Shown in pieces: positions 1 through 64,000 of a stretch of DNA of 64,000 bases. Both the position numbers and the translations under genes were made by a program. Origin of the DNA: Candidatus Rokuibacteriota bacterium (GTDB lineage: Bacteria > Methylomirabilota > Methylomirabilia > Rokubacteriales > CSP1-6); NCBI GenBank assembly GCA_030647435.1, contig JAUSJX010000056.1, positions 1 through 64,000 on the forward strand. The letters are read 5' to 3'. Each line of letters begins with the position of its first letter. Position 1 is the stretch's first letter. A model generated the notes under the pieces. It was not told the DNA's origin. It saw nothing but the letters and a program-made list of their open reading frames with translations, and searched no databases.

Positions 1-170
1 CCACGCTATTCGACGGGCACGGCGCACCATTGAACGGTCGGCCTTCTCGACCCGACACATCCGCGGGCACCCTAACCGATCCCCCGTCCTCGCACAATGT
101 TACTTTCCGATCTCCGGCCGCGGAGCGGCATACGACCGCTATTCACGAACGAGTGTTCCGCGTCCGATGC
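1..170. other. Non-coding stretch, nothing recognised
   Basis: No convincing coding frame, RNA gene or promoter is seen. The open frames crossing this stretch are antisense shadows of the hydrolase and oxidoreductase genes downstream. It lies beyond the 3' end of the minus-strand hydrolase gene. Confidence 0.4.
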
Positions 171-260
171 ACCCCCTCACCCTGCCCTCTCCCCCTCCGG
201 GGGCGAGGGAATCGAAACAGCTCCCTCTCCCTCGGAGAGGGAGAGGGTCGGGGTGAGGGT
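171..260. repeat. GC-rich palindromic repeat, copy 1 (double hairpin)
   Basis: The outer arms, cccctcaccctgccctct and its near complement ending gggtgaggg, enclose two smaller hairpins. The same arm sequences recur at 4522-4571, 57911-57958 and 60101-60204. It lies 27 nt beyond the stop of the hydrolase gene, so in RNA it would form a 3' hairpin that could end or stabilise that transcript. It has no T-tract, so it is not a standard intrinsic terminator. Confidence 0.75.
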
Positions 261-287
261 GGCGTATGTGTCCACGCATATTCCGGT

Positions 288-1076
288 CTAAGACGAGAGG
301 AAGTGCGCGGCGGCGTCCGCCACCGCGTCAGGGGACTCGAGGTGGAGCATGTGACCGCCCGGAATCCTACGGACCGCGGCGGCGCGAATGAGCCGCGCGA
401 ACTCCTCCGCGTACGCGGGCGGGTTGGCGCGGTCGGCCTCGCCCCACAGGATGAGCGTCGGCGCCGACAGGCGATGCAGCCGTTTCTTGAGCCCCTTGTC
501 GGGGATGGGCCAGACGAACTTGCCCATGGCCGAGAGCCGCTGGATCTGCTCGATCTGCGCCGCCACGTTCTCCTCTTCCGTCTGGGGCAGCGTCGCCCAC
601 TCCCGCGCTGCAGGCGACTCGGGATCCGTCCACAGGACGGCGCGCAGCTCGGCCGCGGGCAGGATCACGACGTCGGCGACCGGCTTGGCGTCGAGCCAGA
701 GCCCGAGCGGCGAGATGAGCACGACCTTCTTCGCGCGTCCGTGGCAGATCGAGGCGAGCTCGGCCGCGGCCATCCCGCCGAAGAAATGGCCGGCGAGATA
801 CGCCGAGGCGATGCCGAGGGCGCCCATGAGCTCGTCGTAGGCGAGCGCCAGGTCCACCACGTCGTCCACGGACTCGACGCCCTCCGAACCCTGGACGCCG
901 GGGTGAAAGGGCGCGTGGACGGTGAAGCGCTGCGCCAGCCTGTCGAGGAACGGCGGCCACGCGCTCCGGTCGTGGAAGGAGTGGAACCAGACGAGGTCGG
1001 GCCCGCTGCCGGCCGTGAGGACGCGAAAGCGGACCGCGCCGCCGCGGATCTGGACGACCTGCTCGCGCGGCGTCAT
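288..1076 (-). CDS. Alpha/beta-fold hydrolase homolog lacking the nucleophile serine
   Basis: 262 residues with an alpha/beta-hydrolase fold pattern. The nucleophile elbow reads AGHFFGGMAAAE, where active family members have G-x-S-x-G, so the serine is replaced by phenylalanine. The acid (GEADRANP) and the histidine (PGGHMLHLE) are still present. The ATG overlaps the stop of the upstream LLM oxidoreductase as ATGA, so the two are co-transcribed and translationally coupled. Family membership is clear; the activity is not. It may be a non-catalytic homolog or use different chemistry. The substrate is unknown, and a role with the flavin enzyme is inferred only from the coupling. Confidence 0.85.
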   Translation of the reverse strand: MTPREQVVQIRGGAVRFRVLTAGSGPDLVWFHSFHDRSAWPPFLDRLAQRFTVHAPFHPGVQGSEGVESVDDVVDLALAYDELMGALGIASAYLAGHFFGGMAAAELASICHGRAKKVVLISPLGLWLDAKPVADVVILPAAELRAVLWTDPESPAAREWATLPQTEEENVAAQIEQIQRLSAMGKFVWPIPDKGLKKRLHRLSAPTLILWGEADRANPPAYAEEFARLIRAAAVRRIPGGHMLHLESPDAVADAAAHFLSS

Positions 1077-2284
1077 GCGGCGTCTCCGTTGCCGGCCCCC
1101 GAAGGCCACCAGTGGTCCTCGTAGCCCTTCCAGGTATCGCGCATGTACGGCAGGACTTCCTTGCCGAAGAGCTCGGTGTTCTTGAACACGAGCTCCTTGG
1201 GCATGCTGCCGATCTGCAGCAGCACCATGAGGTGGCCGACGCGGAGCTTCTGGACGCAGTCCGCGAGCTGCTCGCGCACGGTCGCCGGGCTGCCCGCGAT
1301 GATATAGCCCTCGTTGACATACTTCTTCCAGTCGAGCGACTGCCGGATCTTCCGCGCCTGGTCGCCGACCTGCGACCGGACGCCCGCCTGCAGCGTCTTG
1401 AGCGTCCGGTAGCCGGGCGCCTCGGCGAAGCCTTCCCACACGTGCAGGCACCGCTGGTAGAAGTAGTGGACGTGCTCGAAGTACTCGCGCTCGGCGGCCG
1501 CGTCGGTCTCGGACACGCAGACGAGCTGCAGGAACCCGGCGCGGTAGGGGTTGTCGTCCACGCCCAGCCGCTCGAGGGCCTGCCAGAAGCCGTCCATGGT
1601 CGTCTTGCCGCGCTTGTAGCCGTAGTAGGAGAGGTAGCAGTAGACGTAGTTGAGCCGCGCCGTCCACTCCCAGGTTTCCACGCTTCCGCCGCCCGGGATC
1701 CACACCGGCGGGTGCGGCAGCTGGAGCGGTCGCGGCCAGATGTTGACGTAGCGGAGCTGCGTGTATTTCCCGTTGAACGCGAAGGTCTCAGGCCGCGTCC
1801 ACGCCTGCATGACGAGGTCGTGCGCCTCGTAGTAGCGGTCGCGGAGCGTCGCCGGGTTGACGCCGTAGCCGAAGTTCGTGTCCATGGAAGTCCCGACGGG
1901 AAAGCCCGCCACGAGCCGCCCGCCGGAGATCGTGTCGAGCATGGCGAACTCCTCGGCCACTCGCACGGGCGGGTTGTAGAGTGCCAAGCTGTTGCCCAGC
2001 ACCACGAGCGCCGCCTTGGATGTCCGGCGGGTCAACGCGGCGGCCATCAGGTTGGGCGAGGGCATGAGCCCGTAGGCGTTCTGGTGGTGCTCGTTGACGC
2101 AGAGGCCGTCGAAGCCCAAGCGCTCGGCGTGCTCGAGCTCGTCCAGGTACTCGTTGTAGAGACCGTGGACCTTGCGCCCGTCGTAGAGCGACTGCGGCAC
2201 GTCCACCCACACCGAGCGGTAGTCGTTCTCGAAGTTCTCCGGCAGGAACCGGTACGGCATCAGGTGGAACCAGCAGGTCTTCAT
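1073..2284 (-). CDS. LLM-class (bacterial luciferase-like) flavin-dependent oxidoreductase
   Basis: 403 residues from the ATG at 2284 (MKTCWFHLMPYRFLPENF). An earlier in-frame start would add 12 residues that do not resemble the family. The family pattern is seen in GFDGLCVNEHHQ near residue 60, a conserved GRLVAGFPVGT segment, and a C-terminal half with the usual TIM-barrel spacing. Members use FMN or F420 to oxidise diverse small molecules; the substrate cannot be read from sequence. It is the first gene of a two-gene unit with the hydrolase and is divergent from a PPOX-fold gene. A TACCAT hexamer lies 7 nt before the ATG with no Shine-Dalgarno, so the message may be leaderless. Confidence 0.9.
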   Translation of the reverse strand: MKTCWFHLMPYRFLPENFENDYRSVWVDVPQSLYDGRKVHGLYNEYLDELEHAERLGFDGLCVNEHHQNAYGLMPSPNLMAAALTRRTSKAALVVLGNSLALYNPPVRVAEEFAMLDTISGGRLVAGFPVGTSMDTNFGYGVNPATLRDRYYEAHDLVMQAWTRPETFAFNGKYTQLRYVNIWPRPLQLPHPPVWIPGGGSVETWEWTARLNYVYCYLSYYGYKRGKTTMDGFWQALERLGVDDNPYRAGFLQLVCVSETDAAAEREYFEHVHYFYQRCLHVWEGFAEAPGYRTLKTLQAGVRSQVGDQARKIRQSLDWKKYVNEGYIIAGSPATVREQLADCVQKLRVGHLMVLLQIGSMPKELVFKNTELFGKEVLPYMRDTWKGYEDHWWPSGAGNGDAA

Positions 2285-2340
2285 TTGCGCAATGGTAGGA
2301 TGGACGCCGTGCCGACGCAAGCGCCACTGGACACGACATC

Positions 2341-2739
2341 ATGACCGGCCACTTCACAGCCGAGCTCAGGGTCGGCCTCGAGGGCGCGCGCTACATTTAC
2401 CTGACGACTTACAGCCGGGCCGGCAAGCCCGGCACCGTGCCGACCTGGTGCTGGCTCCACGAAGGCGCGCTGTACTTCACGACTCAGCGCGCGAGCCTCA
2501 AGGCGAAGCGCATCAGGAACAGCGGGCGCGTCATGGTCAACGTCGGCAGGAAGGACGGCCCCGCCTTCGAGGGGCACGCCGAGTGGGTGGACGATAGGCC
2601 CGACCTGGAAGGGGCGATTCTGGTGGCGTATCGGCGCAAGTACTGGATCCTCGTGCCGCTCTGGATGGGCCGCTACATCCGCAAAGGTCTCCTGGCCAAG
2701 ACCAGCGTCCTCGTCCGGATCCGGCCTACGACGCGCTGA
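2341..2739 (+). CDS. PPOX-fold, probably F420- or flavin-dependent protein
   Basis: 132 residues with the split-barrel pattern of the pyridoxamine-5'-phosphate oxidase-like family. An N-terminal strand (ARYIYLTTYSRAGKPGT) is followed by an aromatic PTWCWLHEGALYFTT strand and a KAKRIRNSGRVMVNV segment, as in the actinobacterial F420-binding Rv2061 group. Cofactor and substrate are inferred from this resemblance only. It is transcribed divergently from the LLM gene across a 56-nt gap, so the two may share control. The stop is followed 12 nt later by the thiC promoter. Confidence 0.8.
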   Translation: MTGHFTAELRVGLEGARYIYLTTYSRAGKPGTVPTWCWLHEGALYFTTQRASLKAKRIRNSGRVMVNVGRKDGPAFEGHAEWVDDRPDLEGAILVAYRRKYWILVPLWMGRYIRKGLLAKTSVLVRIRPTTR

Positions 2740-4521
<1,782 letters not shown>

Positions 4522-4571
4522 CCCCACTCTTCCCTCTCCCCCGCCGAGGGGGAGAGGGCAGGGTGAGGGGG
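4522..4571. repeat. GC-rich palindromic repeat, copy 2
   Basis: A single hairpin with arms related to ccccactcttccctctcccc and ggggagagggcagggtgagggg around a short cgccga loop. It fills the whole space between the convergent stops of thiC (4521) and the small secreted-protein gene (4573), so it could act as a 3' hairpin for both. Confidence 0.8.
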
Positions 4572-4572
4572 A

Positions 4573-5094
4573 TCAGTCCTTCGTGAGGTACTCCCTGAAG
4601 GTCTGCCGCAGGCTCACCCAGTAGAAGACCTTGGCTGTGCTCTCGCACAGCATGGAGCCCAGCGCCGGGTGCTTCAGCGTGAGAACGCGCTCGGGGTGCG
4701 CGCCGTGGCGCACGGGTCCCGGAGCCTGGACCCAAAGCACCCGCCGCGAGGGGAACATCGCGTCGCCATCCTTGAACAGGATGAAGGGGCGATAGCGCCC
4801 GTCCCGGTTCGCGAGGAAGACGACTCCCCAGAGCGGCGCCGTCCTCAAGGCCTCTCCCGGCTTTCCTGCGGGCTCGCCGAGCCGGAGGAGCGCCGCGTAG
4901 TCCTGCCGGCCGTCACCGTTGAAGTCCGCGCGGAAGAGCTGCTCGCGCCGCTGTCCCGCCCCGCAGCGCTCCTCCAGGATCTCGTCGGCGCTCACCACGC
5001 CGGCGGCCGGGTGGAGGCGCTTGATCGCCTCCGTGAGCGCGGTAGGCAGGGCGGAAGGCTCCTCGGCGCCCGCCGCTCCCGCGGCGAGGGCCAA
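4573..5094 (-). CDS. Secreted protein with an FG-GAP-like repeat, function unknown
   Basis: About 173 residues from a TTG start. The upstream frame stays open with a hydrophobic run (SVFVALAALALAAGAAGA), so the true start may lie further upstream, possibly a CTG at 5121 overlapping the stop of the preceding gene. Either way an N-terminal signal peptide is likely. The segment RADFNGDGRQDYAALLR resembles the calcium-binding loop of FG-GAP/VCBS repeats. There is no catalytic motif. It lies 23 nt downstream of the UroD-family gene on the same strand and probably belongs to that operon. Confidence 0.6.
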   Translation of the reverse strand: MALAAGAAGAEEPSALPTALTEAIKRLHPAAGVVSADEILEERCGAGQRREQLFRADFNGDGRQDYAALLRLGEPAGKPGEALRTAPLWGVVFLANRDGRYRPFILFKDGDAMFPSRRVLWVQAPGPVRHGAHPERVLTLKHPALGSMLCESTAKVFYWVSLRQTFREYLTKD

Positions 5095-5117
5095 GGCTGC
5101 GAGCGCTACGAAGACGC

Positions 5118-6116
5118 TCAGGCTGGCCGTGGCTCGCGCGCAGCAGCCCCGGCCGCGTGGAGGAGCGGCTCGGGCGTGTCGGGGTTGATCGAGCAGTCCG
5201 GTCCCAGCAGGAGCCGGCGGCCGCCTGTCTCGGCGATCGCGCTCCTCGCGCGGCCCGCCAGCGCAGGACCTGTGAACCCCGCGATGTCCGGCTTGCCGGG
5301 AAATCCACCGACGACCGCCCGCCCCGTCTTGAGCTGGCCTTCGGCCAGCGTCGGGTTTCCGGGCACCGTCGCCCAGGAGAATGCCGTCACCGGATAGTCA
5401 AGGAACTCGTCGAAAAGCGCGCCCTCGCCGCAGACGTGGAGCAGGTTGAAGGGCGCGCGCTCGACGGCAGTGAGAACCCGCAGGTCGTACGGGCGCTGGA
5501 AGCGCCGGCACTCGGCGGCGGTCATGAGGGAGCGAGTGGCGAGGTTCGTCGCGTAAAAGAGCCCGTCGGCTCCCGCGTCGAGGCAGGCGTCAGCAAAGGC
5601 ACGAAGCGTCACGGCGACGGCGTCGAGGGCGTGCTCGAGGGCCGTGGGAGCGGCACGCAGCAGCGAGAGCGTCTGCTCGCGGCCGCCCGTCATGAGGAAC
5701 GGCATGACCATGAGCGGCGAGAACACGGTCCAGATGATCGGCGTATCCGGGCCGACTGCCGCGCGTATCAGCCTGAGCGCGGCCAGCTGCTCGCCGAAGG
5801 CGCCCGCGAGGGGATCGGCGGGCTCGAGCGAGGCGAGACCGGCCGCGTTGCCGACGGGCGCGTGAGTCACCGTGAAGGGCACCGAGCGCTCGCGCGAGGC
5901 CCGGTACTGGAGTCCCCACATCTCGGCGAAGCACTGCGCCCGCGACTGCGGCTTGAGGTAGTCCCAGTCGAAGGTCTTGGCGAGGCGCAGCGTCTCCCCG
6001 GCCAGGCCCTCGGCCGTGTTCTCCGCGGCAAAGTTGTGCAGCCAGAAGGCGATGGGGACGCGGTCGACGGGCTCGCCGCGGAGCGCCGCGAGGACCCGCT
6101 CGCGCTTCGTCGTCAT
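5118..6116 (-). CDS. Uroporphyrinogen decarboxylase-family protein (MtaA/UroD-like)
   Basis: 332 residues. It opens with KRERVLAALRGEPVDRVPIAFW, the usual start of UroD-superfamily proteins other than classical HemE. Later segments HVCGEG and DYPVTAFSW and a C-terminal GPDCSINPDTP fit the cobamide-methyltransferase-like branch. That branch includes corrinoid:CoM methyltransferases and many uncharacterised members. No heme genes are nearby. The start codon overlaps the stop of the substrate-binding protein gene by one base, so a joint catabolic or methyl-transfer role is possible but unproven. Confidence 0.8.
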   Translation of the reverse strand: MTTKRERVLAALRGEPVDRVPIAFWLHNFAAENTAEGLAGETLRLAKTFDWDYLKPQSRAQCFAEMWGLQYRASRERSVPFTVTHAPVGNAAGLASLEPADPLAGAFGEQLAALRLIRAAVGPDTPIIWTVFSPLMVMPFLMTGGREQTLSLLRAAPTALEHALDAVAVTLRAFADACLDAGADGLFYATNLATRSLMTAAECRRFQRPYDLRVLTAVERAPFNLLHVCGEGALFDEFLDYPVTAFSWATVPGNPTLAEGQLKTGRAVVGGFPGKPDIAGFTGPALAGRARSAIAETGGRRLLLGPDCSINPDTPEPLLHAAGAAAREPRPA

Positions 6117-7663
6117 CAGGGTTTCAGCCTCAGGTCCTCGTAGGGCGCCGTGTACGGGTCGTCGGGCAGGGCGTTGACGCCGTCGACGGCGACCCGCGGA
6201 CCGATCGAGACCAGATACGCGTACTCGATCACGGGCCCGAACATGACGCGCTCGTGGATGATCTGCTGCATCTTCTGGAGGATCTGGCGGCGCGCGCGGG
6301 GGTTGCCCTCGTTGGCCTGCGCGTTGAAGAGGCCGTCCACCTCGGGGTAGCTGCCGTAGGCGTAGAGCCCGCCCGTGACGGCGTACTGCTCGAGCCGCGT
6401 CGCGGCGTTGCCGGGCGCGCCGCTGCCCGCGAGGATGATGTTCTTGAGCGTCTTGTCACCGAACTGCTTGAGGAAGGCCGCGCGCTCGAGCAGGCGCAGG
6501 CGCACGCGAATGCCGGCCGCGGTGAGATCGTTGACCACGGGCTCGCCGATGCCGGTGCCGGCGAAGGGCTCGCTGCTGAGATCGCCCGCGTCGAAGCCGT
6601 TGGGATAGCCGGCCTCGGCGAGCAGCGCGCGTGCGCGCTTCGGGTCGTAGGGATAGAGCGGGGGCTGCCAGAAGTACTCGAGGCTGTGCGGGATGAAGCT
6701 CGCCGAGATCGTGCCGAGGCCGAGATAGCCCGCGGTGTTGATGGCCACGCGGTTGATGGCGAGGTTTGCCGCCAGCCGCACCCGCCTGTCGTGCCACGGC
6801 GACTTGGGATCCGTCTGGTCGGCGAAGACGAGCCAGTTCGTCACAGGGATCTTCGCCGCCTTGAGCGCGAGACCGGGCGTGCGCCGGACCTCTTCCGCGA
6901 GCGCGCCCGAGAACCCGTAGGCGACGTCCACCTCTCCCGTCTTGAGGGCCGCCAGCCGGGTCGCATCGTCCGGGATGACCTTGAACACGAGGGTCTTGAT
7001 GGCCGGCGCCTTGCGCCAGTAGCCGTTGAAGGCCTCGAGCACGAGCTCGATGCCCGGCTTGAACGAGACGAGCCGGTACGGGCCCGCGCCCACCGGGGCC
7101 CGCTTGAAGCCCTCGTCGCCCACTCGCTCGACGTACTTCTTCGGCACTATCCACGCCGCGCCCGTGGCGGGCGTCCCGTAGAAGGTCATGAAGTCGGGCC
7201 AGGGCTGCTTGAGGCGGAAGCGCACGCGAAGCGGGTCGGCGATCTCCACGGCCGCCACCTTCGCCTTGAGCAGGCCGGCGCTGGCGCCGCGGTAGCGCTC
7301 GAAGGAGAACTTGACGTCCTCTGCGGTCACGGGATCACCGTTCTGAAACTTGGCGCCCTTCCGCAGCACGAACTCGTAGCTGAGCCCGTCCGCGCTCCGT
7401 GACCACGACTGCGCGAGCGCCGCGCCCATCCGCGTGCCGGGCAGCGGCCGCACGAGCGCGTCGTGGACCGCGTAGTACACCATGAGCGGCAGCGCCGTCC
7501 CGGTGGCGTCCGCCGGATCGAAGAAGGCGGGCGTGAGCGAGACGTGGACGCCCCAGGTCATCGTGCCCTCCGCCGCCCGACCAACCCCCGGATTCGAGAC
7601 CGCGGCGAACACCAGAACAAGGGTGACGGCAACGGCGAGACGAAGCGAAGAGCTCAAACGCAT
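6116..7663 (-). CDS. ABC transporter substrate-binding protein, family 5 (peptide/nickel type)
   Basis: 515 residues from the ATG at 7663, preceded by a GGAG site. An upstream extension of the frame is rejected. The signal peptide is MRLSSSLRLAVAVTLVLVFA followed by GVGRAAEG. The family-5 pattern is clear: GAKFQNGDPVTAEDVKFSFE near residue 90 and VGAGPYRLVSF near residue 165. Members capture peptides, opines, nickel or sugars in the periplasm. No permease or ATPase gene is adjacent, so this is an orphan receptor here, co-transcribed with the UroD-family gene. Confidence 0.93.
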   Translation of the reverse strand: MRLSSSLRLAVAVTLVLVFAAVSNPGVGRAAEGTMTWGVHVSLTPAFFDPADATGTALPLMVYYAVHDALVRPLPGTRMGAALAQSWSRSADGLSYEFVLRKGAKFQNGDPVTAEDVKFSFERYRGASAGLLKAKVAAVEIADPLRVRFRLKQPWPDFMTFYGTPATGAAWIVPKKYVERVGDEGFKRAPVGAGPYRLVSFKPGIELVLEAFNGYWRKAPAIKTLVFKVIPDDATRLAALKTGEVDVAYGFSGALAEEVRRTPGLALKAAKIPVTNWLVFADQTDPKSPWHDRRVRLAANLAINRVAINTAGYLGLGTISASFIPHSLEYFWQPPLYPYDPKRARALLAEAGYPNGFDAGDLSSEPFAGTGIGEPVVNDLTAAGIRVRLRLLERAAFLKQFGDKTLKNIILAGSGAPGNAATRLEQYAVTGGLYAYGSYPEVDGLFNAQANEGNPRARRQILQKMQQIIHERVMFGPVIEYAYLVSIGPRVAVDGVNALPDDPYTAPYEDLRLKP

Positions 7664-7691
7664 TCGATCTCCAGTTTGGCCTGCCCGGATA

Positions 7692-7814
7692 GGGCTGCTC
7701 AAAAGGGTCCAGATACGAGGCGGCGCCCGAAGGCAGCAGGCGAGGCGTGGCCCGGCCACGTTGAGCCTGCTGCCGAGGGCGCCAACGAAGTAGATGGGCT
7801 CTTTTCAGCAGCCC
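7692..7814. repeat. 123-bp cruciform-forming inverted repeat
   Basis: The outer arms gggctgctcaaaagggtcc (7692-7710) and gggctcttttcagcagccc (7796-7814) are complementary at 16 of 19 positions. The inner arms ggcgccc-gaaggcagcagg and cctgctgcc-gagggcgcc pair almost fully, and the centre cgtggcccggccacg is itself a palindrome. The element begins 2 nt after the stop of the NtrC-like gene. It could be a terminator-like structure or a non-autonomous insertion; no second copy is in the window. Confidence 0.85.
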
Positions 7815-7816
7815 GG

Positions 7817-9244
<1,428 letters not shown>

Positions 9245-9267
9245 GGTTGCCATAGTACCGTGCGTTC

Positions 9268-9387
9268 TCCTGGATTTCGCTCGCCTCGGACGGCGGGGCC
9301 CCAGCCCCGCGACGTCCTGCAGCTCGGTCCTGGATTTCGCTCGCCTCGGACGGCGGGGCCCCAGCCCCGCGACGTCCTGCGGCTCGC
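9268..9387. repeat. 60-bp tandem duplication between kinase and regulator genes
   Basis: Two head-to-tail copies (9268-9327 and 9328-9387) that are almost identical; differences are confined to a few bases near the junctions. Each copy contains the palindrome cggggccccagccccg. It sits entirely within the gap between the kinase stop (9392) and the regulator start, so it lengthens the intercistronic spacer and adds two hairpins. Confidence 0.95.
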
Positions 9388-9391
9388 CCTG

Positions 9392-10473
9392 CTATCGCGC
9401 GATGGGCAGGAAGCAGGAGACGGCCGTGCCGCGCCCCGGTTCGCTCGTGACCTGTATGGCGCCCTTGTGCTCTTCGACGATGCGGTGGCAAAGGGCCAGA
9501 CCCAGGCCCATGCCCCGGTCCTTGGTGGTGAAGAACGGCGTGAAGAGCTTGTCGCGGGTGGCCTCGGGTATGCCCTGCCCCTCGTCGGCGATCTGGATCT
9601 CGGCGAGGCTCTTCTGGCCCTGACCCAGGTCCACCTTGGCGAAGAGCGGGTTCATGGACAGGCGCGTGACGAGCGTGAGACGTCCCCCACCGGGCATGGC
9701 CTCGATGGCATTTCGCACGAGGTTGTGGAAGACCTGCACGATGCGGTCTTCGTCGGCCAGGATGGGCGGCAGGCTGGGGTCGTAGCGCCGGACGAACTGG
9801 ATGCCGAGCGAGGTCGCCTCCTCCTCGAGCAGCAGGGCTACGCGCTCGAGGAGCTGGTGGACATTGAGCGGCACGGCGCGGAGCGTGACCGGGCGCCCGA
9901 GGTCCAGCAACATCTCGATGATGCTGTTGACCCGGGTCACCTCCTTGAGAAGCACCGCCGTGTACTCGCCCCAGCGCGCCTCGTCCCCGAGCTCGCGCTG
10001 CATGAGCTGCACGGCGCCGCGGATGGCCGAGAGCGGGTTGCGGATCTCGTGGGCGAGCCCGACGGCCATCTGCCCCGCCGCGGCCAGGGTCTCGCCGCGG
10101 CGCACCTCGGACTCGAGCTGGCGGACGCGCGAGATGTCGCGCACGACAGCGACGGCGGAGGTGACCGCCCCGCTCCGGCCGGCCAGCGGCGCCGTCACCA
10201 GGCTCACGTGCACGGGGCGGCCGTCGGGACCCTCGATCACGGCGGAGGACTCGGAACGGCTCTCGCCGGTGACGAGCGTGTCTGTCAGATGGCGCACGAG
10301 GGAGGTTTCGGGCGGGAAGACCTCCTTGAGGGCGCGGCCGGTCACGCGCCGCGCGGAACGGCCGAGGAGATCCTCCGCCGCCGGGTTCCACAGGATGATC
10401 CGGAGATCGGCGTCCACGCCGACGAGCGCGTCCGGCAGCCCCCTCACCAGCGCCTCGTAGTCCAGGGAGGCCA

Positions 10474-10474
<1 letters not shown>
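9392..10474 (-). CDS. Soluble PAS-domain histidine kinase, NtrB-like
   Basis: 360 residues from the ATG at 10474, which overlaps the tsaD stop by one base. A PAS domain (about 5-115) is followed by HisKA with the phospho-accepting His142 in GLAHEIRNPLSAIRG. The HATPase_c domain has the N box (HNLVRNAIEAMPGGG) and G boxes (DEGQGIPEA, GMGLGLALC). There is no signal peptide or membrane segment, so it senses an internal cue, as NtrB does. It phosphorylates the sigma54 regulator encoded next. Confidence 0.94.
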
Positions 10475-11475
<1,001 letters not shown>

Positions 11476-11481
11476 GATTTA

Positions 11482-11588
11482 CTCAGCCCTCGCCTCACGG
11501 CTTCGCCCTTCGGCTCGAACCGCCACGCCTGCGGGATTGACCCAGCTCTCGCCTCGCGGCGGCCACGGCCGCCTCTCAGCTCGAACAG
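11482..11588. repeat. 46-bp dispersed repeat, two direct copies
   Basis: Copy A (11482-11527) runs from ctcagccctcgcctc to cgaaccgccacg. Copy B (about 11541-11588) runs from cccagctctcgcctcg to cagctcgaacagc. A fragment ctcagctcgaa follows near 11599. The same unit occurs three times at 22265-22465. It fills the gap between the start of tsaD and the stop of the deacetylase-like gene. Confidence 0.85.
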
Positions 11589-11615
11589 CGGGCATCGTCT
11601 CAGCTCGAAAGTCAA

Positions 11616-12497
11616 CTACTTGGCCAGCTGGGAGACGGGGACGAGACGGATGCCGCGGGCCTCCCAGCGCGGGACGTACTCGCGCAGGAGCCGCGCCGTC
11701 AGCGGATGCCCGTGCGCGATGATGATCACCTCGCCGCGGTGCTCCGCCCACCAGGCGACCTCGTCCCACCTCACGCGGTCGCCGGCCTCTCCGGCCGCGT
11801 GGTCGACCACGATCTGCCGCCGCCCGGCGCGCAGCCCCAGCGCCTTGGCCTCGTCGTAGGCAACGGAGAGGTTGCTGGCGAGCCCGTCCACCAGGAAGAG
11901 GCGCCGCCCCGCCAGCACCTCCAGCACCGTGCGCATGCGTGTCCTATCCTCGGTCATCCGCGAGCCCATGTGGTTGGTCACGCCCACGGCGCCCGGCACG
12001 CTCGCCAGATGCGCGCCGACCTGCGCCTGCAGCTCCTGCGGGCCCATCGCCATCAGCAGCGCGCCCGGGCCCGGATCCACTTCGGGGAAGCGGTACGGCT
12101 CCATGGGAAGGTCGAGGATGACCTCCATCCCCGCCTGCGCGGCTTCGCGCGCCGTCCACCCCGACAGCGGCAGGCCCGGCAGGATGGCCACGGTCAGCGG
12201 CCGCCGTATGTCGCGGAGCGGATCGAAGACGTCCCGCCGTGCGCCCAGATCATCGACGATGACGGCCACGCGTGGCGCGCTGACCGGGACCGGCGGCGCC
12301 GGGGGCGCCGGCAGCGGGTCCCGCGGCCTTGGGGCTGCCGGAGCCCGGGAGGGCGTTGCGGGAGCCGGCGACGACCACCACGGCAGGCCGAACAGGCTCG
12401 CCGCGCCGCGCCGGGACTGCCACTGGTCGAGCCCCACCACCGCGACCAGCAGGACCGCGATGAGACCGGCGAGAGCCGTCCAGACTCGCGCCGGCAT
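11616..12497 (-). CDS. Divergent polysaccharide deacetylase family protein (YibQ-like)
   Basis: 293 residues. One N-terminal membrane segment (about 8-24), a proline-rich linker (about 45-75), then the domain starting RVAVIVDDLGARRDVFDPL, with VAILPGLPLSG, NHMGSRMTEDR and the C-terminal IIIAHGHPLTARLL. Family members sit in the periplasm and are linked to envelope glycan turnover next to EnvC and CtpA genes, as here. The stop of the ctpA-like gene is only 9 nt upstream. Confidence 0.88.
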   Translation of the reverse strand: MPARVWTALAGLIAVLLVAVVGLDQWQSRRGAASLFGLPWWSSPAPATPSRAPAAPRPRDPLPAPPAPPVPVSAPRVAVIVDDLGARRDVFDPLRDIRRPLTVAILPGLPLSGWTAREAAQAGMEVILDLPMEPYRFPEVDPGPGALLMAMGPQELQAQVGAHLASVPGAVGVTNHMGSRMTEDRTRMRTVLEVLAGRRLFLVDGLASNLSVAYDEAKALGLRAGRRQIVVDHAAGEAGDRVRWDEVAWWAEHRGEVIIIAHGHPLTARLLREYVPRWEARGIRLVPVSQLAK

Positions 12498-12506
12498 GCC
12501 GCCAGA

Positions 12507-13796
12507 TCAGCGCGCCGAGGTCTGCGCCGGCGCGCCCGCCGGACGGGTCGTCTTGTCCAGGATCTTCATCCCCTTGAGCAGGTCGAGCGCGCGCTGCAGC
12601 TGCGGGTCGCGCTTGAGCTGGTCCATGAGACGCGCCTGCTCGTCGAGCGGCGGCTGCTGCGGCTGCACCTCGGGCGTCTGGCCCGCGGCGGGCTTGGGCG
12701 CCTCGACGATGATGTCCGGCGTGATGCCCTTGCCGTGGATGGAGCGGCCCTTGGGCGTGTAGTACTTCGCGGTCGTGAGCCTGAGCCCCGAGCCGTCGGA
12801 AAGCGGGATGATCGTCTGCACGGAGCCCTTGCCGAAGCTCTGCGTCCCCAGCACCACCGCGCGCCCCCAGTCCTGGAGCGCCCCCGCCACGATCTCGGAG
12901 GCCGAGGCGCTGCCCTGGTTGACGAGGATGACGATGGGGAAGTCCGAGTAGACGCGCTTGCCGCTCGCCTGGAAGCGCATGTTCTGGTTCCGCACGCGCC
13001 CCTCGGTGTAGACGATCAGCTTGCCGGGCTCGAGGAACTTCTCGCTCACCTCGACGGACGACGTCAGGAGCCCGCCCGGGTTGTTGCGCAGGTCGAGCAC
13101 CAGCCCCTGGATCTTCTTGCCCTTGGAGTACTTCTCGAGCGCCGTCTCGATGTCAGTGCCCGTCTGCTCCTGGAACTGGCGCAGCCTGATGTACTCGATG
13201 CCGGGCTCGAGTTCGGCGCTCTTGACGGACTGGACCCGGATCTGCTCGCGGGTGATCGTGAAATCCTTCGGCTCCGTCCACCCCTCGCGGATCAGGCTGA
13301 TGACGATCTTGCTGCCCGGCTTGCCGCGCATGCGCTTGACGGCGTCGGTCAGCTGCATGTCCTTGGTCGAGATGCCTTCGATCTTCACGATGCGGTCGCC
13401 GGGCTGGACGCCGGCGCGGTAGGCGGGCGTGCCCTCGATGGGGGTGACGACGGTGAGGACGTCGTCACGCAGCGTGATCTCGATCCCCAGGCCCCCGAAG
13501 CTGCCCGAGGTCTCCACCTGCATCTCGCGGTACATCTCGGAGTCGAGGAAGGAGGAGTGCGCGTCGAGGCCCCGGAGCGTGCCCTTGATGGCGCTGTAGA
13601 TGATCTCCTTGGGCGGCAGCTCGTCGACGTACTGGCTCTGGATGATCGACAGCACCTCCGTGAAGAGGCGCAGGTTCTCGTAGGTCGCCGCCTGCTCGTT
13701 GCTCTTGCTGGCCACCCCGCCGCCCAGCGACAGGGTGAGCAGGAGCAGGACCGCCGCGATCATTACCGCCTTCTTCACGTGCCGAAGCGAGCCCAT
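12507..13796 (-). CDS. ctpA: Carboxy-terminal processing protease, S41 family (CtpA)
   Basis: 429 residues. An N-terminal signal anchor (about 8-25), a PDZ domain (about 85-170) with GLGIEITLRD and GVQPGDRIVKIEG, then the S41 core with the catalytic Ser in NQGSASASEI and the Lys in SFGKGSVQT. The protease cleaves C-terminal tails of periplasmic substrates; in this cluster it may control peptidoglycan hydrolase regulators. The start is preceded by AAGGAG. It lies between the EnvC-like gene and the deacetylase-like gene. Confidence 0.96.
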   Translation of the reverse strand: MGSLRHVKKAVMIAAVLLLLTLSLGGGVASKSNEQAATYENLRLFTEVLSIIQSQYVDELPPKEIIYSAIKGTLRGLDAHSSFLDSEMYREMQVETSGSFGGLGIEITLRDDVLTVVTPIEGTPAYRAGVQPGDRIVKIEGISTKDMQLTDAVKRMRGKPGSKIVISLIREGWTEPKDFTITREQIRVQSVKSAELEPGIEYIRLRQFQEQTGTDIETALEKYSKGKKIQGLVLDLRNNPGGLLTSSVEVSEKFLEPGKLIVYTEGRVRNQNMRFQASGKRVYSDFPIVILVNQGSASASEIVAGALQDWGRAVVLGTQSFGKGSVQTIIPLSDGSGLRLTTAKYYTPKGRSIHGKGITPDIIVEAPKPAAGQTPEVQPQQPPLDEQARLMDQLKRDPQLQRALDLLKGMKILDKTTRPAGAPAQTSAR

Positions 13797-13826
13797 CGTG
13801 GTCTCCTTGGTCCTGCTATTTGTCCC

Positions 13827-15050
13827 CTACCCTCGGGGCCTGAGCCATTGAGCGGGGTCCTGGGGCTTTCCCTGGTAGCGCACCTCGAAATAGAGGCGCG
13901 GCCCCTGGAGTGAGCCCGTGTCCCCGACCGTGCCGATCACCTGTCCCTGTCTGACGTCGTCCCCCTCGGCCACCTTCATGTCGGCGACGTGAGCGTAGAG
14001 CGTGTAGTACTCGCTGCCGTGGTCCACGATGATCAGGTTCCCGTACCCCCGGAACCAGCCCGTGTAGAGCACGTGGCCCGGGAAGACGACGTGGACGCCC
14101 GCCCCCTCGGCGGCGTCGATGTCGATCCCGTTTCGGAACGTCTTCGTCCCGAAACGCGGGTTGACGCGCGTGCCGTACTCCTCGACAACCCGCCCCGGCG
14201 CGGGCCACTCCAGCCGCCCGCGCATCGCCCCCAGCCCCACTCCCGGCGTGACCTCACCGGGCATCGCCTTCGGCGGCTTCGAAGAGGGCGGCGGGACCTT
14301 CGCGACCCGCCGCTTCTCCTGGAGGTTCCGGATGAAGGCTTCCAGGCGCCGCGTGGCCTCGCTAAGCTCCCCGACCATCCGGTCGTGGTAGACCCGCTCG
14401 TTCCTGACCCGCGCGAGGAGGGCCCGCCGCTTGGCCGCCTCGCGGTCCGCCTCGGCCCGCTCGCCCTCCGCCTCGGTCCGGAGGGCCGACATCTCCCCGC
14501 GGCGGGCCTCCAGCCTGCCCTTCCTGTCCGCCAAACCCTCGGAAGTTACACGATACTCTCGAATCATCCGGGCGTCCACCGTCGCGAGCGTGGTCAGGTG
14601 ACGAAGGCGCACGGCTTGGGCGACCGGGTCGTCGCCCGAGAGGAGGACGGGCAGCGCCCCACCCTGGACCTGCATCCGGTACATCGCGCGCAGGCGCTGC
14701 GCCATGGCGTCTTCCTGTCCCGAGCGCATGTTCTCGAGGCGGGTGATATCGCGCTGGAGATCGCCCATCTCGGCCTGGGTGCGCCTGATCCGCCCGTCGA
14801 GCAGCGCGACCTGCTTGCGCTTGTCGTTCAGCCGCCGGTCGATCGTCTCGAGCTCTGAGAGGATGCCGGCTTCGCGCTTGCGCGCCTCCGCAGCCTTGGT
14901 GCGCTCCTCCTTGAGGCGCTTCTGCGCCTGCTGGAGCGCGCGCTCCTTCTCGTTGAGGTCCGCGCCGTCCTTCTTCTGCTGTCCCGTCGCAGGCAACGCG
15001 AGAGCCAGCACGAGAAACAGGAGCGCCGGCGCGGACCGGGAGGCGCGCAT
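13827..15050 (-). CDS. EnvC-like amidase activator: coiled coil plus degenerate LytM domain
   Basis: 407 residues from the ATG at 15050. The signal peptide (MRASRSAPALLFLVLALALP) is followed by a long coiled coil (about 28-250) and a C-terminal LytM/M23 domain (about 280-400). The zinc ligands are mostly lost: FRNGIDI replaces the usual H-x-G-x-D, and GPRLYFEV replaces GPHLHFEV. EnvC of E. coli has the same kind of loss and activates amidases rather than cutting peptidoglycan. Translation overlaps the ftsX stop (TGATG), so FtsEX is the likely partner at the division septum. Confidence 0.92.
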   Translation of the reverse strand: MRASRSAPALLFLVLALALPATGQQKKDGADLNEKERALQQAQKRLKEERTKAAEARKREAGILSELETIDRRLNDKRKQVALLDGRIRRTQAEMGDLQRDITRLENMRSGQEDAMAQRLRAMYRMQVQGGALPVLLSGDDPVAQAVRLRHLTTLATVDARMIREYRVTSEGLADRKGRLEARRGEMSALRTEAEGERAEADREAAKRRALLARVRNERVYHDRMVGELSEATRRLEAFIRNLQEKRRVAKVPPPSSKPPKAMPGEVTPGVGLGAMRGRLEWPAPGRVVEEYGTRVNPRFGTKTFRNGIDIDAAEGAGVHVVFPGHVLYTGWFRGYGNLIIVDHGSEYYTLYAHVADMKVAEGDDVRQGQVIGTVGDTGSLQGPRLYFEVRYQGKPQDPAQWLRPRG

Positions 15051-15934
15051 CACACCGTCACCCGGCCGCGGGCCAAGAGGCCGCCCAGCGCGCCCAGGAG
15101 GGCGCCGCCCGCGATCAGGAACAGGATCTGCAGCAGCGAGAGAAAGGCCGCGCGGGCCAGGCCCAAGGTCAGCTGCAGCAGCGGCTCGAGCCGTGGCGCC
15201 CCGACGGCATAGGCCGCCTCGAGCAGAGCCAGCGCGACGACGGCGCCGAGCAGCCCCTGGACCATGCCCTGCAGGAGCTGCGGGAGCCGGATGACGGATT
15301 CGCTCGCGCCGACGAGCCGCATGATCTCCGTCTCCGCGCGGCGGGCGTGCAGGACCAGCGTGGTCGCGGTCGTCACCGTCAGGATGGCGGCCAGCGCCAG
15401 CACGGCTCCCACGGCGAGGCCTACGATCTGGAAGAGACGCTGCCAGCGGGCGAGGCCCTCGACCCATTCCGCGCCGCCCTGGACTTCCTCGGCCTCGGGG
15501 AAGGCGGCGAGCCGACCGGCGAGCGCGCGAGTAGCCTCAGGAGTCGTGGAGCCTTCGGCCGGCGTCACCTCGAGCGAGGCCGGCAGCGGGTTGCGCGGCA
15601 GGTGATCGACGACGCCGGCCTGGGAGCCGAGCGACTGGCGCAGCGAGCGGAGCGCCTCGGCCTTCCCGACGTAGCGCACGCGCTGGACGCCGTCGAGCGC
15701 TTCGACGCGACGGGTAAGGTCGGCGAGCGCGGCGGTCGACGGCTCTTCCCGAAGAAAGACCACCACCCTGACGCGGTCGCGCCACTGCCCGACGGCCCGC
15801 CCGAGGTTCAAGGACAGCAGCCAGAAGCCGCCCAGCGCCGTCAGCGAGAGGGTGATGAGCAGGATGGCGCTGACGCCGACCCGGCCCGCGCGCCGGAGGT
15901 CCACGAGGGCCTCGCTGACGATGAAGCTCAGCAT
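15050..15934 (-). CDS. ftsX: Cell division protein FtsX
   Basis: 294 residues. A transmembrane helix near the N-terminus (about 20-42), a periplasmic domain (about 45-165) and three further helices, as in FtsX. It is the membrane part of the FtsEX complex, which relays ATP hydrolysis to a periplasmic hydrolase activator. The start region carries a 14-bp duplication that repeats the ATG out of frame, and no Shine-Dalgarno is visible. It is located between ftsE and the EnvC-like gene. Confidence 0.95.
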   Translation of the reverse strand: MLSFIVSEALVDLRRAGRVGVSAILLITLSLTALGGFWLLSLNLGRAVGQWRDRVRVVVFLREEPSTAALADLTRRVEALDGVQRVRYVGKAEALRSLRQSLGSQAGVVDHLPRNPLPASLEVTPAEGSTTPEATRALAGRLAAFPEAEEVQGGAEWVEGLARWQRLFQIVGLAVGAVLALAAILTVTTATTLVLHARRAETEIMRLVGASESVIRLPQLLQGMVQGLLGAVVALALLEAAYAVGAPRLEPLLQLTLGLARAAFLSLLQILFLIAGGALLGALGGLLARGRVTV

Positions 15935-15954
15935 CTGGGGCTCAGCATCTGGGG
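15927..15954 (-). repeat. 14-bp tandem duplication at the ftsX start
   Basis: Two copies of ctcagcatctgggg (15927-15940 and 15941-15954). The upstream copy provides a second ATG at 15948 that is out of frame with ftsX. It reads six codons (MLSPRC) and stops at TGA 15930-15928, overlapping the real ATG. This is a possible termination-reinitiation arrangement between ftsE and ftsX. Confidence 0.9.
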
Positions 15955-15955
15955 C

Positions 15956-16627
15956 TCATCCCTCGTCCTTGACCAAGACGCCGCCTTCGAGCCTCAGGGT
16001 CCGGCGCTTGAGCTGAGCGGCCAATCGCGCCTGGTGAGTCGCGAACAGCACCGTGGTGCCGCGGCTCGAGATGTCCTTGATCAGGTCGAGGATCTCGCCC
16101 GCCATCGCCTCGTCCAGGTTGCCCGTGGGCTCGTCGGCCAGCAGGAGCGCCGGGGACTTCACGATCGCCCGCGCAAGGGCGGCCCGCTGGGCCTCGCCCT
16201 GGGAGAGCTGGGCCGGATAGGCCTGGGCTCGCGAGGACAGGCCGACGGCCTTGAGCGCCTGGAAGGCCCGTGGCGTGATGTCGCGGCGCGCGGTGCCCAG
16301 GACGCGCAGGACGAAGGCGATGTTCTCGAAGACGGTGCGGCCCGAGAGGAGCTTGGCGTCCTGGAAGACGATGCCGAGCGAGCGCCGGAGGAGCGGGACT
16401 TCCCGGCGGCGCAGCGCCGTGAGGTCGAAGCCGGCGACCTCGATCTCGCCGTCCGAGACCTGCTCGTCGGCGTAGAGGAGGCGAAGGAGCGTCGTCTTGC
16501 CGGCCCCGCTGGCGCCCGAGAGGACGACGAACTCGCCCTTCTCGACGGCGAACGAGATGTCGCTGAGGGCCGGCAGCTTCATCGGCCCGCTTTCGAAGAC
16601 CTTGCAGACACGGTGGAGCCGTATCAT
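15956..16627 (-). CDS. ftsE: Cell division ATP-binding protein FtsE
   Basis: 223 residues, typical length. An ABC ATPase with Walker A GASGAGKTT, signature LSQGEAQR and Walker B LLLADEPTGNLD. The start MIRLHRVCKVFESG is characteristic of FtsE. It energises FtsX at the inner membrane. It is the first gene of the ftsE-ftsX-envC-ctpA unit; gatB ends 28 nt away on the same strand. Confidence 0.97.
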   Translation of the reverse strand: MIRLHRVCKVFESGPMKLPALSDISFAVEKGEFVVLSGASGAGKTTLLRLLYADEQVSDGEIEVAGFDLTALRRREVPLLRRSLGIVFQDAKLLSGRTVFENIAFVLRVLGTARRDITPRAFQALKAVGLSSRAQAYPAQLSQGEAQRAALARAIVKSPALLLADEPTGNLDEAMAGEILDLIKDISSRGTTVLFATHQARLAAQLKRRTLRLEGGVLVKDEG

Positions 16628-16654
16628 GGGGCTCCGTCCATTCTATCTAACCCT

Positions 16655-18106
16655 TCAGAGTTTCGATAGTTTTTCGGCCAGGAGGGAGTTTACGACACCG
16701 GGGCTTGCCTTGCCCGCCGTCGCCTTCATGACCTGCCCGACGAGGAAACCCAAGGCGGCCTTCTTGCCGGCCTTGTAGTCTAGGGCGACCTTGGCGTGCT
16801 CGGCCAGGACCCCGTCCACGACGGCGCCGAGCGCGCCCGCGTCGGCGACCTGGGTCAGGCCCTCGCGGCTGACGATAGTCCGCGCATCCTCACCCGAGCG
16901 GTACATCTTCTCGAAGACGTCCTTGGCGATCTTGCCGCTGATGGTCCCGTCCTCGATGAGCGTGATGAGGCCCGCGAGATTACCGGGCGAAATGGCGCAG
17001 GCCGCGACCGCGCGCTCGTCGTCGCCGGGCAGCTCGCGAAGCAGCTCGTTGAGGATCCAGTTGGCAACGGCCTTCGGCTTGCCGCATTGGGCGACGGCGG
17101 CCTCGAAGTAGTCGGCCAGCGCGCGGCTCCCGGTCAGAAGGTCTGCGTCGTAGGCGGTGAGCGCGTGGGCCCGCATGAAGCGCACGCGACGGGCGGCCGG
17201 CAGCTCGGGCAGCGTGGCGCGCACGGCCTCGATCCAGCGCGCCTCGACGTTGAGAGGCGGAAGGTCGGGCTCGGGGAAGAAGCGGTAGTCGTGGGCGAAC
17301 TCCTTCGAGCGCATGGAGACCGTCTGCCCCTTGTCGGGGTCCCAGAGGCGCGTCTCCGGCACGATCCGCTCCCCGGCGTCGAGCGCGCGGCCCTGCCGCT
17401 TGATCTCGTACTCGAGAGCGTGCTGGACGTTCCGGAAGGAGTTCATGTTCTTGACCTCAACCTTGGTCCCGAGCGGGGTCGCCCCGGCCCGCTTCAGCGA
17501 GATGTTGGCGTCGCAGCGCATGGACCCTTCTTCCATGTTGCCGTCGCAGACACCCAGGTAGACGACGATGGCCCGGAGCCGCCGCAGGTAGGCGCCCGCC
17601 TCCTCGGAGGTGCGGATGTCCGGCTTGGAGACGATCTCCATGAGCGGCACACCGGCGCGGTTGAAGTCCACCCGGCTCGACTGCGCCGTCTCGAGGCTGC
17701 CCTCGTGGATGAGCTTGCCGACGTCCTCCTCGAGGTGGAGGCGCTCGATGCCGATCCGGCGCGCGGCGCCGTCCACCTCGATGTCGAGATGGCCGTGTTC
17801 CGCCAGCGGCTCCTCGTACTGGGTGATCTGGTAGTTCTTCGGCATGTCCGGGTAGTAGTAGTGCTTGCGCGCGAAGCGGTTGTCCGCGTTCACGATGCAG
17901 TCGATCGCCAGCGAGGTCTTGATCCCGAACTCGACCGCCCGCCGGTTGATGACCGGCAGCGTCCCCGGCATGCCCTGGCAGACGGGGCAGGTCTGGGTAT
18001 TGGGCGGCGCGCCGAAGACCGTCGAGCAGCCGCAGAACATCTTACTCCGCGTCAGGAGCTGCGCGTGGACCTCGAGGCCGATGACGACGTCGTACGCCCC
18101 GCTCAT
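16655..18106 (-). CDS. gatB: Asp/Glu-tRNA amidotransferase subunit B
   Basis: 483 residues from the ATG at 18106, overlapping the gatA stop (ATGA). A longer open frame upstream is a shadow of gatA. It begins [13 protein letters not shown] and contains the zinc-binding CGCS and CPVCQG cysteines, [11 protein letters not shown], and the C-terminal YqeY-like helical domain (about 395-480). It phosphorylates and amidates misacylated Asp-tRNA(Asn) or Glu-tRNA(Gln) with GatA and GatC. Confidence 0.98.
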
Positions 18107-19563
18107 GCGGCGAGCTCCGGCTTTCTCTCCCGCCACGTGGTGGCCGCCTCGTACGCCCTGGCCGTGCGCAGCAGCATCGCCTCGTCGAAGGCCTTGCCGA
18201 TGACCTGGAGCCCGATCGGCAGCCCCGCCTTCGTGAAGCCCGCCGGCACGGACAGCCCCGGCAGCCCCGCGAGGTTGACGGGAATGGTGAACACGTCGTT
18301 GAGGTACATGGAGAGCGGGTCTTCCTTCTCGCCGATCTTGAACGCGACGCTCGGCGTGGTCGGGGCCACGATCACGTCCACGCGCTCGAAGGCTTTCTGG
18401 AAATCGCGCTGGACGAGCGTGCGCACCTTCTGCGCCTTGCCGTAGTAGGCGTCGTAGTAGCCGGCGGAGAGCGCGTACGTGCCGAGCATGACGCGCCGCT
18501 TGACCTCGGCGCCGAACCCCACCCCGCGCGTCCGGCTGTACATGTCGATGAGATCGCGCGCGCCGGGGACGCGCAGGCCGTACTTGACCCCGTCGTAGCG
18601 CGCGAGGTTGGAGGAGCACTCGGCCGGCGCGATCAGGTAGTACGCGGCGAGGCCGTACTCGGTATGCGGCAGCGAGATGCTCTCGGTCTTCGCCCCAAGG
18701 CCCTTCAACGTCTCGATGGCCGCCCGCACCGCCGCTTCGACTTCCGCGTCCAGTCCCTCGATGAAATACTCCGCGGGAATCCCGACCTTCAGGCCCTGGA
18801 CACCCAGCCCGAGCTCCGCCGCGTAGTCCGGCACCGGGATCGCGGCCGAGGTCGAGTCCAGGGGGTCGTGGCCCGCTATCGCCTGGAGCATCAGCGCGGC
18901 GTCCAGGACGTCCTTGGCGAACGGGCCGACCTGGTCGAGGGACGACGCGAAGGCGACGAGGCCGAAGCGCGAGACGCGCCCGTAGGTCGGCTTGAGGCCG
19001 ACGTTGCCGCAGAAGGCCGCGGGCTGGCGGATGGAGCCGCCCGTGTCGGTGCCGAGCGTCGCCGCCGCGAGGTCGGCGGCCACGGCGGCCGCCGAGCCTC
19101 CGGAAGACCCGCCGGGCACCCGCGAGAGATCCCACGGGTTGCGCGTCGTGAAATAGGCCGAGTTCTCCGTGGAGGAGCCCATGGCGAACTCGTCCATGTT
19201 GAGCTTGCCCAGGATGACCGCGCCGGCTCCGAGGAGCCTGGCGACGACCGTCGCATCGTAGGGCGGCACGAATCCCTCGAGGATCTTCGAGCCGCAGGTG
19301 GTCCGCACGCCCCGCGTGCAGAACACGTCCTTGACGCCGAGCGGGACGCCATCGAGCGGGCCGAGGGGCGCGCCGGACTTGAAGCGCGCGTCCGCCTCCG
19401 CCGCCCTGGCGAGCGCGGCATCGCCCGTGACGGTCAGGTACGCCTTCACCGTGGGATCGAGCGCCGCGATGCGCGCGAGATACTCCCGCGCGGCCTGCGT
19501 AGGCGTCGCGTCTCCCCGCCGGAAGCGCGCGCCCAATTCGTGGATCGTGAGGTCGGTCAGCAT
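18103..19563 (-). CDS. gatA: Asp/Glu-tRNA amidotransferase subunit A
   Basis: 486 residues. Amidase-signature enzyme with the catalytic Lys near residue 78 (GVPLGVKDV), the cis-Ser at about 153-154 (GGSSGGSAA) and the nucleophile Ser near 177 ([11 protein letters not shown]). It releases ammonia from glutamine and feeds it to GatB. It lies 4 nt after gatC and overlaps gatB. Confidence 0.98.
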
Positions 19564-19567
19564 CCCT

Positions 19568-19879
19568 TTACTCTTCGATGGACTCTTCGATGATTCGGGG
19601 CACGCGGAAGAACTCGCCGCTCCGGTCGGGCGCGTTCGCCAGCATCTCGGCCTGCGGCAGCGACGGCGCGGGCACGTCCTCGCGCATCACGTTGGTCATG
19701 GGCACGGCGTGGGAGGTCGGCGGCACGCCCTCGGTGCGGAGCGCCCGGAGCTTGTCGATATAGGACAGGATGCCGTCGAGCTCGCGGCGCATGCGCTCCT
19801 TCTCGGCCGCCGAGAGCGCCAGGCGCGCCAAACGGGCCACGTGGTCCACTTCCTTCATCGTGATCTTCGGCTCGGCCAT
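19568..19879 (-). CDS. gatC: Asp/Glu-tRNA amidotransferase subunit C
   Basis: 103 residues from the ATG at 19879, behind GGAGGAG. It has the family start [18 protein letters not shown] and the [10 protein letters not shown] and MREDVP segments. A belt subunit that holds GatA and GatB together. First gene of gatCAB, about 110 nt downstream of the pcrA stop. Confidence 0.96.
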
Positions 19880-19988
19880 AACTACAGCTCCTCCGGTAAC
19901 GGGGGCCCGCCTGGCGAGCTGCAGCCGCCGGCGAGGCGAGCGGACGCCCACAATCTGGCCCCCGTACTCCCCCCGTCCGCAGACATCC

Positions 19989-22175
19989 CTAGATCTCCTC
20001 CAAGTGCGCGTATTGGAGGGAGAGGCGCTTGCGGCCGACGCTGGCGAAGTGGACGGTGGCGATGACGTCGCTGCCTTCTCTCTGGATGCCGACCAGGAGC
20101 CCCTCGCCCCAGCGCGCGTGGCGGAGCTTCGCGCCGACGCGGAATGGCAGGTCGGGGTCCTCCACCACCGCCGGCAGGCTTGCCGCCGCCGCGCGCGGCA
20201 CGGTAGGCGAGGGCCGCGACGCGTTGAGTAGCACGAGCTGCGCCTCCGGAACTTCCAACAGAAAACGCGATGGCTCCCCCGCGCCATAGCCCTGGATGCG
20301 CCTGTGGAGGGCGTAGGAGAGCCACAGCCGCTGTTCCGCCCGCGTGACGCCGACGTAGAAGAGCCGGCGCTCCTCCTCGAGCTCCTCGGCGTCGTTCATG
20401 GAGCGCGAGTGCGGGAAGACGCCCTCCTCCAACCCGGTGAGGAAGACCGCTGGGAACTCGAGCCCCTTGGCCGAGTGAAGCGTCATGAGCGTGACGCCTT
20501 CGTCCGTGTCGTCGAGGGAATCCACGTCAGCCACGAGAGCGATCGAGTCGAGGAAGGCTTCGAGCGGCGCGCCCTCGGCGCCCGCCGCCTCCTGGGCGAC
20601 GACGAACTCCTCGGAGGCCGCCACCAACTCTTCGATGTTCTCGAGCCGCGCGTCGGCCTCGGCCGTCCGCTGCGCCTTGAGGGCATCGCGGTAGCCGGAG
20701 CTGCCCGCCACTAGGTCGATGAGCGCCGGCACGGTCATGGTCGCCCGCCGCTCGGCCAGGCGGGCAAGGAGCCGCGCAAAGTCTTCGAGGGCGCGGCGCG
20801 CCTTGGGCGTCACGTCGGCGGGTAGCGCCGCGCAGGCCGCCAAGAGCGGGATCCCGCGCCCCCGCGCGGCCTCGGACAGGCGGTCGAGCGTGGCCTTGCC
20901 GATGCCGCGGCTGGGCGCCGCGACGGCTCGGCGGAAGGCGACGTTGTCCGCCGGGTTGACCGCGAGACGCAGGTAGGCGATCACGTCCTTGATCTCGCGC
21001 CGCTCGTAGAAGCGAACGCCGCCCACGATGACGTAGGGAATGCTCGCGCGCCGGAGCGCGTCTTCGAGCACGCGCGACTGGGCGTTGGTCCGGTAGAACA
21101 ACGCCACGTCGTCGTAGTCCAGGCCCTGGCCGTGCAGGGACCGGACCGTCTGCGCCACCCAGCCCGCCTCCTCGTTCTCGTCCCAGGCGCGGTAGACCTG
21201 CGCCCGCTCGCCTTCGTCGTTCTCCGTCCAGAGGCGCTTGTCCCGGCGCGCGCGGTTGTTCGCGATGACCGCCGAGGCGATGTCGAGGATGCGCTTGGTC
21301 GAGCGGTAGTTCTGCTCGAGCGGCACCACGAGGCAGTCGGGGAAGTCCTTCTCGAAGTCGAGGATGTTGCGCAGGTCGGCCCCGCGCCAGCGGTACACGG
21401 ACTGGTCGGGGTCGCCGACGACGCAGAGGTTCCTGTGCTCCTGGGTCAGGAGCTGGATGATGCGGTACTGGGCGCGGTTGGTGTCCTGGTACTCGTCCAC
21501 CAGCACGTGGGTCCAGAGCGCGCGGTACCAGGCGAGCGCCTCGCGGGACGTCTCGAAGAGCCGCACGACCAGGAGCAGGAGGTCGTCGAAGTCGGCGCCG
21601 CCCGCCGCCCGCAGCTTCTCTTCGTATCTCCGGTAGAGCGTCGCGATGCGCTCCTCGCGGGGCGTACGGGCGAGGCGCTCGGCTTCTTCCACGGACAGCA
21701 TCTGGTTCTTGGCGTGGCTGATGCGGTGGACGATGGAGGCGGGCGTCTGCTGCCGCTCGTCCATGTCGAGCTCGCGCATGGCCTCCTTGACCAGCGTGAG
21801 CCGATCCTCCTCGTCGTAGATGACGAAGGACGGCGTAAGCCCGACCAGCGTCGCGCGCTCGCGCAGGATGCGCACGCAGGTCGAGTGGAACGTGGCGATG
21901 AGCGGCGGGCGGATCCCGGCCGGCAGGACGAGGTCCTCGACCCGGCGCCGCATCTCTCCCGCGGCCCTGTTGGTGAAGGTCACGGCAAGCACGTGGCGCG
22001 GATGGACGCCCTCGACGCCGAGGAGCCACGCGATCCGGTGGGCGATGACGCGCGTCTTGCCGCTTCCGGCGCCGGCCAGCACCAGCACCGGGCCCTTGGT
22101 CGCCTGGACGGCCTGCTGCTGGGCGGGATTGAGCGAGGCGAGAACTGTCTCCGGGGCGACGGCGGACCGCAGCAT
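19989..22175 (-). CDS. ATP-dependent DNA helicase, UvrD/PcrA family
   Basis: About 728 residues from the ATG at 22175; a GTG at 22193 is an alternative. A superfamily 1A helicase with motif I GAGSGKT, motif II VDEYQDTNRAQ, motif III GDPDQSVYRWRGAD, motif IV QNYRST, motif V TLHSAKGLEF and motif VI VGVTRAEQRL. A C-terminal Tudor-like tail (VGAKLRHARWGEGLLVGI) is typical of PcrA/UvrD. It unwinds DNA in excision and replication-linked repair. TATCGT lies 8 nt before the ATG with no Shine-Dalgarno. Confidence 0.96.
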   Translation of the reverse strand: MLRSAVAPETVLASLNPAQQQAVQATKGPVLVLAGAGSGKTRVIAHRIAWLLGVEGVHPRHVLAVTFTNRAAGEMRRRVEDLVLPAGIRPPLIATFHSTCVRILRERATLVGLTPSFVIYDEEDRLTLVKEAMRELDMDERQQTPASIVHRISHAKNQMLSVEEAERLARTPREERIATLYRRYEEKLRAAGGADFDDLLLLVVRLFETSREALAWYRALWTHVLVDEYQDTNRAQYRIIQLLTQEHRNLCVVGDPDQSVYRWRGADLRNILDFEKDFPDCLVVPLEQNYRSTKRILDIASAVIANNRARRDKRLWTENDEGERAQVYRAWDENEEAGWVAQTVRSLHGQGLDYDDVALFYRTNAQSRVLEDALRRASIPYVIVGGVRFYERREIKDVIAYLRLAVNPADNVAFRRAVAAPSRGIGKATLDRLSEAARGRGIPLLAACAALPADVTPKARRALEDFARLLARLAERRATMTVPALIDLVAGSSGYRDALKAQRTAEADARLENIEELVAASEEFVVAQEAAGAEGAPLEAFLDSIALVADVDSLDDTDEGVTLMTLHSAKGLEFPAVFLTGLEEGVFPHSRSMNDAEELEEERRLFYVGVTRAEQRLWLSYALHRRIQGYGAGEPSRFLLEVPEAQLVLLNASRPSPTVPRAAAASLPAVVEDPDLPFRVGAKLRHARWGEGLLVGIQREGSDVIATVHFASVGRKRLSLQYAHLEEI

Positions 22176-22505
22176 GGATATGTACGATATCACAGCGGCG
22201 CCGCGTCATCCCACAGCGGCTCAGCTCGGGCGTGCGTACTGGGTCAAGTTGCGAGCCAGATCAACCCAGCTCTCGCCTCGGGGCTACGCCCCTCACCTCG
22301 AACGGCCACGCCCGAGGGAGCCAGCTTTGCCTAGCGTACGTGGCAGTTCGAGCTGAGTCGCGCAGCCACGAGGCGAGGGCTGAGACAGTTGTACGTTGAG
22401 CGTCGCTGGCGATCGAGAACGTGGAGGTTCGAGCTGAGCGGCCCCGCCGCGAGGCGAGGGCTAAGTAAATCTGGCGAAGTAAATTGGCCCAGTACGCCGG
22501 CGCGG
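22176..22505. other. 330-nt gene-free interval between pcrA and glmS
   Basis: There is no gene. It holds three copies of the 46-bp dispersed repeat and must contain both the glmS 3' flank limits and the start region of pcrA on the minus strand. No intrinsic terminator with a T-tract is seen. Confidence 0.6.
22265..22465. repeat. 46-bp dispersed repeat, three copies in mixed orientation
   Basis: One copy reads on the plus strand (22265-22310, cccagctctcgcctcg to ggccacg). Two are inverted (22339-22384 and 22420-22465, both starting cgtgg and ending cgaggcgagggct[ga]ag). Spacers of about 30-36 nt separate them, so adjacent opposite copies could form a long hairpin. They match the copies at 11482-11588. 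Confidence 0.88.
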
Positions 22506-24344
22506 CTATTCGACGGTGACGGACTTCGCGAGATTCCGCGGCTGGTCCACGTCGCGCCCGAGGCGAACCGCGACGTGGTAGGCCAGGAGCTGGAGCGGGA
22601 TGGCCATCAGGATGGGCGAGAGCAGCTCGGCGGCGGCCGGCACCGTCAGCACGCGCGAGGCGCGCGCGCCGATCTCGCGGTCGCCCTCGTGGGCAAGGGC
22701 GATGATGCGGCCGTCCCGGGCGCGCACCTCCTCGACGGTGCCCATCATCCGGTCGTAGGAGGAATCCCGCGGGGTCAGCGCGACCACCGGCATCGTGTCG
22801 TCGATCAGCGCGATGGGGCCGTGCTTCATCTCCCCCGCAGGGTAGCCCTCGGCGTGGAGGTACGACAGCTCCTTGAGCTTGAGGGCGCCCTCGAGGGCGA
22901 TCGGGTAGTGGATGCCGCGCCCGAGGAAGAGGAAGTTCTTGTACGCGGCCAGCTCCTTCGCGAGCTCGGCGATCTCGGGCTCCTTCTCGAGAGCCCGCTC
23001 CATCAGCCGGGGCAGCTCGAGCAGCCCCTGGATGTGCTTGCGGCCGTCCTCGGCCAGGAGCGCCCCCCGCCGGCGGCCCAGCCAGAGCGCCAGGAGATAG
23101 CAGGCCGCGAGGGTCGCGGTGAAGGTCTTCGAGGAGGCCACGCCGATCTCGGGCCCCGCGTGGGTGTAGAGCACGCCCGTGGACTCGCGGGCGAGCGCCG
23201 AGCCGACCACGTTGGTGATGCCGACGATGGGCGCCCCGCGGTCGCGCGCGGCCTTGACGGCGCCGAGCGTGTCGGCCGTCTCGCCCGACTGGGACAGCGC
23301 CACCACGAGCGTCTCGGGCCCGAGCACGGCGTCGCGGTAGCGGAACTCCGAGCCCAGGTCGACCTCGGCCGACAGCCCTGCCAGCCGCTCGACCATGAAG
23401 CGGCCGACGATGGCGGCGTGGTACGACGTCCCGCACGCGATGAAGACGACGCGCTGGAGGCCCGCCACCACGTCCGGGTCGAGGCCGATCTCGGGCAGCA
23501 CCACGGTGCCGCTCTCGGGCGACACCCGGCCGCGCAGCGTGTCCGCCACGGCGCGCGGCTGCTCGTAGATCTCCTTCAGCATGAAGTGCCGGTAGCCGCC
23601 CTTCTCCGCGAGAATCGGGTCCCACATGATCCGGGTGGCCGTGCGCGAGACGGGCGCGCCGGCGAGATCCGAGATCTCGACGCCGTGCCGCGTCACCACC
23701 GCCACATCCTCGTCCTCGAGGATGACGACATCGCGGGTATGCGCCAGCAGGGCGGGGATGTCGGAAGCGAGGTAGGTCTCCCCCTGCCCCAGCCCCACCA
23801 CGACGCTGCCGGCGCCGTGCTTGGCCGCGACCAACCGGTCGGGCGCGGCCTTGGACAGCACCACGATGGCGTAGGAGCCTCGGAGCTCCCGGAGCGCCCG
23901 GCGGACCGCGTCGTCCAATCGGGGCGTGTCTTTGAGGTGCCGCTCGATCAGGTGCGCGATGACCTCCGTGTCGGTCTCCGACGTGAAGACGTGCCCCTCG
24001 GCCCTCAGCCGCTCCTTGATCGGCAGGTAGTTCTCGATGATGCCGTTGTGGACCACGACGAGGGTGCCCGAGCCGTCCGTGTGGGGATGGGCGTTGTCGT
24101 CGGTGGGCCGCCCGTGCGTGGCCCAGCGCGTGTGGCCGATGCCGATGCGCCCGTGCACGGGGTGCTCGCGCAGCAGGCCTTCGAGCACCTTGATGCGCCC
24201 GGCCGCGCGCCGGACCTCGAGCCCCTCGGGCCCCAGCACGGCCACGCCGGCCGAGTCGTAGCCGCGGTACTCGAGGCGCTTGAGCCCGTCCACGATGACG
24301 CCCACCGCGTCCTTGTCACCGATGTAGCCGACGATCCCGCACAT
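22506..24344 (-). CDS. glmS: Glutamine-fructose-6-phosphate aminotransferase (isomerizing)
   Basis: 612 residues. It makes glucosamine-6-phosphate for peptidoglycan and LPS. The N-terminal nucleophile Cys2 (MCGIVGYIGD) starts the glutaminase domain (1-220). Two SIS domains follow (about 285-430 and 455-600), with CGTSYHA and SQSGETADT. The C-terminus DQPRNLAKSVTVE is complete. No glmS ribozyme is seen upstream: glmU ends only 4 nt away. It is co-transcribed after glmU. Confidence 0.98.
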   Translation of the reverse strand: MCGIVGYIGDKDAVGVIVDGLKRLEYRGYDSAGVAVLGPEGLEVRRAAGRIKVLEGLLREHPVHGRIGIGHTRWATHGRPTDDNAHPHTDGSGTLVVVHNGIIENYLPIKERLRAEGHVFTSETDTEVIAHLIERHLKDTPRLDDAVRRALRELRGSYAIVVLSKAAPDRLVAAKHGAGSVVVGLGQGETYLASDIPALLAHTRDVVILEDEDVAVVTRHGVEISDLAGAPVSRTATRIMWDPILAEKGGYRHFMLKEIYEQPRAVADTLRGRVSPESGTVVLPEIGLDPDVVAGLQRVVFIACGTSYHAAIVGRFMVERLAGLSAEVDLGSEFRYRDAVLGPETLVVALSQSGETADTLGAVKAARDRGAPIVGITNVVGSALARESTGVLYTHAGPEIGVASSKTFTATLAACYLLALWLGRRRGALLAEDGRKHIQGLLELPRLMERALEKEPEIAELAKELAAYKNFLFLGRGIHYPIALEGALKLKELSYLHAEGYPAGEMKHGPIALIDDTMPVVALTPRDSSYDRMMGTVEEVRARDGRIIALAHEGDREIGARASRVLTVPAAAELLSPILMAIPLQLLAYHVAVRLGRDVDQPRNLAKSVTVE

Positions 24345-24348
24345 GGCG

Positions 24349-25737
24349 TCAGTCCTTGGCCTTCCGGGTTTTCTTCTTGCGGGCGGCCCAGCCCGCGCGC
24401 ACTTCCTGGCGCGCGCGGGCGACGGCCAGCGCCCCGGCTGGAACGCTCTTGGTGATCACCGAGCCCGCGCCCACGTAGGCGCCCTCCCCGATGGTGACGG
24501 GCGCCACGAGGCTCGAGTTGGTGCCGACGAATGCGCCGGCGCCGATCTTGGTCTCGTGCTTGGCGACGCCGTCGTAGTTGCAGGTGATAGTGCCCGCGCC
24601 GATGTTCGCGTTGTCGCCGACGGTGGCGTCCCCGATATACGAGAGGTGCGGCACCTTGGCGCCGCGGCCGATCTTCGACTTCTTCAGCTCCACGAAGTTG
24701 CCGATCCTGGCGCCGGCGCCGACGTGCGACTGCGGGCGCAGGTGGCAGAACGGGCCGAGCTGGGCCTCGGCCTCGACGATGGCGTCGGACAGCACGCAGT
24801 AGGGCCTGAGGGTGACCCGGTCGCCGATGCGGCTGCCGCTCACGTGGCAGCCCGACCCCACGACGCACTCCGCGCCTATCGCGGTCGTGCCCTCCAGCAC
24901 GGCGCCCGGGTAGATCACCGTGTCGGCCCCGACCGCGACCGTATCGTCCACGTACGTCGCCGCCGGATCCAGGATGGTGACGCCCTCCACCATCAGGCGC
25001 TCGAGGGTGCGCCGCCGAAGCACCGCCGCCACTTCGGCCAGCTGCTTTCGGTCGTTGATGCCCATGCACTCCTCAGGATGCGGCGCCGCCAGCGCTTCGA
25101 CCGGCGCCCCGCTCGCGGCGAGAATCGAGACGACGTCGGTCAGATAGTGCTCGCCCTGATCATTCTGCGGCGTCACGCGGTCGAGCGCGGGCCAGAGCCG
25201 CCTGGCGTCGAAGCAGTACGTGCTCGTGCCGATCTCGCGAATCGCCCTTTGGGCGGGGGTCGCGTCGCGGTGCTCGATGATGGCGACCGGCCGGCCGCCC
25301 TCGCGGATCACGCGCCCGTAGCCCGCCGGATCCTCGGCCTCGGCCGTGAGGAGCGTCGCGGCGGCCGCCGTTGAGCGGTGGTGGTCGACCAACGCGCGCA
25401 GGAGGGCTTCTGACATGAGCGGCTGATCGCCCGGCAGCACGAGGACGGCGCCCGCGCCATCGCCGCAGGCGCCGCGCGCCCGGAGGAGCGCGTGCGCGGT
25501 GCCGAGCCGCTCCTTCTGTTCGACGTAGGCGAGATCGGGCGACTCGCCGACGGCCGCGCGCACGTCGTCGGCGCCTCGGCCGACGACCAGGACTCTCCGC
25601 GCGCCGAGCGCGCGGGCAACCCGCACGGGGTAGTCGATGAGCCGCCGCCCGCCGAGCAGGTGCAGCGCCTTGGGACGGCTCCCGCGCATGCGCTTGGACT
25701 CGCCGGCCGCCAGGATCACCGCGGTGAGCGTCTTCAT
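24349..25737 (-). CDS. glmU: Bifunctional GlcNAc-1-P uridyltransferase/GlcN-1-P acetyltransferase
   Basis: 462 residues from the ATG at 25737 (MKTLTAVILAAG); an ATG at 25743 or GTG at 25746 would add 2-3 residues. The N-terminal pyrophosphorylase domain (about 1-230) has LAAGESKRM. The C-terminal half is a left-handed beta-helix (about 255-445) with SYIGDATVGDNANIGAGT. It produces UDP-GlcNAc for envelope synthesis and supplies the pathway step after GlmS. The Lys-rich C-terminal tail is common. There is no Shine-Dalgarno; TAATCT lies 10 nt before the ATG. Confidence 0.97.
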   Translation of the reverse strand: MKTLTAVILAAGESKRMRGSRPKALHLLGGRRLIDYPVRVARALGARRVLVVGRGADDVRAAVGESPDLAYVEQKERLGTAHALLRARGACGDGAGAVLVLPGDQPLMSEALLRALVDHHRSTAAAATLLTAEAEDPAGYGRVIREGGRPVAIIEHRDATPAQRAIREIGTSTYCFDARRLWPALDRVTPQNDQGEHYLTDVVSILAASGAPVEALAAPHPEECMGINDRKQLAEVAAVLRRRTLERLMVEGVTILDPAATYVDDTVAVGADTVIYPGAVLEGTTAIGAECVVGSGCHVSGSRIGDRVTLRPYCVLSDAIVEAEAQLGPFCHLRPQSHVGAGARIGNFVELKKSKIGRGAKVPHLSYIGDATVGDNANIGAGTITCNYDGVAKHETKIGAGAFVGTNSSLVAPVTIGEGAYVGAGSVITKSVPAGALAVARARQEVRAGWAARKKKTRKAKD

Positions 25738-25791
25738 GATCATCACTAGATTAGCACGGGCCGTGCCATCACCGGTTGAGCGGGCACGGCT

Positions 25792-25855
25792 GTTCGCAAG
25801 TCGCGCGTTGGCGCGAACTTATCACCCACGTTCAACATGCCAAGAGGCATGTTGA
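25792..25855. other. Two adjacent hairpins upstream of glmU / downstream of rluD
   Basis: Hairpin 1 (about 25792-25818) has gttcgc and gcgaac flanking the perfect tcgcgc-gttg-gcgcga core (25801-25816). Hairpin 2 (25832-25855) is a perfect 10-bp palindrome with an aaga loop: tcaacatgcc and ggcatgttga. Neither is followed by a T-run. They could be the end structure of the ileS-lspA-rluD transcript, or hairpin 2 could be an operator for glmU. Confidence 0.55.
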
Positions 25856-25882
25856 GGATAAATGACGATGAACGATGCTGTG

Positions 25883-26842
25883 TCATTTGCGTAGATGAGA
25901 CAGGAGGCGGGCGATCCTGTTGGGCAATGGAGACGACAATTCGACCGTCTCACCCGTCGCCGGGTGGACAAAGGACAGCCCGGCCGCGTGCAGGGCCACG
26001 CCGCCTAGACCCTCGACGAGATCGGCCGGCAGCGTGTCGTACTGCCGCGCGCGCTTGGCGCCGTACGTCGCATCGCCCACCAGCGGGTGACCCAGCGATG
26101 CCAGGTGGACGCGGATCTGGTGGGTGCGGCCCGTCTCGAGCCGGCACTCGAGATACGTGTAGCCCGCGAAACGCTCGAGCGCGCGGAAGCGCGTGACGGC
26201 GCGCTTGCCCGTGCCCGCGCGCGCGACGGCCATGCGCACCCGCGAGCGCGGGTCGCGCACGATCGGCGCGTCGATCGTGCCGTCGTGGGGCGCGATGACG
26301 CCATGGGCGAGGCACAGGTAGCGGCGCGACATGGTGCGCTGCTGAAGCTCTACCGTGAGCGCGTCGTACGCCTGGCGGGTCTTCGCGAGCACGATGAGCC
26401 CGGACGTGCCCTTGTCGAGGCGGTGGACGATGCCGGGCCGACGCGGACCTCCGACCCCCGCGATCTCCGGGGCGTGCGCCAGCGCGGCGGCGGCCAGGGT
26501 GCCGGTGGACCGTCCCGCTCCCGGGTGCGTCACCATGCCCGCGGGCTTGTCCACGACGAGGATGTGGGCGTCCTCGTAGACGATCGTAAGGGGGATCGCC
26601 TCGGCGGCCAATACCTCCGGCGCGGGCGGCGGGACCACGACGTCGACCCTCTCGCCCACCTTGAGCCGGTGCGCGGCCTTGCGCGCGGCGCCGTTCACGC
26701 TGACGTGGCCGCCGTCCACGAGCGCCTTGATGCGGGTGCGTGACAGGTCGGGCAGCTGCGTGGCCAGCCACAGGTCGAGGCGGCGGCCCGCCTCGGCCGC
26801 GCCCACGGATGTCCCCACGCGCCGGGCGGCCCCGATCGTCAT
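25883..26842 (-). CDS. rluD: Ribosomal large-subunit pseudouridine synthase, RluD/RluA family
   Basis: 319 residues from the ATG at 26842, overlapping the lspA stop (ATGA). An S4-like RNA-binding domain (about 15-75) is followed by the catalytic domain with Asp in HRLDKGTSGL near residue 140, and RTHQIRVHLASLGHPLVGD. It modifies 23S rRNA, in RluD probably helix 69; the exact uridines cannot be assigned here. The lspA-rluD order is widespread. Confidence 0.95.
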   Translation of the reverse strand: MTIGAARRVGTSVGAAEAGRRLDLWLATQLPDLSRTRIKALVDGGHVSVNGAARKAAHRLKVGERVDVVVPPPAPEVLAAEAIPLTIVYEDAHILVVDKPAGMVTHPGAGRSTGTLAAAALAHAPEIAGVGGPRRPGIVHRLDKGTSGLIVLAKTRQAYDALTVELQQRTMSRRYLCLAHGVIAPHDGTIDAPIVRDPRSRVRMAVARAGTGKRAVTRFRALERFAGYTYLECRLETGRTHQIRVHLASLGHPLVGDATYGAKRARQYDTLPADLVEGLGGVALHAAGLSFVHPATGETVELSSPLPNRIARLLSHLRK

Positions 26843-27312
26843 GTCCGCGGCGGCTTCGCTGTCAGCATGCGCAGCGCGAGGAGCGCCACGCCCACGCTGA
26901 TGGCCGAATCGGCGACGTTGAAGGCGGGCCAGTGCCACCCGCGCCAGTAGAAGTCGAGGAAGTCCACCACGGCCCCGAAGCGCGCGCGGTCGATCAGGTT
27001 GCCCGCCGCGCCGCCGAAGATCATGCCGATGGCGACGGCCGCGACGAGCCCGCCCTCAGGCAGGAGGCGCGTGGCCAGCGCCGCGAGGACGCCGAGGGCC
27101 CCGATGGAGAGCAGCGCGACGATCCAGCGCCAGCCGCGCGGGACGCTACCAAGCATTCCGAACGCCAGGCCCGGGTTCATCACGAGGGTCAGCGAGAAGA
27201 AGCCGTCGATCATGTTCACTGGGACGCCGGGTCCCAGGCGGCGCAGCGCGAGCCACTTCGCGGCCTGGTCGAGGATCAGGACAATCCCGCCCAGCGCCGC
27301 CACCAGCCTCAT
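26839..27312 (-). CDS. lspA: Lipoprotein signal peptidase
   Basis: 157 residues with four predicted membrane helices. The catalytic aspartates lie in [13 protein letters not shown] and FNVADSAIS. It cleaves prolipoprotein signal peptides at the lipobox; likely substrates in this window include the proteins at 39543-40028 and 56229-56375. It overlaps the ileS stop and the rluD start. Confidence 0.97.
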
Positions 27313-30155
27313 GAGCGGGCGAGCACCACCGGCATGCAGCGATCGCAGAGCGCGGGGTGCCGGGCGTCCGCCCCCACGCCCGCGCTCCAGGTCCAGCAGC
27401 GGTCGCACTTCTTCCACCCGAGGGCCTGCCCGGGAACGACGGCCAGCGCCAGCCCCGGAATGTCCTGGCTGTCGTAGGCGATCCCGGCGCCGTGGGGCGC
27501 CAGCGAAGCGAGTCTCACGGCCGACACGTTGAAGAGCGTCGCGAGCAGCTCTTCGCCCTTGCCGGCGAGCAGCGGGCGCCACTGCTCCTCGGGCGCGCTC
27601 GTGACGTAGACGACGGCGTCGATACCCTTGCCGATCAGCCCCTGCTTGCGCGCTGTCTCGAGCGCGCGCGAGACCTCGCCGCGCACCTCGAGCAGGCGCT
27701 CCCACTCGCCGCCGAGCCGCTCGTTGATCCACTCGCCGCGCTCCTCGGGGAAGGTGACGAGGTGGACGCTCTCGGGCTTGCCCCGGCCGGGGATGTAGCC
27801 CCAGACCTCGTCGGCGGTAAAGCTGAGGACGGGCGCCAGGAGCCGCGCCAGCGCCGTCAGCACTTCGAAGCACACCGTCTGCGCCGCGCGCCGCTTGGGG
27901 TCGTCGGACGCCGACACGTACAGGCGGTCCTTGATGATGTCGAGGTAGAGCGCCGACAGGTCCACGGCGCAGAAGTTGTGCGCGGTGTGGAACACGACGT
28001 GGAACTGGTACTCGTCGTAGGCCCGGCGCACGCGTGCGATCAGCTCCCCCAGGCGCAGGAGCGCCCAGCGGTCGATCTCGTCCATCTGGTCGTACGACAC
28101 CCGGTCGCGCTCGGGGTCGAAGTCGGCGAGCGTGCCGAGAAGGAAGCGGAAGGTGTTCCGGATCCGCCGGTAGGCGTCGGACAGTCGGTTCAGGATCTCC
28201 TTCGAGAGACGGATGTCCTCGGAGTAGTCCTCCGACGCGACCCAGAGCCTCAGCACGTCGGCGCCGTACTTCGGGAGCAGCTCCTCCTGCGTGACGTAGT
28301 TGCCCTGCGACTTGGACATCTTGCGGCCCTCACCGTCCACGACGAAGCCGTGGGTGAGACACGAGCGGTACGGCGCGCGGTCACGCGTGCCGACGGCCTC
28401 GAGCAGCGAGTGTTGGAACCAGCCGCGGTGCTGGTCCGAGCCCTCGAGGTACATCTCGGCCGGCCAGCGGAGCTCGGGCCGCGTCTCGAGCACCGCCGCG
28501 TGGCTGCACCCCGAGTCGAACCAGACGTCGAGGATGTCCGTCTCCTTGCGGAACTCCGCGCCGCCGCACTTGGGACAGCGCGTGCCGGGAGGCAGCAGAT
28601 CCTTCGCGGCGCGCGCGTGCCACTCGTCGGCGCCCCGCCCATCGCGCATGATCGCGGCGACGTGCTCGACCAGCCGCTCCTCGAGGAGCAGCGCCTCGCA
28701 CCCCGAGCAGTAGAAAGCCACGATCGGCACGCCCCAGACGCGCTGGCGCGAGATCGTCCAGTCGGGGCGGTGGGCAACCATGTTGAAGATACGCTCGCGC
28801 CCCCAGGCCGGGATCCAGGCTATCTCGTGCTGGATGGCGTCGAGGGCGCGCTGGCGCAGACCCGTCTTGTCCATCGAGATGAACCACTGCTCCGTGGCAC
28901 GGAAGAGCGTCGGGTTCTTGCAGCGCCAGCAGTGCGGGTACTCGTGGCTGAGCGGGACCTCGGCAACGAGCGCGCCCACCTGCTTCAGGTGCGCGATGAT
29001 CTTCGGGTTGGCCTCCCACACTGTCAGGCCACCGAACTCGGTCACTTCGGGCACGAACCGTCCGTCGTCGTCCACGGGGTTGTAGATCTTGAGCCCCGCC
29101 TTGCGCCCGAGCTCGTAATCCTCCTCGCCGTGTCCGGGGGCGATGTGCACGAGCCCCGTGCCCGTGTCCATGGCGACGAACTCGGCCGCGAGCACGGGCA
29201 CGTCGCGGTCGATCCACGGGTGACGGGCGACGGTGCCCTCGAGCGCGCTGCCCGGCACGGCCACGGCCGTGAGGGCGGCGCGCCCGCGAACGCCCGGCAG
29301 CCCGGCGAATGCCTCGGCCAGCGGGCGCGCGACGACGAGGGTCTCGCCGTCCATCTCGACCGTGGTGTACGTTTCGCCCGGGTGGACCGCGATGGCGAGG
29401 TTGGCGGGCAGGGTCCAGGGCGTCGTGGTCCAGATCACGAGCGAGGCGCGCTTGACGCCTAAGGCACGTAGGAGAGCAGGCGACGCGGACTTGACGGGGA
29501 ACTTGACGTAGACCGAGGGCGTGGTCTGGTCTTCGTACTCGACCTCGGCTTGCGCAAGCGCCGTCTTGCAGTGCATGCACCAGTGCACGGGCTTGAGACC
29601 CTTGTAGACGATGCCGCGCCCGACGAACCGGCCGAACTCCCGCGCGATCACCGCCTGGTAGGCCGGCTCCATCGTGATGTACGGGTTCTTCCAGTCGCCG
29701 AAGACGCCCAGCCGCGTGAACTCCTCGCGCTGGATGTCGATGAACTTGCGCGCGTGCTCGCGGCAGCGGCGGATCTTCTCCATGGGGTCCATGGCCCGCC
29801 GCACATCCAGGCTCGCCGTGTCGAGGCCGAGCTCCTTGTCCACCTCGTGCTCGATCGGTAGCCCGTGGCAGTCCCAGCCGGGCACGTAGACGGCGTTGTG
29901 TCCCAGCATCGAGCGCGACTTAACGACGAAGTCCTTCAGAATCTTGTTGAGCGCGGTGCCCATGTGTATGCGGTTGTTGGCGTAGGGGGGACCGTCGTGG
30001 AGGATCCAGAGGGGGCGCTTCGCCGAAGCCTCGCGGAGGCGGCTGTAGATGTCCATCTCCTCCCACTGCTTGAGCATCTCCGGCTCGAGCTTGGGCAGGT
30101 TCGCCTTCATCGGAAAGGACGTCTTCGGGAGGTTGAGCGTGTCCTTGTAGTCCAT
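27309..30155 (-). CDS. ileS: Isoleucyl-tRNA synthetase
   Basis: 948 residues, typical bacterial length. Class I motifs: the HIGH equivalent HMGT near residue 65 and KMSKSQGN near residue 610. The CP1 editing domain lies between them. The C-terminal zinc finger [11 protein letters not shown]...CDRC is complete, as in the bacterial (mupirocin-sensitive) type. No T-box leader is present; the upstream gap is 81 nt. It leads the ileS-lspA-rluD unit. Confidence 0.98.
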
Positions 30156-30236
30156 AGAGGAAGAAACGTAACACCGATGGGTGTTTAGGGCAAGAAAGCC
30201 CCCCGGCGGGAGGTCCGGCGGACGGCCCGGCGAGGG

Positions 30237-30851
30237 CTACTTTGGCGCGAGCTCGACGACGCCGCGGGCGTTGTCGATGGTGACGCGGAAGTGGTCCAAA
30301 AAGTCCCGCCCGAGGAGACCCTCCGCGCCGCGGCCCAGTTGGGCGTCGTGCGAGAACACACGCAAAGGGCCAACGCGGGCCCCGCCCACTTCCACGCTCT
30401 CGAGGCTCACGAGGTAGGCGGACGCGCTGCCGGTCACGCCGCGAATCTGGACCTTGGGGGCGTCGCGGTAGGTAACCCCGAGCCCGATCAGCGCGGTGGG
30501 ACTGATGGTGGTCCGGGTGGCGCCGGTATCGAGCACGAGCTGCACCGGCGCCCGCCCGTTGATCTTCGCCGTCACCATGATGGGGAGTCCCGGCGCGAAC
30601 CTTATGCGCGTGACACCATCCGTGACTGTCGCCGCGGCCGGCCCCGAGGGCGCCGGCGGCGGGTCCACCCTCCCGACGGCGCTGGCTCGACTGCGGTAGC
30701 GCTCGGGTATGCTGTCCACCCCCTGGCCGAAGTGGGTCTCACCCTTCTCGTCTGTCCAGCGGTAGAGCTGGGCGTGGGCACCCGGCGCCAGGGTCAGCAT
30801 CAGCACCAGAGCCGCGAGTGCCGAGCGAGGCAGCCGACGCGCTCCACCCAT
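30237..30851 (-). CDS. Secreted retropepsin-like aspartic protease with DUF4124-like N-terminus
   Basis: 204 residues. The signal peptide ends in GAHA-QLYRW, and the mature N-terminus (about 28-55, LYRWTDEKGETHFGQG) matches the DUF4124 pattern of periplasmic proteins. The C-terminal half is a single retropepsin-type domain: LVLDTGATRTTIS near residue 110 (catalytic D-T-G) and GLLGRDFLDHFRVTID near residue 180. Such domains act as dimers. Substrate unknown. It is 5 nt after its paralog and was probably formed by tandem duplication. Confidence 0.85.
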   Translation of the reverse strand: MGGARRLPRSALAALVLMLTLAPGAHAQLYRWTDEKGETHFGQGVDSIPERYRSRASAVGRVDPPPAPSGPAAATVTDGVTRIRFAPGLPIMVTAKINGRAPVQLVLDTGATRTTISPTALIGLGVTYRDAPKVQIRGVTGSASAYLVSLESVEVGGARVGPLRVFSHDAQLGRGAEGLLGRDFLDHFRVTIDNARGVVELAPK

Positions 30852-30856
30852 GGCGG

Positions 30857-31522
30857 CTACTTGGGGGAGATCGTCACGACGCCGGCCGTGCTGTCGATAT
30901 TGACCTTGAACTGGTCGAGGAAGTCGCGGCCCAGGAGCCCGTCACCCTGCCCCAGATCGACGTCGTGCGCCGCGACGCGGAGCGGGCCCGAGCGCGCGCC
31001 GCCCACCTCGATGCTCTGCACGGGCACGAAGAGGACGTCGGCTGTGCCCGTGGCGCCCTTGACCGATCCGCGCACGGCCTCGCGCGAGCCGATGCCCATC
31101 CCGGCCAGCACGCGCGGGTTGATCACGGTCACCGACGCCCCGGTGTCGAGCATGAGCTGCGCCGATCCCTCACCGTTGATCTTGACGGACACCATGATGG
31201 GCTTGCCCGGCGTGAAGGGGATGCGCGTCACTCCGGACACCTCACCCCCTGCCGGCGACGCGCTCTCGGCGGGCGCCGCCGGTCTCTCCGGATAGGCGAG
31301 GAGCTGCGCCTTCGACCGGAAGCGCTCCGGCACGCTGTAGATCCCCTGGCTGTAGTGGATGCCGCCCTGCTCGTCGGTCCAGCGGTACATCTGGGCCCAC
31401 GCCGGCGCGGGCCAGAGCCCAAGGGTCGCCAAGCACAGCCCAAGGATCGCCAAGCTCAGCCCAAAGGTCGCCAAGCTCAGGAAGCCGGCCGGGAACATCG
31501 CGCGCCTCGATCGACTCATCAT
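30857..31522 (-). CDS. Secreted retropepsin-like aspartic protease, paralog with repeat-lengthened signal peptide
   Basis: 221 residues, same architecture as the next gene: DUF4124-like MYRWTDEQGGIHYSQG, then LMLDTGASVTVIN and GLLGRDFLDQFKVNID. The signal peptide hydrophobic core is built from three 7-residue units (LATFGLS, LAILGLC, LATLGLW) encoded by a 21-bp DNA repeat. It lies 18 nt after the glycosyltransferase gene on the same strand, so it may belong to that operon. Confidence 0.85.
   Translation of the reverse strand: MMSRSRRAMFPAGFLSLATFGLSLAILGLCLATLGLWPAPAWAQMYRWTDEQGGIHYSQGIYSVPERFRSKAQLLAYPERPAAPAESASPAGGEVSGVTRIPFTPGKPIMVSVKINGEGSAQLMLDTGASVTVINPRVLAGMGIGSREAVRGSVKGATGTADVLFVPVQSIEVGGARSGPLRVAAHDVDLGQGDGLLGRDFLDQFKVNIDSTAGVVTISPK
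31414..31476 (-). repeat. Three in-frame 21-bp tandem repeats in a signal-peptide coding region
   Basis: Units 31414-31434, 31435-31455 and 31456-31476 share gcccaagg-tcgccaagc with one or two substitutions each. Being a multiple of three, copy gain or loss would lengthen or shorten the signal peptide core by 7 residues without shifting frame. Confidence 0.95.
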
Positions 31523-31540
31523 TGAAGGAGTATATCCCGC

Positions 31541-33070
31541 CTAGCCGGGGCCCGGACAGGCCAGAGGACCGGGGCGCCAGCGGTTCCAGACGGTCTCGTA
31601 GACCACCATCTCGTCGGCGCCGGCCACGGTATTGTGTTCGAGCCTGACCCGGTGGATGGGCGTGAAGCGGTCGGCGCGCGTCGAGAGCGCCGGGAACCAC
31701 GCGGGAAAGATGATGAGGTAGTCGGGGCAGGCGCGCTCGAGATAGCGAAGGATCCCCGCTTCACCGTCGCGGCGGTACGGAATGATGGCCGGCGTCAGGA
31801 GACCCATCACGTCCACCACCTCCCGCCGCCCGAGATAGCCGATGGCCCCTACGTCGTTGAGCGCGAGCCGCGCCCCGGCGGGCGTGTACGCGTCGACCCA
31901 GCGCCCAAGGCCCACCTGCATGGCGTCGATGTTCTGCACGGCCCAGGCATACCGTGTCGCGCCGGGGCCGAGCGAGGCGAGTGAGGCGACCAGCAGCAGC
32001 GCGCACGCCACCCGCCCCCACGACGGACGGGACCGCGCCATTGACACGAGGGGGACGAAGGCGCTCACCGCCACCACGATGGCCAGCGGCAGAAGCTGTA
32101 TCGAGTAGCGCCCCTCCTGGAAGGCCGGACCCCGATAGGGAGCCAGGAGCGCCATGCCGAGCGGGTGGAGAAGGAGGATGGAGGCCGGCAGCGCCCAGGC
32201 GCGCCCGCCCCGCCGCCACAACACCCAGAGCCCGGGCAGTAGCAAAACGGGCAGTAGCACGTTCACCGAGGCCAGCCAGGCTATCCACTCCCGCTCGAAC
32301 TGCCAGGGCCTCCCGAGGAAGGTGGTCACCGCGGACTCGCGTGCGCCCGAGAGCAGGCCCAGGAGCCCGCCCTCGATCTTGGCCGCGGCCGTGGCCGGGA
32401 GCGGCGTCCCAGTGGTCCTCACGTTGAACGCCACCCACGGGAGGAGGATGACCGCGGGGAGGCCCCACACGATGGCCGAGCGCCTGACAGTCAGCGGTCC
32501 CGCCAGCCAGAGAAGCGGGACCAGCAGGACCGACTCGGGGCGCGCGAGCACGGCCAGACCGGCGAGCGCGGCCGCGATCGGGGCGCGGCCCGCCGCGTGC
32601 GCGGCGAGGGCCGCCGTCACGAGGAGGGCGGCGAGCGTTACCTCCATCCCGGAGAGCGCACCCCAGACCATGGGCGCGCTCCACGCTGTCACGAGCGCCG
32701 CCGTGAGGCCGAGGGCGGTGTCCCCCGTCCATGTAAGGGCCAGCCGCCGCGCCAGCCACGCGGCGCCGAGGGCTCCGGCAACACCGGCCGCCTTCGCCCA
32801 CGCCGGGTAGGCCCCTCCCGCCTTGAAGAGACCCGCCAGCAGCAAGGTCCAGAGCGGCGCCGTCGAGCCCGAGACGGGGACGCCGGGGTTGTACGCGAAG
32901 CCGTGCCCCTCGGCCACGTTGCGGGCGAACTGGAAGTGGATCCACGCGTCGTCGAGGGGAAAGCCGTGGAGGCCCACGGGCCCGGCGATGAGCCGCTCGC
33001 GCTGGAGGAAGAACCCGAGCGCCGCGGCGAGGGCGGCGGCGGTGAGGACGAGCGCGCCCCGTCCCTTCAC
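31541..33070 (-). CDS. GT-C family membrane glycosyltransferase (AftB-like pattern)
   Basis: 509 residues from a GTG at 33070, overlapping the upstream stop as GTGA. Around ten hydrophobic helices. The first loop carries FPLDDAWIHFQFARN and GFAYNPGVPVSGSTAPLW, the Asp-Asp loop pattern of polyprenyl-phosphate sugar transferases such as arabinofuranosyltransferases. It should transfer a lipid-linked sugar on the periplasmic side; donor and acceptor are unknown. Co-transcribed with another GT-C gene and a ROK kinase. Confidence 0.8.
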   Translation of the reverse strand: MKGRGALVLTAAALAAALGFFLQRERLIAGPVGLHGFPLDDAWIHFQFARNVAEGHGFAYNPGVPVSGSTAPLWTLLLAGLFKAGGAYPAWAKAAGVAGALGAAWLARRLALTWTGDTALGLTAALVTAWSAPMVWGALSGMEVTLAALLVTAALAAHAAGRAPIAAALAGLAVLARPESVLLVPLLWLAGPLTVRRSAIVWGLPAVILLPWVAFNVRTTGTPLPATAAAKIEGGLLGLLSGARESAVTTFLGRPWQFEREWIAWLASVNVLLPVLLLPGLWVLWRRGGRAWALPASILLLHPLGMALLAPYRGPAFQEGRYSIQLLPLAIVVAVSAFVPLVSMARSRPSWGRVACALLLVASLASLGPGATRYAWAVQNIDAMQVGLGRWVDAYTPAGARLALNDVGAIGYLGRREVVDVMGLLTPAIIPYRRDGEAGILRYLERACPDYLIIFPAWFPALSTRADRFTPIHRVRLEHNTVAGADEMVVYETVWNRWRPGPLACPGPG

Positions 33071-34716
33071 CGCTTGTCGCGGACGAAGGTGTAGCCCGCG
33101 TGCTGCGCGCGCCCGCGGCCCAGCGGCAGAACGTAGAGGAAGCGGCCGTACGGCAGCCGGATCTCCTGCAGGCCCCGCGGCCGCGGCACGGTCGGGTCCC
33201 AGTGGTCCACGAACCAGACGAGCCGGCGCACGCGGCGCGGGACGGTGACGGTAGAGCCGGGCGTCAGGATCATGGTCGCGGCCGACTGCGGCGCGTAGAA
33301 ACCGAACGGCATCTCGCCCAGCTGCACCTGGTAGACCGCGTATTCGGGCAGGTAGAACATCGCGTGGCGCAGCCACGGGTACGAGCGCGGGTTGCCGAGC
33401 TCGGTGAGCAGCGCCGTGTCCGCCGGGTCGTAGACGGCGCGGATGGTCTCGACATAGGTGCGGATCACCGCCTCGTGCTCGCGCAGCGCCGCGACGGTCC
33501 GGCTCATGATCCAGTCGTTCGCCTCATCCTTCGCGCGCCAGACCCACGCGTCGCCGGTACGGTTGTCGAAATGGCGCGGCACCGGGCGCGCGCTGACGAA
33601 GAAGCCCGTGCTCACGAGGCAGAGCGGCACGATCGCCGCCGCCGTCAGCCCCCAGCGCCAATTCGGGCGGCGGAGGCGCTCGGAGCCCACCGCGATGGCT
33701 TCGGCCAGGACGCGGCTCAACAGGATGACGAGCGCTGGCAGGAAGGTTAGGACATAACCCGCCTGGCCGAAGTGCACGAGGGTGTAGAAGACCGCGGGCG
33801 GCACGATCCAGACAAGGAGGAACCATTCCGCCCTGCCCCATCCGGCGCGCCGCGCGTAGAGCGGCAGCGCGAAGGCCGCCAGGGCCAGCGGGCCCAGGCC
33901 GACGATCACGGAGGCCAGGACATAGCGGGCCTGGGCCAGCGTCACGTCGATCGAGCCGCCCAACACGGAGGTCGGCAGGACAACGGAACCGTAGAGCTGG
34001 GTCGAGGCGCGGAGATAGGCGTTGAGGCCGCCGCTGAGCCAGACGAGCGGCAGGAACCACGAGAGCACGGCGACCAGCAGGAGCGCCGCCGCGAGCGCCA
34101 ACCGCCGCGCGCCGCGAATGCCGACAACCGCGCAGCCGACGCAGAGTGGGAAGAGCAGCACCAGCACCGACGGCCGGATGCCGCCCACGAGCCCCAACGC
34201 CACCGCGCCCCAGTAGAGGCAGCGCGCATCGCCGCGGAGCGCGCCGTACGCGAGGGCCGCGACGAGGGAGGCGCCAAAGGCCTCGCCCGCGTATGTCAGC
34301 CCCACCGAGCCGTAGAACCAGAAAAGCGGGCTGACGGCCAGGAGCGCCGCCGCCGACGCGGCAGTGGCGCGCTCGTACAGCGCGCGCGCCAGCCAGTAGA
34401 CGGTCACCGTCGTGGCGGCGCTGAAGAGCATGGCGAGCGCGACGTACGCGAGGTTCGGATCAGCCAGCGGGATGTTCAGCAGGCGCCCAAGGCCGACATA
34501 GAGCAGATACCCGGGCGGGTGAGGCTGGTGCTTGGCGACGTCGAACTCCCGCAGCGCGAGGGCGAACTGCACCGCGTCCCAGTTGTAGAGCATCCGGGCC
34601 CGGTACGGCCAGCGCGACAGGAGCGTCAGCACCCCGAGCCCGCCCGCAAGCCAGGCGTCCGCGTGCCGCTCGAGGTGCGAGCGCGCCCGCCCCGCCCAGC
34701 GCACGGCGGCGCTCAC
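33067..34716 (-). CDS. GT-C family membrane glycosyltransferase (family 39/DUF2723-like)
   Basis: 549 residues from a GTG at 34716, overlapping the ROK stop (GTGA). Many transmembrane helices. The loop WDAVQFALALREFDVAKH is followed by QPHPPGYLLYVGLGRLLN, the H-P-P-G pattern of the dolichyl/undecaprenyl-phosphate mannosyltransferase superfamily. The C-terminal 150 residues are soluble. It probably acts on the outer face of the inner membrane in glycan or protein glycosylation; the substrate is not predictable. Confidence 0.8.
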   Translation of the reverse strand: MSAAVRWAGRARSHLERHADAWLAGGLGVLTLLSRWPYRARMLYNWDAVQFALALREFDVAKHQPHPPGYLLYVGLGRLLNIPLADPNLAYVALAMLFSAATTVTVYWLARALYERATAASAAALLAVSPLFWFYGSVGLTYAGEAFGASLVAALAYGALRGDARCLYWGAVALGLVGGIRPSVLVLLFPLCVGCAVVGIRGARRLALAAALLLVAVLSWFLPLVWLSGGLNAYLRASTQLYGSVVLPTSVLGGSIDVTLAQARYVLASVIVGLGPLALAAFALPLYARRAGWGRAEWFLLVWIVPPAVFYTLVHFGQAGYVLTFLPALVILLSRVLAEAIAVGSERLRRPNWRWGLTAAAIVPLCLVSTGFFVSARPVPRHFDNRTGDAWVWRAKDEANDWIMSRTVAALREHEAVIRTYVETIRAVYDPADTALLTELGNPRSYPWLRHAMFYLPEYAVYQVQLGEMPFGFYAPQSAATMILTPGSTVTVPRRVRRLVWFVDHWDPTVPRPRGLQEIRLPYGRFLYVLPLGRGRAQHAGYTFVRDKR

Positions 34717-35669
34717 ACCTGCCCCCAGACGCGGTCGGCCGCCCCGAAGATGGCCGAGGAGTCGCCGAGGCCGGCGTGAGCGACCCTGACATCCCGGGAG
34801 AGGACGGTGGCGTGAGCCCGCACCTGCCGCTCGAGCGCCGGGGCCAGCCCAGGCACCGTCGTCATGACGCCGCCGCCCAGCACGAGAAGCTCCGGGTTCA
34901 GGAGCGTGACGTAGTTGGCTATGGCTTGACCCAGGTACCGCTCCGCGTCGTCCCAGATGCCGCGCGCGAAGGCGTCCCCGGCCGCGGCCGCGCGCGCCAC
35001 GAGCGCCGCCGTCACGCGCGACGGGTCGCCGCCGGTCTCGGACGCGAGCCGCGTCTCGGTGCCGGCCGCGAGCGCCGCCTCGAGGCGTCGCGCGAAGCCG
35101 CGTCCCGAAGCGTAGGCCTCGACGCAGCCGTGCCGGCCGCAGGCGCAGGGCAGCCCGTCGGGCACGACCTGGGTGTGTCCGAGCTCGCCCGCCGCATTGC
35201 CCGCGCCCTGGAGCAGGATGCCGTCGACCACGGCGCCCGAGCCGACGCCCGTGCCGACGAAGACGGCGATAAGGCTCTGGACCCCGCGGCCGACGCCGAA
35301 GCGGTACTCGCCCCAGGCGGCGGCGCGCACATCGTTCTCCACGTAGACAGGCAAGCCGAAGGCCGACTCGATCTCGTCGCGGAGCGGCACGTTCTCCCAC
35401 TCGAGGTTCGGAGCGTAGACGACCGCGTGGGTCTTGGGATGAATCTGGCCGGCGGCGGCGATGCCGATGCCGGCGACGCGGGCGGGCTCGGTGGAGTCGA
35501 GCAGGCGGCTGATCACGCCCTTGAGGTTCGCGAGAACACCCGGGGAACCCTTCCAGGCCTCGGTCTGCACCTCAACGCGCCCGACGAGCTGTCCCGCGGG
35601 GCTCACGAGGCCGCCGCGCAATTTGCTCCCGCCCAGGTCAATGCCAACGGCGTACCGATCGGGGGGCAC
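34713..35669 (-). CDS. ROK-family sugar kinase (glucokinase-like)
   Basis: 318 residues. Actin-like ATPase with phosphate-binding AVGIDLGGSKLRGGLV, the ROK signature region GELGHTQVVPDG and the zinc motif CACGRHGCVEAYASG near residue 170. There is no DNA-binding domain, so it is a kinase rather than a repressor. It could phosphorylate glucose, ManNAc or a related hexose. It leads an overlapping three-gene unit with two GT-C glycosyltransferases, suggesting supply of activated sugar to an envelope glycan. Confidence 0.9.
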   Translation of the reverse strand: MPPDRYAVGIDLGGSKLRGGLVSPAGQLVGRVEVQTEAWKGSPGVLANLKGVISRLLDSTEPARVAGIGIAAAGQIHPKTHAVVYAPNLEWENVPLRDEIESAFGLPVYVENDVRAAAWGEYRFGVGRGVQSLIAVFVGTGVGSGAVVDGILLQGAGNAAGELGHTQVVPDGLPCACGRHGCVEAYASGRGFARRLEAALAAGTETRLASETGGDPSRVTAALVARAAAAGDAFARGIWDDAERYLGQAIANYVTLLNPELLVLGGGVMTTVPGLAPALERQVRAHATVLSRDVRVAHAGLGDSSAIFGAADRVWGQV

Positions 35670-35713
35670 GGGCGGTCGCGGCGAGGAGGGTGACGGCGGG
35701 GGCTGCGGGCGCG

Positions 35714-35902
35714 TCAGGCCTTCTTGTCGTCGTCCTTTTTCTGCGTCGACGACGTGTCGTCCTTGAGCTCGGTGACGCCCTTCTTGAACTCCTTGACGCT
35801 CGAGCCCAGGGAGCGGGCGAGATCAGGCAGACGCTGTGCGCCGAAGAGAATGAGGACGATGACGAGGATGAGCAGCAGCTCCTGATAGCCCAGACCAAAC
35901 AT
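35714..35902 (-). CDS. tatA: Sec-independent (Tat) translocase protein TatA
   Basis: 62 residues from the ATG at 35902, behind GGAG. One N-terminal helix ([20 protein letters not shown]), the conserved FG hinge, an amphipathic helix ([21 protein letters not shown]) and an Asp/Lys-rich tail. It forms the Tat pore for folded, cofactor-bearing proteins. TatB and TatC are not in the window. It is 67 nt downstream of selB with its own predicted promoter. Confidence 0.96.
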
Positions 35903-35936
35903 GGCGAGACTCCTTTCCTTATCCTGAAGCCCCCTT

Positions 35937-35965
35937 ACCGTACAGGCGCGAGAGTGCCAAGTCAA
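35937..35965 (-). promoter_or_regulatory. Predicted sigma70 promoter of tatA
   Basis: On the minus strand, TTGACT (35965-35960), a 17-nt spacer and TACGGT (35942-35937). The predicted start near 35930 gives a short leader containing the GGAG site of tatA. Confidence 0.5.
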
Positions 35966-35969
35966 CCGG

Positions 35970-37877
35970 TCAGCCGCGCAGTATGCGGTGCTCGCCCTGG
36001 CGCACGGTTACGCGCTGGGAGTCGAAGTACTCCATGAGCGGGATGGCGTACTTCCGGCTGACGCCCAGGAGGTCCTTGACGTCCGCGGGGCCGATCTCCT
36101 TCTTCTCCTTGAGGTGGGCCACGACCTTGTCCTGGATCTCCACGAGCGCCGCCGCGTGAAAGAAGAGGGACTCCTTGACGCGCAGGAGCCGCCGGTCGGC
36201 GACGAGCAGCTGGAAGAGCTCATGCTTCTCCGTGCCCTTGACCCCCAGACGGCCGAGCGCCTCCTCGGGGTTGGGCGGCGCGGCGCCCGCGGACCGAAAA
36301 ATCCCCTCGAGCCCATCGACAACGCGCTGCTGCTCGGGAGTGAGGCGGATCCCGTGGGAGGCCAGGCGCACCTGGTCCCGCTCGCTCCGGACGGCGCCGT
36401 CGGCCTCGAGCGCGGCCAGCAGCTGGGCGAAGATCTTCTCCTGCGCATGACCCGCGCGGCTTCGGAGCTCCTCCCGGGAGATTCCCCCGCGCAGCGGGTT
36501 CTGGCGGTGGAAGACCTCGAGGAGCGCCAGGGTCTGGGAGCGGAGGCGGTCGCTCGCCTCGCGGTGCACGTACCACTCGCGGTCGACGGCCGTCACCGCC
36601 TGGGCCTGCTGGAGCTCCTCGAGCAGCGCGCGGAGGCGCTCGGGGCCGAAGGGGGTGCGGGCGCGCAGGTCGGCGGCGCGGAGCCCCGCCGCCCCAGCCT
36701 GGCGCAGGTGCTCCTCGACGACCTGGGCCGGCGCCGCCGTTTCGAGGAGGCGCAGGTGGTCGGCGAGCGCGCCGCCTTTTCGTCTGAAGCGCGGCGGAGC
36801 GATGTCGAGCACGGTGCCGCCGCCGATGGTGACGATGGGCGAGTAGGAGCGGATGACGTAGCGGTCGCCGGGCAGCGCGCAGACGGGCGCCTCGAGACGG
36901 AAGCGGCCGTATGTCACGTCACCGGGCGCGATCTCTTGCCTGTCCACGAGCAGCACGCGCGCCATCACCTCGTGGGTGCCGACGTGGAAGCGCACGCGGT
37001 CCCGCGCCTTGAGCGGCCGCGGGGCCTCGGCCAGGAGCTCGAGCGTGGCGTCGAGCAGAAGGGTCGGCATGAGCGCGCCCGGCGGCGCGATGACATCCCC
37101 GCGCTCGACGGCCGCGCGCTCGACGCCCTGGAGATTGACGGCGGTGCGCTGCCCAGCCTGCGCGGTTGGGACGGTGCGGCTGTGGACCTGCAGCCCGCGC
37201 ACCTTGGTCTGGACCGCCCTGGGAAAGACCTCGACCCTGTCATCCACGGCGAGCCGTCCGGCCATCAGCGTGCCGGTGACCACGGTGCCGAAGCCCTTGA
37301 CGGTGAAGACCCGGTCGACCGGAAGGCGCGCCGTCTGGTCGGTGGGCCGCCCCGGCACCTCGGCGGCCAGCCGCGCCAGCGTCCGGCGCAGCTCGGGCAG
37401 CCCCTGCCCCGTTTTCACCGACACGGGCACGATGGGGCAGCCCGCCAGGAAGGTGCGTGCGAGCAGCCGCGCGACATCATCCTTGACCAGCTCGACCCAG
37501 TCGGGCTCCGCGAGGTCGGTCTTGGTCAGGGCGACCATGCCCGACTTGATGCGCAGGAGCTGACAGATCGCGAGGTGCTCCCGCGTTTGCGGCATCACGC
37601 CCTCGTCGGCGGCGATGACGAGAAGCGCCAGGTCGATACCCCCCACGCCCGCCAGCATGTTCTTGACGAAGCGCTCGTGGCCGGGCACGTCGACGATCTC
37701 GATGGTCAAGCCGCCGGGCTCCTCGAGGAACGCGAAGCCAAGGTCGATGGTGATGCCACGCGCTTTCTCCTCCGGCAGCCGGTCGGTGTCGGTGCCGGTC
37801 AGCGCCTTGACGAGCGAGGTCTTGCCGTGATCAATGTGCCCCGCGGTCCCGGCTACGACGTGCTTCGCCGCTGTCAC
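35970..37877 (-). CDS. selB: Selenocysteine-specific translation elongation factor SelB
   Basis: 635 residues, close to the usual length. EF-Tu-like GTPase domain with [13 protein letters not shown], the switch [19 protein letters not shown] and TKTD (about 8-135). It is followed by beta-barrel domains and C-terminal winged helices (about 380-635) that read the SECIS hairpin. It delivers Sec-tRNA(Sec) to in-frame UGA codons. The ATG overlaps the selA stop (ATGA). Confidence 0.98.
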
Positions 37878-39268
37878 AGGCTGCTGAGGGCTCGGACCAG
37901 CGCCGGTATGTCCGAGGGGAGGATCGTGCGGAAGTCCAGCAGGAGCCGGTCGTCGAGCACGCGGCCGAGAACGGGCGGCTGCCCCATGCGCAAGCGCTCA
38001 TCGAGAGCCTGCGCGGGGCACTCGGGAGTGCCGAGCGCCACGGCCGCCGTCGGCAGCTCCACCGTCGGCAGCGCGCCGCCGCCGACCTGGGAGGTCGCCT
38101 CCACGAGCGCCAGGCCGAGACGCGCATGGGTCTCCGGCGGAAGGCGACGCAGGAGCCCGCGGGCCCGGCGCCGGATCGCCGCCTGCGCCTCGGTCAGCAT
38201 GCGGAGCGTGGGGATGGTCTCGAGCGCGTCGCCCGCTTCGTACGCGTAGAGCGTCGCTTCGAGCGCCGCCACGGTGAACTTGTCGATCCTGAGCGCGCGG
38301 TTGAGCGGGTTCTGCGCCAGGCGGCCGACCAGCCCGGCCGTGCCGACGACGATGCCGGCCTGCGGTCCGCCGAGCAACTTGTCTCCCGAGAAGGACACGA
38401 GGTCCACGCCCGACGCCACGACCTCGGGCACGGTTGGCTCGTAGGGGAAGCCGAAGCGACGGAGGTCTATGAAGCAGCCGGAGCCCAGGTCCTCCATGAC
38501 AGGCACGCCCCGCTCCCGTCCAAGGTCGGCAAGCTCGCGCGAGGACACGGCGGCGGTGAAGCCGACGACGCGATAGTTGGACGTGTGGACCTTGAGCAGG
38601 AGCCCGGTCTCGGGCCCGATCGCCTGCGCGTAATCCTTGAGGTGCGTGCGGTTGGTCGTGCCGACCTCCCGCAGCGTCGCGCCCGAGCGGCGCATGATGT
38701 CGGGGATGCGGAATTCGCCGCCGATCTCGATCAGCTCCCCGCGCGAGACGATGACCTCCTTGCCGCGCGCGAGGCTTTCGAGCGCGAGCAGGACCGCCGA
38801 GGCACAGTTGTTGACCACGAGCGAAGATTGGGCGCCTGTCAGACGCTGGAGGAGGGCGTCCACGTGAGCGTAGCGCGAGCCGCGCTCCTTGCGGTTCACA
38901 TCCATCTCGAGGTTGGAGTAGGCTCCGGCCACGATCTGGAGCCGCTCGCGCGCCAGCGGCGAGAGCAGGGCGCGGCCGAGGTTCGTATGGAGTACTACCC
39001 CCGTGGCGTTGACGACGCGGGCCAGGGAGAAGGCGCCGCCCTGCGAGAGCCGGGCTACGACGCGCTCGGCCAATGCCTCGGCCGCGGCCGCCGCGGGCGC
39101 GCCCTCGAGCACGCGCCGCCGCTCGGCGGCGAGCACGTCGCGCGCAGCCTCGGTCAGGCGCCGGCGCGTGATGCCGGCGAGCGCGGCATGGCCTTCCACG
39201 CGGGTGACGAGGGCGTCCACCCCCGGGAGCGCGCGCAGGAGCGTCTTCGCTTTATCCTCCGGCGGCAA
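37874..39268 (-). CDS. selA: L-seryl-tRNA(Sec) selenium transferase SelA
   Basis: 464 residues from a TTG at 39268 behind GGAG. A PLP enzyme that converts Ser-tRNA(Sec) to Sec-tRNA(Sec). The PLP lysine lies in SFSGDKLLGGPQAG near residue 295. NATGVVLHTNLGRALLS and YSNLEMDVNRKERGSRY are the family's conserved segments. The start lies inside the 3' end of the 95-residue upstream gene, so translation is likely coupled. SelD, the selenophosphate source, is not in the window. Confidence 0.97.
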   Translation of the reverse strand: MPPEDKAKTLLRALPGVDALVTRVEGHAALAGITRRRLTEAARDVLAAERRRVLEGAPAAAAAEALAERVVARLSQGGAFSLARVVNATGVVLHTNLGRALLSPLARERLQIVAGAYSNLEMDVNRKERGSRYAHVDALLQRLTGAQSSLVVNNCASAVLLALESLARGKEVIVSRGELIEIGGEFRIPDIMRRSGATLREVGTTNRTHLKDYAQAIGPETGLLLKVHTSNYRVVGFTAAVSSRELADLGRERGVPVMEDLGSGCFIDLRRFGFPYEPTVPEVVASGVDLVSFSGDKLLGGPQAGIVVGTAGLVGRLAQNPLNRALRIDKFTVAALEATLYAYEAGDALETIPTLRMLTEAQAAIRRRARGLLRRLPPETHARLGLALVEATSQVGGGALPTVELPTAAVALGTPECPAQALDERLRMGQPPVLGRVLDDRLLLDFRTILPSDIPALVRALSSL

Positions 39269-39539
39269 GCTCGCTCTCCACGCGCGCGCGCACCCGGGCG
39301 ATGATCTCGCGCGCTTCGTGCCGGATCGCGTCGCCGCCCGCGCCGCGGGCGTCGGTCTGCAGCAGCCGGCGCACCGCCTCCTCCGTCAGCCCCGCCCAAA
39401 GCTCGTCGAGGTCTCGGGGCGAGAAGCCCTGGCCGCGGAGCGCGGTCGTCCACTCGCGCGCCAGCTCCTGGACGAGCCGATCTCGCTCGGTCGCGAGCCG
39501 TCGCGCGCGCTTCACCAGCTCGGGCAGCTTGGGCGGCAT
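39252..39539 (-). CDS. Small charged helical protein of unknown function in the sel cluster
   Basis: 95 residues, rich in Arg, Glu and Ala, predicted all-helical with no signal peptide, cysteine or known motif (for example FSPRDLDELWAGLTEEAV). AGGAG precedes the ATG within the 3' end of the preceding gene. Its own stop lies 17 nt inside selA. The ribosome site and both tight junctions argue that it is real and made together with SelA. I do not recognise the family. Confidence 0.7.
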   Translation of the reverse strand: MPPKLPELVKRARRLATERDRLVQELAREWTTALRGQGFSPRDLDELWAGLTEEAVRRLLQTDARGAGGDAIRHEAREIIARVRARVESELAAGG

Positions 39540-39542
39540 CCC

Positions 39543-40028
39543 CTACTCCTTGACCAAGCCCCGCACGCTGTCCACCAGGTTGGGCTCCCAGCGGGTCGTC
39601 GACACGCACCCGTAATTGGGATTCGGCCGGAGACTGCCCGGCTTGCCGAGGCGGAAGGTGCGCATCTTGCTGTTGATCTGGAGATCGGTCGTGCCGCCGT
39701 TCGGCCGCACGAAGACCGTGAACGTGACGAGCGCCTCGCCCTCGAGGGACTTGTCGCCCAGGCTGCCGCAGTCGGCGTAGACGCCGATGGGCGAGACGAT
39801 GTCGTCGGAGGCGATGACGCCGGAGTCCTTGGCGACCGCGCGCAGCGGGACGTTGTCGAAGGCCAGCGCCCGGATGAGCGCGTTCCAGGTGACATCGTAG
39901 GGCGCCGCGATCTGGTCGCGGTACGGCGGCGGCTGGAGCGGCGAGATGTAGGCCGCGCAGCCGCCCGCCATGATCCAGGCCAGGCCGGCCCACACCGCCC
40001 CGAGAAGCCGCGAGCGCCGTCCGGTCAT
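39543..40028 (-). CDS. Predicted lipoprotein of unknown function
   Basis: 161 residues. Signal peptide with lipobox AWIMAGGC (Cys24), so lipid-anchored after LspA cleavage. The mature part contains PYDVTWNALIRALAFDN and a later TFTVFVRPNG strand, similar in layout to small outer-membrane lipoproteins that start with a DVTWNAL helix. Three further cysteines are present. It is 9 nt after the DUF3105 gene and 3 nt before the 95-residue gene. Confidence 0.75.
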   Translation of the reverse strand: MTGRRSRLLGAVWAGLAWIMAGGCAAYISPLQPPPYRDQIAAPYDVTWNALIRALAFDNVPLRAVAKDSGVIASDDIVSPIGVYADCGSLGDKSLEGEALVTFTVFVRPNGGTTDLQINSKMRTFRLGKPGSLRPNPNYGCVSTTRWEPNLVDSVRGLVKE

Positions 40029-40037
40029 GGATGCATT

Positions 40038-40571
40038 CTACCGCGGGTGGTGGTCGATCCCGCGGTAGGCGGTGATGAAGCGGCGGACGCGCCTCGGGTC
40101 GAAATCGTCGAAAGCGTCGAGCCGCGTCCAGGCCGTCAGCGCGATCCGCGTCTTCATGCCGGGATAGGGGGCCAGTATGACCTGGCGCTCGTAACCCGAC
40201 ACGATGGCCGTGAGCTTGGCGACGAGGTCGGGGCAGGCGTCGGGGCAGTTGTACTGGACCATGACGCCGCCATCCTCGAGGTTGTGCACCTGGAGCTGCC
40301 TGGGGATGGGCTCGGTGTGGATGCCCCAGGGCGCGACGTACGGCAGATGCGGCCCCGAGGTCGGCGGTTCGGAATTGTAGGGCGGGATCGTTTCGTTGAG
40401 CGTCTGGATGTGTCGGTTGCCCTGGTCCGGCTGGCTCACGCCGGGCTGGGCCACCGCCGCGCGGTAGGCAAAAACGCCGGCGACGACGGCCGCGGCCGCC
40501 GCTGCGCCGCCGGCCCACAGCCAGATCCTTCTCCCGCTGCCGAGCTCCGCGGCCCGTACGCTGGCGTGCAT
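40038..40571 (-). CDS. DUF3105 family membrane-anchored protein
   Basis: 177 residues from the ATG at 40571, which has a weak GGGACG site; an ATG at 40586 would add 5 residues. One N-terminal transmembrane helix (about 17-40), then a periplasmic DUF3105 domain with PPTSGPHLPYVAPWGIH, HNLEDGGVMVQYNCPDAC and ALTAWTRLDAFD. The domain's function is unknown. It is the first protein gene after tRNA-Sec (39 nt away). Confidence 0.85.
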   Translation of the reverse strand: MHASVRAAELGSGRRIWLWAGGAAAAAAVVAGVFAYRAAVAQPGVSQPDQGNRHIQTLNETIPPYNSEPPTSGPHLPYVAPWGIHTEPIPRQLQVHNLEDGGVMVQYNCPDACPDLVAKLTAIVSGYERQVILAPYPGMKTRIALTAWTRLDAFDDFDPRRVRRFITAYRGIDHHPR

Positions 40572-40610
40572 GTCTCGCGTCCCCATGACCGAGTGTCGAA
40601 GCGTGGGTTG

Positions 40611-40708
40611 TGGCGGAAGCGTGTGGGAGTCGAACCCACCTCCGACTTGTCTAGAGCCGGACGCCGGATTTGAAGTCCGGGAGGCCCACCGGGATCCTAG
40701 ACGCTTCC
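40611..40708 (-). tRNA. selC: tRNA-Sec (anticodon UCA)
   Basis: 98 nt including an encoded CCA (40613-40611); the discriminator is G. The acceptor stem is 8 bp (GGAAGCGT with ACGCTTCC). The anticodon stem CCGGA/TCCGG holds the loop CTTCAAA with UCA complementary to UGA (40673-40671). A long variable arm follows. The extended acceptor and long extra arm are features of bacterial tRNA-Sec. It is on the same strand as, and just ahead of, the DUF3105-to-selB gene run. Confidence 0.97.
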
Positions 40709-40741
40709 GTGCGTCCAACGACGGACGATTCAAGGGTTCCG

Positions 40742-40770
40742 AGTGTACCACCCGGGTCGGGGGGCACCAA
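40742..40770 (-). promoter_or_regulatory. Predicted promoter of tRNA-Sec
   Basis: On the minus strand, TTGGTG (40770-40765), a 17-nt spacer and TACACT (40747-40742). The predicted start near 40735 is about 27 nt before the mature tRNA 5' end. The -35 is weak and partly lies in a 20-bp tandem repeat. Confidence 0.45.
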
Positions 40771-40806
40771 ACGCGCTCGAGGTTCCCCAAACGCGCTGGA
40801 GGTTCC
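40767..40806. repeat. 20-bp tandem duplication upstream of tRNA-Sec and the cytochrome gene
   Basis: Two copies (40767-40786 and 40787-40806) of ccaaacgcgct[cg]gaggttcc with one mismatch, in the divergent control region. The minus-strand tRNA-Sec promoter -35 overlaps copy 1, so the pair might bind a regulator. Confidence 0.9.
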
Positions 40807-40842
40807 GAGGATAGCGGGGGGAGCGTGATAGGCTCGCGAGCC

Positions 40843-42075
40843 ATGGGACGGACGACCCGGCTCGTGACGGTAGCGCTGCTTGCTCTGGCGCTGCCCGCCG
40901 GCGCCGCCGACCCGACGCCGCGGCCCGGCGCGATCGAAGCCGACGAGCGCGGGTTCCTCGAAAAGCACTGGCGCCGCGCCATCCCACCCCAGGGGCCAGC
41001 GCCCGCGCGCTTCTCTCCTATCGAGCGCTCGCTCCAGCCGGAAGCCTGCGGCGCCTGCCACCCGGTCCAGTTCGGCGACTGGCAGGCCTCGCTTCACTCG
41101 AAGAGCATGGGGCCCGGCGTGGCCGGCCAGCTCGTCGAGATGGCACGGCGAGAGCCCGCCGCCGCGCGATCATGCTCGCGCTGTCATGCGCCCGTCGCCG
41201 AGCAGCGGCCTGCGCTGGTCGACGCGCGCGGGGTCGTCTCCAACCCCGACTTCGATCCGGCGCTCCAGTCCCGGGGCGTCATCTGCGCGAGCTGCCACGT
41301 GCGGGGGCACGAGCATTTCGGCCCGCCGCGCAGGGACGGCTCGACGGCGAGCCGCGCGCCGCACGCGACGCTCCCGCACAATGGCGTCACGCGGACGACC
41401 GCCTTCCTCCGCGCCGGCTTTTGCGCGAGCTGCCACCAATTCGGCGCCGACGGCCTTTCCCTGAACGGCAAGCCGCTCGAGAACACCTACGAGGAGTGGC
41501 GCGGGAGCCCGGCGGCGCGCCGGGGACTCCAGTGCCAGCACTGCCACATGCCGGATCGGCGTCACCTCTGGCGCGGCATCCACGATGCGGACATGGTGCG
41601 CTCCGGCGTCGAGATCACCGTGAGAGCGGACCGGGCGCGCTACCGCGCGGGCGACCTCGTGCGCGCGACGCTGGCGATCGCAACGCCGAGGATCGGGCAC
41701 GCCTTCCCCACCTACGTCACGCCCCAGGTGCTGGTGCGCGCCGAACTCGTGGACGCCCAGGGACAGCCCGTGGCCGGGAGCGTCGAACAGCGCGTCATCG
41801 CCCGCCAGGTGCCGCTCGACCTTTCGCGCGAGATCTCCGACACGCGCATCCCGCCCGGGGGGCGCTTTACCCTCGACTACTCGCGGCGGCTCGAGGCGGT
41901 GGGCCTGAAACTTCGCGTCACCGTGACCGTGCTGCCGGACGAGTTCTACACGCGCTTCTTCGAGGCCCTGCTGGCGGCGGGAGCGGGCGAAGGCGAAGCG
42001 CAGATCAGGGCAGCGCTCGAGGCCACGCGCCGCTCGGCCTACACGCTGTACGTCAAGGAGCTGCCGCTGACCTGA
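40843..42075 (+). CDS. Periplasmic multiheme cytochrome c, five heme-binding motifs
   Basis: 410 residues from the ATG at 40843. Signal peptide (about 1-22, ALLALALPAGAA). Five CxxCH motifs begin at about Cys69 (CGACH), 111 (CSRCH), 148 (CASCH), 194 (CASCH) and 231 (CQHCH). The first is followed by FGDWQASLHS, as in cytochrome c554-type proteins. The C-terminal 165 residues are a heme-free beta-rich domain. It is likely an electron carrier or reductase in the periplasm. It is divergent from tRNA-Sec, and no redox partner is adjacent. Confidence 0.9.
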   Translation: MGRTTRLVTVALLALALPAGAADPTPRPGAIEADERGFLEKHWRRAIPPQGPAPARFSPIERSLQPEACGACHPVQFGDWQASLHSKSMGPGVAGQLVEMARREPAAARSCSRCHAPVAEQRPALVDARGVVSNPDFDPALQSRGVICASCHVRGHEHFGPPRRDGSTASRAPHATLPHNGVTRTTAFLRAGFCASCHQFGADGLSLNGKPLENTYEEWRGSPAARRGLQCQHCHMPDRRHLWRGIHDADMVRSGVEITVRADRARYRAGDLVRATLAIATPRIGHAFPTYVTPQVLVRAELVDAQGQPVAGSVEQRVIARQVPLDLSREISDTRIPPGGRFTLDYSRRLEAVGLKLRVTVTVLPDEFYTRFFEALLAAGAGEGEAQIRAALEATRRSAYTLYVKELPLT

Positions 42076-42111
42076 GAGTGCCGGCGGGGACTGTCGTCAC
42101 CGCGCGGGCCC

Positions 42112-42354
42112 TCAGGCGCCGCCGGCCAGCGGCGGGAACATGGCCAGCTCGTCGCCCGGGGCCAAAACCTGCTCCGGGTCGGCGTCGCGGCCATTGACCA
42201 CGGTGAGGCAGGCCAGCTCGCCCGGGATCTTGAGGGACTCCACCACGTCGCGCACGGTGGCGCCGGGAGGAAGATCGAGCGAGACGCCGTCGCCGTGGGC
42301 GCCGGCAGGCAGGTAGGGCTGAAGGGTCGCGAAAAGCCGGACTTCGACCTTCAT
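42112..42354 (-). CDS. MoaD/ThiS family sulfur-carrier-like protein ending in Gly-Gly-Ala
   Basis: 80 residues. Beta-grasp fold of the MoaD type: MKVEVRLFATLQPYLP, then LPPGATVRDVVESL and a C-terminal GDELAMFPPLAGGA. Functional carriers end exactly in Gly-Gly, which is adenylated. Here one Ala follows, so the tail would need trimming or the protein works differently. It is a likely molybdopterin or tungstopterin synthase small subunit; no moaE or moeB is nearby. It lies 13 nt after the transglycosylase gene. Confidence 0.85.
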   Translation of the reverse strand: MKVEVRLFATLQPYLPAGAHGDGVSLDLPPGATVRDVVESLKIPGELACLTVVNGRDADPEQVLAPGDELAMFPPLAGGA

Positions 42355-42367
42355 CCGGCCGCGGGAG

Positions 42368-43600
42368 CTAGTCGGCCGGGAGGGCCGAGGCGATCCGGAG
42401 CCGGTCGCCCGGGCGGATGCGCGCGGCCTCGTCGAGCTCGTTCCAGCGCGTGAGCTCGGCGGCCGAGACGCCGTAGCGCTTGGCGATGGTGCCCACGGTC
42501 TCTTTCGGCTGGACGACGTGGATCTCCGGCTTGCCCACCTGGCGGCCGCGGCCGGCCGCCGCGAGCCGCTGTCCGCGCGCGCGCTCCTGGGCCCCGACGA
42601 ACCGCTCAGAAACACCCACGGGGAACTTCAGCAAATAGGGCCCGCCCGGGGGCGTCTGCTTCAGCCTCAATTCGGGATTGAGCTCGTACAGGACCTCGAC
42701 GCCGATGCCCGCGAGCGCCGCGGCCCGCGAGAGCGCAAGACCCGAAGGCACAGGGGCGGCTTCGTAGGCGAGCGGCTCGGTCTGGGAGGCCGTGAAGCCG
42801 TACCGCTCGGGCTCGCGGCCGATGAGGGTCGCCGCCTGGATGGCGGGGACGAAGTTCTTAGTCTCTTCACGGAGGATGCGTCCCCGCGTCAGCTCCCAGA
42901 AGTCGCTTGTCCCGAGCGCCTTCATCGCGCGGAGGATCTTCATCTCACCGGCGTTGTACCCCGCCTTGGCGAGCTCCCACGAGCCGAAGAGCGCATGGAG
43001 GTCCCTGAAATAGCGCGCGGCAGCCACCGTGGATTTCTCGGGATCGAGGCGCTCGTCCACCCAGCGGTCCACGCGCAGCCCGTAGCGCCGCGCCGTGGGC
43101 GCCATGAACTGCCACAGCCCCTTGGCACCCGCCCGGGACACCGCGACTGGGTTGAAACCGCTCTCGATCATCGCGGTGAACATGAGGTCCTCGGGCAGCC
43201 CCTTGTCCCTGAGTACGCCCTGGATCATCTCGGCGTAGCGGCCCGAACGATCGAGCCACCGCTCGACCACCGCCCTTCGGTCGCCCGTTTGGAACTGTTC
43301 GAGGAAGCGTCTGACCTCGGCATTGTCACGGATGGGGAACGTGGGCGCTGCGGGGCTGAATGACTCCGTCCCGGCTCCGTCAGAGGTTTGACGGGCAGAT
43401 CCCGGGCCCGACTCGGCTGGGTCCCGGGGAAGCAGAGGCTCCTGGGGGGCCTCGACCGCCCGGTCCTGGACGGGGAGCTCGGAGGCCGGTGGGAAGGGGG
43501 AGAACCCCTCCAGCTCCGCCCCGGCCACCCTTGGATGTCCCAGGGCCGCCAGGCAGAGGAGCAAGAAACCGATACCGCGGGGCCCGTTCTGGAAGGACAT
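42368..43600 (-). CDS. Membrane-bound lytic transglycosylase with LysM domain (MltD-like)
   Basis: 410 residues from the ATG at 43600. The signal peptide (about 8-28, GIGFLLLCLAALG) is followed by a Pro/Glu-rich linker and the SLT domain (about 110-265), with catalytic Glu in MIESGFNPVAVSRAGAKGLW. A C-terminal LysM domain follows (about 355-405, VVQPKETVGTIAKRYGVSAAELT). It cleaves peptidoglycan glycan strands. A longer upstream frame exists but has no signal peptide at its start. The Shine-Dalgarno is weak. Confidence 0.9.
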   Translation of the reverse strand: MSFQNGPRGIGFLLLCLAALGHPRVAGAELEGFSPFPPASELPVQDRAVEAPQEPLLPRDPAESGPGSARQTSDGAGTESFSPAAPTFPIRDNAEVRRFLEQFQTGDRRAVVERWLDRSGRYAEMIQGVLRDKGLPEDLMFTAMIESGFNPVAVSRAGAKGLWQFMAPTARRYGLRVDRWVDERLDPEKSTVAAARYFRDLHALFGSWELAKAGYNAGEMKILRAMKALGTSDFWELTRGRILREETKNFVPAIQAATLIGREPERYGFTASQTEPLAYEAAPVPSGLALSRAAALAGIGVEVLYELNPELRLKQTPPGGPYLLKFPVGVSERFVGAQERARGQRLAAAGRGRQVGKPEIHVVQPKETVGTIAKRYGVSAAELTRWNELDEAARIRPGDRLRIASALPAD

Positions 43601-43681
43601 GGAGAGGAACTTGAGGGGTTGTACCACGGACGGACAAGTGGGGTCAACCCCCCAGGCAGGGCTGGCCAGGACGGATAGCCC

Positions 43682-43710
43682 TTGACACATAGGCGGCCAC
43701 AACGTATCGT
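43682..43710 (+). promoter_or_regulatory. Strong predicted sigma70 promoter of the Lys/Asp-repeat protein gene
   Basis: A perfect TTGACA (43682-43687), a 17-nt spacer and TATCGT (43705-43710). A second TTGACA starts at 43735. The following AAGGAGGTG (43759-43767) is a full-strength ribosome site 8 nt before the ATG. High expression is expected. Confidence 0.75.
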
Positions 43711-43775
43711 AACCACTCGCAAACTAAGGTGGTTTTGACACGCAGTCGGGACAGAAGGAAAGGAGGTGAATCCAC

Positions 43776-44042
43776 ATGAAGAAGATCATCGCGCTGGTGA
43801 TTGGTATTGCTTTCGCTTTCGGCACGGCGGGCTTCGCAGCCGCTCAGGCGCCTGCCGTGGCCCCCAAGGCCGAGGACAAGATGGACAAGAAGGCCGACGA
43901 CAAGAAGGCGGCCGCCGACAAGAAGGCGGCCGACAAGAAGGCGGCCGCCGACAAGAAGATGGGCGACAAGAAGATGGCCGACGACAAGAAGATGGGCGAC
44001 AAGAAGGCGGCCGACGACAAGAAGATGGGCGACAAGAAGTAG
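43776..44042 (+). CDS. Small secreted Lys/Asp/Ala repeat protein
   Basis: 88 residues. Signal peptide (MKKIIALVIGIAFAFG, cleavage near AAAQA-PA, about residue 25). The mature 64 residues are almost only D, K, A and M, in repeats of DKKAA(A), DKKMG and DKKMADD. There are no cysteines or known domain. The protein should be disordered and highly positively and negatively charged. A strong promoter and near-perfect Shine-Dalgarno suggest abundant product. A terminator-like hairpin follows. The role is unknown: metal, polyphosphate or anionic-polymer binding, or envelope stress, are only possibilities. Confidence 0.85.
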   Translation: MKKIIALVIGIAFAFGTAGFAAAQAPAVAPKAEDKMDKKADDKKAAADKKAADKKAAADKKMGDKKMADDKKMGDKKAADDKKMGDKK

Positions 44043-44070
44043 CGTCGCGGCAGCCGCTCAGAGTCATCCG

Positions 44071-44102
44071 GGGCGCCGCTCCTCTAACGGGGGGCGGCGC
44101 CC
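44071..44102. terminator. Bidirectional GC-rich hairpin between convergent genes
   Basis: Arms gggcgccgc (44071-44079) and gcggcgccc (44094-44102) around a tcctctaacggggg loop. It lies 29 nt after the stop of the Lys/Asp-repeat gene and covers the last codons and stop of the opposing gene (44084). There is no clear T-tract, so termination efficiency is uncertain. Confidence 0.6.
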
Positions 44103-44797
44103 TGCCGCGTCCGGGGAGTGGCCGGCTGGTCCGGATCAGGAACGCGGCGATCCTCCCTGACCCCCGTCATCCACTCGTTGCGGTCGTGGAACCGCACCGT
44201 CGCTTCCTCACCTGCCCTCACGGTTACGGGCCTCCACCAAAACGTCACGGTCGTCTGGCCGAAGACCCGCGGGCGCATCTTGTAGCGCTCGGCCTCGCCC
44301 CGCTTCGGACCGGGCGGGCGCTTGGCATGCGGCGTCTCGCGCCAGGCCAGCAGCATCCAGGCGCCCTCGGGCACCCGCTGAAAGCGGAAGGCGCCCACGC
44401 TGTCCGAGGACTCGCCGAGAATCAACTGGCCGGCTCCCGTGTCGATGAGCGTCCGCTCGAAGGCCAGGCGGGCCGCGCTCACCTTGGGCTCCGCCTCGAT
44501 GTAGGCATCGGGCGAGTCGCGCGAGTGCGTCTTGATCGCCTCGAGCTCGGCTTCGAAGGCAGCCGAACGCGGCAGGAGGAGCACCGAGACTGACACGTAG
44601 GGCGTGGCCTCTCCGCCAGGCCGTCCTTCCGCGTAGGCCCGGCCCTCGACGCTGCCGAGCGATCCCCGCTCACGCGCCGCGAGGAGCGGCGCGACCAGCG
44701 CTGCCACATCCCCAGCCGACGCGACGCTCGTTACTCCGAGCAGCAGAAGCATCACCCCCGAAACGGTCGAGCGAGCGCCGGAGCTCCGGTTGGTCAT
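44084..44797 (-). CDS. Secreted protein of unknown function, co-transcribed with pit
   Basis: 237 residues from the ATG at 44797, overlapping the pit stop (ATGA). Signal peptide (about 10-28, TVSGVMLLLLGVTSVASAG). The mature protein has a VEGRAYAEGRPGGEATPYVSVSVLLLP segment, split here between about residues 45 and 71, and VPEGAWMLLAWRETP, a pattern seen in carboxypeptidase-regulatory-like beta-sandwich domains. There are no catalytic residues. Function unknown. Confidence 0.7.
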   Translation of the reverse strand: MTNRSSGARSTVSGVMLLLLGVTSVASAGDVAALVAPLLAARERGSLGSVEGRAYAEGRPGGEATPYVSVSVLLLPRSAAFEAELEAIKTHSRDSPDAYIEAEPKVSAARLAFERTLIDTGAGQLILGESSDSVGAFRFQRVPEGAWMLLAWRETPHAKRPPGPKRGEAERYKMRPRVFGQTTVTFWWRPVTVRAGEEATVRFHDRNEWMTGVREDRRVPDPDQPATPRTRQGAAPR

Positions 44798-45789
44798 CCG
44801 TGGGGAAGGACGAGCCAGGTCGCGGCCGCGAGAGCGCCAGACAGCGGGATGGTCAGGATCCATGCCCACACGATGCGCCCCGCCACGCCCCAGCGCACGG
44901 CCGAGAACCGCTGCGTGGCGCCGACACCCATGATGGAGCCGGCGATGGTGTGGGTCGTGCTGACGGGTATGCCGCCGATCGCCGTGCCGATCAGCATCAC
45001 GGCCCCGGCCGTCTCGGCGCAGAAGCCGCCGACCGGGCGCAGCTTGGTCAGCCGCATCCCCATGGTCTTGACGATGCGCCAGCCGCCGGCCATGGTCCCG
45101 AGCGCAATCGCCGCGTGCGCCGCGAGAATGACCCAAACCGGCACGTAGAACTCGGGGCCCAGGTAGCCGCCCGAGAAGAGCAGGATGGCGATAATCCCCA
45201 TGGTCTTCTGGGCATCGTTGGTGCCGTGGCCCAGGCTGTAGAAGGCCGCGGAGATAAGCTGGAGCCTGCGGAAGAGCGCGTCTACGCGGCTCGGGCGCGC
45301 GCCCCGGAAGATCCAGAGGGTCGCCACCATGAGCGCGAAGCCGAGCGCCATGCCGATGACCGGGGCGAGCACGATGAACGCCGTGATCTTGAGCAGTCCC
45401 GTCGCCACCAGCGCGCCCCAGCCCGCCTTCGCCACCGCGGCGCCGGCGAAGCCGCCGATCAGCGCATGCGACGAGCTCGACGGGATGCCGTAGTACCAGG
45501 TGATCAGGTTCCACACGATCGCGCCGGTCAGGCCGCCGAGGATCACCCACTGGTCCACCACGCCCGCGTCCACGACGCCCTTCCCGACGGTCTTGGCGAC
45601 CTGGACGCCGAAGCCGAAGGCCGCCACGAAGTTGAAGAAGGCCGCCCACGCCACGGCCTGCATGGGCGTGAGCACGCGCGTGGAGACGACGGTCGCGATG
45701 GAGTTGGCGGCGTCGTGGAAGCCGTTGATGTAGTCGAAGGCGAGCGCGACGGCGATGATGAACGCCACCAGCAGGATAGATCCGCTCAT
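44794..45789 (-). CDS. pit: Inorganic phosphate transporter, Pit family
   Basis: 331 residues, about ten membrane helices. The two family repeats are visible: DYINGFHDAANSIATVVSTR near the N-terminus and SLGHGTNDAQKTMGIIA in the middle. It imports metal-phosphate by proton symport. The DUF47 gene 19 nt upstream is the usual regulatory partner. Confidence 0.95.
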   Translation of the reverse strand: MSGSILLVAFIIAVALAFDYINGFHDAANSIATVVSTRVLTPMQAVAWAAFFNFVAAFGFGVQVAKTVGKGVVDAGVVDQWVILGGLTGAIVWNLITWYYGIPSSSSHALIGGFAGAAVAKAGWGALVATGLLKITAFIVLAPVIGMALGFALMVATLWIFRGARPSRVDALFRRLQLISAAFYSLGHGTNDAQKTMGIIAILLFSGGYLGPEFYVPVWVILAAHAAIALGTMAGGWRIVKTMGMRLTKLRPVGGFCAETAGAVMLIGTAIGGIPVSTTHTIAGSIMGVGATQRFSAVRWGVAGRIVWAWILTIPLSGALAAATWLVLPHG

Positions 45790-45808
45790 GTCCGGGGTGC
45801 CGCCCGGC

Positions 45809-46426
45809 TCAGGCCATCTTGAGGGTGATGCCCTCGATCACGTTGAGCACGTCCTCGCAGCGGTCGGTGACGGCCTCCATCGTCTCGTACAGCTCCTTCC
45901 ACTTGATCACCTCGATGGCGTCCGTGCCGCCCTCGAACAGCGCCGCCAGCTCGTCGCGCAGCAGGCGGTCGGCCTCGTTCTCGAGGCGGTTGACCTCGAT
46001 GGAGTGCTTCTGGTAGAGGGGCGAGAGCGTGCGCAGGCAGCGCACCGCGCGGTCCGTCTCCTCGGCCGTCTTGACGATGATCTTGGCCATGGCGAGGCAT
46101 CCGTCCGTGGGGTTCTTGATCTTGTACAGCAGCAGCCGGTCGGCGACCGCGTCGATGAGGTCCAGCACGTCGTCGAGGCGGCTTGCAAGCGCGTAGATGT
46201 CCTCCCGATCGATCGGGGTAACGAACGTGGTGTTGAGCCGCCGGACCACCTCGTGGGTGACCGCGTCGCCGGCGTGCTCGAGGTCGCGGATCTGCTGCAC
46301 CTTGGCCTGGGCTGAGGGGTAGTCGAGCGTTAGCTCCTCCAGCACCCTGGACGCCGAGACGATGTGGCCGGCCTGCTGCTCGAAGAGGTCGAAGAAGTTC
46401 TCGTCGCGTGGAAGGAGACGAAACAC
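45809..46426 (-). CDS. DUF47 family PhoU-like protein, putative Pit regulator
   Basis: 205 residues from a GTG at 46426, 7 nt after GGAGAGG. All-helical PhoU-like protein (RDENFFDLFEQQAGHIV, DLEHAGDAVTHEVVRRL, NRLENEADRLLRDEL) with the conserved acidic metal-binding positions. Known to act with Pit transporters. A TTGACA (46460-46455) with a 17-nt spacer and a weak GAGGAT lies upstream, back-to-back with the yacG promoter. Confidence 0.92.
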   Translation of the reverse strand: MFRLLPRDENFFDLFEQQAGHIVSASRVLEELTLDYPSAQAKVQQIRDLEHAGDAVTHEVVRRLNTTFVTPIDREDIYALASRLDDVLDLIDAVADRLLLYKIKNPTDGCLAMAKIIVKTAEETDRAVRCLRTLSPLYQKHSIEVNRLENEADRLLRDELAALFEGGTDAIEVIKWKELYETMEAVTDRCEDVLNVIEGITLKMA

Positions 46427-46475
46427 GCTTCATCCTCTCCCGGGTCGCCCCGCATGTCAACGGCCCCCGGCCGGT

Positions 46476-46504
46476 TTGACAGTCACTGGAGCTGTGGCTA
46501 GGAT
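46476..46504 (+). promoter_or_regulatory. sigma70 promoter of yacG, giving a leaderless transcript
   Basis: A perfect TTGACA (46476-46481), a 17-nt spacer and TAGGAT (46499-46504). The GTG start is at 46511, 6 nt beyond the -10, which is where transcription should begin. No leader or Shine-Dalgarno can fit. Confidence 0.7.
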
Positions 46505-46510
46505 TCGGTT

Positions 46511-46726
46511 GTGCGATCCGACGAGCCCGCCGCCGGCCGGCAAACCCGCTGCCCGCGCTGTGGAAGCGCAATGGCCTGGGAGGGCAACCCGCACAGGCCC
46601 TTCTGCGGGATCACGTGCCGGTTGATCGACCTCGGACGGTGGCTCGACGAGCGCTACCGCGTGGCCGTCGACGCGCTGCCCGAGGAGCTCCCGCCCGACG
46701 ATCGTCCGGCGCGGCCCGCCAAATGA
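46511..46726 (+). CDS. yacG: YacG family zinc protein (DNA gyrase inhibitor-like)
   Basis: 71 residues from a GTG. Four zinc cysteines (CPRCG then FCGITC) and the family tail LIDLGRWLDERYRV. In E. coli YacG binds GyrB and blocks DNA gyrase. The stop overlaps the start of the site-2 protease gene (ATGA). Confidence 0.93.
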   Translation: MRSDEPAAGRQTRCPRCGSAMAWEGNPHRPFCGITCRLIDLGRWLDERYRVAVDALPEELPPDDRPARPAK

Positions 46727-47364
46727 CAGAACTGCTCGGCGATCCCGCGGCTTTCCTCCAGCGCCTCGTCCTCCAGGTTCCCGCGCTTTTGATCGCGGTC
46801 ACCGTCCACGAGCTGGCGCACGCCCTCGTGGCTGACCGGCTCGGCGACCCGACGGCGAGGTCGCTCGGGAGGCTCACGCTTAATCCACTGCCGCACATCG
46901 ATCCCCTCGGAGCCCTGGCCTTCGTCCTCGCGGGCTTCGGATGGGCCAAGCCCGTGCCGGTCAACGCACAGTACTTCAGGAACCCGCTGCGAGACATGAG
47001 CCGGGTGGCCGCGGCCGGCCCCATCGCCAATTTCCTGGCGGCCTTTGCGGCGCTGGTGCTGCTCCTCGCGCTGAAGCCCGCGGGCGTGCTGCCGGAGGCC
47101 GCCCTGCGCGCGCTGTCGTACGTCTACACGTACAACCTCGTGCTGGGGATCTTCAACCTGATCCCGCTGCCGCCCCTCGACGGCGGGCACTTCCTGCCGT
47201 ACCTGCTGCCCCGCGGCATGGCGGGCGCGCTCCGCGGCCTCGAGCGCTACGGCATGCTCCTCTTGCTGGCGCTCGTGTTCACGGGCGCGATCCAGTGGAT
47301 TCTCGGACCGGTCTTTCTCTGGGCGAGCCGGCTCATGATCATGCTCGCTCGGCTGATCGTCTGA
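46723..47364 (+). CDS. Site-2 protease family protein (M50)
   Basis: 213 residues, about five membrane helices, no PDZ domain. Zinc site HELAHA near residue 25 and NLIPLPPLDGGHFLP near residue 148, the NxPPxxxLDGG-like motif of intramembrane metalloproteases. Short family members of this type have no assigned substrate. Translationally coupled to yacG and convergent with the rrn operon. Confidence 0.92.
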   Translation: MTELLGDPAAFLQRLVLQVPALLIAVTVHELAHALVADRLGDPTARSLGRLTLNPLPHIDPLGALAFVLAGFGWAKPVPVNAQYFRNPLRDMSRVAAAGPIANFLAAFAALVLLLALKPAGVLPEAALRALSYVYTYNLVLGIFNLIPLPPLDGGHFLPYLLPRGMAGALRGLERYGMLLLLALVFTGAIQWILGPVFLWASRLMIMLARLIV

Positions 47365-47370
47365 GGCGGA

Positions 47371-47405
47371 CAAAACAAAGCGCCCGGACCTTTCGGTCCG
47401 GGCGC
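47371..47405 (-). terminator. Intrinsic terminator of the rrn operon
   Basis: An 11-bp perfect stem gcgcccggacc / ggtccgggcgc (47380-47405) with a tttc loop, followed on the minus strand by ctttgttttgt. It lies just after 5S. The stem may also stop the plus-strand protease transcript. Confidence 0.88.
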
Positions 47406-47413
47406 CTGAATTA

Positions 47414-47530
<117 letters not shown>

Positions 47531-47540
47531 AATCGGATGG

Positions 47541-50649
<3,109 letters not shown>

Positions 50650-50699
50650 TCAAAGAGCTTCGCGGCCGGAGCCGCGCCTCTCTCAATCGCGTTCACGCC

Positions 50700-50775
50700 T
50701 GGTGGAGATGACCGGATTCGAACCGGCGACCCCCTGCTTGCAAAGCAGGTGCTCTCCCAACTGAGCTACATCCCC
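50700..50775 (-). tRNA. tRNA-Ala (anticodon UGC)
   Basis: 76 nt with encoded CCA, 5' GGGGATGTAGCTCAG; anticodon loop CTTTGCAAG gives UGC. It lies between 16S and 23S. Confidence 0.97.
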
Positions 50776-50787
50776 AGCACGCCATTC

Positions 50788-50864
50788 TGGTGGGCCTTCC
50801 TGGGGTCGAACCAGGGACCTCGCGCTTATCAAGCGCGCGCTCTAGCCAGCTGAGCTAAAGGCCC
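50788..50864 (-). tRNA. tRNA-Ile (anticodon GAU)
   Basis: 77 nt with encoded CCA, 5' GGGCCTTTAGCTCAGCTGG; anticodon loop CTTGATAAG gives GAU. It precedes tRNA-Ala in the 16S-23S spacer, the common arrangement. Confidence 0.97.
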
Positions 50865-50875
50865 AGAAGAATAAA

Positions 50876-52654
<1,779 letters not shown>

Positions 52655-52660
52655 ATGCGA

Positions 52661-52673
52661 TTTTCAAAGAACG
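52661..52673 (-). promoter_or_regulatory. boxA-like antitermination element
   Basis: CGTTCTTTGAAAA on the minus strand resembles the boxA consensus used by NusB/NusE complexes in rrn leaders. It lies about 130 nt upstream of 16S, inside the leader. Confidence 0.6.
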
Positions 52674-52792
52674 GCGGGGTAATGACCCCTTTGGATGAGG
52701 TGGAACAGGTCAGCTTGAGTGCTTCCGACCCGCTACCGTCTCTCAACACCCACCGCAGAGGCGTTGCCGCCTATGAGGGTGGGCAATAGGTG

Positions 52793-52821
52793 ATGATACG
52801 GATGGGCCAAGGGCGTGTCAA
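52793..52821 (-). promoter_or_regulatory. rrn operon sigma70 promoter
   Basis: A perfect TTGACA (52821-52816), a 17-nt spacer and TATCAT (52798-52793) on the minus strand, 11 nt beyond the tyrS stop. No additional P1/P2 pair is seen. Confidence 0.85.
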
Positions 52822-52832
52822 GCAAATCCTTT

Positions 52833-54053
52833 TTATTCCCCGGTCCGCTCCAGGAAAACCCGCTTGAAACGGCGCTTCCCGACCCGGATCAGGTACTCCC
52901 GGCCGGCCTGAAGAGGCTGGTTGGGGTCCGGCAGCCGCGTCCCGTCAACCTCGACAGCCCCCTGCTGGATCTGGCGCCGTGCCTCGGAGTTCGATGGGAC
53001 AAGGCCCGACATCACGACGACCTTCCAGGCCGGCACGCCTTCGTATGGGGTAGTTACTTTTATTCCTTCAACCTTTTCAGGTATTTCCTTACCTTGGACG
53101 ACTCGGGAGAAGTGAGCCTCTCCCTCCACGGCCCCGGCCTCGCCCTGGTACATGGCTGTTACCGTCCTGGCCAACCGCTTCTTGGCCTCCATCGGGTGAA
53201 GCTTCTTCAGAGCCTGGATCTCCGCCTCTGAGACCCGGGTCACCAGTTCGAAGTACCGGAACATCAGGTCGTCCGAGACTGACATGAGCTTGCCGTACAT
53301 GTCGGCCGGCGGCTCGGCAATGCCGACTGCGTTGCCGAGGCTCTTCGACATCTTCTGTACGCCGTCGAGGCCTTCGAGGATCGGCACGGTCAGCGCCACC
53401 TGGGGCTCCTGGCCGTGCGCGCGCTGGAGATCGCGGCCGACCAGCAGGTTGAAAGTCTGGTCCGTGCCTCCAAGCTCGACGTCGGATCCCAGCGCGACAG
53501 AGTCGTACCCTTGCGCGAGCGGATACAGCAGCTCGTGAAGACTGATGGGACGCCCAGAGGCGTAGCGGTTGGCGAAGTCCTCGCGCTGGAGCATCTGCGC
53601 CACCGTGAGGTGCGCGGTCTCCCGAATGATGTTCTCGAACGTCAACGGAGCCAGCCACGTGGAGTTGAACTCCACGCGCGTCCTGCTCATGTCCAGGACC
53701 TTGCCCAGCTGCGAGCGATACGTCTCGGCGTTGGCGCGGATCTCGTCCCAGGTGAGCGGCTTGCGCGTCTCCGAGCGACCCGTGGGATCGCCGATCATCC
53801 CGGTGAAGTCCCCGATGATGATGATGATCTGGTGGCCGAGCTCCTGAAAATCGCTTAGCTTTTGGAGGACGACCGTGTGCCCAAGGTGGAGGTCGGGCGC
53901 CGTGGGGTCGAGGCCCAGCTTGACCTTCAGCGGGCTCCCGGTCCGCTCCGAGCGCTCGAGCTTCGCGCGCAGCTCGGCCTCGACGACGATCTCCGCGGCC
54001 CCGCGGCGGATGCGGGCCATCTGGGCGTCGATCGAAGGACGGGTCGCGCTCAC
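52833..54053 (-). CDS. tyrS: Tyrosyl-tRNA synthetase
   Basis: 406 residues from a GTG at 54053 (SATRPSIDAQMARIRRG); an ATG at 54074 would add seven residues and overlap the divergent mrcA start. Class I motifs: the HIGH equivalent HLGH near residue 54 and KMSKSLGN near residue 235. A C-terminal S4 domain follows (EARRQIQQGAVEVDG). TyrS of the TyrZ-like type (HLGH near the N-terminus). There is no T-box. Confidence 0.96.
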   Translation of the reverse strand: MSATRPSIDAQMARIRRGAAEIVVEAELRAKLERSERTGSPLKVKLGLDPTAPDLHLGHTVVLQKLSDFQELGHQIIIIIGDFTGMIGDPTGRSETRKPLTWDEIRANAETYRSQLGKVLDMSRTRVEFNSTWLAPLTFENIIRETAHLTVAQMLQREDFANRYASGRPISLHELLYPLAQGYDSVALGSDVELGGTDQTFNLLVGRDLQRAHGQEPQVALTVPILEGLDGVQKMSKSLGNAVGIAEPPADMYGKLMSVSDDLMFRYFELVTRVSEAEIQALKKLHPMEAKKRLARTVTAMYQGEAGAVEGEAHFSRVVQGKEIPEKVEGIKVTTPYEGVPAWKVVVMSGLVPSNSEARRQIQQGAVEVDGTRLPDPNQPLQAGREYLIRVGKRRFKRVFLERTGE

Positions 54054-54058
54054 GTGGG

Positions 54059-54064
54059 TATAAT
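54059..54064 (+). promoter_or_regulatory. Consensus -10 box directly before mrcA
   Basis: A perfect TATAAT ending 8 nt before the mrcA ATG, with TG two bases upstream (near extended -10). No good -35 is seen. Transcription from it would start at or next to the ATG. Confidence 0.5.
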
Positions 54065-54072
54065 AGCAATCC

Positions 54073-56211
54073 ATGGCCCGCGAGCTACGAGGGAAACAGC
54101 GTTCCAAGCCTCAGAAGCGCCGCCGGCGCTGGCTGCGCCTGCTCCTCGTGCCCATGGTGGTCGTGGTCGCCGTCGGCGTGCTCGCCGCCGGCGTCTCGAC
54201 GTTCTGGGTGCTGACGATCCTGCCGCGCTCCCTGCCCTCCGTCACCCAGCTGGAGAGCTTCGAGCCCAGCGTCGGCTCGAAGGTCTACGACGAGAACGAC
54301 GAGCCGATCACCGAGTTCCACCTCGAGCGACGCATCTTCGTCACGCTCGGTCACATGCCGCCGGCGCTCAAGCAGGCCGTCATCGCGACGGAAGACGCGC
54401 GCTTCTACTCCCACTTCGGCGTGGACCCCATGGGCATCGCGCGGGCGGTCTACCAGAACTTCCGCCGCGGACGCATCGTGGAGGGCGGCAGCACCATCAC
54501 CCAGCAGCTGGCCAAGGTGCTCTTTCTCACGCCGGACAGGAGCCTCGACCGCAAGCTGAAGGAGGCGGTGCTCGCCATCGAGCTGGAGCGCCGCTACTCC
54601 AAGGACCGCATCCTCGAGATGTACCTCAACCAAATCTACTTCGGCCACGGCGCTTTCGGCGTCGAGGCCGCCGCGCGCACCTTCTTCGGCAAGGGCGTCA
54701 GCGAGCTCGCGCCGGCGGAGTGCGCGCTCCTGGCGGGGCTGCCGAAGGCGCCGGCGACCTACTCGCCCTTCGAGCACCCCGATGCCGCGGTCCGCCGGCG
54801 CGCCACCGTCCTCTTCCGCATGGTGGACACGGGCGCGCTCAAGCCCGAGCAGGCCAAGCGCATAGGCAAAACGGGCCTCGACCTGGTGCCGCCGGAGCGG
54901 CGCCGCACGACGGGGCAGTACTTCATCGAATTCGTCCAGCAGTACCTCGAGGCGCAGTACGGCGCCGACCTGGTCTTCAAGGGCGGGCTGCACGTCTACA
55001 CCACGCTCTCGCCCGCCATGCAGCTCAAGGCGGAAGCCTCGCTGCGCGACGGGCTGCGCGCCCTCGAGACGCGCCGCGCCTCGTCGGCCGGCAAGGGCGC
55101 GCCGGCGCCCGAGCGGCCCGAAGGTGCGCTACTCGCCCTCGAGCCCCAGACCGGCTACATCCGCGCCATGGTGGGCGGCTACGACTTCTTCAAGAGCGAG
55201 TTCAACCGCGCCGTGCAGGCGCGGCGCCAGCCGGGCTCGGCGTTCAAGCCCTTCGTGTACATGGCAGCGCTCGAGTCGGGCCAGACGCCGGCGAGCGTGG
55301 TGGACGACTCGCCCATCCAGTACCCGCTCGCCGGCGGGAAGATCTGGAAGCCGGACAACTACGACAGGAAGTTCCGCGGCCCCATCACCTACCAGCAGGC
55401 CCTCGAGGAATCGATCAACGTCGCGGCCATCAGGGTCCAGGAGCGGACCGGCATCCGCCGCACGGTGGACATCGTTCGCCGCCTGGGCGTGGACAGCCCG
55501 CTTCAGGAGAACCTGTCGATCGCGCTGGGCACGTCAGACCTGACGCTGCTCGAGCTGACCTCAGCCTACGGCGCGCTCGCCAACCAGGGCACGTGGGTCA
55601 AGCCGACCGCCATCCGCTACGTGCTGGACGCGCAGCGCAAGCTCCTCGAGGAGAACGTGCCGCAGGGGCGGCAGGCGCTCCCTGCCGATCTCGCCTACGT
55701 CATGACCCACATGATGAAGGGCACCGTCGAGCGCGGCACTGGCCACGCCGCCAAGGCCCTCGGCAGGCCCGTGGCGGCCAAGACGGGCACGACGAACGAC
55801 TACTCCAACGCCTGGTTCATCGGCTTCACACCGACACTGGCCACGGGCGTCTGGGTCGGCTACGACCGCCCGAAGAGCCTCGGCAAGGACGAGACGGGCT
55901 CGCGCGTAGCGGTACCGATCTGGACGACCTTCATGAAGGAGGCGCTGGCAGGCAAGCCGGTGGAGGACTTCCCGGTGCCGGAGGGCGTGGTGGTCGTGCC
56001 GGTGGATCTCTCGGCGTCGGGCTCCTGCGTCAAGCCCGTGATGATGGCCTTCCTGGCCGGCACCGAGCCCAAGAACACCTGCGGGCCCTCGCGGGGCGGG
56101 AGCAAGGGCGACTCGCCGGCGACGCCAGGCACGCCGCCTACCGAGGCAGCCACCGGTGCAGCGCCGAGCGCCTCAGCCCAGACGCCGAAGCCCCCAGCTC
56201 AGGGCCCGTAG
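54073..56211 (+). CDS. mrcA: Penicillin-binding protein 1A (bifunctional transglycosylase/transpeptidase)
   Basis: 712 residues. One N-terminal anchor (about 22-46). The GT51 domain (about 70-240) has EDARFYSHFGVD and GGSTITQQLAK. The transpeptidase domain (about 340-640) has the active Ser in RQPGSAFKPFVY, SIN and AAKTGTTND. The Pro/Thr/Ala-rich tail is disordered. It polymerises and cross-links peptidoglycan. No Shine-Dalgarno is visible; the start sits directly behind a TATAAT. Confidence 0.96.
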   Translation: MARELRGKQRSKPQKRRRRWLRLLLVPMVVVVAVGVLAAGVSTFWVLTILPRSLPSVTQLESFEPSVGSKVYDENDEPITEFHLERRIFVTLGHMPPALKQAVIATEDARFYSHFGVDPMGIARAVYQNFRRGRIVEGGSTITQQLAKVLFLTPDRSLDRKLKEAVLAIELERRYSKDRILEMYLNQIYFGHGAFGVEAAARTFFGKGVSELAPAECALLAGLPKAPATYSPFEHPDAAVRRRATVLFRMVDTGALKPEQAKRIGKTGLDLVPPERRRTTGQYFIEFVQQYLEAQYGADLVFKGGLHVYTTLSPAMQLKAEASLRDGLRALETRRASSAGKGAPAPERPEGALLALEPQTGYIRAMVGGYDFFKSEFNRAVQARRQPGSAFKPFVYMAALESGQTPASVVDDSPIQYPLAGGKIWKPDNYDRKFRGPITYQQALEESINVAAIRVQERTGIRRTVDIVRRLGVDSPLQENLSIALGTSDLTLLELTSAYGALANQGTWVKPTAIRYVLDAQRKLLEENVPQGRQALPADLAYVMTHMMKGTVERGTGHAAKALGRPVAAKTGTTNDYSNAWFIGFTPTLATGVWVGYDRPKSLGKDETGSRVAVPIWTTFMKEALAGKPVEDFPVPEGVVVVPVDLSASGSCVKPVMMAFLAGTEPKNTCGPSRGGSKGDSPATPGTPPTEAATGAAPSASAQTPKPPAQGP

Positions 56212-56228
56212 GGCCCGCCCGCGCGTCG

Positions 56229-56375
56229 TTACTGGCTCGGGTGCGCCCGAAGCCAGGCCCGGAGATCGGTCGCGACGTCCCGAGCCATGTCGCGGAGCGC
56301 GGCTTCCTCCGGAGAGGCCGTCGCGCAGGAAGCCAGCAGGAGAGAGGACACCAGAAGGGTCCGGGTCGAGAGCAT
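56229..56375 (-). CDS. Very small lipoprotein of unknown function
   Basis: 48 residues from the ATG at 56375, with GGAG 6 nt upstream. Signal peptide with lipobox LLLASC (Cys17), leaving a mature peptide of about 32 residues, mostly one amphipathic helix (PEEAALRDMARDVATDLRAW). It begins 29 nt after the glyS stop on the same strand and ends 17 nt from the convergent mrcA stop. Confidence 0.65.
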   Translation of the reverse strand: MLSTRTLLVSSLLLASCATASPEEAALRDMARDVATDLRAWLRAHPSQ

Positions 56376-56404
56376 AGACATCTCCACCAGGGTGGGGCCG
56401 GCCT

Positions 56405-57892
<1,488 letters not shown>

Positions 57893-57910
57893 GGAAGTGA
57901 GAATATCACG

Positions 57911-57958
57911 CCCCCTCACCCTACCCTCTCCCCTCAGGGGAGAGGGCTGGGTGAGGGG
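57911..57958. repeat. GC-rich palindromic repeat, copy 3, reaching into recO
   Basis: A single hairpin: arms cccctcaccctaccctctccc and gggagagggctgggtgagggg with two mismatches and a ctca loop. The half from 57934 onward encodes the last residues and the stop codon of recO (HHPSPSPLP). Confidence 0.9.
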
Positions 57959-58719
57959 TGGTGTGAAAGATCGCGGCGGGTCTGGGCAAGAAAGCGCGAG
58001 GAGCGCGGCAGGTGGCCGATGAGGCGAGTCATGACGCCCTCGAGCGTCGCCGCCAGCTCCGCGTCGAGGTCGGCCGCGAGCGGCAGCCGGAGCCCTTCCT
58101 CCCACGCCAAGGCGCGCAGCCGCTTGAGGAGCCCGACGGCGGGGCCCGAGAGCGGGAGCGCGTCCGCGCCGGCCCCGCAGCGGCCGCAGAGAAGTCCGCC
58201 CGCCGTCACGTCGAGGGCGGCCTCGGGAAACGGGTAGGCGCGCCCGCACTCGATGCAGCGGTCGATCCGCGGCCGGTGGCCGAGGAGGTCCACCGCGCGC
58301 AGTGCGAAGCAGCTGGCGACCCGCTGAGGCCGGGCGCCGGAGTCGAGCGCGCGGAGGCTCCGCAGGGTAAGCCCGAAGAGGGCCGGCTGCGAATCGCGAT
58401 CCGGCGTGAGCCGCGTCAGGCACTCGATGACCCACGCCCCCTGCCCCAGCCGCTCCAGGTGCTCGCGGACCCGCACGAAGGGGTGGACGATGTCGAAGTG
58501 GTCCACGCGCACCAGCTCGCTGCGCCCCGTGTCGAAAAAGATCAGCTCGCCCAGCGTGAAGAGCTCGAGCGCGCTGCCGAAGCGGGAGCGCGTCCGGCGC
58601 GCCGACTTGGCGACCCCGCGCACCCTGCCGTGGTCGCGCGTATAGAAGTCCACCAGCCGGTCGCTCTCGCCGAGGGCCCGGCGCCCGATGACGATGCCCT
58701 GCGTCCTGTACAGCGCCAT
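57934..58719 (-). CDS. recO: DNA repair protein RecO
   Basis: 261 residues. N-terminal OB-fold (RTQGIVIGRRALGESDRLVDFYT), then the zinc site CIECGRAYPFPEAAL and CGRCG near residues 140-180. It works with RecF and RecR to load RecA. The C-terminal residues PSPSPLP come from the palindromic repeat, which has replaced the original end. It is 2 nt after era. Confidence 0.93.
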   Translation of the reverse strand: MALYRTQGIVIGRRALGESDRLVDFYTRDHGRVRGVAKSARRTRSRFGSALELFTLGELIFFDTGRSELVRVDHFDIVHPFVRVREHLERLGQGAWVIECLTRLTPDRDSQPALFGLTLRSLRALDSGARPQRVASCFALRAVDLLGHRPRIDRCIECGRAYPFPEAALDVTAGGLLCGRCGAGADALPLSGPAVGLLKRLRALAWEEGLRLPLAADLDAELAATLEGVMTRLIGHLPRSSRFLAQTRRDLSHHPSPSPLP

Positions 58720-58721
58720 CG

Positions 58722-59630
58722 TCAGGACGTCAGCAAGAAGCCGAACTCCTTGAGGGCCCGATCGTCTGTTCTCCAGTTTCGTCTCACCGCCACCGTGAGC
58801 TCGAGGAACACCTTGATCCCGAAGAAGCGCTCGAGGTCTTCGCGCGCCGTGGTGCCGATCCGCTTGAGGGTCGCCCCGCCCTTGCCGATCAGGATGCCCT
58901 TCTGCGAGTCGCGCTCAACGAAGATGCTCGCCCGGATGTACAGGCACTCGGGGCGCTTGCGCTCGCTGATCTCCGCCACGCGAACCGCACAGGCGTACGG
59001 CACTTCCTGGTTTGTCAGGCGGAAGATCTTCTCGCGTATTGTCTCGGCGACCCAGAAGGTCTCGGGCTGGTCGGTCAGCGACTCGCGCGGGAAGTGCGGC
59101 GGTCGCTGCGGCATGGCCGCCACGAGAAGGGCCAGCAGGCGCTCGCAGTTCTCCCCGCTCTCGGCCGACACCGGCACGATCTCCTTGAAGGCAAACGCGG
59201 CGCGGCAGGCGGAGATAAGCGCGAGGAGCTTCGACTTGGGAGCGACGAGATCGATCTTGTTGAGCACGGCGTACACGGGAACGCGCGCGCCCTTGAGGCG
59301 CTCGAAGACGGCGCGGTCGAGCCGCTCGGGTTTCTCGGTCGCCTCGAGAACCAGGCAGACGAGGTCGACGTCCTGAAGCGCCCGCTCCGCGGTCTTGACC
59401 ATGAGCTCGCCGAGCCGGCCCGTGCCCTCGTGCAGGCCCGGCGTATCGACGAAGACCACCTGAGCGTGAGGCAGGTGCTTGATGCCGGTGATGCGCGTCC
59501 GGGTGGTCTGCGGCCGGCGCGAGACGATGGCCATCTTCTCGCCCACGAGACGGTTGAGGAGCGTGGACTTGCCGACGTTCGGGCGGCCCACAAGCGCGAC
59601 GAAGCCCGCCCTGTGCCCGGGATCGGTCAT
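58722..59630 (-). CDS. era: GTPase Era
   Basis: 302 residues. GTPase G1 GRPNVGKST, G3 DTPGLHEG, G4 NKIDLV; C-terminal KH domain with GKGGATLKRIG. It binds the 16S 3' end and assists 30S assembly. It overlaps the ybeY stop and precedes recO. Confidence 0.97.
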   Translation of the reverse strand: MTDPGHRAGFVALVGRPNVGKSTLLNRLVGEKMAIVSRRPQTTRTRITGIKHLPHAQVVFVDTPGLHEGTGRLGELMVKTAERALQDVDLVCLVLEATEKPERLDRAVFERLKGARVPVYAVLNKIDLVAPKSKLLALISACRAAFAFKEIVPVSAESGENCERLLALLVAAMPQRPPHFPRESLTDQPETFWVAETIREKIFRLTNQEVPYACAVRVAEISERKRPECLYIRASIFVERDSQKGILIGKGGATLKRIGTTAREDLERFFGIKVFLELTVAVRRNWRTDDRALKEFGFLLTS

Positions 59631-60085
59631 CGCGGCTCGAGGAGACCGTTCCAGAGACGCGACGGCGCGCGCCGCCCGGTCTCCGCCAGGATCTCCCGCT
59701 CGCGCTCGTGCATGAGCCGGGCTTCTCGCGGCTCGTGGTCGTCCCAGCCCGCCAGGTGCAGGAGCCCGTGGACCACGAGCAGGTCGAGCTCGAGCGCCAC
59801 CGACACACCGACGCGTCGGGCCTGCCGCTTCGCCGTGTCCGCGCAGACGATCACCTCGCCCATGAGGCGCGACGGCCCGGGCGCGTGGAGATCGAAGGCG
59901 AGCACGTCGGTGGTCTTGCGGGTGCGCAGGTAGCGGGCGTTGAGCCGCCGGATGGCGGGGTCGTTCACGACGGTAACGTCGACATGGAGATCGGCGCGCC
60001 CGAGCGCGCGCAGCGCGGCCTCTGCCGTAGCGCGCAGTCTCGGCGTCGAGACGCGGACGCGGCGCTGGCGATTGCTGACGGCCAC
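59627..60085 (-). CDS. ybeY: Endoribonuclease YbeY
   Basis: 152 residues from a GTG at 60085, which has GAGG 3 nt upstream; a TTG at 60094 is an alternative. The zinc site VVHGLLHLAGWDDHE has three conserved histidines. It matures the 16S 3' end. It lies between phoH and era, the usual order. Confidence 0.95.
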   Translation of the reverse strand: MAVSNRQRRVRVSTPRLRATAEAALRALGRADLHVDVTVVNDPAIRRLNARYLRTRKTTDVLAFDLHAPGPSRLMGEVIVCADTAKRQARRVGVSVALELDLLVVHGLLHLAGWDDHEPREARLMHEREREILAETGRRAPSRLWNGLLEPR

Positions 60086-60100
60086 GGGCCTCAAGCGCCC

Positions 60101-60204
60101 GCCCTCACCCTAACCCTCTCCCTCCAGAGGAGGGCGAGGGGGAGAAGCCAGGGTGCTCGAGTCTCCCTCTCCCCCACCGGGGGAGAGGGCAGGGTGAGGG
60201 GGCG
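60101..60204. repeat. GC-rich palindromic repeat, copy 4 (double hairpin), reaching into phoH
   Basis: Two tandem hairpins (about 60101-60155 and 60158-60202) with the same arm family as the other copies. Most of the element is translated as the last 28 or so residues of PhoH, whose stop (60112-60110) lies inside it. Confidence 0.9.
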
Positions 60205-61177
60205 TGCGCCGGCCGGGCTTGACGCGGTCGTAGGCGCGCACGATGGCGGAGACGAGGTCGTGGCGGACCACATCGCGATGGTCGAAATAGATGAAGCGGA
60301 TGCCGTCGATCCCCTCCAGCACGGTCTGGATCTCGATGAGCCCGGACGGGCGGCTCGGCGGCAGGTCCACCTGCGTGATGTCTCCCGTGATGACCATCTT
60401 CGAGTTGAAGCCGAGGCGCGTCAGGAACATCTTCATCTGCTCCGACGAGGTGTTCTGCGCCTCGTCGAGGATGATGAACGCGTCGTTGAGCGTGCGGCCG
60501 CGCATGTACGCGAGCGGTGCGATCTCGATCGCCCCCTTCTCGGTGAGCGTGGCGACCTTCTCGGCCTCGATCATATCGTACAGCGCATCGTAGAGCGGCC
60601 GGAGGTAGGGATGGAACTTCTCGATCAGGTCGCCCGGCAGGAAGCCCAGCCGCTCGCCCGCCTCGACTGCCGGGCGCGTCAGGATGATGCGCGAGACCTC
60701 ACGCTTGACGAGGGCGGAGACCGCCATGGCGACGGCGAGGTAGGACTTGCCGGTGCCCGCCGGCCCGATGGAGATGACGAGGTCGTGGCTCCTGATCGCG
60801 TCGAGGTAGCGCTTCTGGTTGGCCGTCTTCGGGCTGATGAGCTTGCGCCGCGACGGCACCGCGATGACGTCGGCCAGGAACCCCTTGAGGTCGGTGTCCG
60901 GCTCGGTGCCGGCGATGCGGAGGGCCGAGCGGATGTCGGACGCGCCCAGCGACGGCCGCGCGCGCAGCATGTCGATCAGCTCGCGCAGCACCTTCTCCGC
61001 CTGCTGGAGCCGTCCCTCGTCGCCCCGGAGCGTGATGTCGTGGCCGCGGGAGGTGACCTGGACGGTGTACTGCGTCTCGAGCAGCTTCAGGTGCTCGTCA
61101 TTGCGCCCGAGCAAGGCGAGCAGGTTGAGGTCCGGCGGGATCAGGACGCGACGGGTGGCGCTGGCGACTTCGGTCAC
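60110..61177 (-). CDS. phoH: PhoH-like ATPase
   Basis: 355 residues from a GTG at 61177 that overlaps the aspS stop (GTGA). Walker A GPAGTGKSYLA near residue 140, RPAVEAGERLGFLPGDL and the Walker B region AFIILDEAQNTS. Usually acts with YbeY in RNA metabolism. The final residues (PPHPALSPGGGEG and onward) are translated palindromic repeat and not part of the family. Confidence 0.95.
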   Translation of the reverse strand: MTEVASATRRVLIPPDLNLLALLGRNDEHLKLLETQYTVQVTSRGHDITLRGDEGRLQQAEKVLRELIDMLRARPSLGASDIRSALRIAGTEPDTDLKGFLADVIAVPSRRKLISPKTANQKRYLDAIRSHDLVISIGPAGTGKSYLAVAMAVSALVKREVSRIILTRPAVEAGERLGFLPGDLIEKFHPYLRPLYDALYDMIEAEKVATLTEKGAIEIAPLAYMRGRTLNDAFIILDEAQNTSSEQMKMFLTRLGFNSKMVITGDITQVDLPPSRPSGLIEIQTVLEGIDGIRFIYFDHRDVVRHDLVSAIVRAYDRVKPGRRTPPHPALSPGGGEGDSSTLASPPRPPLEGEG

Positions 61178-63018
61178 GCGGGGCCGGCTCCTTCGACTAT
61201 GCGGATCCCGAGGTCGCGGAGCTGGCGCGCGTCCACCGGAGCGGGAGCGTCGGTGAGCGGACAGGTGCCCTTCTGCGTCTTCGGAAATGCGATGACCTCG
61301 CGGATGGACTCCTGCCCCGCCAGACTCGCCGCCAGCCGGTCGAGTCCGAAGGCGATGCCTCCCATGGGCGGCGCGCCGAACTCGAGGGCCTCCAGCAGGA
61401 AGCCGAAGCGCGCCCGCGCCTCCTCCTTGGAGATGCCGATCAGGCCGAAGAGGCGCTCCTGAACCGACTGCTGGTGTATGCGGATGGAGCCGCCGGCGGC
61501 CTCCTGGCCGTTGAGCACGAGGTCATACGCCTTCGCCCGCGCCTTGCCCGGGTCGGACTCGAGCAGCGGCAGGTCCTCATCGCGCGGCGCCGTGAACGGA
61601 TGGTGGACGGCGTCCCAGCGCTTCTCGTCCGCGTTCCATTCCACGAGCGGGAAGTCTATGACCCAGGCGAACACGTCGCGATCCTCCGGGATGAGCTTGA
61701 ACCGCCTGGCCAGGTCCACGCGCAGGCGACCGAGGACCGTCGCGGCAACCGCCGGGGCGTCGCCCACCAGCAGCACGAGGTCGCCGGCCGCCGCGCCGGT
61801 CAGGCTCAGCAGCCGCTCCTGGACGGCGGAGAGGAACCTGGCGACCGGCGAGTTGAGACCCTCCGCCGTCACCTTGATCCAGACCAGCCCCTTGGCCCCG
61901 GCCTGCTTGACCTCGGCCGTGAGGTCGTCAAGCTCCTTGCGGGACATAGAGCCGGCTCCGGGGATGCGGAGCGCCTTGACGGCGCCGCCGCCCGCCACGA
62001 CCTGGGCGAAGGCCTGGAACTCGCCGCCCACAAAGAGCGCCGACACGTCCTGGAGCTCGAGGCCGAAGCGCAGGTCGGGTTTGTCGGAGCCGAATCGCGC
62101 CATGGCCTCGTCGTAGGCCAGCCGCGGGAACGGCAGCGCGAGCTCCACCCCCTTCACCCGGCGCCAGATCGCGGCGACCAGGCCCTCGACGATGGGCAGA
62201 AAGTCGTCGCGGTCGAGGAAGGAGGTCTCGATGTCGATCTGGGTGAACTCCGGCTGGCGGTCTTTTCGCAGGTCCTCGTCCCTGAAACAGCGGACGATCT
62301 GGAAATAGCGCTCGAAGCCCGCCACCATCAGGAGCTGCTTGAAGAGCTGGGGCGACTGCGGCAGCGCGTAGAAGCTGCCGGGCTGGAGCCGGCTCGGCAC
62401 GAGGAAGTCGCGCGCGCCCTCAGGCGTCGAACGGGTCAGGAAGGGCGTCTCCACCTCGAGGAAGCCGTGCTCGTGGAGGTAGTCGCGCACGGCCCGGCAG
62501 AGCAGGTCGCGCATCTGGAACGCCTTGAGGACGGGCGCGCGGCGCATGTCGAGGTAGCGGTACTTGAGGCGGAGCGTCTCGTCCACCTCAGCATCGCCCT
62601 CGGAGTCGATCTGAAAGGGCAGCGGGCGGCAGTCATTGAGGACCTTGAGCTCGCGAGCAAGCACCTCGACGGCGCCGGTCGGGATCTTCGCGTTCTCGGT
62701 TCCCGCCGGGCGCGGGGCGACCGTGCCGCGCACCGCCAGGACGAACTCACCGCGGACGCCCTGGACCTTGGCGTGCGCCGCCGCCCCGTCGCCGGGGTTG
62801 AAGACGCACTGGATGATGCCCTCGCGGTCTCGGATGTCCACGAAGATGAGCCCGCCGTGGTCGCGCCGCCTGAAGACCCAGCCCATCAGCGTGACGGTCT
62901 TGCCGGCGTCCCCGGCGCGGAGCGCGCCGCAGGAATGCGTCCGCTTCCAGCCGGACATGGGTTCGACCTGGGGTTCGACTTTGGGCTCGACTCGGGGCTC
63001 GCCGCGCGTCTCGGTCAT
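61174..63018 (-). CDS. aspS: Aspartyl-tRNA synthetase, probably non-discriminating
   Basis: 614 residues from the ATG at 63018, overlapping the hisS stop. An N-terminal extension of 20 residues carries three EP[RKQ]V units; a start at 62958 would remove it. OB domain, class II core and the bacterial GAD insertion (about 300-440) are present. RRDHGGLIFVDIRDREG has His where discriminating enzymes have Leu, the signature of AspRS that also charges tRNA-Asn. GatCAB in this window would then amidate the product. Confidence 0.96.
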   Translation of the reverse strand: MTETRGEPRVEPKVEPQVEPMSGWKRTHSCGALRAGDAGKTVTLMGWVFRRRDHGGLIFVDIRDREGIIQCVFNPGDGAAAHAKVQGVRGEFVLAVRGTVAPRPAGTENAKIPTGAVEVLARELKVLNDCRPLPFQIDSEGDAEVDETLRLKYRYLDMRRAPVLKAFQMRDLLCRAVRDYLHEHGFLEVETPFLTRSTPEGARDFLVPSRLQPGSFYALPQSPQLFKQLLMVAGFERYFQIVRCFRDEDLRKDRQPEFTQIDIETSFLDRDDFLPIVEGLVAAIWRRVKGVELALPFPRLAYDEAMARFGSDKPDLRFGLELQDVSALFVGGEFQAFAQVVAGGGAVKALRIPGAGSMSRKELDDLTAEVKQAGAKGLVWIKVTAEGLNSPVARFLSAVQERLLSLTGAAAGDLVLLVGDAPAVAATVLGRLRVDLARRFKLIPEDRDVFAWVIDFPLVEWNADEKRWDAVHHPFTAPRDEDLPLLESDPGKARAKAYDLVLNGQEAAGGSIRIHQQSVQERLFGLIGISKEEARARFGFLLEALEFGAPPMGGIAFGLDRLAASLAGQESIREVIAFPKTQKGTCPLTDAPAPVDARQLRDLGIRIVEGAGPA

Positions 63019-64000
63019 TGGGAGGGGCCCTTGGGGGAGACGCCCTTGCCGGCGAGGGCGCAGAGCTCGGCGGCCAGCGCGGCGATCGGCACGCGCCTCT
63101 GCTCTCCCGTCTTCATCTCGCGCAGCACCGCCTCCCCGGCCGCCAGCTCGTTCTCCCCCGCGATCACCGCGTAGGCGACGCCGAGCTTGTTGGCCCGCTC
63201 GAGCTCGCGCGGCAGCTTGCGGGCGCCATAGCCCAGCTCGGCGGCCACCCCGCCCTGGCGGACCGCGCGCGCGACGGGCATCAGGCGCTGGAGCGCCAAG
63301 TCTCCCAGCGGCACCAGGAGTACGAACGGGCGCGAGACCGCCTCCGCGTCGCCCAGGAGAAGGACCACCCGCTCGAGGCCTATGGCGAAGCCGATGCCGG
63401 GGTCGGCGGGGCCGCCCAGGCGCTCGATCAGGCCGTCGTAGCGCCCGCCGCCCGCGACCGCGTCCTGGGCGCCGAGGTCCGCGGTCTTCACCTCGAACGT
63501 GGTGCGCACGTAGTAGTCGAGGCCGCGCACGAGGCGCGGCGTGACCGTATAGACCTGCCCCATGACGTCGAGGTAGCCGCGCACGCTCTCGAAGTGCTTC
63601 GCGGCCTCGGGCGAGAGCGAGTCGAGGATGGACGGCGCCTTCTCGACGACGGGCTGGCAGTCGGGCACCTTGCAGTCCAGCACGCGGAGCGGGTTGCGTC
63701 CGAGCCGGGCCTGGCATTCCCCGCAGAGCGCCGCGGCGTGGGGCCGGAGGTAGTCCACGAGCCGGGCGATATACGCCTCGCGATCCCCGGCGTCGCCGAT
63801 GGAGTTGACGTGCAGCGCCAAGCGGGAGCCTAAGCCCAGCGCGAGGAAGAAGTCCATCAGCATGCAGATGACCTCGGCGTCCACCGCCGGGTTGACCTCG
63901 CCGAGCGCCTCGACGTTGGCCTGGTGGAACTGCCGGTAGCGCCCCGCCTGCGGCCGCTCGTAGCGGAACATGGGGCCGGCCGTGTAGAGGCGTACGGGCT
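63015..64000 (-). CDS. hisS: Histidyl-tRNA synthetase (partial, 5' end beyond window)
   Basis: At least 328 C-terminal residues; the frame continues to the window edge. Motif 2 YTAGPMFRYERPQAGRYRQF (two parts around residue 10 of the visible sequence), histidine A motif GLDYYVRTTFE, motif 3 GIGFAIGLERV and the C-terminal anticodon-binding domain. hisS-aspS-phoH-ybeY-era-recO are all overlapping or closely spaced, so probably one transcript. Confidence 0.97.
   Translation of the reverse strand, partial: PVRLYTAGPMFRYERPQAGRYRQFHQANVEALGEVNPAVDAEVICMLMDFFLALGLGSRLALHVNSIGDAGDREAYIARLVDYLRPHAAALCGECQARLGRNPLRVLDCKVPDCQPVVEKAPSILDSLSPEAAKHFESVRGYLDVMGQVYTVTPRLVRGLDYYVRTTFEVKTADLGAQDAVAGGGRYDGLIERLGGPADPGIGFAIGLERVVLLLGDAEAVSRPFVLLVPLGDLALQRLMPVARAVRQGGVAAELGYGARKLPRELERANKLGVAYAVIAGENELAAGEAVLREMKTGEQRRVPIAALAAELCALAGKGVSPKGPSQ

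Follow-up and report, generated by a model that had tools for sequence, protein, structure and literature searches.

A tRNA-Sec-led selenocysteine operon specific to Rokubacteriales, with an orphan gene family overlapping selA

We identified a conserved operon for selenocysteine (Sec) synthesis that begins with the gene for tRNA-Sec and carries three additional genes ahead of selA. The operon is real and old and constitutes a form of the selenocysteine operon that is specific to Rokubacteriales; as far as the searched literature shows, the arrangement is undescribed, and it includes one new orphan family, a protein of 95 residues (P95) whose gene overlaps selA. Rokubacteria are soil and groundwater bacteria, and selenocysteine is the 21st amino acid. 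To our knowledge, descriptions of selenocysteine synthesis and decoding in bacteria treat the pathway as closed, with SelA, SelB, SelC and SelD plus SerRS as its members. The DNA analysed is a stretch of 64 kb (hereafter, the window) located on contig C56 of the host genome G000 (5.8 Mb, 98% complete). The first-pass annotation had placed tRNA-Sec, a DUF3105 gene, a lipoprotein gene, P95, selA and selB in a single direction, separated by short gaps or overlaps, and we reproduced all of these coordinates. tatA, which had been overlooked, is the seventh member of the block. The features are, in the order of reading:

40742..40750, minus strand: extended -10 promoter-like box TGGTACACT, conserved, 42 nt 5' of tRNA-Sec
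40611..40708, minus strand: tRNA-Sec (selC), anticodon TCA, CCA end encoded (ARAGORN; Rfam RF01852, 71.3 bits)
40038..40586, minus strand: DUF3105 membrane-anchored protein, start at 40586 or 40571 (PF11303, 3.4e-27)
39543..40028, minus strand: lipoprotein (LIPO), lipobox-type N-terminus, predicted fold like the BamC N-domain (AF2; Foldseek)
39252..39539, minus strand: P95, orphan protein of 95 residues, predicted cytosolic three-helix protein (AF2), beside selA in 52/52 genomes
37874..39268, minus strand: selA, L-seryl-tRNA(Sec) selenium transferase, TTG start (TIGR00474, 584 bits, cut-off 267.9)
35970..37877, minus strand: selB, selenocysteine-specific elongation factor (TIGR00475, 380.6 bits, cut-off 242)
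35714..35902, minus strand: tatA/E, twin-arginine translocase subunit (PF02416, 4e-19), at the end of the conserved block

The genes are tightly packed. DUF3105 follows tRNA-Sec after 39 nt when its start is placed at 40571 and after 24 nt from the upstream ATG at 40586, which may be the actual start; across 64 loci this gap ranges from 7 to 36 nt with a median of 11. The lipoprotein gene follows DUF3105 after 9 nt and P95 follows the lipoprotein gene after 3 nt, selA overlaps P95 by 17 nt and selB overlaps selA by 4 nt. The ATG of tatA lies 67 nt after selB in the window and ~40 nt after it in most relatives, and the position of tatA that aligns with the start of the query is mostly 22-31 nt after selB in the relatives' loci. 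tatA was the next gene after selB in 39 of the 40 loci with enough flanking sequence. Two further elements were observed in the window: a TPP riboswitch at 2788-2901 on the plus strand, whose 56.1 bits barely exceed the gathering score of Rfam (54.3 bits), and a protein of 88 residues at 43776-44042 on the plus strand, in which a signal-like N-terminus is followed by lysine/aspartate-rich DKKAA/DKKMG repeats.

The same gene order with similar short spacing was found in 52 species-level genomes (about 70 loci), and the dN/dS values of DUF3105, the lipoprotein and P95 all fall far short of 1. Because order and spacing recur in so many genomes and all three genes present low dN/dS, the arrangement is not due to chance. 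The block is present in all four families of Rokubacteriales, with the lipoprotein and P95 as its variable members: the operons of two genomes (G059 and G011) are devoid of the lipoprotein, and one Rokubacteriales genome (G057) presents a sel operon without P95, in which selA has its own ATG (L120:2497). The relatives of SelA with 67-80% identity that come from named genomes are nearly all from Candidatus Rokubacteria/Methylomirabilota MAGs, and the window belongs to Rokubacteria (Methylomirabilota).

Ungapped comparison of the 90 nt located 5' of tRNA-Sec in 46 distinct Rokubacteriales loci revealed a single conserved box of the extended -10 type, TG(G/C)TA(C/A)ACT, in 42 of them. The box is found at -42 in most loci and between -20 and -52 in the others. 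The motif TGGTAMACT has one match in the entire window (0.06 expected), and in the eight long loci that were checked it was either absent or found ahead of tRNA-Sec only. Together with the 7-36-nt spacing and the overlapping or nearly touching genes, this box makes one tRNA-Sec-led transcript the simplest reading, and we infer from the sequence that the genes from tRNA-Sec to selA, selB and tatA are co-transcribed. Terminator-like sites inside DUF3105 were weak matches in coding sequence and were given no weight.

The host genome has the components expected for Sec decoding: a tRNA-Sec with a UCA anticodon, SelA and SelB above curated cut-offs, SelD, and UGA-containing selenoprotein genes. SelD (TIGR00476; G000:C98:94090-95046, L152) presents an in-frame TGA at the catalytic CAG*ASK and is predicted to contain selenocysteine in all six genomes that were read. 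The alpha subunit of formate dehydrogenase-N (FDH-N; G000:C22:51524-54631, L179) combines an in-frame TGA with the twin-arginine signal SRRDFF. An FDH-N alpha gene with an in-frame TGA was also found in G002, G033, G059 and, as a partial sequence, G035; in G033 the TGA lies in RV*HSATVP, which we take to resemble the Sec site of FDH-N. The TGA is missing from FDH-N alpha in G007, G017, G024 and the second copy of G035. One genome of the phylum was reported to encode 63 selenoprotein genes (PMC13188914). In another genome of the class (G068), ARAGORN called a tRNA-Pyl (CTA) beside a tRNA-Ser (L175:5753-5847), which may be suppressor-like or miscalled.

Five family members were found without the cluster (G002, G003, G025, G035 and G036), and a Sec-linked co-loss was considered for them. 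This was rejected: all five retain SelD with its in-frame TGA, and for three of them (G035, G002 and G003) the contig with the syntenic upstream gene stops short of the expected cluster, which indicates that its absence there reflects a gap in the assembly. The flank gene was not matched in G025 or G036. Genomes lacking Sec were not found among the Rokubacteriales, and P95 is present only together with selA.

P95 was located directly before selA, as a single copy on the same contig, in all 52 genomes that hold it, and it was found nowhere else among the 388 genomes searched. Its holders are all Rokubacteriales and belong to families f1, f3 and f4. The protein evolves under purifying selection (dN/dS of 0.03-0.27), and the invariant core residues of its alignment include L15, R19, W30, D43, L47, W48, L51, E53, R73 and L91. 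It is predicted to form a three-helix bundle (AF2, pLDDT 90); its alignment has no conserved cysteine and a signal peptide is not apparent. Neither P95 nor the lipoprotein matched any Pfam or NCBIfam family. The Foldseek search of P95 returned no match with an E-value below 1 and no homologue or fold with a functional hint, and matches to designed helical repeats in the PDB were rejected as compositional. P95 was also ruled out as a detached domain of SelA, which itself covers 454 of the 455 positions of its family model.

SelA has a single plausible in-frame start codon in 38 of 46 distinct loci, and it falls within the 3' end of P95. This start is mostly a GTG or ATG at -11, and a TTG at -17 in the genus of the window. 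Such a position of the selA start, among the final codons of P95, corresponds to the layout of translational coupling, which suggests that the two proteins may be synthesized in a coupled manner. The sel operon of G057 lacks P95, as do those genomes of the class that carry selA but fall outside Rokubacteriales, which indicates that Sec does not generally depend on P95.

The first-pass annotation had also suggested that the envelope genes could be linked to selenium, and this part of its interpretation was not supported, whereas a conserved, undescribed tRNA-Sec-led operon with an orphan family coupled to selA was upheld. The DUF3105 protein is a clear member of its family (PF11303, 95.5 bits, gathering cut-off 25), and this broad family was found in the control genome of Deinobacterium chartae, where SelA was not. 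The complete genome G066, from the same class but from a related order and not from Rokubacteriales, has its DUF3105 gene at 1.28 Mb, hundreds of kb from both selA (0.97 Mb) and tRNA-Sec (1.92 Mb). DUF3105 is missing in seven selA-bearing genomes of the class (G067, G069, G070, G074, G076, G085 and G094). Since it occurs without SelA, lies far from the sel genes and is missing in Sec genomes, DUF3105 is not a selenium gene by its distribution. A second DUF3105 subfamily is found outside the sel operon (L130-L134, L138 and L139); it does not carry the PPTSGPH motif and ends with an ordinary TGA. The possibility that DUF3105 paralogues with an in-frame TGA are selenoproteins was rejected, the TGA being a normal stop.

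The lipoprotein is encoded as a single copy, in the operon, and is present at the same place in most of the genomes that hold P95. Its predicted structure (AF2, pLDDT 86) found its best Foldseek matches in the N-domain of E. coli BamC (E-values of 7e-5 to 6e-4). Both are lipoproteins of similar predicted fold; however, the lipoprotein of the operon is composed of one short domain and shares 7-11% identity with BamC. No match to BamC/NlpB (PF06804) exceeded the gathering threshold (best E-value 0.038; 2 of 35 members). In one genus, which belongs to family f9, weak homologues were observed at a distance of 1.6-4.2 kb from selA, with moaC and other genes in between (L170:6486-7028, L171:8320-8862, L172:6889-7431 and L173:9480-10070); they share the two-cysteine pattern of the lipoprotein (hhalign probability 98.5%). 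This linkage to selA, found in a single genus, may represent remnant synteny or chance. The envelope genes are probably long-standing neighbours within the operon.

We used the genes flanking the operon as a control for linkage, with counts taken from loci with enough flanking sequence. Members of the operon were retained in 97-100% of the loci, against 0-84% for the flanks. Several flanking genes were frequently retained, namely the SLT lytic transglycosylase (27/32 loci), a ThiS/MoaD-like gene (26/34) and a mannosyltransferase (27/36), and others were not (ROK kinase, 8/36; divergent cytochrome, 0/34). The operon is bordered by SLT and ThiS/MoaD-like genes in family f2 as well, and by mannosyltransferases in f4. 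Genes unrelated to Sec are thus nearly as syntenic as the operon, which makes neighbourhood alone weak evidence of function. What is left after this control is the overlap between P95 and selA, together with the finding of P95 in Sec-bearing genomes only.

These results are best explained by a Rokubacteriales Sec operon in which P95 works with SelA and the envelope genes are retained by operon inertia, a reading to which we give about an even chance overall. Most likely, one promoter ahead of tRNA-Sec would yield a transcript composed of tRNA-Sec, DUF3105, the lipoprotein, P95, selA, selB and tatA, from which RNase processing would free the tRNA and leave a polycistronic mRNA. P95, apparently cytosolic, would then be made in translational coupling with SelA, whose gene visibly overlaps its own, and would most likely act with SelA or Ser-tRNA-Sec, for instance as a scaffold or a tRNA-handling subunit. 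DUF3105, the lipoprotein and TatA would be envelope proteins that are co-expressed with the Sec genes, probably stand outside Sec chemistry and are probably kept in place by operon inertia. The one functional connection that can be seen is indirect: the Sec-containing formate dehydrogenase bears a twin-arginine signal here. That P95 is a factor associated with SelA is plausible, at somewhat less than even odds. That it is a new dedicated Sec-synthesis subunit specific to Rokubacteriales, which would bind SelA or Ser-tRNA-Sec and raise Sec throughput, is a narrower proposal that we consider rather unlikely.

Alternatively, all the extra genes, including P95, could be unrelated to selenium and lie in a slowly rearranging stretch of the chromosome where a promoter is shared by historical accident. 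We regard this as a possibility of real weight, short of an even chance: three flanking genes are kept in 75-84% of the loci, including in further families of the order, DUF3105 has no fixed association with Sec, and either P95 or the lipoprotein can be missing while selA and selB remain. The higher retention of the operon members than of the flanks nevertheless argues against it, and both the conserved overlap of 11 or 17 nt between P95 and selA and the presence of P95 only in Sec genomes exceed what plain synteny would produce. It is improbable that DUF3105, the lipoprotein and TatA instead form an envelope module for the export or maturation of Tat-dependent selenoproteins such as FDH-N. 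The near-constant position of tatA after selB, the RRDFF Tat motif and in-frame TGA of FDH-N alpha in this genome and its relatives, and the weak homologues of the lipoprotein near selA in another family of the class are all consistent with such a module. However, G007, G017 and G024 keep the whole operon with a TGA-less FDH-N, DUF3105 and SelA each occur without the other, and TatA serves every Tat substrate. Finally, P95 might be mainly a translated leader that sets the expression of SelA through translational coupling, with the protein itself of secondary importance. The selA start embedded in the 3' end of P95 in most loci, often as GTG or TTG, would fit this scenario, but purifying selection along the protein, its confident predicted fold and the P95-independent ATG of selA in G057 make it very improbable.

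The operon resembles the selA-selB-selC operons of Proteobacteria (Zhang et al. 2006, PMC1794560) in that selA, selB and tRNA-Sec are clustered and a selenoprotein FDH is encoded in the genome. It differs from them in that tRNA-Sec comes first, DUF3105, the lipoprotein and P95 precede selA, tatA follows selB, and fdh is located on another contig in this genome. Genomic context has previously yielded YedE, YedF, LysR_Se and DUF3343 as candidates for selenium metabolism (Lin et al. 2015, PMC5322559), and none of these families was found among the Pfam matches of the operon. Like such candidates, P95 is a small protein, in the range of 80-100 residues, whose gene lies close to Sec genes, but it presents no match to DUF3343 in Pfam and no conserved cysteine.

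Gene order in Rokubacteriales is conserved well beyond functional units, and a function should not be deduced from neighbourhood alone in this order. P95, whose gene overlaps selA across one lineage, constitutes a concrete, small and expressible candidate for a lineage-specific accessory factor.
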